DNA of 64,000 nt, taken from assembly GCF_002994745.2 (NCBI RefSeq), contig NC_037089.1:83042347-83106346 (forward strand), given 5' to 3'. The translations under genes were made by a program, and so were the position numbers. The notes under the pieces are model-generated. The model searched no databases. It had not been told where the DNA came from and saw only the letters and a list, made by a program, of their open reading frames with translations. Source of the stretch: Rosa chinensis (lineage: Eukaryota > Streptophyta > Magnoliopsida > Rosales > Rosaceae). Position 1 is the first letter of the stretch. The number at the start of each line of letters is the position of its first letter. Shown piece by piece: positions 1 to 64,000 of the stretch.

Positions 1-3000
1 AATCAACCTCTACTCATTCTCCGGACGGCGCCGTTTTCCCCTTCCCCATTTCCACTCCAAGGTCCTTTTCCACCTTGCATTACACTTTCTTAAATTGAAG
101 CCTTTTTGGTCCCATATGTGTTACTAAGCTCTGAATATTCTAGTTCAAGTATTGATGTTTTTTTACGTTGTATCATATGGTATTATGGTTTCAGTTTCTG
201 GGTTTTTCTAATTATGTTGTATTATATGGTTTTTGACCCTTTTAGGAGTGTTCAAGAACTGAGCAAGGACATCGAGCCATTAGTGCTTAAGAGTACTGCT
301 TTCACAACAAGGAGGGCTTTGTTTGCGAGTATATTCATGTACTCGTTGTATGATCCTTCAAGGTACTTGTCAGGTTCGCACAGTTTTCGGCTTTGTGTTC
401 ATTTCAAATTGGATGATCTATTACGCCTGTCCAGAATGTCGTATCCAAATTAAGCCCTTTGGACTTTTTGTATGTTGAGGTTCTCATATGCAATGTAGAT
501 TGTTAGCTGCCTCTAAGCATCTATCTTGTGAAGTTTGTGTAGTTAAATTGTGAGTAGAAGAAGAGTATCCTGTGAGTCTATTTGGTCGATAGTTGTGTTT
601 GTTTAAAGTTAGCAGCATGACGCTTTCTTTTGTTTGTTACTAATGAGTCTGCTGGATCCCAATACCAGCCGAGTCTCTGAGCACCAAATTGGTCAACCAA
701 TCCCCTTATTTACTGGGCAGTGATGCTTAATGTAGCTATAGTATATTTAGCAAATGCCAATTGCCTTCTGATAATGCAGTTTTCTATGGATTTACAGCTC
801 TAGCTTTAGGGGATCCATCTGTAACAATTGAAGAAGTAACTCCCCCAGTTTTCGCTTCCGGAGCACTCTTCCCCACTGAGGTTTGTATTTCGCCACATTT
901 TGTGTCCCTTTATAAGGAAGGTTGTTTTTTTTTTTGCTTCTCATTCTTGTGATTTTGAGGCTCGATTGTTGTATAATGTGTGTCTGATGGACAGGAAAGA
1001 ATTGTCGAACTCTTTGAGAAGAACACAAATTCTGTTGTTAACATTTTCGATGTAACATTGCGCCCTCAACTTAATGTAACTGGTGTGGTCGAGGTGTGTG
1101 GCTGTTCTTTATATTTTTTGTTTCTGGAAGTAGACTTATCAACTCTTTTACTTTCTTTTAATTCATGTTTTCTCATTAAACTTCTTCAATGCTCATTAGT
1201 GTGAAATATGTTGTCACTGCAAATAATATCTTATGTACGTATCAGCAGGTTCCCGAAGGAAATGGTTCAGGAGTAGTTTGGGATAAACAAGGACACATTG
1301 TAACAAACTATCATGGTAGGAGCTGGTGAAGCAACTTTAATTATTATTGTATAAATTGAATAGTGCGCCGGGCCTCATATCATTAAATGAATATAGCTTG
1401 CATTATTCTCTCCACTAGAGATGTTATTTATGGTATTGCTAAAAATGTTCGTCGACTTCACATTCACACATTCACTGATACTGACTATCTGCATTTTGTT
1501 ACCCCTCCATGTGGTACATCCTATTCTCTTCATTCTTCTACATGTTTGATGAATCACAACCAAGTTCTCACTTGCAATCTCATACATCTTTCAGCATTTT
1601 TTCATCCAAAGTTCTAAACAATATAATTTTGGAAGTATATTTGATGAAATTTTAGCTTATTTACGAATTAACATTCTATGTCCTGCTATCTGTATGCTCT
1701 TTTGAGATGCTTCGGATTTAAACTTGTGATTTTTTGGGTCATTTTTTGACACACTATGACACTGCAGATTTTGATTGGATTTTGAAGCTGACAGTTGTTT
1801 CTTTTACTTCCAGTAATTGGTAATGCACTCTCAAGAAATCCAGGTCTCGGGCAGGTTGTTGCACGAGTTAACATTCTAGCATCGGAAGGGTAAGATTTCA
1901 GTGCATTTATGGAGAGACTACTAAGCATTGTCTAACTCAACAAACTCACCTGTCTCATTTTCTTGATTTAGGGTACAAAAGAATTTTGAGGGAACTCTAG
2001 TTGGTGCTGATCGTGCGAAGGATCTTGCTGTCTTGAAGGTATTTTTTTTTTCCTTTCTGTGCCATGGATAATTTTTTGTTCAATGAAACCGTTGTTAATT
2101 TTTGTCCACTTTGGCTGTCCGGTACCCAATTTCTGCTTAATTCAACATGTCAACTCAATTAACTTCTGCCTCTGTTATTTTGTTGAACTGTCGACCTGAA
2201 GTTTAAAGTCTGATTCATCACTTGTATTTTGTGGCTGCACTTTCTAAATTGCAGTGGCTTAGCAGTTTACTAGTAGCTAGGCACTGATACCTCTAAATTG
2301 CTAGGTAGAAGCCTCTGAAGATCTGTTGAGGCCTATTGTCGTGGGGCAGTCATCTTCTCTAAGAGTTGGGCAGCAATGTTTAGCAATTGGAAATCCATTT
2401 GGATTTGATCATACCCTTACTGTTGGAGTTATTAGTGGACTGAATCGAGACATTTTTAGTCAAGCGGGGGTCACCATTAATGGTGGAATTCAAACCGATG
2501 CAGCTATCAATCCTGGGAACAGGTTAGTCTCTTCATTCTAATGTAAAAGACTTAGTTCAGAAGCTCCCATCCCCATTTTCTTCTTTGACATGGGGCTGCA
2601 GCCAGTGCATCCGCTGTTCTGTAGTTTTTGAAGTTTGGACTTAAAATATTCTTTTATTCATAGTCAGTGGTGTTAAAAATTGACCATCACCTGCTCCTAA
2701 CTGTTTCTTACTCTGCCAGTGGAGGACCCCTGCTAAATTCAAAAGGAAATTTGATTGGGATAAATACTGCAATATTTACTCAGACAGGTAAGTAATTATA
2801 TGAAAGTAAAGTCCCTTATAGAAACTGTAATATGTATTCAAAACTTGAAATTTGAGAATATGCATAGTTGTAATGATTTTCTGAAAATTCCATTGGTTTG
2901 ACAGGTACATCAGCAGGTGTAGGATTTGCTATCCAATCATCAACTGTGCTAAAAATTGTCCCTCAGTTGATCCAATTCGGCAAAGTAAGTATACTTTCCA

Positions 3001-3818
3001 AGTATTTATAGTTTCCACTGATTCTGATTTTTTTTTTTTTGTTCCTTTTCACAAGTCAACACTCAAAATAACACCTGTATAGTGTGCTTCAATGGACTTT
3101 GACCATTGTGCTTTTGTTGGCTGGTTGACATACTTGTGCCTTTTTGAAAACAGTTATCTGCAACATTAACTAGAGAAGCATTTGGATTATGCCAACCAGA
3201 AAATACTTGATGTTTATTCTTTTATTCCTCCATGTCAGGTTGTTCGAGCTGGTTTGAATGTGGATATAGCTCCAGACCTGATTGCAAATCAACTCAATGT
3301 TCGTTATGGAGCTCTTATTTTACAGGTATCCTGTGGATTTCGAGTTGAAAATCAATTAATTAATATTCTCCATGTTTCATATATTCATATCCATCCATTT
3401 AATAATTTGCTTCAAAAGTTTTTAATCAACTTTGCAATGCTTCAGGTCCCTAAAAATAGTGTTGCGGCGAAGGCTGGCCTACTTCCTACCACAAGGGGAT
3501 TTGCGGGTAACATAGTCCTCGGGGATGTCGTTGTTGGAGTTAACAACAAACCTGTGAGCTATTGCTTATTCAAACTCTTATCCTTTCTTCTTTTCTAAGA
3601 TAAAAATTTACTTGGGAGTAAATCTGGACATAATCCTCAACCCCTTATATGGAGATAGTTACTTAGCTCGATTCTATATCTTATATCAGGTTAAAAACCA
3701 AGCAGAGTTGAACAGCGTATTGGATGAATTTAGCGTGGGGGAGAAAGTAATCTTAAATATTCAGAGAAGCGGTGAAAATTTGGAGGTTCCCATAATATTA
3801 GAGGAAAAGAGTTCATAA
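1..3818 (+). CDS. DEG8: Protease Do-like 8 (DEG8/HtrA), thylakoid lumen; 5' end outside window
   Basis: ATP-independent serine protease of the DegP/HtrA family. In plants DEG8 works with DEG5 in the thylakoid lumen to degrade damaged photosystem II D1 protein (family knowledge). Exons read from splice sites and frame: 1-61 (partial), 246-373, 798-880, 995-1093, 1249-1315, 1814-1889, 1972-2038, 2305-2522, 2720-2787, 2905-2984, 3239-3325, 3446-3553, 3690-3818; all phases agree and give about 422 visible residues. Catalytic His lies in NYHVIGNAL (codon at the end of exon 5), Asp in RAKDLAVLK, and Ser in NPGNSGGP, whose codon is split across 2522/2720. A single PDZ-like domain follows (GNIVLGDVVVGVNNKPV). 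Exon 2 carries TTRRALFASIFMY and a following ALA, a Tat-like lumen signal. The first part of the transit peptide is upstream of base 1. DEG5 is less likely because DEG5 lacks a PDZ domain. Confidence 0.93.
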
Positions 3819-4177
3819 TTGGTATGCTGATGATTTTTACTTGTTAATCAGCATAACATTTCCTCATTTGTATGAGTATATTATTATTTTTGGTCCTGAG
3901 ATGTACAATGAGGAATTACCTGTGTATAAATTGAACGGTTCTGGAAAATAAGTTGAATCAACCAGTCTTGCGTATTTTCAAATATATCAAGTTTCAGAAG
4001 AAAATGAGGCCAATGCCTCGTTTGGCATCTTAAATCAAAATTTCTGTCAACCACTAAATCATTGATGCAATGATAAAAATGATTTGAATAGATAGAACAA
4101 TAACAAGTACTACATCGATACTTTAAACTAACGAATGAAATTCTTTTGAACAATGGAATTGGAGCTACAGCAGCTAG
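3819..4177. other. Convergent 3' intergenic region
   Basis: About 360 bp between the stop codons of DEG8 (+) and the RING gene (-). It presumably holds both 3' UTRs and polyadenylation signals. I see no further gene or repeat. Confidence 0.6.
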
Positions 4178-5023
4178 CTAGCTGCTTAACAATGTCTCTA
4201 CATCTTCTTGAACATCAGCCACGGGCATCTCATATCGGCAAATAGGGCAATGGTGACTCCGTCTCAGCCATTTCTCAATGCACGATCTATGAAACGAATG
4301 CAAACATGGCATTTGAACCGCATACTTTCCGGCAGTAAACTCATCGGAACAAACAATACAGCAATCGCTATCACTTGGCCTTGCAACTACATTGTTATCA
4401 CTCTTACTGCCACGACTTCTTCTTTTTCTTTGACGACCTTCATGACCCTCCTCCAAGTCTGCGGCCACTACCCTAACCCTCTTCAGTAGCTTCTTGATCG
4501 ATGACTCACTCGCGGGTACTATTAACTTTTCTGCTTCCCTCTCTGCCATCAAAATCGATTCCCTTATAGCTCTACACTCCTCGCACTCGCAGCGATCCAA
4601 TACTTGTTCAGTTATTTCAACTTTCACCTTCAATAGCTTGATCCAATCAATGTACTGGGATTCAGAGTAGCGGTTGACAACTCTGACAATTTTATTCACA
4701 ATCTCATCGTGAAAATCACTTCCCGGTTTGATATCAGGGTTTGCTGCAGACATCGACTTAGAAAGAATCTCTGTCGACGAAGACAACATGCGAAGATCAC
4801 AACATCCACATATTGTCTTCTTGTAATCGCAACTAACAAAGTCTTTAGCGGGATCAAAAGTAGCTGAAGAATGATCGAAGGCGTAGTGAAGGACACGGGA
4901 CTTGAACACAACCTCAAGTGGTACTGAAGCTTCGGAGTCAGGTACTTCTGTCTCGTCACATTCAAGGTAGCTAACTTCCAGATAGAATTGGAACTGGTTT
5001 TTTTCGTAAATGATCTCATCCAT
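4178..5023 (-). CDS. RING-H2 finger protein, putative E3 ubiquitin ligase
   Basis: Single-exon gene for a 281-residue protein. The C-terminal 60 residues form a RING-H2 finger: CIVC, then the C-x-H-x2-H-x2-C core seen as CLHSFHRSC, then CPIC. The spacing fits RING-H2 zinc binding. A basic patch (RQRKRRSRGSKS) lies just before the finger and could be a nuclear signal. An acidic N-terminal part with CECEECR-like cysteines carries no domain I recognise. No signal peptide or membrane segment is seen. RING-H2 proteins usually recruit E2 enzymes and ubiquitinate substrates; the substrate cannot be told from the sequence. The ATG at 5023 follows a TA-rich stretch (about 5120-5130) that may hold the TATA box. 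Confidence 0.85.
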   Translation of the reverse strand: MDEIIYEKNQFQFYLEVSYLECDETEVPDSEASVPLEVVFKSRVLHYAFDHSSATFDPAKDFVSCDYKKTICGCCDLRMLSSSTEILSKSMSAANPDIKPGSDFHDEIVNKIVRVVNRYSESQYIDWIKLLKVKVEITEQVLDRCECEECRAIRESILMAEREAEKLIVPASESSIKKLLKRVRVVAADLEEGHEGRQRKRRSRGSKSDNNVVARPSDSDCCIVCSDEFTAGKYAVQMPCLHSFHRSCIEKWLRRSHHCPICRYEMPVADVQEDVETLLSS

Positions 5024-5659
5024 GACAGAAGGGTAGGGTAGGAGAGATAGCTAGGTACTAGTGAAAGAGAGAATGATAGAGGAAAAATGATCGAGGGTGT
5101 GGTCTATTAGGGAAAGATATATATGTAGGTTTCAGAGTTTTCCTAATTCGAAGCGGACTTGGTGAATGAGGTCGAGTCAATTCCGCCTAGAAATAGGAAA
5201 AGGAAAAGGAAACAAGCGGTGGGCTTGTCATTTCCAAATAAAACTTGAAATGGTTTCCTTCTCCTATTCAATATAGGTTTTCTACTCCTTAATTTTCCAT
5301 TTGGCGAAGCCTTTTAATTCGTTTTTCAAAAAAATAAAAAAATAATGTTAGTTTTAGGAAATTGAGATTTGGGAGAGAATTTGATGTGCTTTCATTGATA
5401 ATAAGATGTCTATTTATATAGAGGATTACAAGCATAGAATCAAAGTTGTACATGAAAACATAATCGTACAATGATTGGATATCTACGAATATTTCAGAGA
5501 ATATCTCTAATACAAACCCTATTATAACTTGCACAAGTAACCTAGAGTTTGGGTCAGACAAATATTCTGGATTTATTTGAACATGAACATATAAAATGGG
5601 AGAAGAAATCTGACAAAATAAAAATAAATTTATAGAAAAATGAACAAAACTTAGATTTT
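5024..5659. other. Upstream region of the RING gene and AT-rich intergenic DNA
   Basis: Holds the RING gene promoter (TATATAT-like run near 5122) and AT-rich sequence. Short open frames here have no recognisable similarity. Confidence 0.5.
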
Positions 5660-5797
5660 GTAGCCTAGTACCATTTGGTCTAATGACATAAGTCTCTCAT
5701 TTGTAACTGAGAGATCGTGAGTTCAACCCATAGGCTAGTTATTGAATCTGAGTTGTTGATTTGATTAAAAAAAAATAATAATAATAAATAAAAGAAG
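5660..5797 (+). mobile_element. tRNA-derived SINE-like retroposon
   Basis: Starts with a tRNA-like A-box region (TAGCCTAGTACCATTTGGTC) and has a B-box match (GTGAGTTCAACCC) near 5718-5730, the internal Pol III promoter arrangement of SINEs. It ends in an A-rich tail with AAT repeats (about 5766-5797). Target duplications are not clear; a short repeat of AAAACTTCAAAATCT follows the tail. It is not an intact tRNA: no cloverleaf can be closed. Confidence 0.6.
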
Positions 5798-6717
5798 AAA
5801 AACTTCAAAATCTGAGTTGAAGAGAAAAAAAAAACTTCAAAATCTAAAAAGTGAGTAGTGTGGACATTGTCTCCTCACTTCACAATTTTATCCTTCTTGG
5901 ATTAGATTTTTCCTTTTTTCTTTATTGAAGATTTTTATTTTCTTAAAAGGACATTCTTGTAGTTTTGAATTAACCCATTCTTTTTGGTCTGATAGATGAG
6001 AACCCAAAATTTCCAACCCGTATACGTATAGGTATGTAACACAGATTATAAAGCCCATGCATATAGCTAGTATGAACATACATGCCAGAAAAAAAATGTA
6101 TGAATAAGTGTGAAAAGAATTTTCAGCAAAAGGGAAATTTAATATGTTTATCGATGTTGATCATATCACATGTCTCCAAATTCCCATCCATACTATTGGC
6201 TTTTGTTGATTAATTTTACAAGTCACCACCAGCTTGTGTATTATCAACATATTCCCGAACGCAAGTTTTTCGTTTTAAATTTTCCTTAATTTTCATGTAA
6301 ACTATATGAAGAAAATTATTTAATGCAGTTGATGTGAAAGACATTTTTATCAGATATATTAAAATTAGTATTATTAAGACTATTTGTCTTTGTGTTGTCT
6401 TTGTCCACTTTGCTTCAAGAGTTCAAGGCTTCTAACACACCCTCCGAATCAAATTGACATCGATCGCCAATTAACTTCCAGTAATCTAGGACTTTAATTC
6501 AAATTCTTCTCTGTTCCCTGACTTTTTTCACCGATCTCCTTAGTATCAACAAAATCAAATCAAGGTTGAGTGCTTTTTGGGCAGAAATTTTACATAGGAC
6601 GGAGATCGTTCCTCTTTTAGAATATCAAGGTGAACAAATTAGTGATGGAGATCGTGCTCTGAATAAGTTTAAGTTTAAGCAGTGTAGAAGAGTTCGTATT
6701 AAAAAGAACTAATACTT
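5798..6717. other. AT-rich intergenic DNA, no gene seen
   Basis: Low-complexity A/T sequence with only short unsupported open frames. No recognisable gene, RNA or transposon boundary. Confidence 0.5.
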
Positions 6718-6879
6718 TTAGGTTGTGTTTGTTTCACAGGACTCTGATGTCCAACCTTAATTTCTATACGAGTCCAGGACTACCATAACTTGGCTTAAGC
6801 TAGATTAGTACCTGACTCATGTTTGGTGCTGACAGGGTCTAAGGAGCAGACCAGCACCACCCCGAACGATGGCCTCCAA

Positions 6880-7012
6880 CTCCAAATAGCCACCGTGGAC
6901 CCAGCGTCAAGTCCTGGGTCTCCCCCAACAACACCACCTGCCCAGTCACCCGAACCCAACTCGCCGACTTCACCCTCATCCCCAACCACACTCTCCGCAT
7001 GCTCATTCAGGT
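6880..7012 (+). pseudogene. Captured U-box domain fragment (plant PUB E3 ligase)
   Basis: Read on the plus strand in the frame containing NNTTCPVTRTQLADF, the translation continues TLIPNHTLRMLIQ. This matches the second half of a U-box (typically CPVT...LIPNHTLR.LIQ) in PUB25/26-type ligases. Upstream, RGPSVKSWVS matches the helix that follows YDR in U-boxes. There is no start codon, the first half of the U-box is degraded, and the fragment lies inside a transposon, so it is not a working gene. Confidence 0.75.
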
Positions 7013-7274
7013 CTGAGGCTGCCTGTGGTCAGGAGCTTGTGTCGGTGTTGGCAGGAATGAGATCGATTGTACTCGGATTTGATCGAAATGATCCGACCCG
7101 GTTTGGTCTAATGGATCTGATCTTGGAGGGGGTTGATTGGGATGGGTGATGTTTGTCAATGGTGTGACGAGGATGGTGGCGGTCCCGCGGAAGTGACTGT
7201 GCAGTGCAGCGGGTAGTCTTCAGGAGATGGGTTTCGGCCAGGCTTGATTGTTGGTCTGTGATATTCTTTCTTCC

Positions 7275-7395
7275 TCGGCCGGAGCGCCGGAGATGCTGAT
7301 CAACACTCTCGCCGACTTCAAGAAATGCGACTCAGAGAGAGCCCTGGCAACCATAGAGAGCTCCTCTGCGAAGAGTAGAAGGAGGCTTGCACAAT
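7275..7395 (+). pseudogene. Captured ARM-repeat fragment of a plant U-box gene
   Basis: The translation AGAPEMLINTLADFKKCDSE followed by RALATIES resembles the ARM-repeat region of PUB25/26-type ligases, where a DSERAL segment precedes the next helix. It lies in the same orientation and same transposon as the U-box fragment, about 260 bp downstream, with sequence between that does not read through. This suggests one captured gene with an internal deletion or intron. Function is not expected. Confidence 0.6.
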
Positions 7396-7604
7396 CCCAT
7401 GGTTTTTGGTGGGTTTGTGGTAGAAGGTGTTGGGGCTACTGTTGGGACTGTGGAGTTTCATTAAAAATAGTCCTCCTTGCTGCCAAACATGGGATAACTG
7501 GGATTAGACTACATAAGGATGTCCAATCCCGTCCAATCCCATGTAACAAACACGACCTTAGTACAATGCATTAGTGTCTGTCACCAATGATTATGATTCT
7601 CGCA

Positions 7605-7690
7605 GCGAAAATTTATAGGAAAGTACATTTGTGACATATATTGAAAATTTATAAGAAAGTACATTTGTGATATATATATATATATATCTT
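7605..7690. repeat. Tandem duplication running into a TA microsatellite
   Basis: Two near-identical copies of about 38 bp built around AAATTTATAGGAAAGTACAT, followed by a (TA)n run at about 7671-7686. Confidence 0.7.
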
Positions 7691-7958
7691 ATATAATTAA
7701 GTCAATTCTCAAATGAATGGTTAAATTTTTGAACTACCATATTTGTCCTCACATAATATAGATATTAATAAATAAATTATTTCTATATGAGGATAAGATA
7801 GTCAATTGATTATCTCATATTTTAAAAATTTACAATACTTCCCATTAAAAAAGGAGAAACTTTCCCAATATCAGGAAAGATAAATTTTTAAAATTAAAAA
7901 AATAAAAATAAAAGTCAATTGACATGTACTCCACATGTGCGGAGCACATGTGTGTGTG

Positions 7959-8004
<46 letters not shown>

Positions 8005-8011
8005 ACTTTGC

Positions 8012-8300
8012 CCACTTTCCGATTATATTTTCACATCTTAACAGTTCAATCTTTAGTTCCTAATGTATAGATCATTTCTACAAAATTTCAGCTAATTTGG
8101 TGATCGTTAAGGTATCCAAAACTGCAATTTACATGAACGGACAGAATCTGTCGAACCGGAACCGTTCGTATTTATAATGGTAAATTGCAGTTTTGGATGA
8201 CTTAACGATCACCAAATTGGCTGAAATTTTGCAGAGATGATCTATACATTAGGACCTAAAAACTGAACGGCTAAGATGTGAAAATATGAACGGAAAGTGG
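8012..8300. mobile_element. Long-hairpin (foldback) MITE
   Basis: Left arm 8012-8134 and right arm 8178-8300 are near-complete reverse complements, separated by a spacer of about 43 bp. For example CCACTTTCCG at the left pairs with CGGAAAGTGG at the right, and ATCGTTAAG with CTTAACGAT. No open reading frame. A TA/GA microsatellite (about 7970-8003) adjoins the left end, so target duplications cannot be read. The superfamily is uncertain. Confidence 0.75.
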
Positions 8301-8367
8301 AGAAAAACTGGAAATCCGCACTGAAGCAAAAAGTGCGGATGTCCGCACCCAAGAAGGATATATATAC

Positions 8368-8457
8368 AGGTAATTAACTTCAAAGTTGGGTAAATGATCA
8401 TATATATATATATATATATATATATGATCATTTACCCAACTTTGAAGTTAATTACCT
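8368..8457. repeat. Perfect 90-bp palindrome centred on a (TA)n run
   Basis: AGGTAATTAACTTCAAAGTT begins the left arm and its exact reverse complement ends at 8457. The arms meet in a TA repeat (8400-8424). The right half coincides with the outer end of the MULE-like element that follows, so the left half looks like an inverted copy of that end. Confidence 0.9.
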
Positions 8458-8707
8458 CACTTACCCAAGCACTTTAAGAGATTTCCCACTTACACAATAT
8501 TTTATATATTTTTCCCTAATACCCAATTAAGTATTTGTTTTTATTTCTTTTTATTTATTTTTATGACAATTTTGCCCTCTCATTCTTTGTCACGTAGAGA
8601 GAGAAGTCATCAGAGACCTTGCCGGACTCCGGTGACTGGAATCAGGCAACTGGTGACTGGAATCCAGTCATCAGACCAGTGGCCGGATTCCAGCGTCCGA
8701 TTTTATT

Positions 8708-8862
8708 GCCCTATAGTAATACCCAATAATTATATTATTGCTCCCCAATAAACATATTATTGCCCCCCAATACTCTTTTTATAGCTTCCTAATAATCATA
8801 TTATTACTTCCTAATAATCATATTATTACTCTCCAATAATCATATTATTGTCCTCTAGTGAA
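8708..8862. repeat. Short tandem repeats inside the MULE-like element
   Basis: About six diverged copies of a roughly 23-bp unit built on CCAATAATCATATTATTGC. They lie in the subterminal part of the element and have no coding potential. Confidence 0.75.
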
Positions 8863-9254
8863 TTGCATAAACTTCCAAAACAAAAATGAATAAACTACAG
8901 ACACAATTGATCAATTTATATGTTCATTTTTTTTCCTTCCCCATTCTCGGAGCTCACATTATACAAAAAAAAATAAAACATTGCCACTTAGAAATTGCTC
9001 TGGGCACCAGATCGGATCAAACTTCAGCCTTCCACCCCCCCCCCCAATTTGGGGATGAAGACACCAGTGATTGGCGCGACCAGGACCAGTGGTTGGTGGG
9101 TTCGTACAGATCGGCGACGAGATGCAGGTCTGGCTCGTTGCGGTCTGGGTCGAGGAAGTTGACGCTATCCTGATAGAGAATGCTTGTGAATACGAACGCT
9201 GGAGGTTGTGGTTTGATGAGGAACAGTTGAACAAATCTCAGAAGCTTTGATAAT

Positions 9255-9422
9255 TTGTTCAACGACTTCGCCAACTCCGGTCGGGATCATTTGTTCAGAA
9301 GCTTTGACGGTGGCCTCGAGGTTGACGAAGATGGCGAGTGGGACATGCTTGCCGGCCCCGGTCTCGGAGAAGAAGGTGTTGAAGGCGTCATCGCCATTGT
9401 CAACGGTATTGTCGCTCAGCAT
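9255..9422 (-). pseudogene. Captured alpha-tubulin fragment
   Basis: The minus-strand translation contains [18 protein letters not shown] followed by [11 protein letters not shown]. This is the conserved N-terminal segment of alpha-tubulin (residues of about 45-75 in the family), with a few substitutions. It begins abruptly and diverges after about 35 residues into unrelated sequence ([19 protein letters not shown]). No start, no remaining tubulin domain, and a location inside a transposon make it a transduplicated gene fragment. Confidence 0.8.
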
Positions 9423-9433
9423 TTGGCGGTCCG

Positions 9434-9440
<7 letters not shown>

Positions 9441-9479
<39 letters not shown>
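9441..9479. repeat. (GA)n microsatellite
   Basis: About 19 uninterrupted GA units inside the MULE-like element. Confidence 0.95.
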
Positions 9480-9485
<6 letters not shown>

Positions 9486-9567
9486 GAGGAATGTAGTTTG
9501 TTAATTAAAATGAGGGTAAAACTGTCATTGATGTTTAAATTGGATAAATGAGATTAAAAACTTCTTA

Positions 9568-10442
9568 GAGAAAGTCCACCCGTAGTCAAGAAATGTCAAG
9601 GTCGAAAAGTCAAAGAGTCAAAAAGTCAAGAAACTGTTCACTGCCACTGGACATGAGTTTCCACCCGTTCAGTTTCTTGACCAGTCAGTACTGTTCATTA
9701 TTTTTATTTTTTCACTGTTCATGGGATCAGATGGACAATCCAAAAAGCTAGAGAGAGAGAGAGAGAGAGCTTGGAGCTCTCTGACCTGACCAGAGATGCA
9801 CCTGCGACTCGCAACTGACTGGAAACTTCCACGTCTAACCACCCCACGAAGGCGCGCGACCACCGACCTCTTCGTCTCGTCGTCGCCATCACGCCTGCGA
9901 TCTCGGACCGCTCATGCACCTGACGAGGAGGGAGAAACGACAGAGAGAAGCTCGAACCTTCACCAACAAGCTCTGCAATTTCCGGCGACTCCGACCATTG
10001 ATTGGGCCGCATGTGGTATGGAACTCACTTCTCTCATCGTGCTCTACACTCTAGTATAATTAAATTTTCAATTTGATCGAGTTTTGACAATTTGGTTTTT
10101 GGGTTCATCTCAGTTCTGTCGTTGTCTTTGACGCCGACAACTTTCCGGCACCTCTGGGCTTGGCTTCCCGCGCCTCGTCCTCCACTTTCTTCCTTCAGCG
10201 CGTCGCCTTCTCCAGTTGTGTAGACGACGTCACCCACGTTTGGGGTTGGGCCGAGCTGGCAGAGGGCTTGGCTAGTCAAGGAAAATGTCATGGAGTTGGC
10301 TTTTTTCTTGGCTTCGGTCAAGAAAAGTTGGCTTTTGGCTGGTCAAAAACCCACCGCTGGAAACCCATTTTTCCCCTCCATGGTCACCACCTAAGCTTTT
10401 TCTAGCTGGTGACAGGTCAAAAACAAACTGGTGGAGTTGCTC
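9568..10442. mobile_element. TTA-flanked (Harbinger-like) element nested in the MULE-like element
   Basis: Ends match as inverted repeats (GAGAAAGTCCACC at the left; reverse complement of the right end GAGCAACTCCACC). They are flanked by TTA at 9565-9567 and 10443-10445. Joining the flanks restores a sequence collinear with 62860-62900 on the opposite strand, so the insertion can be read against a paralogous empty site. Its GC-rich interior (9790-10330) has open frames but no protein family I recognise; it may be another captured fragment. Confidence 0.8.
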
Positions 10443-10497
10443 TTAGTGGAGTAAGTGGACAATTTTTAGGCTCAAATTGTGTAAGTGGGCAAAACCC

Positions 10498-12670
10498 CTA
10501 TATATAAAAGTCATATTTTGATGAAGATGACTTAGTGGAGCTATGTTTTGTCTATTAATGATAAGGTTTGAATAGTAACTTAGCAAGTAAGCAACAAGAC
10601 GAAACAATTTGGATTATCTAAATTATATGATATTCAAGGATGTTGCTTTCAAAGAGATTTTTCTCACTTAATTACGCTGCAATATATTTTTAGGCCTATA
10701 TGGTTACATATGTGATTGAGAACATTGACAGTGATGCATAAATCTGTAAGGAAATAACCTTTAATTATTGTTATACTTGGCTTAATAATTGCAAGTTGAT
10801 TATGTATGTTTGGAACTCATTTATTGGTATGAATTGAAGTTGCTATTATTGACTCCTATCTTAGAAAACGTAAACCTTAATTTTTCCTCGCATCAGTAAA
10901 TAAACATGGAACTTAATTGGAATCTTAAGTAGTTTAATTGGTTTAAGATCTAGTTAAAGATAAGAACGAGCTAGGTGAAAGCATATGCAGTAGTAACTTG
11001 CCCAACTCAAATTATTGACTATTGATCGAGTACGCATCACATTTTTCAGCCTTTGAAAACACAGATATACTCTTATATTCCAGAAAAACCATTAGTGCTG
11101 GACTCAGCTAACAATCCCCATACGCTAATTAAGCCTAAATTAACAAGTATACACATAATACTAGGGAGCTTCTGCTAATCTTCCCATAATACTAATAGAA
11201 ATCATATATTAAAAATCTTAAGCCAGCATGGAATTTGAAGTGGCTAAGGAAATAAAACCATATATTAATGCTAGGATTAAGTTAAAGTATCTGAAACAAT
11301 GCATTAGTCAATATCGATCATTGATGTGGATTTGTCCTGTAGGGAACATGGTTATGCTTGGATAGCTGATGTTTGCTGAGAAAGAGGTCAGAAAGTTTGT
11401 GTTTGGAAGAGTTTTGATCCAATTTTAAAACTTAGGTTGCACGCATGGGTTCCAAAACCCAGGTCAGAAAACAGACAAAAAGGGTTGCAAACGACGGTCT
11501 ATATCTGGGGAACTTCACTAAATTTGAGTTCCCATTTGGCCATATTTGTTTTTGACCTAATGATCTTCATGACCCTGGCCATAATCTATTAATTAACTAA
11601 TTCTTCATGTTTTGCTATTTATATATAGTAGATATGGTTAACAAAACTTGAGCAACCCACAATTAGATTAGTTTGGCACTTTGGCATCCCCTTCATTGGA
11701 TTCGGGTCCTTTGCTGAAATTTTTGTGATGACTTGGGGCTTAATTATTAGATTCTAAAACTTGGTTATTTTAGAATTATAAAAAATCTTTATACATTTAA
11801 CTCATAGTGATGAACCCTTAAATTTCGAAACTAAAATGGTTTAACGAACACCATAGAAAGAATAAAATGAATAGAAGAAGCCCTAATCTCTACCCTTTGG
11901 AAGAAATGCAGCAGCTCAAAATTGGTGTCTGGAAATAACAAAAAGTTTGGAGATTAGGGATTTTGGATTCCAATGTTCTTGAAATCAAGGGGATTGACCT
12001 ATGCCTTCCAATTTCTTATTAGCTAATGGCAAGTCTTGAGAAAATTTAGGTGGATCCTTTCCTTGCTCCAATATGATTCATATCAAACCAAACAGAAAAG
12101 GGTTCAAAGCTAAACATACTTTTCTGCATTAAAGATCAACTATGAACTATTGGTACTTTTCTTTTGTTTGTTCAAACTTTGTTGTAGTCATAAAATAAGA
12201 CAATTGCGCTCCTGATGTCAATGACATCAGTAGTATATAGTATAACCATAAACTCTAGTCTCTAGTAGTTGCACTCCCCTTTTTCACAGTTTGGTGAACA
12301 AAATTTACCTTAAATACTGTACTCCAATACTAATTGGAGTTCAAATTAGTACAGTTTGCCTAACCTTGTCCTCACTGCAGCAGTGCAGTTGGTCTATATT
12401 TGGAATTTCTGGATATGCTGGTGCTAGAAGTTAACTTTTACTAATTTACCATCATCCTTTCTTTCCCATATTGTAATATTTTAATATATTTTCACAATGT
12501 AGGCCAAAATTTTCAAAAAAAGTATGTAATCCGAAAATACTTAAACATTAATTAGTCCCCTTGTTTATTTTGCATGGTGGCCTTTTCTTCTGGTTGACCA
12601 ATAGAAGAGAGGTTTATGTGCTTGAGCTACCCCTAATACTAATACTTAATCACTAGTTTGGCCATATCTT
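10498..12670. other. AT-rich intergenic DNA, no gene seen
   Basis: More than 2 kb with no long open frame on either strand and no repeat that I can delimit. Confidence 0.5.
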
Positions 12671-12674
12671 AATA

Positions 12675-13410
12675 TTATAATATCCACTGACATGTTGGAT
12701 TTTCATATGTGGCAGATGAAGAAATAGAAGCACTCAGAATATTTAGACTGTAATTACCAGATAGAACAAAATGATTATGAAAACTGCTTTGTAAAAGTAC
12801 ATGCACTTTCAAGTTAACACAAAGATTGCTAACGCAGTGTAAACCTCTCCACTGAGGAAACTTCACTGCGTGGCTTATAACGTAGCCAACACGAGAAAAA
12901 CAATCCACTATAAGTCAAATGAGTTTACAGTATACAAGTAGTGTTGTTCACAACAATCACTTTCACTTAGCAAACAGCTAACTTGTTTTACAACTGTTCT
13001 AACTCCTAACTTAATTATCACACTACCAAATGAGTCAATCTTCCAATCTTCCTTGCACTCACCGTCTCACTAATCTTGAGAATGAAATATGCAAGTGACA
13101 GAGGAAAAGAAACATATAACACGCAAAGAGAGTTTTTCAGAAAATGATTTGAGTAAACATATGCAGCACACCAACGACAAGGTTAGACTTAAAAAAAAAA
13201 AACTCTATAAATAGAATCAGTTTCAAAACCTTTTATAGAGGAGAAAGACTCCCCCTCAATCAAACCTCTGTATCAAATCCAATAAGATAAGGAAATGTTT
13301 AAAAACTGATTTCAATACTTTCTAACCGTATGCAAACACGATCTCTATCTGCTATGCATATTGAAAACCTTTTGATGCAGATGTGTATATCAAATCAATT
13401 TAACCGATAT
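12675..13410 (-). repeat. Possible degraded LTR/retrotransposon remnant
   Basis: On the minus strand there is a G-rich, PPT-like tract (TTGAGGGGGAGTC near 13250), a TATA-like CTATAAAAGG, and then a segment resembling the R/U5 part of plant Copia LTRs (GGCTACGTTATAAGCCACGC). No second LTR, primer site or retrotransposon protein was found, so this may be a solo or broken LTR. Boundaries are guesses. Confidence 0.3.
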
Positions 13411-14465
13411 GCATATCAATTTTAAATCGTGTGAAATGATATGAAATGAATACAACCTTTAACTCAAGATCAGTGAGAGTGATTCTTCTTGATTTTCTCT
13501 TCATGTTCTGCATGTTTCTTTATCCTTCCTTGTACCACCGAGAATTTTGGAGAAGTCCTCTCCTGGTTTTGTGCAACTTCTGATTTCCTAGTGACTTTGG
13601 GAATGCGTGTGTGTTGAATGAGAATAGCCCAACATACTTACAAATACAGATGGCATTTTTGGATCCAGGGATGTCAAATGATATTAATTCATTATTTCCT
13701 TGGATTAAAAACTGAAAAGGGTCTGAGAGGAATTTCCAATTTTTTGCATACATATCTCTTAGTTTGACTGTAATATTAAGCTTTTTAGTTTTGGAAGTTG
13801 GTCCATTTATACATGATGATTATTTAAATGTATTATGAAGCCAAAGAAAAAATAGTTTATTTTAAGGGTTAGATTATAATAGTTTGAAAGGGAACCGGTA
13901 TTTGTCATATTGTATTTGGTTCTTTGAAGATAAATGAGGGTGGTTTCTCTGAAAACTGAACATGAGCAACTGTGAAAGCAACTTGGTAATTAAAAATTCC
14001 AAAATTTGCTGAATTTGTAGACCTCTTTTGAGATCCTTAATTTGGTTTAAATAAGACCCTTATGCAGTACCTCAAGAATCACCAACTTAAAAAGCCTCCC
14101 AAATTCCCAATTCAATAATTCAATTCAGTACTTGACTTGTGTTCCTTGGTAGCTGTTCTTAAAGAGGGTTGCGAGTCTCAGCTTCTTTACCAAGTCACCG
14201 CGATTTTTGTGCAATCGTACTCTCCATTACTCACCCCTGAAAGGGCGGCCGAAGCTTCGGAGCCAGACCCCTTTTCAGGTGGCACATGATAGCTTTGGAT
14301 GAAGCAAACTCTTATTTGTGAGACTCACTAGAACTGCCTAGTCTTTTAAGCATATGTTAAAGAACCAGAACTGCTTCGAAGCCTAGTAGTCTTTTTCTCA
14401 AGGGTCTGCAGGTTTGAACTTTTGAACTCTACCTTTCACCTTTGAAATTTATCAAATAGAGAAGC
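13411..14465. promoter_or_regulatory. Upstream region of the NAC gene
   Basis: About 1 kb of non-coding DNA before the NAC start. It includes a short palindrome (CCGAAGCTTCGG, about 14249-14260). No TATA box or transcription start could be assigned with confidence. Confidence 0.4.
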
Positions 14466-15827
14466 ATGGAAGAGAAGAATGATCAGATGGATAAGGCTGA
14501 TGACGTCATGTTGCCGGGTTTTCGCTTCCATCCAACTGATGAGGAACTTGTTGGTTTTTACCTCAAGAGGAAAATTCAGCAAAGGCTTCTCCCCATTGAA
14601 CTGATTAAGCAAGTGGACATTTATAAATATGATCCCTGGGATCTTCCAAGTAAGAAATGACTGTAGTTCTTCACTTTCTTAACCAGCTTTCAAGTTTGGG
14701 TTCCTTTTGCAACATAAAGTTTATCCCTGTTTCATGTTAATTAGTTTGAAAGAACATATTTTAAGTGACCTTAGCAATTGTTTCTTGTGACTGAAGTTTT
14801 ATTTCATATGTTGATGCAGAGCTGGCAAGTACTGGGGAGAAAGAGTGGTACTTCTACTGCCCAAGGGATCGAAAATACCGCAACAGTGCTAGGCCTAACA
14901 GAGTCACAGGAGCCGGGTTTTGGAAAGCAACAGGAACAGACAGGCCTATTTATTCATCTGAAGGCTCCAAGTGCATAGGCCTAAAGAAGTCCCTTGTGTT
15001 CTACAGAGGCAGAGCTGCTAAAGGAATCAAAACTGATTGGATGATGCACGAGTTTCGCCTCCCTTCTATCCCAGACTCATCACCACCCAAGAAGCTGTTA
15101 GATAAAAGCCTGCCTCCAAACGTAAGTAGTAGTACTAGTTGGTTCTATTTCCCATTTTTCCTCCTTGTATTTTTCAGTTGAATTTTCGGTCTCTAATTTG
15201 ATATGTCATGTTATGCAGGATGCATGGGCCATTTGCAGGATTTTCAAGAAAACAAACTCAATGGCACAGAGGGCTCTTTCTCAATCTTGGCTATCTACGC
15301 TGCCCGAACCTACAGCATCCGGTTTTCTAACTCAATGCCCTCAGTTCAGTTCCGAAAACAACATATCTTGCACCACTGACTTAGGATCAGCCATCCAGTT
15401 TTGGAGTAACAACAATGACTTACAACATCAACAAGGTTCAACTTACTCAGCTTTCGATGCTCTCCCTTATAAACCCAACTTCAATCCTGCATTAGTTGGA
15501 GAAAACCTTCCCAATGGCGGCATCATGTTCTCTCCAATTGAAATGTCATCACCACCCAATTTCAACCACGCCTTAGTTGGTGACTTGAGTAACAACAACA
15601 CCTCAGGGAGCATAGACTTTGATGGCTCACAACAACAACAGTTTAGTAATGGCTTCTCAATCAGTTTGGCTCAAGATCAGAATCAACAAAATACCAACAC
15701 AAGCCAGGCTAACAATAACAATAGTCATTGGGGGGCTATCAGATCAATTGGGTTTCCTTTCAGTTTGGGTTCAGATGATCCTAGTGACATGTCTACTAGC
15801 TATTCTACAAACAAATGCTATACTTGA
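14466..15827 (+). CDS. NAC transcription factor, FEZ/ANAC094-like
   Basis: Plant-specific DNA-binding transcription factor of 364 residues. Exons 14466-14649, 14820-15121 and 15219-15827 keep phase and follow the classic three-exon NAC layout. All five NAC subdomains are present: [14 protein letters not shown] (A), [12 protein letters not shown] (B), [17 protein letters not shown] and [13 protein letters not shown] (C), [20 protein letters not shown] (D) and [11 protein letters not shown] (E). The C-terminal half is rich in Asn, Gln and Ser, as expected of an activation domain, and ends in MSTSYSTNK, like FEZ-group proteins. Arabidopsis FEZ promotes root-cap stem-cell divisions; assigning that role here is inference. 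The single ATG at 14466 is the first in frame. Confidence 0.92.
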
Positions 15828-16712
15828 TAGAATTGATAGTACACAGTACAAGGAATCTATTCTTCTATCTCTAATTAGACTACCATGTAATGTTTGTTAA
15901 TTAGCTACTGTACAATCAGCTGTTTCCTAAATTCCAATTATACCATTTTAGGCACTAGATTGTTTCTTCTTTTGGGTTGTTCAGTTCTACTTTAAAGCTC
16001 TAACTACCAACTACCACCAACCATGACAAGCAGTACATTAAAACAAAAATTACTAGAGATTTTAATACAATTTTATGGTAAACTAACAAATAACAGTATT
16101 TTCTGATTTTCCTCCTACATATATGAGGTCCCGAGCTCGAACACATTCCTCATTATTGCTATATTTTTATTTTCAAATTAATTTTTTTTTTAATAGAAGA
16201 CAGAGGAATTTGGGAGAGGCCTATACAAAGAAATCTGATAATGAAAGCATGAATTGTTTAAAAATGAAAGAAGATAAAAATGTTGGCCAAAAGAAAATAA
16301 AAATGCTGATCAAAAAAGGAAAAGAATAGAAGAAAACTAGAAAGTAGAAAACATTTGGGCCAGATGAATGATATAAGCCCACTCCAAAGTTGGTCCAATT
16401 TTTGAAATCCGGGTCAGTAATCGATGTTTCCCGACTTCAATACCAAACGTCGTCGTTTAAGTTCTACTCTGCTTCTTTGTCGTCCCAATGTTGGGTTTAG
16501 GGTTTTAGCTGTGTTAAATCCTCGCCACCACTTTCCCACAGTTTGCGTTTTCACTCTCAAATCACTCATTTTCTCATGTCTCAGGTCTGCTCCTATAATC
16601 CTGCTCTCTAATTTTCTTTAACTTTTTCCCAAATTTCTGGGTTCTTCATTTGAAATTGAAGTTATTGATTTGTTCGTCTATGAATTTCTGAGTTTGAATT
16701 GAGTGTTAAGCA
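15828..16712. other. Intergenic: NAC 3' flank and SUV3 5' UTR/promoter
   Basis: AT-rich sequence between two genes in the same orientation. The last 250 bp are likely the SUV3 5' UTR. No other feature recognised. Confidence 0.5.
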
Positions 16713-19705
16713 ATGGCTAGAGGCCCTGTAAGTTCCCTTTTTCGAATTTATGGTTCTAAGAAAAACATATCTAGGTTTAGGGTTTTGATCTGGAATCAAT
16801 ATGACCGCTCTGTATCACCAAGGTTCACATCTTTTCCTGCTTTAGAGGTCCAAAATCGTTCATTTTCAACGAGCTTAGTGAACCCAGTTCGTGTTAGGTT
16901 ATCTTCAGAGAACCCAAAATTTGTGGGGTGGGATAGTGTTTTTGTTAAGCCATTTTCTACTGGTGTGGAAGATGGGGATGAGGATGTGAGTGATAGTAGA
17001 ACAGTGGTTGATAATTTTGATGCGGATGTGGGGAAGATTGTTGAGTTTGAGGTTCCGAGTGAGAATAAGGAATATATTTGGTCGGAATCAGATGATGATG
17101 ATGATAGTGAGAATGAGGCTGTTATTAGTGATTCAATGGTGGAAGAGTTGGGAAGTGGTGATGACAATGTGAGTTCAGTGAAAGCGGTGAGCTTTCAGCA
17201 CGTTGCATCGCGCGACCCTGTTGAGTTGTATAGGGAGCTTTGTGATAATGAGAAGGGTGCAAAGCAGACACGGAGTGATTGGGAGACTCTTCAAGAGACA
17301 TTCCGGTATTTTGGAAATTCGGGTTGGGCGAGTGATCAGGCTCTTGCAATATACATTGGCAGGTCATTTTTTCCCAATGCTGTGTATAAGTTTCGGAGCT
17401 TTTTCTTCAAGAAGTGTTCTGCTGATGTTGCCAAGTATGTGGTGTCCCTTGGTCCATCTGATGAAGCAGTTAAGTTTTTGTTTCCTTTGTTTGTTGAATA
17501 TTGTTTAGAAGAGTTTCCTGATGAGATCAAGCGCTTTCGTGGTATGATTGCATCCGCGGATCTGACAAAGCCCCATACTTGGTTTCCATTTGCACGGGCT
17601 ATGAAGCGTAAGATAGTTTATCACTGTGGTCCAACCAATAGTGGGAAAACTTTCAATGCCTTGCAACGGTTTATGGAAGCAAAGAAGGGTATCTATTGCA
17701 GTCCTCTGAGATTATTGGCTATGGAAGTCTTTGACAAAGTAAATGCGCTTGGGGTGTATTGTAGTCTTCACACAGGGCAAGAAAAGAAATTTGTCCCATT
17801 CTCAAACCATGCTGCTTGTACAGTGGAAATGGTGTCAACTGATGAAATGTATGATGTTGCTGTCATTGATGAGATTCAGATGATGGCAGATCCATGTAGA
17901 GGTTTTGCATGGACGCGAGCATTACTTGGCTTAAAGGCTGATGAGATACATTTGTGTGGAGATCCAAGTGTTCTCAATGTTGTTCGAAAGATCTGTTCAG
18001 AGACTGGTGATGAGTTGTATGAGCAGCATTATGAGAGGTTTAAGCCATTAGTGGTTGAAGCAAAAACGCTATTGGGAGATCTTAAAAATGTTAGGTCTGG
18101 AGACTGTGTGGTTGCTTTTTCAAGAAGAGAAATATTTGAGGTTAAAATTGCAATTGAAAAACACACCAACCACCGCTGCTGTGTTATTTATGGTGCCTTG
18201 CCGCCAGAAACTCGTAGACAGCAAGCTAATTTGTTTAATGATCAAGATAATGAATATGATGTTCTGGTTTCTACGGATGCAGTGGGAATGGGTCTGAATC
18301 TTAATATTAGGAGGGTTGTATTCTATAGTCTTGCGAAATACAACGGTGACAAAGTTCTCCCAGTTCCAGCATCTCAGGTGAAGCAGATTGCTGGAAGAGC
18401 TGGTCGGAGAGGAAGCATCTATCCAGATGGACTTACTACCACATTGAATTTAGATGATCTGGATTACTTGATTGAGTGTCTAAAGCAGCCTTTTGATGAA
18501 GTTAAGAAAGTGGGCCTGTTTCCTTTCTACGAGCAGGTTGAGCTATTTGCAGGGCAACTTCCTAACATTACGTTCTGCCAGCTACTTGAAAAATTTGGTG
18601 AAAATTGCCGCCTGGATGGGTCATACTTCTTGTGTCGACATGATCATATAAAGAAGGTTGCAAATATGTTACAGAAGATTCAGGCACTATCTCTGGAGGA
18701 TCGTTTTAACTTCTGCTTTGCCCCAGTAAATATAAGAGACCCAAAAGCTATGTTCCATCTTCTAAAGTTCGCTTCATCATATAGCCAGAATCTCCCTGTC
18801 AATATTGCTATGGGCATGCCAACGGGTTCTGCTCGTAATGATAAGGAACTCTTGGATCTCGAGACTAAGCATCAAGTGTTGTCTATGTATATGTGGTTGT
18901 CAAACCACTTCAAGGAAGAAACTTTTCCATACGTGAAGAAGGCTGAAGCAATGGCAACAGATATTGCTGAATTGCTGGGTCAGTCTCTAGCCAACGCTAA
19001 CTGGAAACCAGAATCAAGGCAGGCATCAAAGCCTCAACGGAAGGAAGATAGTCATGAAAGGCCATTGTCACGCATCAAACTGTATCAGAAGTAAGTTCTT
19101 GAATAGTTGTTTCTATGACTTTACTGAACTGGTGTATTTTGTTTAGTCAAATAAATAATATGGCATTTCTAGTTAGTCCTTGGTTCTACATTTGTCTTTT
19201 ATTTTGTAAGAAGGTGCGTGTTTTGATTGTTGTCTCTTACTATTTGGCTCGATATTATCGATTTCCAGGACATTTGTAAAATTGTAATGATTAGTTTCTT
19301 CAAAAATTTGCTCAATTTGTTATTGATAAAAAGATAGCTCCTATGATTTTGGTTGTGAATGGTGTTCTGAAAGGTAGTGGTTGAGGCTTTTGAGGTGTCA
19401 TTTATATGACAGTGGCAGGAAATAGCCGTTATTCATGGTAAATGATAATGTAACATGTTTAATTTCCTCCTTATAAAAGCTCCTCATCAATAATAGAACC
19501 AGAAGATGGATAAACAGATGTATTTAGCAGAAGTATGCTAACTTTTAGATTAGGTGTGTGTTATTTCAAATTATTTGTGTATGGATTGCATCCTTTATAT
19601 GTTTGTTTGGATCTGTTGACCTTGTTATGATCCCTTTTTATGACTTGCAGGAACAGGCATGACCAGTCTGTAAATTCTGTGCACTCAGAGAAGGTAGCTG
19701 CTTAG
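16713..19705 (+). CDS. SUV3: Mitochondrial ATP-dependent RNA helicase SUV3
   Basis: DExH-type RNA helicase of the Suv3 family, which unwinds RNA in mitochondria. The N-terminus is rich in Ser, Arg and hydrophobic residues with few acids, as in mitochondrial targeting peptides, followed by an acidic stretch ([12 protein letters not shown]). Motifs seen in order: Walker [14 protein letters not shown] (motif II), [12 protein letters not shown] and [11 protein letters not shown] (motif VI). A Suv3 C-terminal domain follows. The first exon runs 16713-19090. A GT donor at 19091 and an acceptor at 19649-19650 join in frame to a short exon, 19651-19705, ending [10 protein letters not shown], giving 810 residues. 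If the intron is kept, the protein stops at 19094 with 793 residues. Confidence 0.93.
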
Positions 19706-20290
19706 TGGTCTTGCAGGTAAGTTTACTGTCAGAATGGATAGGAAGGAGACTAGAATATGTGTACAATGCATTAAGAGAACAAATTAAGGGTTCAAAACAA
19801 AATATAGCATGCATTTGCTTCCGTCTGCAAACACAAAACAGCGACCTAAAGAAGCCATAGCGTCCGCCAAATGATTTGCTTCCTTCAGATGGTGTGAAAA
19901 GAAATTATGTGGAAAGATTTGAGCTGGCAGTTTAATATCTTGGACCTTTGTACATATATAGATGCTTACACTAATTTTGGTCGTTCTTTTGTTCTCTAAA
20001 TAAATGACAGTAACTTTGGATGTGCTAAAGTTTTGCAAAATGTAATGACAAGTAGTAGAGTAGAGGTTGTACGAATATGAAGTTTCTGTACTTGAAACGA
20101 TCTGTCCTTTCAATAAAACTGCAGGTCTAATTCCATTTGGTCGACCAAACCATTCAACAACGGCTACAGGGCCACCGGGTTCTTATTGGAAATCGGCAAT
20201 ACATGAACACAGTTATTCATATTGTGTACTTGTAAATATTTGAAGAAAAGAATGAAATTATTGAGATTTTTTCATTACAGATTCTTCCGA
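19706..20290. other. Intergenic: SUV3 3' flank
   Basis: Contains the SUV3 3' UTR. A minus-strand open frame of 109 codons (19784-20113) has no recognisable similarity and is probably chance. Confidence 0.5.
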
Positions 20291-21736
20291 TCAAACACCG
20301 AGATCAGTTTTCATAAATGAACCGATTATTGTTTTGAGTAATTCTGTTTCTGGATATGGATCGCAATCTGTTCTGTGGATAGATACCACAGCAGATGGTG
20401 CCATCCAATGCAAGGAGTCCATCAGGAATGAGAAAATCTTTACTGCGGTTGTAAAACTAATCTCTACCTGAAGATGCTCGAGGTTTGGTAATGGTGGATT
20501 CCTTCTCACTTATTCTGGAAAGATGAGAGCCTGGACATTCACGACGAGAAAGTATAGGATTTTAACAAGTTGGAATAAGACATTTGAACAAACAAAGCTA
20601 GTGATTGGTACATACCTCAGGAGCAGCAGCATGCAGACTTAATTTTCTGGAGCAATCAAAATTCTCAAGAAATCTAATCAGACGAAGATGATTCCAAGAC
20701 GAGCTAGGCTCCCTCCCTATATGGATTGAAATTGTAGCATCCAATAAGTTTGGAATGATTTTGGTACTTTTCTTTCGTCCTTCCCAGTAGTCATGTAAAA
20801 CCAAATTCTCCAGGAGGGGAAACGTTGAAGCAAAGCCTCTAAGCCATGTTTCTGTCAAGCATGTATCAAAGAACTCAGACTCTCAACATTTTTACAAGAG
20901 GCAATGTCAACGTTGCCCCAGCTGTACAGCCCTCCATGTAGTTTAAAAGATTTAAGATTCGTAGCTTCTATTTGAAAACGCACTGAGCCGCAATGCATAA
21001 CTTCCAAGGATTCGAGGCTCAAACTAGAAAGTTTAAGAGTCTGTGACAAGCCAGTACATAGCTTGAGGGACAAGTAAGCCATGAAAGGGCACCCGGAAAT
21101 TAACTGCAAGAATGCGAAGTTGCTACTGAATTCCACTAGTTTGAGGGACATAGTTCTCAAACATGGGAAGCTCGTAGGGTCATTGCTGCCCTGTATCACC
21201 ACATTCTCCAACTTTGGTTAAAGATCCTGCATTGTTGCTGAGAAGTGTTCGTGGTAAGCGGTACGGGGTGTATGCCGTAACTCTGGTATATATATGAAGC
21301 AGATGTCTAACTCTTTAACGTTTCTGTTTCTTTCAGCAGCATAACTCAACCACCTGCTTATGATCCCATTATCATCATAGTTCCGATCACCAAAGTATCT
21401 CATACGAAGCCTGAACTTGTCTAACGTGTTGTTATATTTCTCACATCGCTTCAAACACATGCTCAAGAAGTTCATGAACCTTTGATGTCGAATCCCCTTT
21501 TTCGCAAGGCGTACCTGCTCATCCTCATCATCCTCATTATTCTTATCCTCATCCTCATCAATGTCCAATGCAGGAATCAAAGGCCATACACGTAACCACT
21601 GCTTAGAAAAAATGCATGTCCGGGCAGTGTTTTTGGTGGAAAGCAGAGATCCAGCGAGGATTTGCTCCATAGCAACGTCAGGTAACTCTGATAGAGAAGT
21701 AGAAAATAAGGATTCGGTGTGTTTGCAATACTTCAA
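20291..21736 (-). pseudogene. F-box/LRR (FBD-type) gene, broken
   Basis: The N-terminal F-box is clear: LSELPDVAMEQILAGSLLST then KNTARTCIFSKQWLRVW, followed by leucine-rich segments (FPCLRTMSLKLVEF, FPLLENLVLHDYW, LPNLEHLQVEI) as in plant FBD-type F-box proteins that feed SCF ligases. Reading is broken twice. An in-frame TAA sits at 21218-21220 with the LRR frame continuing straight after it, and a frameshift lies near 20865-20880, where NVESLS must shift to reach FFDTCLTETW. A plausible intron (20509-20611) joins the last exon. No intron of credible length removes the TAA. The 5' side abuts a truncated Copia element. Confidence 0.8.
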
Positions 21737-21749
21737 TATTATTCATCTC

Positions 21750-21988
21750 CAAATATGAGGTTTATAAAGAACCTTGCCTTGTGCCTTGTGCCTTGCATCT
21801 CTTTTGGTTTTGAAAACCCATTTACAACCTATAGGTTTCTGTTTGGGGTCAGGTTCAACTAATTCCCAAACTGCATTTTGGCTCATGGAATCAATTTCTG
21901 CTTCCATTGCTAGCTGCCATTGGTGAGATTCATTACTTTCACTGGCCTGATTAAATGTAGTTGGATCATTGTCCTCTACACAGTCCAT
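21750..21988 (-). pseudogene. Start of Copia reverse transcriptase, truncated
   Basis: AMEAEIDSMSQNAVWELVEP and KPIGCKWVFKTKRDA are the conserved entry of Copia reverse transcriptase. The frame then leaves the family and ends, so the catalytic YVDD region is missing. Confidence 0.85.
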
Positions 21989-22093
21989 TTCAATTTCTGC
22001 TTCTTGCAGATAAACAATGTAGTCACTCTCTTCCCCCCCCCCCCATAAGTTGGTTTTCTTGCTCTCTGTGATCTTCTAGGCTGAGGATGTTCA

Positions 22094-22232
22094 GGATTAG
22101 GTTGAGCTACAGGTACTTGATCAGTTACTTGGTCAGTTACTTGACCAGTTACATGTACTTGATTAGTTACTTGACCAGATACAGCTAGTCAGCTACTTGA
22201 TCAGTTACTCGACCAGTTACTTGATCGGTTAC
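22094..22232 (-). repeat. Minisatellite in the Copia pol linker encoding VTDQ-type repeats
   Basis: Repeated short units of the type GTAACTGATCAA encode tetrapeptides such as VTDQ and VTGQ between integrase and RT. Frame is lost at a TAG in the middle (after DQVAD). Similar units recur in the element's leader. Confidence 0.8.
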
Positions 22233-22499
22233 ATCTTGTTCTAAAGGCAATGCTACACTTATATTCTCATCTGACACAATTTCCTCAAAATCTGAGGTTA
22301 AATCCTCAAGGTTTGTATTGTGAACTTTTTCACTTAGAAACTTTACTTTATCTGTTTCAAAAATTCTATGTGAATGATGAGCATAATATAATTTATGGCC
22401 TTTAGATTTATCTGGATAAGCTATAAAATAGCAACTAACAGTTTTGGGGTCAAGTTTATTCAAGCTTGGATTATAAATCTTAGCTTCTGCATGACATCC

Positions 22500-23733
22500 C
22501 CAAACATATATGGCAGTAATGAAGACTAGGTTTCCTGCCACACCAAAGCTCAAAAGCAGTATTTTCTATAGCCTTACTAGGTGTCATGTTGCAAATATAA
22601 TTTGCAGTTTTTAAAGCCTCACCCCACAGAAATTTAGGAAAACCAGTTGTACACATCATACATCTAACCATGTTCAAAAGAGTTCTATTCTTTCTCTCTA
22701 CAACACCATTCTGTTGTGGGTTATAGGGTGTTGTATATTGAGCTTTAATTCCATTGTCTTGCAAAAAGAAGGCAAATGGACCCTTTTGTCGGCCGGATCC
22801 AATGTACTTTCCATAGAACTCACCACCTCTATCTGATCTTACTGTTTTGATTTTCTTTTCTAGTTGATTTTCTACCTCAGACTTAAAGATTTGAAAAGCT
22901 TTCAATGCTTGTGTTTTTTCTGAAAGTAGATAAAAATAACTGTATCTAGAAAATTCATCAATGAATGTGATGAAATACACATTCCCACATATAGTTTGAT
23001 GCCTAAATGGACCACATATATCAGTGTGTATGAGTTCTAGTAAGTTTTGGCTTCTATATGCAGTCTTCTTTCTAGTATTGGTTATTTTTCCCTTAAAGCA
23101 TTCCACACAGTCTGTTAGATCAGAAAAATCTAGTTCATTTAGGATTTTGTTTTTCACCAAAATTTTTAGTCTCTCTTTTGAAACATGGCCGAGCCTTCTA
23201 TGCCATAAAAATGCAGACTTTTCATTTAGTTTGGTTCTTTGAACACATGTTAAAGTGATAGTACTGTTTGTGTTATTTTCAACAAGTAAAATTTCTTGTT
23301 GAGCCATTGAACAATTTAATTGTAAATAATCATTCATAATAACACCAGAACCAATTTGAACAGAATTTTTAGAAATAAGAATTCCATTACTATCTATAAC
23401 AAGTCTACAACCAGATTTTACTAAAAGAGAAACTGAAACCAAATTCCTTCTCATGGAAGGTACATAAAAAACATTGTCCAAAACTAACAATTTTCCTAAT
23501 CCTAAATTGAGGTTTAAGGTTCCAATAGCCTTGACTGCCACTCTCATGCCATTGCCCACACACAAGTTCACTTCATCACTTTTTGGGATTCTCCTCCTTA
23601 TGAATTCTTGCAAAGAATTAGTAATATGAATAGGTGAGCCTGAATCTATCCACCAAGACTGTGATTCAACATTTATAAGATTAATTTCTAAAGAAAAAAC
23701 TGTATTAGAAAAAATCTTACCCTTTTTGGCTAA
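22500..23733 (-). pseudogene. Copia protease and integrase region
   Basis: Same frame as gag, after the TAG. WWIDSGSPIHI holds the aspartic protease DSG. A GAG-pre-integrase segment (FLWHRRLGHVSKERL) follows, then the integrase core with HTDICGPF (Asp), DNGIKAQYTTPYNPQQNGVVERK (second Asp and the Glu) and ANYICNMTPSKA. A frameshift near 22500 moves the continuation (KIYNPSLNKLDPKTVSCYFI) to another frame that runs to about 22185. Confidence 0.85.
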
Positions 23734-24516
23734 CTAGTTCTTATAGCCAGTGCAGTCCTTTTTCATGTGTCCTACTCTTTTGCAAAAGTAGCACTTGAAC
23801 TTGAATGTCCAGTTTTCCTTGGCCACTGCAGCTGTTAAACTCTTAGTTATGGCTTTAGTAGGCTTGAGCTTGTTCTGGGGCTTTTTCTTCTTAGGCTTCT
23901 CTATGAGGTTTATGGCTGTAGCAAGTTCTTTTTCTTCCTTGATCCTAGCTTCCTCATCCACACAGATGTATATAAGTTCATCTAGAGTCCAGTTTCCCTT
24001 TTGAGAATTGTAACTGGTTCTAAGATGACTAAAACTATTAGGTAGGGAATGCAGTGCATAATGCACCATCTGCTCATCCCTAACCCCCATCAAGAGCTCC
24101 CTAAGTCTGCCATTTATATTGATCATCTTCATAATATGCTCTCTAACTCCCCCTAAACCAATGTACTTCAAATCATGAAACTCCTTGGTTAGCCTAGCTG
24201 CTTCTGCTTTTTCACTTTCTTTAAACTTAGCACCTATGAGTTCCAAAAAATCTGATGCTAGCTCAGGCTCTTCTATACTTCCCCTGACAGTTTTAGACAT
24301 AGATGTTCGGATGAGGTTCTTAGCCATTCTATTGGATCTATGCCACTTCTTGTAAAGATTAGTTTCTTTCTTGGTGCTTTTATCATTCAACTTTGCAAGC
24401 TTATCCTCAGTAAAGCAATAGTCTATGTTTTCATGCATTCCCATATAGTTCTTTACAGAATCTAGCCAAGCTCTATAGTTGGTTCCAGTTAGCATCAAGA
24501 CACTGTTCAAGTTCAT
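23734..24516 (-). CDS. Copia gag polyprotein region
   Basis: 260-residue frame. The N-terminal LTGTNYRAWLDSVKNYM fits the Copia gag family (UBN2-type), and a CCHC zinc knuckle CYFCKRVGHMKKDC lies near the C-terminus; gag packages element RNA. The frame ends at a TAG (23734-23736), but the same frame continues as LAKKGK into the protease. In related elements this place usually encodes a continuous gag-pol, so the TAG is probably a Trp codon changed by one base. Confidence 0.85.
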   Translation of the reverse strand: MNLNSVLMLTGTNYRAWLDSVKNYMGMHENIDYCFTEDKLAKLNDKSTKKETNLYKKWHRSNRMAKNLIRTSMSKTVRGSIEEPELASDFLELIGAKFKESEKAEAARLTKEFHDLKYIGLGGVREHIMKMININGRLRELLMGVRDEQMVHYALHSLPNSFSHLRTSYNSQKGNWTLDELIYICVDEEARIKEEKELATAINLIEKPKKKKPQNKLKPTKAITKSLTAAVAKENWTFKFKCYFCKRVGHMKKDCTGYKN

Positions 24517-24954
24517 GTAATAGTTACCTAAGGAGCAAAAACAAAATTCATGTGAGTTCTCAATTTGTAAAGAAAATAACTTTAAGTTTTCTGTGTTTTA
24601 TTAAGCTTTAAGCAACCAAAAACAAGAACAGTTCAAAGAGAGTTCATACAAAAAACTTAATCAATCCATACTTGCATTCATGTCAGTCCATAACAAAAAC
24701 AATGTTAAGCAACACTTTTGAGCAGAAGCATAACATCCTGGATTTCTTTATCAATATGCCATGTTCAATGAAAACAAGTTATCCAAAGAAATTTATCCAC
24801 ATCTTTAGACAGAAGAAAAATTTCTAAGTATCCGTATTTATTTTCATCAAGCATGCATACTGCTGTTTTGTATTCTAAAACCATACTTGACCACTTCTTT
24901 GGAAGATAAAATTGAAGCATAGTTTTAAAACACAAAATACAATTTCAGTTTTGT

Positions 24955-25033
24955 TACTCGATCAGGTACAGTTACTTGATCAGTTACTTGGTCAGGTACC
25001 TGATCAGTTACTTGGTCAGGTAGCTGATCTGTG
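24955..25033. repeat. Same 12-bp-type minisatellite in the Copia leader
   Basis: About six units of GTTACTTGATCA/GGTACCTGATCA type in untranslated leader sequence, matching the pol-linker repeat. A single further unit sits at about 25759-25778. Confidence 0.8.
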
Positions 25034-25905
25034 TTTTCTGCCAACTACAATGAAGAATTCTTTGTGCATCATAATCACGTATGCCAACAGAAAACCACAA
25101 AACATATGAGCTCTTTTACTTTATATTCTATCCAGATTCATCCTTGTAAGAAAATAAGCTCTTGTATCTATCAACTTTAACAATGTGTAAACAATTTCTG
25201 GGAGATTTTTGTTCTTCATATAGTTTTACACAATCACAGATACAATGCAATACCATCAATCAATTGAACATGCATATCAAATCACAATTACACATTCAAA
25301 CACAATTGTTTCGATTCCAAGAAATCCACAAAACAATCAAAAAATTGTAAATTTCATCCGGTCACCATCTACTCTAGCCTAACGCATGCCTAGAATGCTA
25401 CTAGGGTTCTTGATCACAATCGAAAACTTAATTATCATGGTATGAATCGAAAACAATTTTCACAGAAAAACCTGTTTTTGCTTTTTCCCCAATTTACTGC
25501 AAAAAATCTCAACGGAAGCGTGAATTTGATAACCAGATGCAGCAATCGACTTTATTGGCTTCTTGATTCACAGCAGTTGGGATTTTGAATCCCTTCTCGA
25601 GATGAAAACATCTCGCGCGTTTCCGAATCCAGTCCCAGACCTTCATCTTGATCAAAACTGACCGTTGTGTTACAACGGTCACCTGTTCTTCATGTTTTGG
25701 TCGGGTTTGGGCTTGGATAGTCCGCGTGCTGTGACTGGGCCTAGATTAAATAACTTTACCTTGATCAGTTACTTGACCCGTAAAGCAAAAAACTTTTTTT
25801 ACTTTTATTTTTATTTTTTATGTTTGTTGTGCAAAACCCTAAAACGATTTTCTTGCCAAGCAAAACTAAATTCATATTTTTGTGAGCCTATGCTCTGATA
25901 CCAAT

Positions 25906-26396
25906 TGTAAAACCATATACATGCTCACAATCATATGCATACAAGCTTGACAATAATCACATAAGAATCGAGACTTACCTTCAGCAATTATTGGCATGAT
26001 TCCATCTCTACAACTGCACAACAATGATCACTAGAATATAGCTTTTTGTTGCTTACCAACCTTGCTTCTCAATGGACAGAACTAATACAATAATCGTGGT
26101 GGCAACAGGGACCAATTCATCCATATATATATAGGAGACTTAAACCTCAAGAAACTTCCCATTAAAGCAATCCATATTGGTTTAGGTTTCCTAGTTAGAC
26201 TCTTAATGTAACACTTCATTGTAGTCTTTCTTGCAGACCAAGAACTGGATTACTTACCTTAATGAATTGATACACTCTTTCATTAAGTTACAAGTATTGA
26301 TTTGAGTTTGTGTCCATGTTAAACAAGATTTGACATTTAGCTAATTATCAATATACTTAATGTTAACGTGTGACACGTCCATATTTGATTCTAACA
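25906..26396 (-). repeat. Surviving 5' LTR of the Copia element
   Basis: 491 bp bounded by TG...CA: minus-strand start TGTTAGAATC and end GGTTTTACA, immediately followed by the primer-binding site. A TATATATATA run near 26131 (plus coordinates) may serve as its TATA box. Confidence 0.85.
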
Positions 26397-26459
26397 ATAT
26401 AAACATCTCTTTTTTTGACTTTCAGCTCTTATATTAATAGATCTGTCTTCTGTTAATAC

Positions 26460-27086
26460 TAGGGCTGTCACTCGGACGGTTCTAATCGGTTATAGGTATC
26501 ACCAACTTCAAAACCAAAGTTTTCGGTTTCAAAATTGAGCTACCAATTACCAACCAAAATTTTCGGTTTTTAATCATATCTACTAAATTCGGTATTTCAG
26601 TTTTCGGTATTACCAACTGAAGAACAACTAATTCTTTGTAATATAAATTAGAATGAACAAAATTAGGTTTTTCAATTTTATAACCATAAACTTCATATTT
26701 ATCTACTAATCATAGCTTTCTTTTGTATATATGACATCAAATTTTATCTATTTTCAATAAAACTAGGTTATTTAACAATTTTGGACTAGGTTACTCAAAA
26801 TACATGTACTATTAATTATGTAGTATATTGAGTAATGTTCATACTATTATGAAAACTTTTATGTTTATTTCTTAATATACATGTATGTGTATTGAAAATC
26901 ATAATATATAAAGCTAATATTTAGATAATCGGTAAATTCGGTATTTACCAAAATCAAACCAACTTTTTCTGTAATTTTCGATTTCGGTTTTATCAGTTTC
27001 GGTTACCAAAAAGTCGGTTTACCAAACCTAAAGTATCGGTTGATATTCGGTCGGTTTGAAAATTACCAAACCAAGTGGCAGCCCTA
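26460..27086. mobile_element. hAT-type MITE
   Basis: Starts TAGGGCTGTCACT and ends in the reverse complement of TAGGGCTGCCACTTGG. Flanks are GTTAATAC (26452-26459) and TTTAATAC (27087-27094), an 8-bp target duplication with one mismatch, the size made by hAT transposases. The 627-bp AT-rich interior has no transposase. It lies 64 bp from the Copia LTR. Confidence 0.85.
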
Positions 27087-27094
27087 TTTAATAC

Positions 27095-27859
27095 TCGCTA
27101 GCTATACGTTTCCATTTATAAGGTCCATTTTTAAGGACTTGGTTTCCTTGCATGCAGGTTCATCAGGATTTGATTTCCTTGCTTTTATTTCCCTGTCTAC
27201 TATATATCTTAATCAATACACTTGTTCGCCAGGTAACTGATTAATCAAAACCTTTTCCAAACTAGAGTTATCCAATGACATGATGGGGTTATCTATAAAC
27301 CCAGTTCATCATCAGTGCTTCTTCGAATCAGATTTATAAACACACATCTCTTTCAACCCTGAGAGGCTGAGACCTTTTCTCATTTGGCTAGAAGAAATTC
27401 ATTCAGCGAAAACGACATCAATGCTATAGAACGGAAGTAGTTAAAGATAATAGACAAAACATGTACTCATTTTTTGGGTTCAAAAAGCGCTAATAGATGG
27501 ACAAAACAGCTTTTGTTCATTCCATATTCATATTCCTTTGTCAAAAGCTGAGACAAAACATGATAACAGTAGAATAGTACTAGAACATGATAACAGTAGA
27601 ATAGTACTTACACTACTGTGACAGTGGTGCTAGTCGGCTCAAAATCTAGGCCGGAGGGAATCCACCAGTTCAAAAGTGTGTGTCTAGTGTGACCGGGAGG
27701 GACACTAGCCCAACCCGCAGTTCCTCTTTACTTTTCCTGGGTGTGCATCTTATAGTTCATCCACACCCACATACTATATATCCTATCTAACATACGGCAT
27801 ATCTATATAGTTCACCTGCAGTTCTCCTGTGCATGGAAACATAGACTGCAATGGCTACC
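27095..27859. other. 3' flank of the ANK-CCCH gene
   Basis: Non-coding. It includes a tandem duplication of about 24 bp (ACATGATAACAGTAGAATAG, 27557-27609) and likely the 3' UTR of the minus-strand gene. Confidence 0.5.
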
Positions 27860-30800
27860 TCAGTTACTAGTAAATGGAAGTACTAAATCCATTTTCTGTA
27901 CTTCTGTGTCACACAGCACGCATTTGTGTGGGAAAAGACCAGAAGCCTCTATTGCCCGCAACTTACAGTCAGTGCACCACAGCAAGTGTTTACAAGGGAA
28001 ATTGGCCCATAGCATCTTCTGCTGGTTGCATGCAAAACACCTTCTTACCGATAATCTTTCCTTGTAAATCTGAACGAAGACCATAGAGTTAGATATAGAT
28101 AATATGCAGATGATTCATATAACCCATTAACACGCACTGTAACAGTAAGAACATCAAAATATATCTATTTTGCAGGCCATTGCTCACCTTGTAGAAATCA
28201 AATTCACGAAGGAAGTAGGATTTGCTCCATTTCTTGGACAGGGACTCCAAAACGAGATGCCGTCTTGGATCCCTAATATTTATACTTCCTTTATCCCCCG
28301 CACTGCACTGTCCCTTTTCATTGTCAGTCTCTCCGGCAAGCACGTCAGTTTCTTTCTGACCATAGAATAGAGGATCTGGTTTTAAGAATTGAAGGAACCT
28401 CAGGTGCACACATTGTCCTTTATCCTCTGCAGAGTTCATTTCAGGATACCCAGAGGAGGGTTTCTCTTGCCCATGGCTAGTGACACTTGAGCCAAACTTC
28501 TCACCAGCATTGCAAATGGAAAGGTCCTCAATACAGTTTGAATCACCACTAAAGTCAAGTGAAAGGTCCTGAAGGCACTTTGAATCAGCAGCATTGTCAG
28601 CTGAAATGTCCTGAAGACACTTTGTATCACTAATGCTTTCAATTGTAAGGTTCTGAAAACACTTTGAGTCACTGCCATTGTTAACTGAAAGGTCCTGAAA
28701 ACACTTCGAATGGTCCTGAAGACACTTTGAATCACCACAATCGCCACTTGAGAGGTCCAAAAGACACTTTGTATCACCGCCTTTGACAAGCAGTGCAGAC
28801 AGAGACAGAGTGTGAGGTGTTCTCAGTGTAGGAAGGAGTCGGCGTTGAGGCCTAGAAAATTTTGGCCGGAGGATCACGTGAGTTGGAGTTCCACGTTTGC
28901 AGATGGGGAGAATCTCAACAGTACATAAATCAGAGAAACATTTCACAAAGTCACTGAGCTTAGAGTAGCCCACAGATGAGTGATCCAGTTCTAACCCAAA
29001 TTTAGCCCTGAAGTCAGCTTTTAGAGAAGACAGAGCATAATTTGAATGCTTTGACAGACCTTGTAAGAACCCAGGAAACCACTTCTTGAAAACCTTTAGC
29101 CATGTAGGAGTGCTTGGATCCTCAGAGCTCTTGGTAACTTGAGGTTCAGTGGAACACGCCACTGGTTGTCCAAGGACTAATCTATCAGCCCAAGAACCTT
29201 GTTCAGGGTTATCACCTTCCATAATATTCTCGTTCGACTTCTGCTGTGGAAGCTGATTTTGAATATTCTTATCTTGTTGTCGTTGTTGAGGTGACATCTT
29301 CTCAAACTCAGCTCCCAAAACCAATTTTGGAATTAAACTTTTTATTTCAACTTTCTTGCCTCTCATGGTGATGTAGTGCGCTTGCATAGCTTCTGAAGCA
29401 GATTTCTCCTCTCTGAATGTGACAAAACCAAAGCCTCGAGATTGTATTTTGTTTTCTGTTTGAGTTACAATGACTATAGCATCGTCCACTGATCCAAACT
29501 CCTCTTCACAGAACTTTCCCAAATCATCTGCTTCACAAAGTAAATACAGAACCATGTTAGTCAGAAAAATAAACTTGTACATATCTGTTATTTAGATTAT
29601 TGATCCTGCTAGATAATCATGCTTATTACAACATAAATTATTTTGACAAAAGTTCATAGGTGCATTACCAGAGTCCACTGATGGAGGAAGTCCACCAACA
29701 AAGATTTTGTGTTTGAGTAGTTTAGCAGCAGAAAAATGACTCCGGTCTGCTCCCTCCTTCACTTTCCGAGACTCCTCCTCACAATGTGCATAAAAGCACT
29801 TAGCTCCTCTGACACATCCTCGATGCGAGTCAAAGTACTTACAAACCTCTGCCTTGGTGCTTGAGTTAACATTTCTAGCATTCACAGGCAGTAGAAACTT
29901 GAGAACAATGAACATAGTAAAGATATAAACATGCATGAGTAAATTAATGCCTGCTGACACACAAGCATATAAGACGGAACATTTTTTCTTTTCTCTGAAA
30001 GAGAAAACAAGCAACTGTGATGCATATAAGTTTATAACAATGATTTTACCTTTCATTAGCGGTGTCTTCATCTGTCAACTCTAAAGCCGTACATTTATGT
30101 TGATTGGGGAAAGCGTGATTAACTGCACATGAGAAAGTACAGATGTTAAATCAAATATACAGAAGATGGGTAAAGTTGCTTGATATATTATTTTCACATG
30201 TTTTAATAATGAACTTACTGAGGCTAACAGTGGTTGGGTTCAGCAATATGTAACGCATATCTTGAGAGGTTGCCAGGTCTATAGCTCTTTGCCTACTGGT
30301 ATTTTAAAAGTTTTGCAGAAATTCATGCAGACACATGTACAAAAGAAATGTTAGCATTCAAAGTTTTAACTAAAGAGGCTCTAGAACCCACTACTGGAAA
30401 GATACAAACACAATAGAACTGAAGAAGTTTTTCATTGTTCCTTACCGCAGATTAAGGACTTCACTATTTGCTCCCCAGGTTAAAAGAAGCTCAGTACACT
30501 CCTTACTCTCATTCTTCACAGCGAAAAACAGGGGCGTTTCTTTCATTTCCGTCCTATATTGGACGCCAACTGGGTCTTCCAACAGAAGGACCTGTCAATG
30601 GAAAAAATTCATGGCTACTGAGTTTCATGAAAACTTAAAGGGTGATGTTAACCAATGTATTTCTGGTTGCCAAGCAAGTTGATTTGTTAAGCAAATTGAA
30701 GAAGTAGACGAGGAAACATATGATACCTCAAGTGCCTCTGAATTACCATTACCGGCAGCAATATGAAATGCTGTTAACCCCAATCTATTCCTTTGGCTTA

Positions 30801-30889
30801 CTCGGGCACCATGATCAATAAGAAGCAATACAATTCTGGGGAATGAAAGAATACAAAGTTAGGTAATTAAACCCTCTGCATCAGTGTGC

Positions 30890-30931
<42 letters not shown>

Positions 30932-33284
30932 CTTGATCTGTTGGGGACACAACAATCTGGACAATTTAAGGATCCAATGAAGAGCAGAATTTCCATCTGC
31001 ATCAGCATCATTGACATCTATATTTGTCTTCAAAAGCAGCTGAATAACTGCTTCGTCTCCTCCCTATCAAATTTTTTTCGAATTATGGTTTACGTATCAT
31101 AATATGATCCCAAAGCGACATTGATATAAAGTACTGTATATGATAATTGCTCACTCCATATTTAAAAACAGAGCTCTACAATAGCAAATTTGTTCCCATG
31201 CAACTACTATGCATATTTTCTTGTAGCTACATTATATTCAGAAGCTACCAGTATGGATTAACTATTATGCATGCTGGAGAGTGGAGACAGAACACTTTGA
31301 AGATGAAGAGCTTTTTGTCACTGATCATTCAAAATGCTATTATGATACAATGTGCACAAAAAACACTATTATAATTCAATATATTTTGATTCGCTTCTGC
31401 TACATATTCTGAATGTACCTTTATTTTGCAGGGCACTGTAATCCTAAGTTCTAACAGTGTAGTAAATTGTTTCCATTTAGCCATTTAGGAGACATTATGA
31501 AATGGGAAAGTGCATAGAACCCATTATTAAACGAAAGCAAGAAAACAACAAAGGGAATGAAGAAAACACCAAGACCCATCACCACATTAGGCCAGAAGGA
31601 CCCAATCCCAAACACAATAGAGAAAGAGAACAAGAACTAGATCAATAATTTAGCGGCCAGTAGCAATGTCTATAATTCAATTGGACCATTCTAATCAGAA
31701 AAAACTGCAAAATGAGATTTCTAACACAGGACATATGGAAATGATCAAATTATCGTTCTCTCTCTTCAAATTTTTACACTTTTTTAAACAGTAAGAAAAT
31801 TTCCCTCTGAATATTATTTGAAAACTGAACAGAACGACGGAGTCTCATCTCACCTGAGCTGCACGGATGAGTGGCGAAGTCACCTTCTTGTCCCCACCAC
31901 CGCTGCTCTGAGCTACAGCTCCGAAGAGCTGAAGCAGTTCTATCTCTCGAAGCACGAGCTTCCTCCTCTCCGAGTTTTCCCCCTCCGTAGCCGTGGAGGC
32001 GCGTTTGGCCGCCCTCAACGGCAACGCTGTACGGCCGCCCATGGACAAAGCCTCCCTTATAAGCCATTCGTAGATAGTCAACTTCTCCTTGGTCCCCGAT
32101 TCGGAATCACGCAACTCCAAGACGGAATCGTTAACCTTCTCGGCGGCGACGATGAGCAGCGCCGTCAGAGAAGCTACACGGCCTTTAACGGCGTAACCAT
32201 ACGCCACGTCAGCAATCTCCTTGGTTTTTTCACTCAGAAGTTTAACCGTGCTCAAATCCTGAGATTGATCATTCATGAATCACAATATCAATTAGCGACA
32301 CGTCGTTTTTTAGAGTTGGCAGCTTTTTCTAGCATACCAAACGGGCTTGGTGAAATTTTATTTTCAAATTTTGAAACAAATAGAGACCTTTTCACTCATG
32401 TGAATCACCAAGTCTTCGATGGAGAAATCGTTCGGATTCCAATTCAGATCCATCCTGAAAAGTAAAAAAGTAAAGATTAAATATAGGTAGTAAAACAACA
32501 AGAGCTTGCTTCAATAAATACGAACGGTAAAAAATTTCAAAAGCGAGCTGAAAATGGAAAAAGCAGATTTTCCATTTCAGGCCATTTCTGCAGAGACTTT
32601 AACGGGGATGGAGCACTGCCTTTTAGCCATTTCTGCGTATCAAACGAAAACGACGTCGTGATTTCGACGTTTTGATATTGATTGGCCTTACCTTGTGTCA
32701 CTAAGCGACAACTCCAGTGCTAGCTGTGCCTGACCGTCCTTGGTCCTCAGGTCCGTACGAGCGTGTTTCTTCAGCAAAACCTCCGCGCACCGCGACGCGT
32801 GAGCCGACGCCGCCGTGTGCAGCGGCGATTTTCCCGAGTCGTCGAACTCGTTCACGAGCGGAACTGTCCCGAGTTCGCCGCCGAGAAGCGCGGAGGCGCA
32901 CTCGGCCGAGTCGAAGTTGCAGCAGAGGTGCAGGAGCTTCGACGCCGTCGCTCGGTCCAGCACGTCGCCGCCGGCGAGCCGCTTCGTCTGAGTCAAAAGC
33001 TCGGCCTTGCTGTCGAGATAGACGGCTCTGATCAGACTCGTCTCGGCATCGACCGAGTCGAATCGGTCCGCACTCGCCGCGGCACCGACGGAACACGAAC
33101 CGGCGCTTTCACCGCCATTATAAGAAAAGTAGCTACATTTCGGAGAGGAGTTGAAGAGCTCCGACGCTCCGAAGCTTCGTATTTCCTGCGATTCATCACG
33201 ATTTTGAGTACGAGTTCAAGAAAAATTGAACATTGATTCCATGAAAGTGGAGCTCAGATTAAGTAGAAAACGAACCAGATCCAT
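27860..33284 (-). CDS. Ankyrin-CCCH-RRM-LOTUS-RING protein (putative RNA-binding E3)
   Basis: Twelve exons, all in phase: 33276-33284, 32692-33185, 32388-32454, 32258-31854, 31063-30963, 30835-30727, 30591-30446, 30295-30219, 30122-30050, 29874-29669, 29527-28188, 28069-27860; 1078 residues. Domains: ankyrin repeats (GKSPLHTAASAH near 130; NSALHW, GLTAFHIAAGNGN and ETPLFFAVKNES at about 340-440). A CCCH zinc finger of spacing 8-5-3 follows (CKYFDSHRGCVRGAKCFYAH, about 504-523). Then comes an RRM (KIFVGGLP; RGFGFVTF), a LOTUS/OST-HTH-like domain (YSKLSDFVKCFSDLCTVEI, about 710-790), a repeat region, and a C-terminal C3HC4 RING (CFAC, CKH, CTDC, CVLC). The start uses a 9-bp first exon (M-D-L) before a 90-bp intron; no other in-frame ATG follows the upstream stop. 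The role is probably post-transcriptional, by family inference. Confidence 0.85.
28487..28776 (-). repeat. 45-bp coding minisatellite in the ANK-CCCH gene
   Basis: About six diverged 15-residue units of the type DSKCLQDLSxxNxGD (for example DSKCFQNLTIESISD and DSKCLQDLSLDFSGD), plus one shortened unit (HSKCFQDLS). All stay in frame and lie between the LOTUS-like domain and the RING. Confidence 0.9.
30888..30931. repeat. (TG)n(AG)n microsatellite in an intron
   Basis: A GT/TG run followed by AG units in the intron between exons 4 and 5 of the minus-strand gene. Confidence 0.9.
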
Positions 33285-33399
33285 CTGAAATCGCTAAATT
33301 GAGCTCAGGATTTCGACGACTAACAATGCAGAACACATTTGCAGAGTGATCGAACGGCGTCGCTTCGATCGGCTTAGAAACCCTAGCTTTTACAGGTTC

Positions 33400-33433
33400 T
33401 TCGTCTCTCTCTCTCTCTCTCTCCCTCTCTCTC
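33400..33433. repeat. (CT)n tract in the 5' region of the ANK-CCCH gene
   Basis: CT-rich run on the plus strand, hence (GA)n in the leader or promoter of the minus-strand gene, upstream of the ATG at 33284. Confidence 0.8.
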
Positions 33434-33499
33434 TATCTTTTTTGTCTTCACTATCTGACAGTAACGGAGACACGAAATGGGAGGGAAGCTTTTAGTGGA

Positions 33500-35317
33500 A
33501 CCAGCATTTATACATAGACGCGCGGACGTCAGGATTTAATTAAATTGGTTTAATTACCGTTGTAATTATTTTCTTTTTCTTTTTTCTTGTAATTAGTTAG
33601 ACAAATAGGTCCCGGCCTGGAAAAACCAAGAGATAAAAGCACCAGAAGGGTGCATCAAACTCAGTACATACCAGAGCCTAACTAGCAAATTTGTATCCCA
33701 TTTTAGTCCTGGGTGATTTTTTTTTCTTTGCGTCTTTTACTGTTTTGGACGGTTGTTAATAATGTCAAGTTTCGTCAAACTGCCGTTACTAATATCTCTT
33801 ATTCTCATGTGTAAAGGTTCGGTTCATGTCATAAGTCATCAAATTTAGAAATTTTTAATGTGTAATTGCGTACGTAATTTCGCACTGACTAGTCAACTCG
33901 CAATGTTTCCTGGGAGGTATTTGAAAAAAAACTACGGGGTTGTTGTCGTGAAGTTCAATATGAAGATGGAAACAGTAATTTTCTAAATATTTGTTATTTA
34001 AAACTACGGTAATCAGATTGAGATCAGTTATGTTTTTTATTTGTACTAAGATAAATACGTACCTAAAAAAGAAAAACGTGGAAGATTGTTGGGTACTGTT
34101 GCCATAGCCTAATATTTAAACAAGATATTATACAAAGGAGGACAAGTAGCTCTTACAAGACAAGGTTTGGGGATCGATCTGAAATGCTGAATCAAATGCA
34201 GACTTTGAGTGGGTCTGAGCCTTCAAAATTTGAAGTAGAGCCAAAGTAAATATAGAGACAACCACGCATGGTATCACGACTCTAGTTATGGCAGTTTGGC
34301 AGAAGTGAGACACAATGTAGAACTCTGATATGTACGTACCCTAGTACCTTTGCAATTCCTGGGAGTGTTATATGGATACAAATTTGGAACTTTTTTTTTT
34401 TTTTGGAATGTTGATAGCTTGGAACTTTTACTCTGGCATGGGATCTGGTAAATGTTGAGTGTACTGCAATGCTTATATATAAGTTGGTTATTTTTAGAGA
34501 CAGATTAAGACTAATCTTAAATTCGGTTGATTGGAGCTCAAGAGTCTTCCAAATTTCTTGTGTTCCACCCAATTTTTGTCAAAATTTCCTACTATAGCAC
34601 ACATTTTTCTTTTCCTGAATAGTCCCATTATTTTTTACGGACAAGGTTCATCTTGTTTTTTAAATGCTAGATGGCATAAAAACTCGTTTGTATTACGTAA
34701 CTGAATTTTAAATACATTTTAGTTAGATTTATTTAATTTAAAAAAAAAAACATTATCAAACACAAGAAGTTTGCTACCACACATTAACGGTTTTTTTTTT
34801 TTGTGGGAAACAGAATCAGGTTCCATTAATAACTTATGGCTCCACGTGAGCATTGTCTTTCCGGTTTGTCACCACAATTGTAAAGTGAATGGAGTAGCCT
34901 ATGGTGCACTTTTTGCTGAATTGTGTATATTAGAATGCATTTCCTCAGGTGAGACGCCTGTTATTATTTCAGGTGATTCTCTTGGTGATTATTTTAATTT
35001 GGCGTTAAGGCACTATGTCCCCCTCATGTATTCTATGGTTTCATTAATGAATAAGGCATAAGGCCAGCCGCACTGGCCCTTTTTTCAAAAATAAAATAAA
35101 ATAATATCAACGACCTCACTCTGTCAAGCTAGAGAGATTCAAAAATCCCTCGTATTACAACTCGATGCACAAATCAAACTGCTCAAACCAGAAAGGCAAA
35201 AATATAAAAAATAAAAAAACAAAAGGTAAAAACCCCTCCACTTATCCTACCCTAAATCAAATGAACTAATTTAAGGATAGAATAGGGTTAAGAGTAGAGA
35301 AAAAGAGGTCATTGAAT
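33500..35317. other. Intergenic DNA with one copy of a dispersed duplication
   Basis: No gene recognised. The stretch 34075-34500 resembles 36715-37090 (listed separately). A plus-strand frame at 34771-35061 has no clear family. Confidence 0.5.
34075..34500 (+). repeat. Duplicated segment, copy A
   Basis: Shares collinear blocks with copy B at 36715-37090: GAAGAT...TTGCCATAG, GTAGCTCTTAC, CAAGGTTTGGG, CTTCAAAATTT and AGAGACAACCA, in the same order and at similar spacing. Confidence 0.7.
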
Positions 35318-36060
35318 TTTTTTTTTTTTTTTGAAAGAACACATATCCAATATATTGATCAAAAGCCAGAATGACTATTACATATCCTTCCGTTGTCATC
35401 TAGAAAGACAAGAAGATGTGTTAATACCCAAGATAGTATATAGAACTAGGTCACTCATTTGACATTAAATACATCGAAATAGCAAGAATCCTCATTCTGT
35501 ACTACTCCGGAGGATTCGCTAAAGGCACGAAAGTGCCCCCAACTGGCCCAAACAAACAACAAAGGCCTAATAACTGACCCAGCCCAGTTCAACCTCCACC
35601 TCACTGTGCTGAGAACGACACAAGCAAGCCGCGAACAACTACCGCCGCCATGTTGTGCCGCAACCATATCGCCGCCGCCCTGCTTCAAGGAACACCTCCA
35701 ACCCATGCCAGACACCAGATTCTATTCAAGGATCTCTGTTCCCCAAAAAACACCAAACTGCACTTGTCGGTGATGTTGCGCTGTCGCCGCCCCTTGGACT
35801 GGAACCCATGCTTGCCCAAGGCACAGAGAGGCTTCAAACCAAAAACAAAGTCAGATCCACTATCAAACTTTGTGTCACTGCAGATCCTAGAAGCTAGAGA
35901 ACTATAAGTCACCGTCACCCATCCGGCAGCCTCACAACGACGACGAGGCAAGCCCCATACCGAAGAGGAGCGCCGCCAGACCGGAAGAGCTTGGCTAAAC
36001 CTCGACCAAAGCTATGCGCGTGCGGCGTGTTCTAGTCTTCTTTTTAGAAAACCCTACAAA
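35318..36060 (-). mobile_element. Probable LINE-type or other poly(A) retroposon, 5'-truncated
   Basis: A 16-base T run (35318-35333) followed by CTGGCTTTTGATCAATATAT on the minus strand looks like the 3' end and poly(A) tail of a retroposon. Inward sequence becomes GC-rich (35600-36010) with open frames but no reverse transcriptase. The far end and target duplications were not found. It could also be a retroposed transcript. Confidence 0.4.
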
Positions 36061-36714
36061 AATTTGTATACTGGCTTTGTGATACAATATGTCGCAAATT
36101 TACAATCATGTCAGCTATCAACATTACTTAAGAAAAAAGTAATAAAATCGTTAATTTGAATTCATTAAATTTCAATCATGTCTCCAAAAAAAAAATCCAT
36201 TATTTTCAAATTTTAGAGTCTTATTCCGCAAGAAAAAAACAAGTAGCTAGCTCCCTCAACTCCTATATGAAGAAGGTGCAGGACACAAAGGATAGGCAAA
36301 GAGACTTCTCTTTGAACTCGATCCATCGATATCTAGTAGATTCTACAAAGGATAGGCAAAAGAGATCTTATGAACCTCCACAGATCATTAGTCTACTGTC
36401 GATAATGTACATTTTCAAGAGTAATGGTGGTCAATCTGATGCTCCATCGATCTTTTTAATTGCAGCGGGGTCGTCCTTAATAACGTACATGGTCTCTAGA
36501 TGATGTATTGGAATTACTGGTGTTTATCGTCACTTCTTCTTTTAAATTTATCAGACATATTTGGAATACATCTTTTTTATTTATTTCACTAACTCGATCT
36601 ACTATATAGCAATGCATATGGAATTTTACCAAGTTTTGACACTATAATCTATCAAGATCGATCAAGTGTTTCAAGTCAATACATGCTAAGATTAGTAGCA
36701 TACCCAAACAGAAA

Positions 36715-37090
36715 AACTTAGAAGATGTACCATTGCCATAGTCTAGCCAATATCTACGGAATATATACCAATCATACGATGGAGTACAAAGTAGCTCTTA
36801 CGTACCGTACAAGGTTTGGGAATATGAATCAAAATACGTACACATTTGTACTTAAAAAGCTAGTGCATGGGTCTTGGTCTTCAAAATTTCAAGTGAGCCT
36901 AAGAAGAGACAGAGACAACCATGCATGGTAGCACTACTCTAAGGCAGACTGGCAGCAGTGATATGCGGTGTAGAACAACGGTCTGTACGTAGTTTTTGCT
37001 TTTCAATTTTCTTGGAGTGGAAATATATGGATAGCTAATTCTAGCTATGCCCGTATATATACATGAGTTGATAATTTTAAGCGTCCAATG
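36715..37090 (+). repeat. Duplicated segment, copy B (upstream of the F-box/DUF295 gene)
   Basis: Diverged direct copy of 34075-34500. It ends about 450 bp before the open frame of the F-box/DUF295 locus and so probably includes its promoter. Confidence 0.7.
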
Positions 37091-38680
37091 AAGACTATTT
37101 ATTTTAAGTTGGGTTATTAAAAAGCGAGAAGGCGAAAAAACAAAGGATCGGTTATGACATTTTTTTTTTTGAGAAACAGGGTCGGTTATGACATTCACTC
37201 TGTCAAAAACCATTTTCGAGTATGAAAATAATGTCAAGCATAAGGAACTAAGGATTTGGTTATGACTTTTCTAGGATTAGGTTAATTTGCTTATATGCAT
37301 GAGGAGGATATGTAATAATTTATCTTATAGGTTATAATTGTCGCACTGCACCTAAGACTGAAGGGTTTTTGAGTGTTTAAACTGATAGCCCCAGGAATGG
37401 AATTGAAATCCATACAATTATTGTATTTGATTTAGGAGATTACGTAGGATTCCTTTTCCTGTTTAATTCCTAGATTATAGTAATTGTTGTCTTACATGCT
37501 AACACATCTCTTGTATAAACCTCCTTTGTACGTATGAATGAGAATATATCTTTAACCAGTATTCTTTTCTTTCAAAACGCGGCCTTATATATAGGTTATG
37601 TCGCTAGAGTAAACCATATGGAATTCTTTTATACTCAATCAGTCATGAATTTCAAAGGAGGTTCTTTGTGGGAGATCACTAGAAAGAGACCAAGGAGTAT
37701 AGTCGCTATAGGTGCTTCGATTAGCTTTCTGATTATAATTACATGCATCCGCGTAGCGCTGATTCTATTGATGCTTCGTGTTTTTCTAGTTTTTCTTGCA
37801 TGTTTTTTCGCATACAACCGCCTATGGTTTCCTCTCGCTCTAGGTTTTGGTGGTTTTATCCTCACCGTCTTTATTAGAAAGATGCCTTACCAAACAAAGA
37901 AGGATTTGGCTCGAAAGCTTATTACTACTGATGAGCTAAAAAGGAAGAAATTGGCTCGATTTGCGGTTCGAATTTTTACTGTTTTGTTTACATACTACCG
38001 CTTCACATTGCTGGATAAAGAGAAGCTAATGTCGAGTATTATAACTATTCTGCTGAAAGTAAGAAGAAGAAAACAAAATCCAGAAGATGAGGAAAGCAGC
38101 AGTGCTTGTACTAGCTTGTGGTCTGAGCAACTGCCAGAAGATATCATGCAATTGATTCTACAACGGCTACCCCTATCCGATTATCTTCAATGCAGTAAAG
38201 TATGCGTTTCTTGGCGAGGTACTGTTAAAAAGGCGTTTTCGAGCCAGCATTGTCATCCTCTTCCTCAACTACGTACCATGTCTTATGCTCTCTTCTCATC
38301 CTTTTTCCCTCAATAATCAGTGGTTCTTTAGTCCGAGTGATCAGAAATTTTGCAAACCGAGTTCACCATATATAGATAGACGGAACTGTATTGGGTCATC
38401 TGAGGGGTGGTTGATCATGTCCGACTGTCTGAGGTCGAATGTTGGCGTCCCGAAGGTTATTTGAGTCCTTGGTCAACTGACCTACTGTATATGCAGAACC
38501 CTCCTAGCTTTGCTAGTGCAAGCTTCTTCTTGAATCCAATATCAGGTGACCGAGTCATGCTCCCATCCCCATCCACAATTCCATTATCCAGCAACTTTGA
38601 ATCTTTCTTCTTGACCAAAGTAGTAGCCTCTTCAGCACCAACAAGCCGGCACTGTTTTGTGGCCGGCTTGGGTACAGTAT

Positions 38681-39427
38681 TGTTGGGAAATTAATCCCCC
38701 CCGTCATGCAAGTACTACTAGTAGAGATGGAAAGAAGAAATAAGCAAGCCAATAAGACAACAAGATTTTAACGAGGTTCGGCCAATTTCCTTGCCTACGT
38801 CCTCAGAGAGTTTCTATCTTCACTAATGAGAGAATTACACAAGTACAAGATTACACCACTCTAGTTTATACACAACTAGAGCACTCAAGTTTATACCCAA
38901 CCCAAGCCTCGTATCCAATCGGATACCCCTTGTACACCCTCTCTCAATCCTAGAAGATTACTCTATCCCAAGAGCTATACACACTCTTGAACACAACTCA
39001 CTTTGCTTCTATACATGAAGACCCTTAGAGTTGTTTCTGCTCTCTCCTCTCTGGAGGTTGGGCTCTCTGCCCTCTCTCACCTTCTGCTGCTGCCGATATG
39101 CCAATATATAGGCAGTGCACTTCATGCACATACCATGCAGCTCATCACATGCAAGTGGAAGTAAAGACAAGTGTGAACACATGAAAAGCAAAGTCATGCT
39201 TTTCCATTTCTTACGGTGTGTGCTTGCATGCCACAATGATTGCATGTTTCCTCTACTTTTCCTTCTTCTTTTATGCTTTCACTTTCCTTGTCTTCTGCAT
39301 GTTTTCCAGCCATGTTTGCCGCATGCTTTCTTTGCATGGAGAAGAATCCAAACACCTTTTTCTCTTTCACATGCACACATGCTTTCCTTGCTTCTTTGTC
39401 TCCTCCAATTAAGGAGGGATCCCAACA
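38681..39427 (-). repeat. 3' LTR
   Basis: 747 bp, TGTTGGGAAATT...GGGATCCCAACA on the plus strand. It looks identical to the other LTR apart from one extra C in a C run near 38697-38702. Confidence 0.95.
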
Positions 39428-40447
39428 ATCTCCACCTCCCGACTTAAATGGAGAGCTCCGCAACACTACTTCAATCTTTGAAGTCATCTCAATCTGAGAC
39501 ACAGCTTGTTATACCCACAAGCATTCCATTGGCCTTCTAGTTGCGCAATTACACATAATCAGAGTCAATTGCATTTGGTCCTAGCTCCCCCTGATTCAAT
39601 CGGCCAATACCATGTGTAACTACCCCGAGACAACGATCACATGTTGGCTCTGAAGAGGAACCTTGACTCGACCTCTTCCCTAGCAGGATTTACCTTCTCA
39701 CCATCATCTGGACTCGGAAACTTGTCAACGATGTCTCTGCTGTACCCGCAAACGAGACTCGCCTATGCGCACTCCTGTTTCCCATTATCCATCAAGGTCT
39801 GACATACCAGATGATACCTACCACACTGTTCTCCCTTCATTAGGACCATGCCGCCACGTGTGATTTTCATAACTCCCCCTGCTGACGAAACCCTGCAGCC
39901 TTTGGAGTCTAACTGGCTCAAGGATATTAAATTTCTCTGTAACCTTGGGACATCGTCACACCACCCAAAGTACGCCAATCCCAAATCTAATATCCAGTCA
40001 AAGAACATGTGTCACCTATGGAGATTGTGAGAGCATCTCCATATGAAAATCAGTTTCTGCTACAGCAATGCCATCCAAGCCTTTCGCTTCATATGACCCT
40101 AGTCACGACACTTGTAGCATCCCTGCCTCTGGATTTAGACCTGCTATGATCACTAAATCCCCGACAGTTTTCCTTGCATTATCCGCTGTCTTCTCCGGTT
40201 TCACATCCTTCCCCTTCAACACTTTACTAAGCCCTGTTGAACTAGGATGTCTTTCACTCTCCTTTGCCATAGAGTGAAATTTCCCTTTTCCATCAAACTG
40301 CGCCACTTCAAACTATGAGGCAATACCTGAAGTCATGATGAGCAACCACGATCAACATGCAAACCTTCGGCGAACGAAAACCACGAACGACGAACAAGCA
40401 CGATCGCTGACACCACGAACCACCGTAGTGAGATATACACTCTCACC

Positions 40448-40975
40448 AACCATCATTCCCTTGAGTCATATCTTGGTCTCTTGCAACTCCACCTTTAATT
40501 AGGATCTTTTTTTTTTCTGAGTTTGGCTCGCACCACCTAGCCTCCGAGTCACTCCACCTATCAACTGCCTTTGATTAGGACTTTCTTGAGTTTTTGACCC
40601 GCTCCACGTTGCTAGGAATTTTCCTCGAGCTGGCTCCACCTAATGCACTTTTGAGTTAACACCTTAACCATTTAATTGACTCCACCTTGAATGATGAGGT
40701 GCTAGAACTTGCCATGACAAACAACCTCACAAGCCATCATCCCCTTGAGTCATATTATGATCCCTTGCAGCTCCACTTTTGAATAGGATTTTCCCGAGTC
40801 CACCTTGCTCCCCTTAGCTCGCGAATCACTCCACCTATCGATACACCATCGATGAGGATTTCTTTGAGTCTCCGACCCGCTCTTCTTGCTAAGAACTTTT
40901 CCGAGCTGACTCCACCTATTGCACCTTCGGGCTGCCACCTTGACCATTTGCTTGACTACACCATGGATGCATGAC
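40448..40975 (-). repeat. Diverged tandem duplication in the element's leader
   Basis: Two copies of about 280 bp, starting with CCATCATTCCCTTGAGTCAT (near 40450) and CCATCATCCCCTTGAGTCAT (near 40733). Both then run through similar GCTCCACCT, CGAGTCACTCCACC and GAGCTGGCTCCACC blocks. Confidence 0.75.
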
Positions 40976-41008
40976 TTGTCCTAGCCAAACCATCGGCTCT
41001 GATACCAC

Positions 41009-41754
41009 TGTTGGGAAATTAATCCCCCCGTCATGCAAGTACTACTAGTAGAGATGGAAAGAAGAAATAAGCAAGCCAATAAGACAACAAGATTTTAACG
41101 AGGTTCGGCCAATTTCCTTGCCTACGTCCTCAGAGAGTTTCTATCTTCACTAATGAGAGAATTACACAAGTACAAGATTACACCACTCTAGTTTATACAC
41201 AACTAGAGCACTCAAGTTTATACCCAACCCAAGCCTCGTATCCAATCGGATACCCCTTGTACACCCTCTCTCAATCCTAGAAGATTACTCTATCCCAAGA
41301 GCTATACACACTCTTGAACACAACTCACTTTGCTTCTATACATGAAGACCCTTAGAGTTGTTTCTGCTCTCTCCTCTCTGGAGGTTGGGCTCTCTGCCCT
41401 CTCTCACCTTCTGCTGCTGCCGATATGCCAATATATAGGCAGTGCACTTCATGCACATACCATGCAGCTCATCACATGCAAGTGGAAGTAAAGACAAGTG
41501 TGAACACATGAAAAGCAAAGTCATGCTTTTCCATTTCTTACGGTGTGTGCTTGCATGCCACAATGATTGCATGTTTCCTCTACTTTTCCTTCTTCTTTTA
41601 TGCTTTCACTTTCCTTGTCTTCTGCATGTTTTCCAGCCATGTTTGCCGCATGCTTTCTTTGCATGGAGAAGAATCCAAACACCTTTTTCTCTTTCACATG
41701 CACACATGCTTTCCTTGCTTCTTTGTCTCCTCCAATTAAGGAGGGATCCCAACA
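41009..41754 (-). repeat. 5' LTR
   Basis: 746 bp. Near-identity to the other copy implies recent insertion. Confidence 0.95.
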
Positions 41755-42530
41755 AGTATATTGTCACTTGGCTTTGTGTAGGCCAACCGATGAATCATGG
41801 ACTCTCATAAAGGCAGAGGAAGACATCGGCGAGCTTCTGTTTTTCGATATAGAAATAATTGATGCAAAATTATATGCTGCAACTTGGAAGCAGGAACCGG
41901 AAGTTTCAATACTAGTGTTTGAAATCCAAGATGTTGAAGATGCCAATAAGCCCCTTAGCTATAGGGTTGAGAGTTCGAACTTGCTTCGTTCACGGGCGAC
42001 TCCGGAGAGGTGGACGGCTGATGGACTCCACGTTGGTGACTGGATTCACTTGGCAAAAGATTCTTCATCAAAGGAGTTATTTATGATTTTTCGTAGGAGT
42101 AGTTTTGCCCTTGAGGAGGATCAAATAATCTCTTGGGAGAAGATCTTATATTGTCATAATTTCAGCATTCCAGCTAGGACAGAAGGATTTCGAGTGTTCA
42201 AACTAGAGTGCAATGTTAATGGTTCTTGCGATCGGTGGGTAGAAATTGAAGACCTTGGTGATCCAATATTGTTTATCAGTTACTTTAGCAACATATTCAT
42301 CCCGGCAACTAATAGCCTAAATCCTCATAACCCCGCTAACTCGCTTGGAAGAAACTGTATCTATTTCGCTTCTGATCATCTCTGTTTATCATCATCATCA
42401 ACATGGAAGAAACCATGTAGGGGTATTTTCTTTCGAAGATTGGCGCGTTGCGCATTTCAGTTTCTCCAATGATCCTTCTCAAACCAAATTATTCACTGAT
42501 CCCGTCTGGTTCATGCCGAATCCTTGGTAG

Positions 42531-43086
42531 CTAGCGGAATTGAATTGCTTCTATTTTCATCAGACCCGACCGTACCAGTACATGTCACAAAGCAAAGTCT
42601 AAATTTGTTGAAGTGCCAAGTTCACATGAACGATGATTGTATTTCATTTTCCCAGCAGTCCTAAAAAGCCTGCTTTCTAGCACATGGTTTCATTAACTAC
42701 TTCCATTTGAGATATTCTTAGAACTATTGGCATAACACAACTAGCAGAGTAATGACTAATAGGGTAGAAAGTACAGAAAGAAAGGTGAGCAAAGAAGTTC
42801 CCATACACAAAACAACAAAGCAGGTATACCATAATGTATTTGTGTAGTTAAATTGTGGATATTGAGAATTAGTTCACACTGAAGCTAAAATTCTACATAT
42901 AAGCATAAACATGCAAACCAAAAGATAGACCAATGATTTATAGTCTGCTAGAACGCAGCTAACATCATCAATGCAGAAGTTTAAGATGCCATCCCACGTA
43001 GCTAGAAAAGGCTCATATAGATGGCATAGTGCTTTTACTGACCCAGTTCCGCAAGAGTAACAAAACTGAAAAGCAATCCACATAAT
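42531..43086. other. Intergenic region with the NRP 3' UTR
   Basis: No gene recognised. Short frames are unsupported. Confidence 0.5.
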
Positions 43087-45782
43087 TTAGCTATCTCCCT
43101 CAGTATCTTCTTCTCCATTATTGTCATCATCATCACCATTCTCCTGCACGAACAGATTCAGAAGTTGTCAGAAATCATTAAATTCAACAATAGCTCAATA
43201 TATCTTCAGGTTGAGACTAGTATGTCACAATTTGAAAAGTGCACCAACATTCAGGTTTGCAACATGTCAAACAAAAGTATTATGCATGATGTTAGATGCA
43301 CGGCACAAACTATCTTTGACGTGCAACCTAAAAATAATCAGGGATGGGTGTTGTAGAAACTGTAACCAACATGCAGAACTCAACTAAACACACTAAATAC
43401 AAAGCTACAGTCCAAGTGGGAGCATCACTAATCTTTACAACAATAGTATAGGCGAAGTTATATTTTTTACCTCTTCATCACCTTCAGAGTCCTCTTCATC
43501 TGCCTCCTGCAACAACAAAATTTGGAAGTTACACTAGCGTACCCAGGTTAAATTGAAAAGTGAAACCTTTCAAAATCTAAAATCTCTCAAGTCCACACTT
43601 AAATAAACGGGGAAAATTTTGAAGTACTTAAACTAGAAAGCACACATATATGATAAGAAATCTTACATTGTTGAAGTACTTTAGAGGATTGGGCCATAAA
43701 TCCTCCTTAATTATCTCTGCCACCTGCAGTTTCAGTAAACGATAGAGCAAGAAGCAAATGAAAGGGCACTCATAGGAAATTCCCATTGATTTATATCAAA
43801 CGAGTTTTTTTTTTTCCTTAAAGAAGAGGAGTCTGTATATCATCATAACTCAGTGAATAGAGTAAACGGGTTACCTCATCCTGAAACTCAGCTATGTCTT
43901 TCTGCTCAGTTTCACTAAACCAACTGAAGAAGCTGCAATAAAAACATAGAAGTCAATAACAAATTTAAAGGTTAAAAAGAGAGCAAGCTTAGATAAATAT
44001 GAACAGAAAAATGTGAACACAATCTAACACAATATTATATGATCTTGGTTCAGATGTACGAAACAAATGGACTCCATACATTGTGCCAAGCAACCGAAGA
44101 TCCTAATAGCTCTTGAACAAAATTGACTACAAATAGACACAGGATTCAAAGAATATAACCTCTCCTCAGCAGGTGGTCGTTTGTTTCCCTTTTTCCCGTG
44201 ATTGACTCCATTTGCTACACCCTTCACAGTTCACAATTTTTGTAAATATTCTGAAAGGAGGAAATAAAGAGAAGACGGCAAGGGCCAAAGGTCCAAGGGT
44301 TCTGTTAATACCATGCCCTCCTTCCACTTGATGGTGGTGCCAGCAATTTTAGTTGTCCCATCATCAAAGAATGTGAAGGTTTTAGTCAGCTTTGTATCTT
44401 CAAAATAAGGGTTCCCGTTAAAGTTCTGAAAATAGAGGAATTGGAAGAAGAATTAGCAAAGAGTAATTCAAATCTTGGGGGAGCAAAAGGACAGAATATA
44501 TCAGAATCAGTATCCAAGAAGAAGAAGCTTACAAATCTGATAGCATAACCTGACTTAACATCTTTGAAGTCCTCCACATCAAGAGAACTTAAATACTTGA
44601 AGATCTATGCCAACAAGAAAATAAATGAAATAATAAGTTCACACCCCGCAATACCAGTCAGCTGACAATAACTAAGAAGACAATGATTAGGGAAAAAAAA
44701 AATTGAAACTTCCCAAAATTTGTAGTTTTTGGCTCATTATCAATATTAATAGTCATACCTTCTGGTCTTCCTCGCTCAATAGATCGCTTAGTGCAGGATG
44801 GCTAAGGAACTGCATAGATCAACAATGTACAAGTCATACATATGCACAAATTCTCAATCAATCGTTAAAATTCCCAGAAAGACAAATTGGAAAAAAGCAT
44901 GAATCACTAACAGCAGTTAGCCAGAAGTCAGGAATGGTTTTTATTATTTCATTCCGTTTCAAATAGACCGGTCTGCGTATCACATTATACTTCTGCTCAA
45001 CTTCCAACACCTTGTCACTGGCTTCTTCATTAACCTATTGTTTGACAATGCCATATCAACCTTCATCAGCATGACATGACAACGATAGATCTTGAGTTCA
45101 ATGAAAGACACAATTATAAACAAGGTACGAATATGCATAATAGGCAAACTTAATATCTGTTACAAACTGAAGAAACCACCCCTTACCCTTTTGAAGGGGC
45201 AAAAAAAACATTATATTCACGGAGATATGACCAATTGAGATTGCCAAGCACACTTACTACTAGTACATATATGCTACTAATCTCAACCCAACTCTATAAA
45301 CTGATTCCAAACAAAGCTAACAGAAAGACAAGCTTATGTGTTTTCCTTGTACAAAATGAGTCTCACGCTTCATTTTCAGCCTCTCAATTCCCAAAACCTT
45401 GCAAAAACCCAAAATCCAAAACTCTAAATTAGACAACTAAACATGTATATGGATTCTGCATCAAGCTACATTTCCACAATACCGACACCAACCATCCTCA
45501 TTCAAACAAAGCGAAACCCCGAGAATGCGAAATCGAAATCCACAATAACCACACGCATATAAATACTTCATAAATACGGATACAACTAGGATACGCGTAC
45601 ATATACATAACGGAGACGAAGAGAGAGATAGAGAGGGGTTACAGAACCTTCTCGAGGTCGTCTTGAGCCTCCTGCAACTTCTCGATGGAAAGTACGAGGT
45701 CGCCATCAATCTGATCGGCGTCGTGGTTCTCCTCCGGAGCTCTCTCGGCGAGCTTGGCCTTCTTCGCCTTGTCCGCCACCAT
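43087..45782 (-). CDS. NRP1: NAP1-related histone chaperone (NRP1/2, SET-like)
   Basis: Histone H2A/H2B chaperone of the NAP/SET family, nuclear, with roles in chromatin assembly and root growth in Arabidopsis (family knowledge). Ten exons in phase: 45648-45782, 44912-45034, 44759-44809, 44533-44604, 44312-44425, 44160-44221, 43875-43932, 43733-43677, 43506-43471, 43143-43087; 254 residues. [11 protein letters not shown] and [17 protein letters not shown] form the start and dimerisation helix. The NAP core includes [46 protein letters not shown] and [11 protein letters not shown]. The C-terminus is a long acidic tail ([12 protein letters not shown] and [18 protein letters not shown]). The acidic tail lies on three tiny exons, so its length could vary by splicing. 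NRP1 and NRP2 cannot be told apart here. Confidence 0.92.
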
Positions 45783-46567
45783 TTTGATTTTTTCAAGGGA
45801 GAAATGGAAACCCTAGAATTTCAGAGCTCTGAAAAAAAAAAAAAAAATCAGAGAGGGTTTTAGTGACAGGGAGAAGATCGAGGTTCCCAAAGAGAAGGAA
45901 GGCTCTTGCTGGCTCAACAGGCCTATTTATACTTGGGGGAGGGTGGTGTGGGGGCGTTTGTGTAATTTCAACGCATTTCTGTTGGTACCAGTTGTAAAGC
46001 TTTTTCGGGTCTCTATGGTGGGCTCTTGCTATAAGTGGACCCGACTCCGGGTTTTCTGGAAAGATTTTTTTTTCCTCTTTTTTTTTTTTGGAATAACTCT
46101 TCTTTTCTTTATCTTTTGGAATGGAGTTTGGAAAATCTGTTGTATACTAATCCATTAATCATAGTTACATTAGTAAAATAGGGGATGTGTATAGCGTATA
46201 TGATGAGAGAATTCAGAGTACCGACGTGTACTTATACCGATTTTTTTTTTTTTTTAGAAAATGAATTTGGCCAATGCATCGATCATTGATGTATTGATAA
46301 ATTAATGTATCCAAAGAGAAGCTAGAATTAGCAGTATGTCTCTTATCATAAAGCTCGAAGGTAATGCAGCTTTAGCCTTGAGAAAATTGGAAATGTTGAA
46401 GTAATGACTGTAATGAAGAGATTTATTGTATACTCAAGCTGAACTGCACAGTACATTCCCAGAAGAAGAAGAAAAGATGGATAGTTCCTTCCCTTGAAAA
46501 ATTATCAAGATTTCGTATTGAGTAAAGAATAAGAATCAAAAGCTATTACAGTTACACAAACTCGATC
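45783..46567. other. NRP promoter/5' UTR and THADA 3' flank
   Basis: Divided between the NRP upstream region and the 3' flank of the next minus-strand gene. No additional feature beyond A/T runs. Confidence 0.5.
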
Positions 46568-49500
46568 TTAAGTAAGAAGAAAATGGGGATTGAACCCCTT
46601 CCATATTGCATCCTCTCCTCTCAGTTTGGAGATCAAGTCATCATTGGTCGGACCAAGAGCATCTTCATGAGATTTAAGTACTGAAAAATACAGGTTAGAG
46701 ATCAGAGGGTTCTTCAGAAATGGACTGATAGTTCTCCCGAGTTCAACAACATCAGACAGTAGATGTGTACTATCTTCCGCATTCCCATTCCACATGCAGT
46801 TCGAGATGGCATGAAATGCAAGCAAACTGGAATACAGGGGGAGAAATGAATCCTTATGGTTACCTACTCCACCAACCCAATCGGCTCCACCTAGTTTCGC
46901 CATGCAGTCCTTGGCAAACGACATCAATTGGCGGGAAAACCTGAGTCTCCAATCATGTAAATAATCCCTAAACTGCTGTTTGTCCGAAACGTCGACAGCA
47001 CAAGATTTTGTAATCGGAAGCTTCTCTAATTGAGAACAGCAAAGCTGGCAGATCAAAAGTTTTTCCTCATGATGATTATCGATTTCCTTATCAAATACCT
47101 GTCTCACAAGATCTCCTTTGGACACCTCATGGCTTGCTGCATTCAGTACACTGTGTAAAAGAAAATCCAAATACCCAATCCAGTGACCAAAGATGGAAGT
47201 TAGATGCTCGAAACTCGACTCTATCACTTTCTCCACTTGAGTTGGAACTTCTCCAGTAAGAGAGCTTCTTCCGGATCTTTGGCAAGAAAAACACCTTTGA
47301 ATACCCATGGCGAGCCTTTGCCTAATCTCGTCATCTTCATCCTCCAGCAGCTTGATACATGTGAACCATATATCTACTATTTGATGAGCATAGATATTAA
47401 CCGCTTCTTTTCCTTCAAAATGAGACGATGACCTTTCCAAAGGGATTCGGCTATTGAACACAGTAGAACCAATCAACTCAGCTTGCTCTAGCAAACCAGA
47501 TGCTATGATAGACTCTGCTGCTGCCTTACGCATGTTTACCGGCTGAGATGAAGCACTATGTTTCTTAATTAATTCAGTGAAAAAGGAAATTCTACTATGA
47601 AGTGCGCCCAGTTTTCCTAACTGATCAGACTCATTGTTGTCCGTTACATCAGAAAGAACAGAAGTTGTAAATAAACCTGCAAACCTCTTTATGCAGATTC
47701 CAATGCAGCATATGAGTGTTTCTCGAGTCTTTGCATGTCTTGTGAGATTGTACAAGGAAATCAACTTATCCCAAAGCAGAAACACAGAATCACATTCCAT
47801 ACTACCAACATAAACTGATTCAGTGCATTTTTCATCCCTAGGCTTCTGGAACTGTTGCGCATTCCAAGTGAATATAATTCTCAGAATGTAATATGAGCAT
47901 CTGTAATACTTCTCCACATCTAAGAGATCAACCAATGAGGTCTGGAGTTTAGTTCTGATCCAGTGGAGAATGATCCTAACCTCACTGCTAAAATTATGGG
48001 ACCCGCTACCAGATTCTGTTGATGTTAGGAATTTCAGTAGCCACTTCAATGTTGCAAGTCGAACTTCATATTCCAAATCTGACAGAGACCGGACCAGTCT
48101 TTCCTGGAGTCCTATAAAAGCATTCTCTGTTTCAGGTATCTTCTGATTAGTTGAATCAATCTGAGAGTACCTCTGAGGCATCTGAAAAGCCTCTGCGGCC
48201 ATTTCCTCAGTTGCTTGAAAGACGCAACTGAAATAGGATGCTGCTGCTTGTTGGCGGAGTTGAGCTATTGTCGGATCATAATAAGAGAACCCATGAGAAG
48301 CTTCTACATCTAGGCATTCTGTAGATAACTGTAACAGTAGGTTGCGGAGGGCATAAATATGTCTGCTGGTATGGCTTGTCCTCGCAATACTGAGCATGTG
48401 GTCCAGCAGCTTTAAGAAAGAGGCATTGAGGATGGGACAAGGGCAACATCTGGGCATTGCCATCCATGAATGACTTAGAAGAGCTTCAAATAAGTCACCT
48501 AAAATCTGATCTTTCTTTACGACATCGGCCAGATTTCTACAGTTTGTATCCAGGAGAGAACTTAACTGCAACAGAACTCCATGAATCCAATTACTTCTTC
48601 TGGTTTTGTGAAGTAGCAAGGACGACTCAGGAGTCATTGTAGCTTGGTTGTCTATGCTAGGCAACTCTGATACTATATTGAGAATAACAGTTGGCAATTT
48701 CTCATTAGATACAAGGCCTGTTAAAGCTCTAGATGCAAGAACACGGACTCTGAGATTGCTTTGGGTTGAGCACCTCCTAATGAACGGCATGAACAAAGAA
48801 GGATCTAGGTCATCTCCAGCCTCACTTGCAATAGTTGAGGGCTTAAGCCTGGATAACAGAATCAACACAGGACACAAGCTTGGGTGCACAGCATCTTCCA
48901 GATTACACCCAGACTGTCCAGATGGCCCATCCCCAAGCAACTCAGTTGCAGCTTTCAGTTCCTTGAATAAAAATGGATGCAAAGAGGGATACCTTCATAC
49001 GAAAAGACATTCTGATTTAGTGGTTACTCACGAAAATGTAATTAATCTTGGTGCGTTGAGCAAATATAATAAGAATTTCTAGACCTCTTAACCCACGGCA
49101 TTAGGGTTGCGAGCTTATCTTAGAAATTCCTTTAGCAGGCTTCAGATTGAGCCTTTAAAAGCAAAAGGGAAAAGTGTAACATAGAAGAAAAGATTTAGGC
49201 CTTTCTTAACATGATATTAATTATGCTGTGCAAACTCATACAAACTCCTCACACTAACCGTCATATCAAAGATCACCAAAAGGATTAAGGTGTGTCAATG
49301 AAAGTGAACCAATGAAATGTATACAAAGCATAGTGGTACTTCTATGAAATTTCTTCATTTTACCAGAAGCAAAATGCATTACAACAGCAATAAACAAATC
49401 AGAAAGATGCATAAACAAAATGATCAGCTAATGAAGTAGTCACCAACGAGTGGTTAGTATCAGGCTCATTGTTCGCTCTCATGTGGGCTGAGGTTCAAAC

Positions 49501-52500
49501 ATCCTCAGTCCTTAGCTATTTCCTAGAGTTTCCTGTCTCCTAAAGATTTAGGGTTCGGCAAGAGGCCCCAGCTTCAAGCCAGGGTCAACAAAGTAAGGGG
49601 GACTTCTGGGGAATCAACAAAAAAATAAAAATAAAATAAAAACAATAGCATAGTGGTCCTCCTAAAAAGTTTATTTTCGTCAATGTGGAGAGATGAGAGA
49701 CCTTGTGAGGATGACAAATTAAACTTCCAGCTCAATTATGACAAATTTTATACTTCCTTGGATAGTTGGAATATAATAAATTTCAAGTTTGTGAGAGGCT
49801 AATTGGGGGGGGGAAGGAATCAACTTTATCAGTCAAAGAATCCATACCTATGAAAAAATTCAACCCCAGTTAGTGCACGCCTTTGTGACTCCCGTTTCTG
49901 GACATTAAGGAATCCAATCATGCGACGTACTAAAGCAGTGTATGCCTGACAAGCACTGTTCCGAACCTCCCAGTAGGGAGAAGAAAAGGAGCGAATTGAA
50001 ATAATCATAGCCTCAGCAGAAAACCCTGATGTATCAGTAGCCAGGTTGGTGTCATTGAAAGCAGCTCTAAGGACATTGAATGAATGTACGGTAGGAACGA
50101 CACCCTCATCCCGGATCTTTGAAACTTTATCACTTATATTTCTCTCCGATGGCAGTGCAGAATCAAAACTATTGTCCGACTTTGTCGAACAAAATTTACG
50201 CATGTCACCATTGGAGCTGCTGGTTTCAAATTGATCCATAAAAGACTCTTTAGCGACATCTATCAGCCACCGCAAGGCCCGTGGGAGAAGTTTCTTAGGT
50301 GCACCTTCAGGCTCTGACAGAAATAGAGCTGTAAATGCAGCGGGAATACCTGCACTTCTCCTTAGCAAGTCATCCACTACTTGACCCTTGGCCACAGTTC
50401 TTTCCATAAGTTGCTCCATCCAGGACTCTGTTAACTTACAAAGCCTGAAAAAAGAAACCAATTAGAAAATGGATTCATCTAAACAGTAACAATCTCAATG
50501 ATGCAGTGAAAGAGTTCATCAGGCATATACACATGTAAATTTCTTACAGACAGAATGAAATTAAAATCTGCTAAGTATAAGGATTTGACAAGTAATCTTC
50601 TGAATAGTGAGCACTTGATTGAACAAATTAAAGTCATGAAGTCATTATATACGTGAATGGCTTTACTATAAAATTATGCTGAAGACATCAAATACAAAAT
50701 GGAATACAATATTAGAATGTACCTAATTGAAAAAAGCTCAAATGAAACAGAAAAAGAAACATACCTAGGATCATTTGAGCAAAGTAAACGGTTGCAAAGA
50801 GCTGTAAATCCAGCCCTTGTTTTATCAATGGCACCATTATGCTTCATTTTAAGAAGGACTTCCAAGAAGTGATTCCCAATTGTTTCAAGTTGTTTCAAAT
50901 CAAGCATTGCATCCGAAACCATCATATCTGAAACTCCAGATGCACAAGAGGTGGCTTCTGCATGTAATGATACTGAGGAAGGGCTACTTGGTAAAGGAAC
51001 CTTTCTTACAATAGTTCCCAAAAGAAGACTCACCTGAAAATTTTTGCATAATTAACCTTTAGTGCAATGAAATTTACTAAACTTAGTTCTGCCAGCACAT
51101 ACTGCATGCTACAACAGACCATCCTAGAGCCCAGGCATTTGATGGTAAAAGACTTTTTAAGTATATTTTTCTTTTAATTGGTTTACAACTTTAAGTATAT
51201 TCATTCAACTAAAAATCTTTTTCTAAAATAACTTATCCCAACAATGAATATTAGTTGCATATTTCAGTGCAAAGAAAAAGGTAAAAAGAAAAAAAAATTC
51301 AAATACCTCTTTCATCGCAAGCCAGCAACCAACCATTACAGTTTGTTCCGATCGCCTATTATCCTGCAGAAGTGTGGAGTTATTGTCTCCATGCTCCAAA
51401 AGAGATGTTTTTGCCTCCACCTCTTCTGGAACCTCGGATAAGAAAGTTTCATCATCAACCATATCATCCATGTCCTCAGGAAGCTGCAAAGCATCTGCAG
51501 AAACCACCCAAAGTGCCAAAGAAGTTATTCGCATCACAAGCCCCAAGAGCTTCTCTAATAGATGCCTCATCTCTGAAATACTAGACAGTACTCCATCAGA
51601 GCTGAAGTCTAGTTCCTCAAAAGTATATCGTAGAGTAAGTAATACTCCATGGACAAAGCTGCTTTTGCAGGCTTCCGAAAGATCCCTCTCCCCTTCCACT
51701 ATGGAAACATCCAACCAATCAATCAGTGATCTAACATATTCAATCACAGGGTGCCTAGAATTATAAGTCTGACAATCTCTGTTTTCCAATCCAGACTGTG
51801 ATTGAATGCAAGCTACACAAACTGAAGCTTGAACTGTCCATCCTAGCTGTAAGACATACTTCCTGAAAATTAGCCTTAAAGCCAGAGCTCCAGCATCACT
51901 TTCTCTCACACGCGGACTGCAAACTAATTTCTTAGCCCATGAAACCACGTTCTGGACCATATCTTCATCTGAAATTCCTGGAAGTGGATTTGGAAAGTGT
52001 AACAGTATACGAAAGAAACTCTCTCTCAGCCTGTCCCAACTATCAATTATTGATCCAACTAACAACAAAGTTGAATCAGGTGAAGTCGTTCCTTGATTAT
52101 AAGGATAGAGACAGCCTTCTAAAGAAACACAGCCAAATTTTTCTTCAGTAGCAGGCACAATGGACCAAACATTAAGCATTATCAGAATCAGCTGTGTGGC
52201 CATTATTTTTCTCTGATAAGGGGCAGAAGGATAGCATGAGAAAAATAGAAATGAACTTAACCACCTCATGAAATGAAAAAGATCACTTGCTCTGTGAGCT
52301 TCAGTGTGCTCACTACCATTTGAAAGATGTTTTCCACTGTGGTTGTTATCCTCAATCGGCTGCCAGCTTCCCTGCTTGAATTGTCTTTCCAAGGCTGTTC
52401 GCACACGAGAAAAAAACTTTCTAAACAAGCTACTCCACTTCATTTGAAAACCTGTAGAGCAACATCTCATGTTAAGTGGGACTGCTTCCCTGAACAACAT

Positions 52501-54597
52501 GAGTTCTAAATGGGAAGGCAAACTAGCCGTCTTGGGATTCAAGAAAAGAGTCTCTGCAGCATCCACACGTAATGACTCATCAACATGGGTCAACGCAAGC
52601 ACTAACCACTCAACAACAACTTCAACTTTTGTTCCCTTGATACAAACAAGAGCATATTGATCAGAATCTTTGCACCAATCAATGTCCCCTTCAATCAAAG
52701 CAAGCAAACGAGATACCTTGAGCAATGAAACTAAGATTGCCACCTTTTGTTCAACCCTCAATACTATGTTATCACCAAAGAGCTCAGGAAATAACAGTTG
52801 ATCATCACCCTTACTCGGACCAACTGAAATAAATGCCAGCATGGAAAATAAGCTGTCCTCATCCACTTCAAGTAAAATTGGAAGAGCATATGTGTTCAAA
52901 TTAGAGCGGAGCTTTGAAACCCCAGAAGAAAGTCCATACAATAATGGGGGCAAACAATGCCCTCTGTAAAGTGCATAACCACCTTCAATACCATCGCTGC
53001 TCCAACACTCGTCACGCAAGTGCTCAAGAAAACACTTCAAAAATGATGTGACAGCACAGCAGACATCATCATCAACATAGGCATGTACAATCTCATACAT
53101 CAGGTTAGGACTCATATTTAACATAGTTTTTGCGCCCAATCGCTTGGTCAGTGAAGCTAAAGGAACATACCTCCCCTTGCAGCGAGGACCCAAACGAAGA
53201 AGATCAGAAGCAATATTTTGCAAGAATGACCTTATTCTCTCACTACCTTCTGACCAACAAAGAGTGGAACGGATGTCTAGGAAGAGATCAAAAATAAGAT
53301 GAGCTTGTTTAACTGTTTGACTTAAAGGATCTTCCAGATTATTCCATGCAATTCTCAATATTCGGGCTCCCATTTCCACTGGGATTGGATCATAATGCTG
53401 CGAGGGTATTGTAAGATTAGCTAACATTGAGGATTTTATTTGTTGCAAGCAAATCTGCAATACAGTTAACGCATGAAAGTTAAAATGGCTATCTGTAGGG
53501 TTCTCGCAGTAGTTACACAGTTCAGGCAAAATTCCATCATACAGTATAGACTTAACATGATCATCCTCATTTACATGTCCCAGATAGCCATTCGAATTAC
53601 CCCCAGACATATCAAACCGGGTATTAAGCACTGTTCTTGAAACCGCAGTAAGAATCCCTCTTATCAAACAAAGTCTACTCATATCACATAAACATCCTAT
53701 TTCAGAGTACACATCCCCTTTACATGGAACTTTAGCAATAGCATTCTTTAATTCACTCTCACAATTAGAGTGAGTTCGACGAAATATACCTTCAATTATA
53801 AACCAGCCAAGCTCTTCAGGACCAAGACACACTTGCAGAGCTGCACAGAAGCTCACACCAGCAGCCACATAACAGTCCCTCGAAAACGCCACCGACTTCA
53901 AAATGCTCAAAATGACAGCCATACTCATCTCCAAAACACCCGAATCCCCAACCTCAACACCAAATTTAGCCGGAAACCGTTGAAGCAAGTAATACAAACA
54001 AGACAGAGCCTCCTGGCATTGCTCCATTACAATCGGCGAAGGCCTAGCCGCGGCTTTCGTCTCCGAAACCAAAGCATTCAAGCTCGAAACCGCATCCAAA
54101 GCGATCAAAACCGCACATTCCTCCACAACCTCAACCAAAAACCCCAACTTGGGCATACCCATCACCGACAGCGCCGCCCTCGAGACGCAGAACCGCTTCC
54201 CTTTACCGCCACCATACTCCTCGCAAAGATTCCGGAACCATTTTCCGATCAGAGCCTGGAAAGTTCGGGCCTTTGCCAGAGCAGAGACTAGGGTTTTATG
54301 CAAAGGCAGAGAATTTTCCAGAAACAGAAGCTCCAAGTAAAACGGCGCCGCTTCGGCGACTAGGGCTTCGTCACCGTTGGCTAATAAGTCACCGAAGGAG
54401 GAAGAGAGGGCCTTGGTGTGGTTGAGTTGGGCGTATGTGGAATTCAGGGAGACTAGGTCGCTCAATTGGGAGAAGAATTTTGAGTTGGAGATTTGGGGCG
54501 GGAGTGACGTCAGCGAGGCGGTGTAGGAGGCGGGAAAGACGACGGTGTTGTACGTGTACTTGTGGCGGTGCTGAATCGCGCGCCATTTGGAGGACAT
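46568..54597 (-). CDS. THADA: THADA homologue (DUF2428; Trm732-like tRNA modification partner)
   Basis: Very large helical-repeat protein of 2193 residues in four exons: 54597-51307, 51033-50765, 50444-49848, 48992-46568, all in phase. THADA/Trm732 partners a Trm7/FTSJ1-type methyltransferase for 2'-O-methylation of position 32 in tRNA (family knowledge). The conserved DUF2428 core is seen across exons 2-3: MVGCWLAMKEVSLLLGTIVR, HNGAIDKTRAGFTALCNRLL, RRSAGIPAAFTALFLSEPEG, VPTVHSFNVLRAAFND and SPYWEVRNSACQAYTALVRR. Its length matches plant homologues of about 2100-2200 residues. The start MSSKWRAIQHRHKYTYNTVV is the first ATG. Intron 3 (48993-49847) carries a SINE-like insertion. Confidence 0.9.
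49441..49645 (+). mobile_element. tRNA-derived SINE-like retroposon in a THADA intron
   Basis: A-box-like TGGTTAGTATCAGGC (49451-49465) and B-box-like GAGGTTCAAACATCC (about 49490-49505), followed by a tRNA-unrelated body and an A-rich tail (49618-49642). AGCATAGTGGT occurs just after the tail (about 49647) and again near 49328. This could be a target duplication if the element is longer at its 5' end. Confidence 0.6.
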
Positions 54598-55538
54598 GGT
54601 TTTTTGAGGTTTTGGGGGAGGGGAGAGGACTCCTGAGGGGTTTAACAGTTTGTGTTGGTTAGGAGAAGTTGGGGGCTTTAGAAAATGGAAGTTAGGGCAA
54701 ACGTCAGATTGGAGGTAAGTAAAAATGTTTTACAGTTTACTGGTTTACCTTTTTACTGTCTTAGTCTAATCGGGTAAAAATTTCGGGTCAGACCCCAATC
54801 TCGGAATTGTCATCTGATTAGGAATATGTCGATGTTCTTGTGATTCGAGAACTCTCATATTTCTAAGAGTGTGTTTTACTCTCGTAAATTTTATTTTGGC
54901 ACAATCAAACTTCTACATTTGACATAGTAATGTTGTTTCGTATTACAAGTTAAGCACTTTGATCTTTGTAGTTTTTTACGTACACGGTATCTTAACTCCC
55001 TTGAGAGATCCTACTTTACTAGATGTCTCTAACTTTAAATTAGTCATTCTTTTATGAGAACTTTGAGAATTTAGAATGGAAGAAGAAATTGTACTCCAAA
55101 ATGTGAGGGATAAAATAAAAACGAGCAATAATAGACATTCTCGAAAAAAAGTTTAAAATTTATTTTTATGAGAAGACGAAATTATTTTATGTACAGGAGT
55201 GAGGAGAGCTCAACTTACCACACAGATTAGAATCTTTGACACTATGAATGTTAAAACAATTCATCCTTATAAGTTAATAGTAGACCAAACAGAGAGAGAG
55301 AGAGAGACAGAGAGCTTTATTAAGAGGTAAAATGTAATTTACAAGTTGTTTTTAGTCTTAGATTGTTTTAGCCTTTTGGGGTCCCATAACTCATAAGTTT
55401 TTGTAGTCTACCTAGGTCAAAATTGGTTAGTTTTTCCCGGTATACCTGTACTGTTAGTCAGTGTCATGCAAATTTTGCTCCCAATAAGGCACCAGTATAT
55501 GCATGAATGAAACTGGGTTCTTCCCATCTGAGCATCCT
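54598..55538. other. Intergenic: THADA promoter side
   Basis: THADA 5' flank, then AT-rich DNA with a short GA run (55291-55313). No coding potential. Confidence 0.5.
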
Positions 55539-55546
55539 TATAAATA
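55539..55546 (+). promoter_or_regulatory. TATA box of the hairpin-array transcript
   Basis: TATAAATA in a CCTTATAAATAGA context. A start about 25-32 bp downstream would fall at about 55565-55575, 40-50 bp before the first hairpin. No protein-coding frame follows, pointing to a Pol II non-coding transcript. Confidence 0.6.
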
Positions 55547-55569
55547 GACACATGCTTGCTCTTCAGTCT

Positions 55570-56232
55570 TCAACAGCTCCCACAGAGCTCGTAGACTCAA
55601 ACAGAGTGAGGTTGTAGATAAGAGTTGAAGGACACTGAACCAATTCTAGACCAAAAGATCTTCTTATCTACCCTAGTATGGTTCGGTTTCCTCCAACATC
55701 TTATCTAGCACCTCCTCTCCGACATTCATTCATTGTTCTTTTGGAAGCTGTAAGTGAGAATTGGAGAGGACTAAGCAAATCGAACTCTCAATGAAGAACT
55801 TTTAATTTGTTTAGTTTTCTCCAATATCTCATTTCCAGCATTTAAAGTAAAATTTATAGTTATTTTCGTTAATTTAGAGGTTGTATGTGAGAACTGAAGG
55901 GAACTAAACATATTAACCTCTTGGTGGGAAATCCCTAGCTAGTTTATTTAGTTTCCTCCAATGTCTCATCTCCGGCATCTAAAGTGCAACTCTTATACGT
56001 ATTCTACGTTTAGAAGTTGGATGTAAGAATTAGAGGAAATTAAGCAAATTAACAGTGATTCCTAATTTGTTTAATTTCCTCTAATATCTCATATCCTACA
56101 TCTAAAGCGAAATCTCATGATACTTTCTCTATTTAAAAGTCGTATGTGAGAGTTGGAGGATACCAAACAAATTCACCTCATAATAACCGCAATTTGTTTG
56201 GTTTTCTCCAACATCTCATCTCCGACTACTAA
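55570..56232 (+). ncRNA. Tandem array of five hairpins, candidate polycistronic miRNA-like locus
   Basis: Five similar stem-loops in one orientation: H1 55615-55707, H2 55756-55830, H3 55888-55967, H4 56026-56089, H5 56148-56217. H2 pairs 25 positions with three G-U pairs and one bulged A. H4 pairs about 24 with one G-U and the same bulged A. H5 pairs about 25 with one mismatch and the same bulge. The 3' arms share a motif of the type TTTAGTTTTCTCCAATATCT. Loops are 11-36 nt. Between H2, H4 and H5 at least four stem positions change as pairs (A-U/G-C, C-G/U-A). Arms, loop size and stem length fit plant miRNA precursors. No known miRNA family is recognised; small RNA data would decide. Confidence 0.65.
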
Positions 56233-57140
56233 AATTATTTCCCGGAAGAGCTTTTGAAATTTTGCTGCCAACTCCCAGTGTCTTTGTTGTCCCTCTGGTG
56301 TTCACTGTTGCATGTAGGGCTTCTATGTGTTCCTCAGTTTTTATTTATTTTATGATTATTATTTTTTTATCTGAAAAAAAAAAAACAAAACAAAACAAAC
56401 TGAGAAAGGCATGAACCCACAGGCAACATTGAACACCCTTTGATTCCTTGTATGTGCAAGTTTGGAACCAGTCTCGCAGGCTTTCCTTTTCGATTCCTTA
56501 AATGTTGGTTATTTGAGAGGTTTTATTACCTCTGTGAAAAAACAGTGAACACCGTTTCTCAGTTTATTTTCTTTTGTTTGCTGAAATTATCCATATCCTA
56601 ATTAATTTCTTTCCTTGTAATGAACATTTTCTAGTTCATCAAGAAAGAAGAGAAAATCTGTGGGTGATATCACCATTCACCAACAGCAATATTTGCAGAG
56701 ATATTCATTCTAACAGAGAAGAAAGTGAATAATTGCAAAATACCAAACCAGATAAATAGAAAGAAAAAAAATTACATAAAAGCTCAGACTACAGCTGAAC
56801 AACAATGCTAATCAGAGAATAGTTAGAAGACCGCGTCCAAAGTTTAGGACCAGAAGAAGTGGTTGATATCAACGAAATAACTATATAGCGTCGAAAACAG
56901 TTTAACTTTGAAAAAGTTTTCTTCCAACGCAAGGATAGAACAATCCCACGGTCACAAATTTAACGAATATGAGGAAATACTTGAACTGTGGGAATTAAAC
57001 AACGAGTGAGTCGATTGAACTTCATTGGAACCCACCCAAAGCCCGTAAATATCCAAGAAACAATGTTCCAACTAGCCAAATGTAGGATAAATTACAGGCT
57101 TGTGCCAAATAACAAAATAAACAAACCATATGGTGCTTCT
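56233..57140. other. Intergenic DNA and CUL3 3' flank
   Basis: No gene or repeat recognised. It probably contains the 3' end of the hairpin transcript and the CUL3 3' UTR. Confidence 0.5.
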
Positions 57141-59804
57141 TCAAGCAAGGTACCTGTACAATTTTCTATCTGTTTTATCCCTCTCCAAAAACTCTCGCTC
57201 GATGAGGGACTCAATACGCTTCTTTATTACTACAGGATTGGGCAAGAATCGCGCCTGCAGCTGCTTTGTGACCTCAGCAACTATATTATTGTGATCCAGT
57301 ACCCGCCTTGACTTCATGATCCTCACAATTGCTGCTTCAATCTGGGGCTTTCTGTCTTCCTCTACTCTCTGCCGGGTTTCTAGGTTTTCTGGTTCAGACT
57401 CCCTTTGTGCAACCACGGTACCTATCTTTACTTTAAAGAACTTGCTCGTGAACTTGTCATTGAAGAAAAAGGTATCATCCTCAACTATGTCCTTGCTCAT
57501 TGGCTCCTTCCGAAGAACATTCTTCCCCTTAACACAGGCCAGAGACTGCAGGCACCTCTTCAATTCAGTGGCTGGGATATCTGTAGCCTGCTCGATTTCC
57601 TTATACGTCAACTGGTCAGCATTGTTGAATAGCATCAGCACACACATCTGATACGTCGAAACATTCAGCTCATGCTTCTGGCCCTTTCCAAAAGTTGTTT
57701 TCAAATCAGCTGTTCCCATATTAGTTTGCCAGGACAATCTCCGCCCAGTATGGGTCCCTAGATAATAACTCTTGAACTTCTCACATACCCACATAATTTC
57801 AGCTGGAAGGTTGCATGTCACACTTGGCTGAGTGGGCCATGAACCTGTGGTGAGGACCTGGACTGTTAGTGTTGGGCTATCACCTAACTGAGGACCAACT
57901 GCAGTGTAGAACCCATGCATTGTATCTTGAGAGGTTTTCATATCAGTGAACATACCCTCCAACTTGGAAGTAAATTGATATCCACATTCTGTTTTGAGCT
58001 TTACAATCAGACTTCTTTCTGCATCGTCAGAAACAGTTTTGCCTGAAAGAAGCCTCTTTGCCAAGTGTTGCTTGTAATACTTTTCAAACACATCTTTCTC
58101 CTGAAGGTAACGGAAAAGCATCATGACCTTGTCCAGTACAACCTCTACATCCTCCTCGCTAACCCCTCTAAGACCTTTCCGAAGCTTGTCATCCACAAAG
58201 AGAGAAATAAATTCAGGGGACCGGGCATTCAAATTAATGAAGTACTCAAAAGAAGAGTTTAAAGCATTCTGGAATGTCTTGTCATTGTTAAATGCCAAAC
58301 TGATGATTTTGTCGTACTTATCCTTCATATCAAGGAGACGTTGCACAAAGTCTACAGGATCCCTTAACCTTTCTGGGTCAGTAACTAGATGCTTTCCAGT
58401 ATCTCGGATGTAAGCAGTCATGACATCTCTTACAATTACAAGCCCATTCTGCACTCTGCGAAACAAGTTGTACATTCTTCCCAAGTCTTCATATTTGTCA
58501 TCTACAAGCATATTAACTAAACCCGAGCTTTCCATATGAACTAGCCTGTTCATGTGACTTTCAATCATCTCCTTTTCCACCACACTGGTAATCTTAGCTT
58601 CACTTTTAGCATCTAAGTAATGGGACACTCTCTCCATCTCCTCATTTAGCCGCCTTTCGGCCTTCTTTAAATAGTTTCCACAATCACATGACTCGATGAA
58701 CTCTTGAGACTCACAGCGGTAAAAATCAGCTGAAACTTCAAGAAAATGCTTCTCAAAGTCTTCTTGGTAAACATAAGAACCTAAATCCATTAACATTTTT
58801 ATAATATTCCGCATCAAGCCTCTGTTGATTACGTCACCATTTCTTTCTCGAAGCACAAGCTCAAGAAGCGTGTCCAAAAGCCTAGACTGGGTTTTGCTGG
58901 AGTGAATGACGACATCCCTCCAAAGGTTCAGACCAAGCTCATGAACAGGGGTTTTGTGGGTGCTTGGAATAAAAGTTCTGTCCATGTACATCAATATGTC
59001 TCGAATCATCTGCAACGCCTTGTTATGCTCTGCCCATTTTCTGTTAAGCTCTTCCAGAAACAGCTCTCCCTGAGCAGCTTCAATCGATTTGGATATTTCC
59101 ATCAGATGATAAGTCATGGTTCTCACCAGACCAGAGTACAGTTTCTCTCCAAATTTGTGCAGCACCATATTGTAAGCATTCCTGAAAGACATGTACTTAA
59201 ACATCAGAAGCATAGAGTTCTAATATCTGAATCAAAATGCAGTGAGAAAGTACAACTCCCAAGCGCTTGCAACTTATCTTGCAACGAGAATATAAAGTAA
59301 ACTATTGAAAATAGATTCCAGACAACTTTCTTAAAAAAAAAAAGTCAGCATGATTAAGACTTAAGAGAGTGGAATAAGAACTCTAAAGCTTCAATCTTAT
59401 AATCAATGATGGTTAATATGATAACCTAAACATTATTTTGTTCATATGAAGTGCATAACAGAAAGACATCAGATAGATTGACTAATTTGGATAGCAGTAC
59501 AAATCACAAGTCATGTGACAGGACACAAGGTAAAAATGCTTCTTGGCAAAACTGTTTGCTCTAACATTAAGCATGATAGCATTGGCAAGCCTCAAATGAA
59601 AGGGGACCTACATGTCGGACAATTTTTCAGGCTATCAACTTTTATTGCATGGCTCACTGACTTATGCATGGTCTTTCTCTTTCTTTTCCCTCTCATATAT
59701 TCTCATTGTTAACTAAACCTGCCCCGCTTTCCCACTCAACCACATGGGTATTATTCTCAAATAGATAAAACCTCCAAGAGCTTTTCAAAAAAGACAATGT
59801 ATAA

Positions 59805-59855
<51 letters not shown>

Positions 59856-60739
59856 TAGAGAAGAGAGACAGAGAGAAGATCTCATTTCTTGATAAAGTAA
59901 GAGTCTAGCGATGCATATCTTTCTCAATACACACAAATCCTATCAAGGTACAGAAATGGGGTGGGATATGTAGTCCAAATTTATCCTTATGGATACACAA
60001 ATCAGGATCATTTATTAAAATATGAAAATACAGACTCTAAACAAACAATTGAAAGGAAAACTCTCCAAAAAAAAAAAAATTGAAAGGAAACCCACATTCT
60101 CAATCATGAATAAGCCCAAAATATACCCCTGAAAAGATATAGACAAATTACATCTTACTAGATAATACAAAAGTTCTCCTAGTAATCCTAATAAAAACCA
60201 CAAGCTCAATTGACATAAAAACTGCTTTTACACATTGTCTTTGTATTCTCATGTTTTTCTGAAACCTGAGCACAATTTTCACTATGGAATCAATATGCCT
60301 ATACTCCAACTCTTCATATAGCAAAGAACCTCCTACTATAAACAAAACGATTACGGAAAACACCACAAAACATGCATGAGAAGAAAAATCCAACAAATTC
60401 AGAGAGCTACGAAGCTCCACTACAAAGTCGCTTTAATATGACGAGACTAAACCCAATCGTTACGAAAATAATCGAGTCCCTAATCACAAATTCCTCGTAA
60501 CAAAATAAAAAAAGAAAGCACCCGAATCAGTACCAAGGCATAAATTATTGTCTACATGCAAAGCAAAGAGTAGCAAACCTATAAAGCTCTTCAAAACTGA
60601 GCCCGCTAGCATTGTGATTATAGATTTCTCTGATGGCATGCTCCAGGATCGTCCAAGTCTTCTCTGCGTATTTCGGATCAACCACGACCCGATGCTTAAA
60701 CGCCTCAATTTGGAAGTTCCTCTTCTTCTGAGCACTCAT
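57141..60739 (-). CDS. CUL3: Cullin-3 (CUL3A/B)
   Basis: Scaffold of CUL3-BTB ubiquitin ligases; it binds BTB adaptors through its N-terminus and RBX1 through its C-terminus. Two exons, 60579-60739 and 57141-59181, join in phase through a 1397-bp intron at YR|NAYNMV, the layout of plant CUL3 genes, and give 733 residues. The N-terminal helices (EELYRNAYNMVLHKFGEKLY) carry the adaptor surface. The cullin homology region includes YYKQHLAKRLLSGKTVSDDA. The winged-helix end has the neddylation site in RIMKSRRVLDHNN and the terminal KLYRYLA. All hallmarks are intact. The intron has a (TG)n(AG)n run at about 59806-59865. Confidence 0.96.
59806..59866. repeat. (TG)n(AG)n microsatellite in the CUL3 intron
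   Basis: About 17 TG units followed by AG units. Confidence 0.95.
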
Positions 60740-61420
60740 CTCGTCGAGCTTCGCCTACTGCAAAACCCTAAATCCAACTTCAAGAGCAGCTTCCGAGGAC
60801 TTCAATTCGAAAGCCCTAAAAATCGCGAAAGAGTATTGGATGGGGTTGGTGGAGTTGGTGAGATGAGGTTGGAGCGTGAGGGAGGGAGAAGCTAGGGTTT
60901 GAGATTGGGAGCGGAGAAGTGAATTAGATGAAAAGGGAGGGACAAATTGGGGATGATGGTGATGGATTAGGAAGACCATTGAGCGCTTGCTATTTCTATT
61001 TTTATCCAAACACCGTACGCCTCCACGTCGAAAATAAAATCATCGATAATCAATAATAGATTTATATTCGTTCTAGTGTTGTGGAAAGATATACATTTTT
61101 TTTTTGTTTTTTTATCTTATGAATTACCACGGAGAGTTCATCTTGACTCGTTCTGTGTATTTTGAGAGTGACAAAATCTCAAACATTATTGTCAAAGTAG
61201 GAATGCTAACAATTTTTTCTTTCTCTATTCATTGCATGTCATGTGTATTTCAATATCTAAAAAATTCAAACAATTAATACAATTAAAAGGTAAGTTTTCA
61301 CTTCCCCTCTTTACCCTTATTTAATTTCACATGCATTTAATTAAGTAATTAATTTTAGTTTCTCAACATTTTTTTTTCTTTTGTGAATCCTTTTTATTTG
61401 CAATTTATATCATTCTTGTG
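60740..61420. promoter_or_regulatory. CUL3 upstream region
   Basis: 5' UTR and promoter of CUL3. No specific elements assigned. Confidence 0.4.
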
Positions 61421-61421
61421 G

Positions 61422-61612
61422 GCTTACGTACGTATTTACATAAGAAATACGTACATGATGTAAATACATATATATATATTTAAGAACATATTTACATATT
61501 GACGTACGTATTTACATAAGAAATACATATATATTTAAGAACAGATTTACATATTTACGTACGTATTTACATAAGAAATACATACATATATATATTTAAG
61601 AACATACTTCAA
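61422..61612. repeat. Three tandem copies of a roughly 65-70-bp AT-rich unit
   Basis: Each unit reads ACGTACGTATTTACATAAGA followed by AATACATA and TATATTTAAGAACA. Confidence 0.85.
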
Positions 61613-61647
61613 CTTTTTTTCCAAAAAAAAAAAAGAATTGAAATAAA

Positions 61648-61825
61648 AAAAATGGCCAAACGTTTGCTTTACTTATATACATATATCAAAGAGAATTTTT
61701 TATTAAAAAAAAAGGGAGAAAAAATTTATATAATAAAAAAATGGCCAAACGTTTGCTTTACTTATACACATATATCAAAGAGAATTTTTTATTAAAAAAA
61801 GGGAGAAAAAATGTATATAATCATC
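61648..61825. repeat. Tandem duplication of about 88 bp
   Basis: Two copies of a unit starting ATGGCCAAACGTTTGCTTTA and ending in GGGAGAAAAAAT, nearly identical. Confidence 0.9.
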
Positions 61826-62184
61826 TAATCTAACATGTGTTCTAATGAAAAGGAAAAAAAAAATATTTGCAGCTGCTATGTCAGTGAGCTTTACCATTTT
61901 TTTTTTTTGTGTTTGTTTTTTGTGGGTTTTATATAAAAAAAGATGTCAAAAAAAGACTCAGTATCATGGAACATGACCAAATAAATGAAAGAAAAATTTT
62001 TGTTGAAAAACTTAGGAAATATAAGAAATGAAAACGTTAGAAAAAATTAGAAAAACAAAAGAGTAAAGTGTTTTTTTTTCATATTAATAGAGAGCATTTA
62101 ATAAAGTCAAACATAAATAAGGGTAAAACATATAATGAAATTAGTTATTTTTTTAAGGTAGTTAATACATAGATTGTAATCATG

Positions 62185-62369
62185 CGAAAATGTTCACATG
62201 GTCAGTTGCTGACCAATAAAATAATGCTCAACCACCCTTGAATGTAAATCCAAGGGCAGAGAGAATTATTATTAAGTTGAGGTGTTTTTTTTTCCACCCT
62301 TGGATGTAAATCTAAGGGTTGTTGAGTATAAATTCTTTGGTCAGCAACTGACCAGGTGAACACCACTGT
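62185..62369. mobile_element. Small foldback MITE with 9-bp target duplication
   Basis: TTCACATGGTCAGTTGCTGA near the left end pairs with TCAGCAACTGACCAGGTGAA at the right, and inner arms also pair (CAACCACCCTTGAATGTAAA with TGTAAATCTAAGGGTTGTTG). GTAATCATG occurs on both flanks (62176-62184, 62370-62378), the duplication size of Mutator-like transposases. Confidence 0.75.
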
Positions 62370-62819
62370 GTAATCATGAATGAATTATGAATCCACATGA
62401 CACAAGATAAGTGGGGAAGATAGAAAGAGAATGGTTGGAGAAGAAGGGTGCTAACATTCCTCTAATTAAAATAAAGTGACGAGGTTTTAACTTTACGTAC
62501 CCTCCATTGTACGTGTGATGTTCCAGCTTTATGATATGATAATGCTCTTAATAAAGAAACCTCTTAGCACAGTCAAATAGGAGATTGGGAGCCCTAAATC
62601 AAACTATATAATTGTGGAGACCTATATTGATTTTCCATTGTACTTATTCGTCCTCTAAACTTACTAGATAAACATTTATGAGACTCTAATTAACCGGTGG
62701 GTTTGAGGCGAAGGCATATTTGGTCTGACCTTAGGTTTAACTATTAATCGTTACCTCCGTTAAAAACGTAATAATAAACATCATAACCGAAATATAATAA
62801 AAACTCAAGGGGCCGTGAC

Positions 62820-62936
62820 CACTTACTCAATTTTAGCCTAAAAATTGCCCACTTACTCCACCAAGAGTTTTTTTAACCTCATTTACCCAATCTACTAGTG
62901 TTTGATAGTATTGCCCTCATTTTAATTTAAAGGGGA
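62820..62936 (+). mobile_element. Terminal fragment of the MULE-like family at 8.4-10.5 kb
   Basis: Matches the reverse complement of 10446-10490 and then 9500-9567: AGCCTAAAAATTG, CCACTTACTCCAC, AACCTCATTTACCCAAT and GCCCTCATTTTAATT. It lacks the insertion at 9568-10442. It is cut off where the next foldback element begins. Confidence 0.7.
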
Positions 62937-62937
62937 A

Positions 62938-64000
62938 ATTACTGGTTACTCCCTGTACTTTTAGGGTGTCGACAGTTCACTCCCTACTATCCTAATTTCG
63001 ACAAGTTACTCCTCTGACTTTCAAATCTCACACAATTTGGTCCAAAATGACTATTTTGCCCCTCCCTTCCACTTTTTATTTTATTTTTTTTTTTTCTCTC
63101 CTCTCCCCTCCTTTCTTCTAAAATTCATAATTAATTCATACAAACTCCGATATTTACGTTCCATATATGTACGAGATCGTATCAATGAGCTCCACAACTT
63201 TTATGAAGAAAGTTTTTCCAAATTTTGTATGTATAAAAAGTCAATTTTCACGACCGCTCCAAATAACATTCGTTTCGAAAATCCACTTTCTTCTCAAATT
63301 CATAATTAATTCATACAAACTCTGATTTTTGCGTTCCATATATGCACAAGATTGTATCAACGAGCTCTACAACTTTCATGAAGAAATTTGTTCCAAATTT
63401 TGTATGTATAAAAAGTCATTTTCACTACCACCCCTAAATAACGTTCGTTTCGAAAATCTCCTTTCTTCTAAAATTCATAATTAATTCATACGAACTCCGA
63501 TATTTGTGTTCCATATATGTACGAGATCGTATCGATGATCTCTACAATTTTTATGAAGAAAGTTTTTCCAAATTTTGTATGTATAAAAAGTCAATTTTCA
63601 CGACCCCCCCTAAATAACGTTCGTTTCGAAAATAAAATCGATACGAAACCGAATTTCTCTTACAACTACTTATGAAATAGTCTCAATATTCATAATTCAA
63701 ATATTTGATATTTCTTGGGTTGTGTGTGTGTGTTATTTTGTGGTTGGGGGGGGGGAGGGGGTCGTGAAAATTGACTGTTTATACATACAAAATTTGGAAA
63801 AACTTCCTTCATAAAAGTTGTAGAGCTCATCGATACGATCTCGTACACATATGGAACGCAAAAATCGGAGTTTGTATGAATTAATTATGAATTTTAGAAG
63901 AAAAGAGGGGAGAGGAGAGGAGAGAAAAATAAAAAATAAAAAGAGGAAGTCAGGGGCAAAATAGTCATTTTGGACCAAATTGTGTGAGATTTGAAAGTCT
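62938..64000. mobile_element. Large foldback element with 176-bp tandem repeats; right end outside window
   Basis: The left arm starts around GAAATTACTGGTTACTCCC and includes ACTTTCAAATCTCACACAAT, whose reverse complement lies at the very end of the window. Inside the left arm are three tandem units of about 174-177 bp (starting near 63114, 63291 and 63465 with AATTCATAATTAATTCATAC). The right arm (63765-64000) contains one inverted unit before the window stops. The centre (about 63640-63760) has a G-run (63744-63760). No transposase. Confidence 0.8.

Follow-up and report, generated by a model that had tools for sequence, protein, structure and literature searches.

The five tandem stem-loops on the + strand of the analysed window, a 64-kb stretch of Rosa chinensis DNA, most probably form a MIR2275 gene cluster (we put the chance at roughly nine in ten): five hairpins that follow a TATA box and are predicted to share a single transcript, which would yield five 22-nt miR2275 variants and act as a trigger of 24-nt phasiRNAs in meiotic anthers. 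MIR2275 is known in both grasses and eudicots, where its clustered genes supply the 22-nt trigger for the 24-nt phasiRNAs of meiosis (PMC6367383), and by sequence the rose hairpins are not a new family but a well-preserved case of this known kind. The initial annotation had proposed a new miRNA-like cluster; it was right about a tandem microRNA cluster whose RNA pairing bears signs of selection, but not about the novelty, as Rfam already lists the family. The array consists of the following elements, with mature and star positions predicted.

55539-55546, + strand: TATAAATA, predicted core promoter TATA box (from sequence; conserved at the second array)
55606-55716, + strand: hairpin H1, star 55621-55641, mature 55682-55703; MIR2275 36.9 bits, fold z -7.9
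55742-55844, + strand: hairpin H2, star 55757-55777, mature 55810-55831; MIR2275 63.8 bits, fold z -8.8
55875-55981, + strand: hairpin H3, star 55890-55910, mature 55947-55968; MIR2275 41.8 bits, fold z -2.9
56011-56104, + strand: hairpin H4, star 56026-56046, mature 56070-56091; MIR2275 56.1 bits, fold z -10.7
56134-56231, + strand: hairpin H5, star 56149-56169, mature 56197-56218; MIR2275 64.2 bits, fold z -8.8

Coordinates and folding bear out the description of five tandem + strand stem-loops behind a TATA box. The hairpins follow each other at start-to-start distances of 136, 133, 136 and 123 bp, which keeps the regular spacing first reported and narrows its range from 123-137 to 123-136 bp, while the distance from TATAAATA to the foot of the H1 stem is about 57 bp and not about 70 bp as had been given. 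The stretch had been described as free of protein frames, and indeed no stop-to-stop frame of 120 amino acids or more occurs between 54729 and 57141. The folding check that had been suggested, with fold energy expressed as a z-score against dinucleotide shuffles, placed H1, H2, H4 and H5 clearly beyond the shuffles, with H3 modest and the weakest of the five. The single unpaired base that had been noticed in every 3' arm falls, in all five hairpins, on position 17 of the 22-nt strand predicted as mature; in H3 two bases next to this bulge are also unpaired, and H1 and H5 carry additional unpaired bases. It also holds that the non-Watson-Crick positions of H2 are G-U pairs, since its duplex contains three of these and the bulge, with no mismatch. 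Predicted stars are 21 nt long throughout H1-H5, so that the bulge leads to a 22/21-nt duplex, and the five hairpins give five different predicted 22-nt matures, all on the 3' arm.

Assignment to MIR2275 comes from an Rfam scan of the whole window, in which MIR2275 (RF03896) was the sole family to reach its gathering score, twice, both times within the array. H2 and H5 exceed this score of 60.5 bits; H4 lies below it, and H1 and H3 lie far below. At a loose threshold all five hairpins match RF03896 on the + strand, each above its own minus-strand score (the minus strand of the array also matches the family, at lower scores), and the other families in the table are weak and far under their cut-offs. 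The RF03896 model carries the same one-base asymmetry as the array hairpins, and all five predicted mature strands, whose ends are themselves predictions, are two or three bases off the MIR2275 consensus. A separate, young family of tandem microRNAs directed against F-box genes had been brought up on the strength of such clusters in the related strawberry (cited in PMC6139297), and F-box-type genes are present in the same window. With the hairpins placed in MIR2275 by Rfam, this reading is hardly credible, and a scan of the window with the five 22-mers lends the F-box idea no support: at a score of 7 or better, neither F-box-type frame (37519-38316; 41567-42472) contained a site, and besides the array itself 5363-5384 alone was found. 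Text searches with 20-mers of H2, H3, H4 and H5 (H3 and H4 in one spelling, H1 left out) gave no match in the literature text. Rosa chinensis and miR2275 came together in PMC8368212, which in the portion available deals mainly with 21-nt phasiRNAs; the locus may appear in published supplementary lists.

The array has relatives elsewhere in the genome, of which 515 Mb in 53 contigs were searched. The family search returned at least 24 matches at four places, at least 16 of them on the hairpin strand and seven of the 24 over the cut-off, counts that are lower bounds with 61 of 96,874 candidates scored. A DNA search with the array found, among the matches listed and again as a lower bound, no locus beyond the two large arrays and a relic.

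Window array, + strand: MIR2275 cluster of five hairpins (family search)
C5:64766403-64767286 by family search (the array as a whole L005:3399-4290, C5:64766398-64767289): second MIR2275 array, seven hairpins
C2:12866625-12866895: MIR2275 pair, two hairpins (family search)
C2:42420245-42420465, minus strand: MIR2275 pair, two hairpins (family search)
C2:42791839-42792041 (L013, L036): decayed MIR2275 relic (DNA search)

With a model derived from H1-H5, the seven C5 hairpins score 62-86 bits, and four of them also pass the gathering threshold of Rfam. H5 and the last hairpin of the C5 array are mutual best matches at 82% identity. A tree of the 12 hairpins is little resolved (one of nine inner branches starred). 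Hairpins four and five of the C5 array are 96% identical and represent a recent tandem duplication. The relic is colinear with the first part of the window array from H1 onwards and scores 22-25 bits with the window-hairpin model; against Rfam it gave no match up to an E-value of 0.1. Fold z-scores are -2.2, -0.2 and -0.2 for the three hairpin-like stretches of the relic, whose stems are largely unpaired, as compared with -3.8 to -10.1 for the 11 hairpins of the C5 array and the two pairs. The relic thereby serves as an internal control that shows what such stems become once pairing is no longer kept.

The relic also shows that MIR2275 arrays can decay, which is one reason to consider that the window array, MIR2275 by descent, may be working only in part, with H2, H4 and H5 processed and H1 and H3 drifting out of the family. 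The 36.9 and 41.8 bits of these two against 56-64 for the others, the weak fold of H3, and the position of H1 on a long branch, with 51-61% identity to the other hairpins, agree with such drift. The stem of H1 is nevertheless long and still paired (-51.4 kcal/mol), with its bulge unmoved, and both H1 and H3 keep their predicted 22-nt mature within two or three bases of the consensus. We regard partial function as a tentative possibility.

Tandem inverted repeats of which both strands fold could also be copies of a transposon whose hairpins give rise to 24-nt siRNAs only. A dispersed transposon family, which the initial annotation had named as the finding that would speak against a microRNA cluster, was rejected on account of too few genomic copies: the 515 Mb hold two large arrays and one relic by DNA search and four clusters by family search, both as lower bounds, and within the window there is no further copy of the array, short chance matches aside. 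Arms that are more conserved than loops argue in the same direction, and we give this origin next to no probability.

This conservation is part of what we regard as signs of selection on RNA pairing, read from aligned hairpins. The claim of compensatory changes made for H2, H4 and H5 extends to the whole array, in which 12 of 39 predicted pairs show a two-sided change in one hairpin or more, while several other predicted pairs are broken in one or two of them. The window and C5 arrays taken together, with 12 hairpins, show the same pattern, which is lost in the relic. Across these 12, 93.7% of cells pair, and two-sided changes affect 11 of 29 pairs, against a mean of 4.5 in 500 shuffles (none as high) and two or three when partners were slid as a control; both controls lean towards structure, since these very hairpins supplied it, and both leave the relatedness among the 12 hairpins in place. 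Mean pairwise identity is 87% for the mature, 81% for the star and 50% for the loop. As tandem near-copies can convert, and as the controls leave relatedness untouched, the pair changes might stem from arm-to-arm gene conversion and not from selection on the RNA. The bulge at mature position 17, however, is constant in 12 of 12 hairpins while the loops have diverged to 50%, and the relic stems have mostly lost their fold, which makes conversion a very improbable source of the pattern.

The similarity between the two large arrays includes their upstream DNA.

55486-55586, + strand: promoter block common to the second MIR2275 array (L005:3257-3355), local score 63
55499-55513, + strand: ATGCATGAATGAAAC, 15 bases identical in both large arrays, 10 exact genomic copies

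The block contains ATGCATGAATGAAAC, ATCTGAG and CTTATAAATA together with a stretch past the TATA box, and transcription would start about 25-35 bp after TATAAATA. Its local score of 63 compares with a maximum of 30 in 1000 dinucleotide shuffles and of 37 among 180 real 300-mers of the window, and three blocks farther upstream of this promoter block of about 100 bp score 16 each. Past the last hairpin of the two arrays, homology was not significant (score 22 against a shuffle maximum of 33). The genome has 10 exact copies of ATGCATGAATGAAAC, against two of the reversed control, and a TATA box follows within 120 bp at two of the 10, which are the two large arrays, 40-45 bp on. At both two-hairpin clusters the promoter block was not found (scores 19-23). 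The relic shows weaker similarity to it, with scores of 37 against the window array and 29 against the C5 array that come without a shuffle baseline, and no TATA box was found in its promoter alignment. Upstream of the pair at C2:12.87 Mb (L034, about 250 bp before 1623), TGCATG stands 35 bp before a TATA box, a layout like that of the large arrays without sequence homology to them. We also considered ATGCATGAATGAAAC as a common switch of arrays and targets, and rejected it as its core GAATGAAAC occurs in none of 19 candidate target loci within 800 bp upstream.

From this comparison, promoter and array were probably duplicated together. Duplication along with neighbouring genes was rejected. 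The window array occupies the gap between a leftward THADA/Trm732-like gene, whose frame ends at 54729, and a minus-strand cullin gene (57141-59219), the end of which faces the array. Comparison with roughly 23 kb to each side of the C5 array turned up neither THADA nor cullin; what matched was one frame (window 5292-5696) and a few repeat-like stretches of DNA. The closest named relative of the THADA protein, in a database clustered at 90%, is from Argentina anserina (90% over 61% of the query). Elsewhere in the window, a minus-strand frame at 22480-23733 carries retrotransposon integrase and GAG-pre-integrase domains and is, as we take it from the domain order, of Copia type. Another minus-strand frame (28089-29591) encodes a protein with RRM and OST-HTH/LOTUS domains of just 75-82% identity to named Rosa proteins, which a paralogue could explain.

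It is conceivable, if doubtful, that a single transcriptional cassette exists in two copies, the two large arrays. In this reading a dedicated promoter module of about 100 bp (ATGCATGAATGAAAC, ATCTGAG and the TATA box) would drive an array of several trigger variants, these variants and the target sites across the genome would diversify together, and whole arrays would be born by duplication and die by decay. If this were true, the module would offer a eudicot route to the meiotic switch-on of miR2275. Rice pri-miR2275 depends on TIP2, and the promoter of pri-miR2275b is not bound by EAT1 (PMC5825165, as far as available). In the portions of the literature covered, we found no description of how miR2275 is switched on in eudicot anthers and no earlier description of the shared promoter block, the word 'promoter' being absent from the main text of PMC6367383 as far as available. 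The short promoter module of the two large arrays offers a concrete, testable lead on the control of miR2275.

The array would act along the published pathway (PMC6367383, PMC8368212, PMC12337324). Pol II would transcribe it at meiosis as one RNA, a single precursor being expected from the single TATA box, and DCL1 would process this RNA into five slightly different 22-nt miR2275 variants, 22 nt being the typical length of phasiRNA triggers (PMC6367383). AGO1-guided cleavage of 24-PHAS transcripts would follow, and then copying by RDR6 and dicing by a DCL3-type enzyme to 24-nt phasiRNAs in meiotic anthers. Reads of miR2275 have been reported from rose petals at a low level (PMC3655976), and in peach miR2275 rises along pollen development (PMC8098804).

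Candidate targets for such a trigger are numerous. The complement of the miR2275 consensus occurs at 269 sites with three or fewer mismatches, up to 16 of which belong to MIR2275 hairpins themselves, against 14 for the reversed pattern, a control that does not keep dinucleotides. Among 30 site loci that were fetched, 11 were hairpins, and the remaining 19 showed flank similarity in only three of 171 pairs (800 bp on each side). The excess of sites and their mostly unrelated flanks indicate that trigger and probable targets are both present in the genome. Litchi 24-PHAS loci are likewise reported as unrelated apart from the miR2275 site (PMC6367383), and in rice phasing begins within that site (PMC5825165). 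Several candidate sites lie as close pairs or duplicated loci (C6:2873154-2873696; C3:22179536 and 22275877; L071/L074; L053/L054), as clustered 24-PHAS loci would. In the 73 site sequences listed, 75 of 182 substitutions coincide with a variant of the family, a count that the null, with a mean of 62.6, reached in 11 of 5000 trials, yet co-diversification of trigger and targets is suggestive only, because G-to-A changes dominate. Together these data give a map for rose of a predicted meiotic small-RNA trigger, its sister arrays, a dead relic and about 250 candidate target sites, to which the shared promoter block, the relic as an internal control and the site census are the additions made here.

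The strawberry F-box microRNA clusters (Xia et al. 2015, cited in PMC6139297) resemble the rose array in being clustered and in coming from a close relative, and one of them triggers phasiRNAs; they target F-box genes, whereas the rose array has no such site in the window. The miR11308 clusters of the Rosoideae are polycistronic reproductive phasiRNA triggers in rose and strawberry, but differ, by description and not by sequence, in triggering 21-nt pre-meiotic phasiRNAs (PMC8368212). Grass MIR2275 (RF03896; rice pri-miR2275a/b, PMC5825165) shares family sequence, structure and presumed trigger role with the array; unlike grasses, eudicots are without DCL5, and a DCL3-type enzyme has been proposed in its place (PMC6367383, PMC8368212). 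Polycistronic MIR2275 clusters of eudicots have been published, and in strawberry they reach six stem-loops (PMC6367383). The six-hairpin cluster of Fragaria vesca, also a member of the Rosaceae, has tandem stem-loops tens of nucleotides apart, a 3'-arm mature, a duplex bulge (such bulges are marked in the figure legends of Xia et al. 2019, PMC6367383) and a 22-nt product; the rose array likewise has tandem stem-loops, and the other features are predicted for it. The rose array differs from it in having five hairpins with five predicted matures, accompanied in the same genome by a seven-hairpin sister array and a relic.
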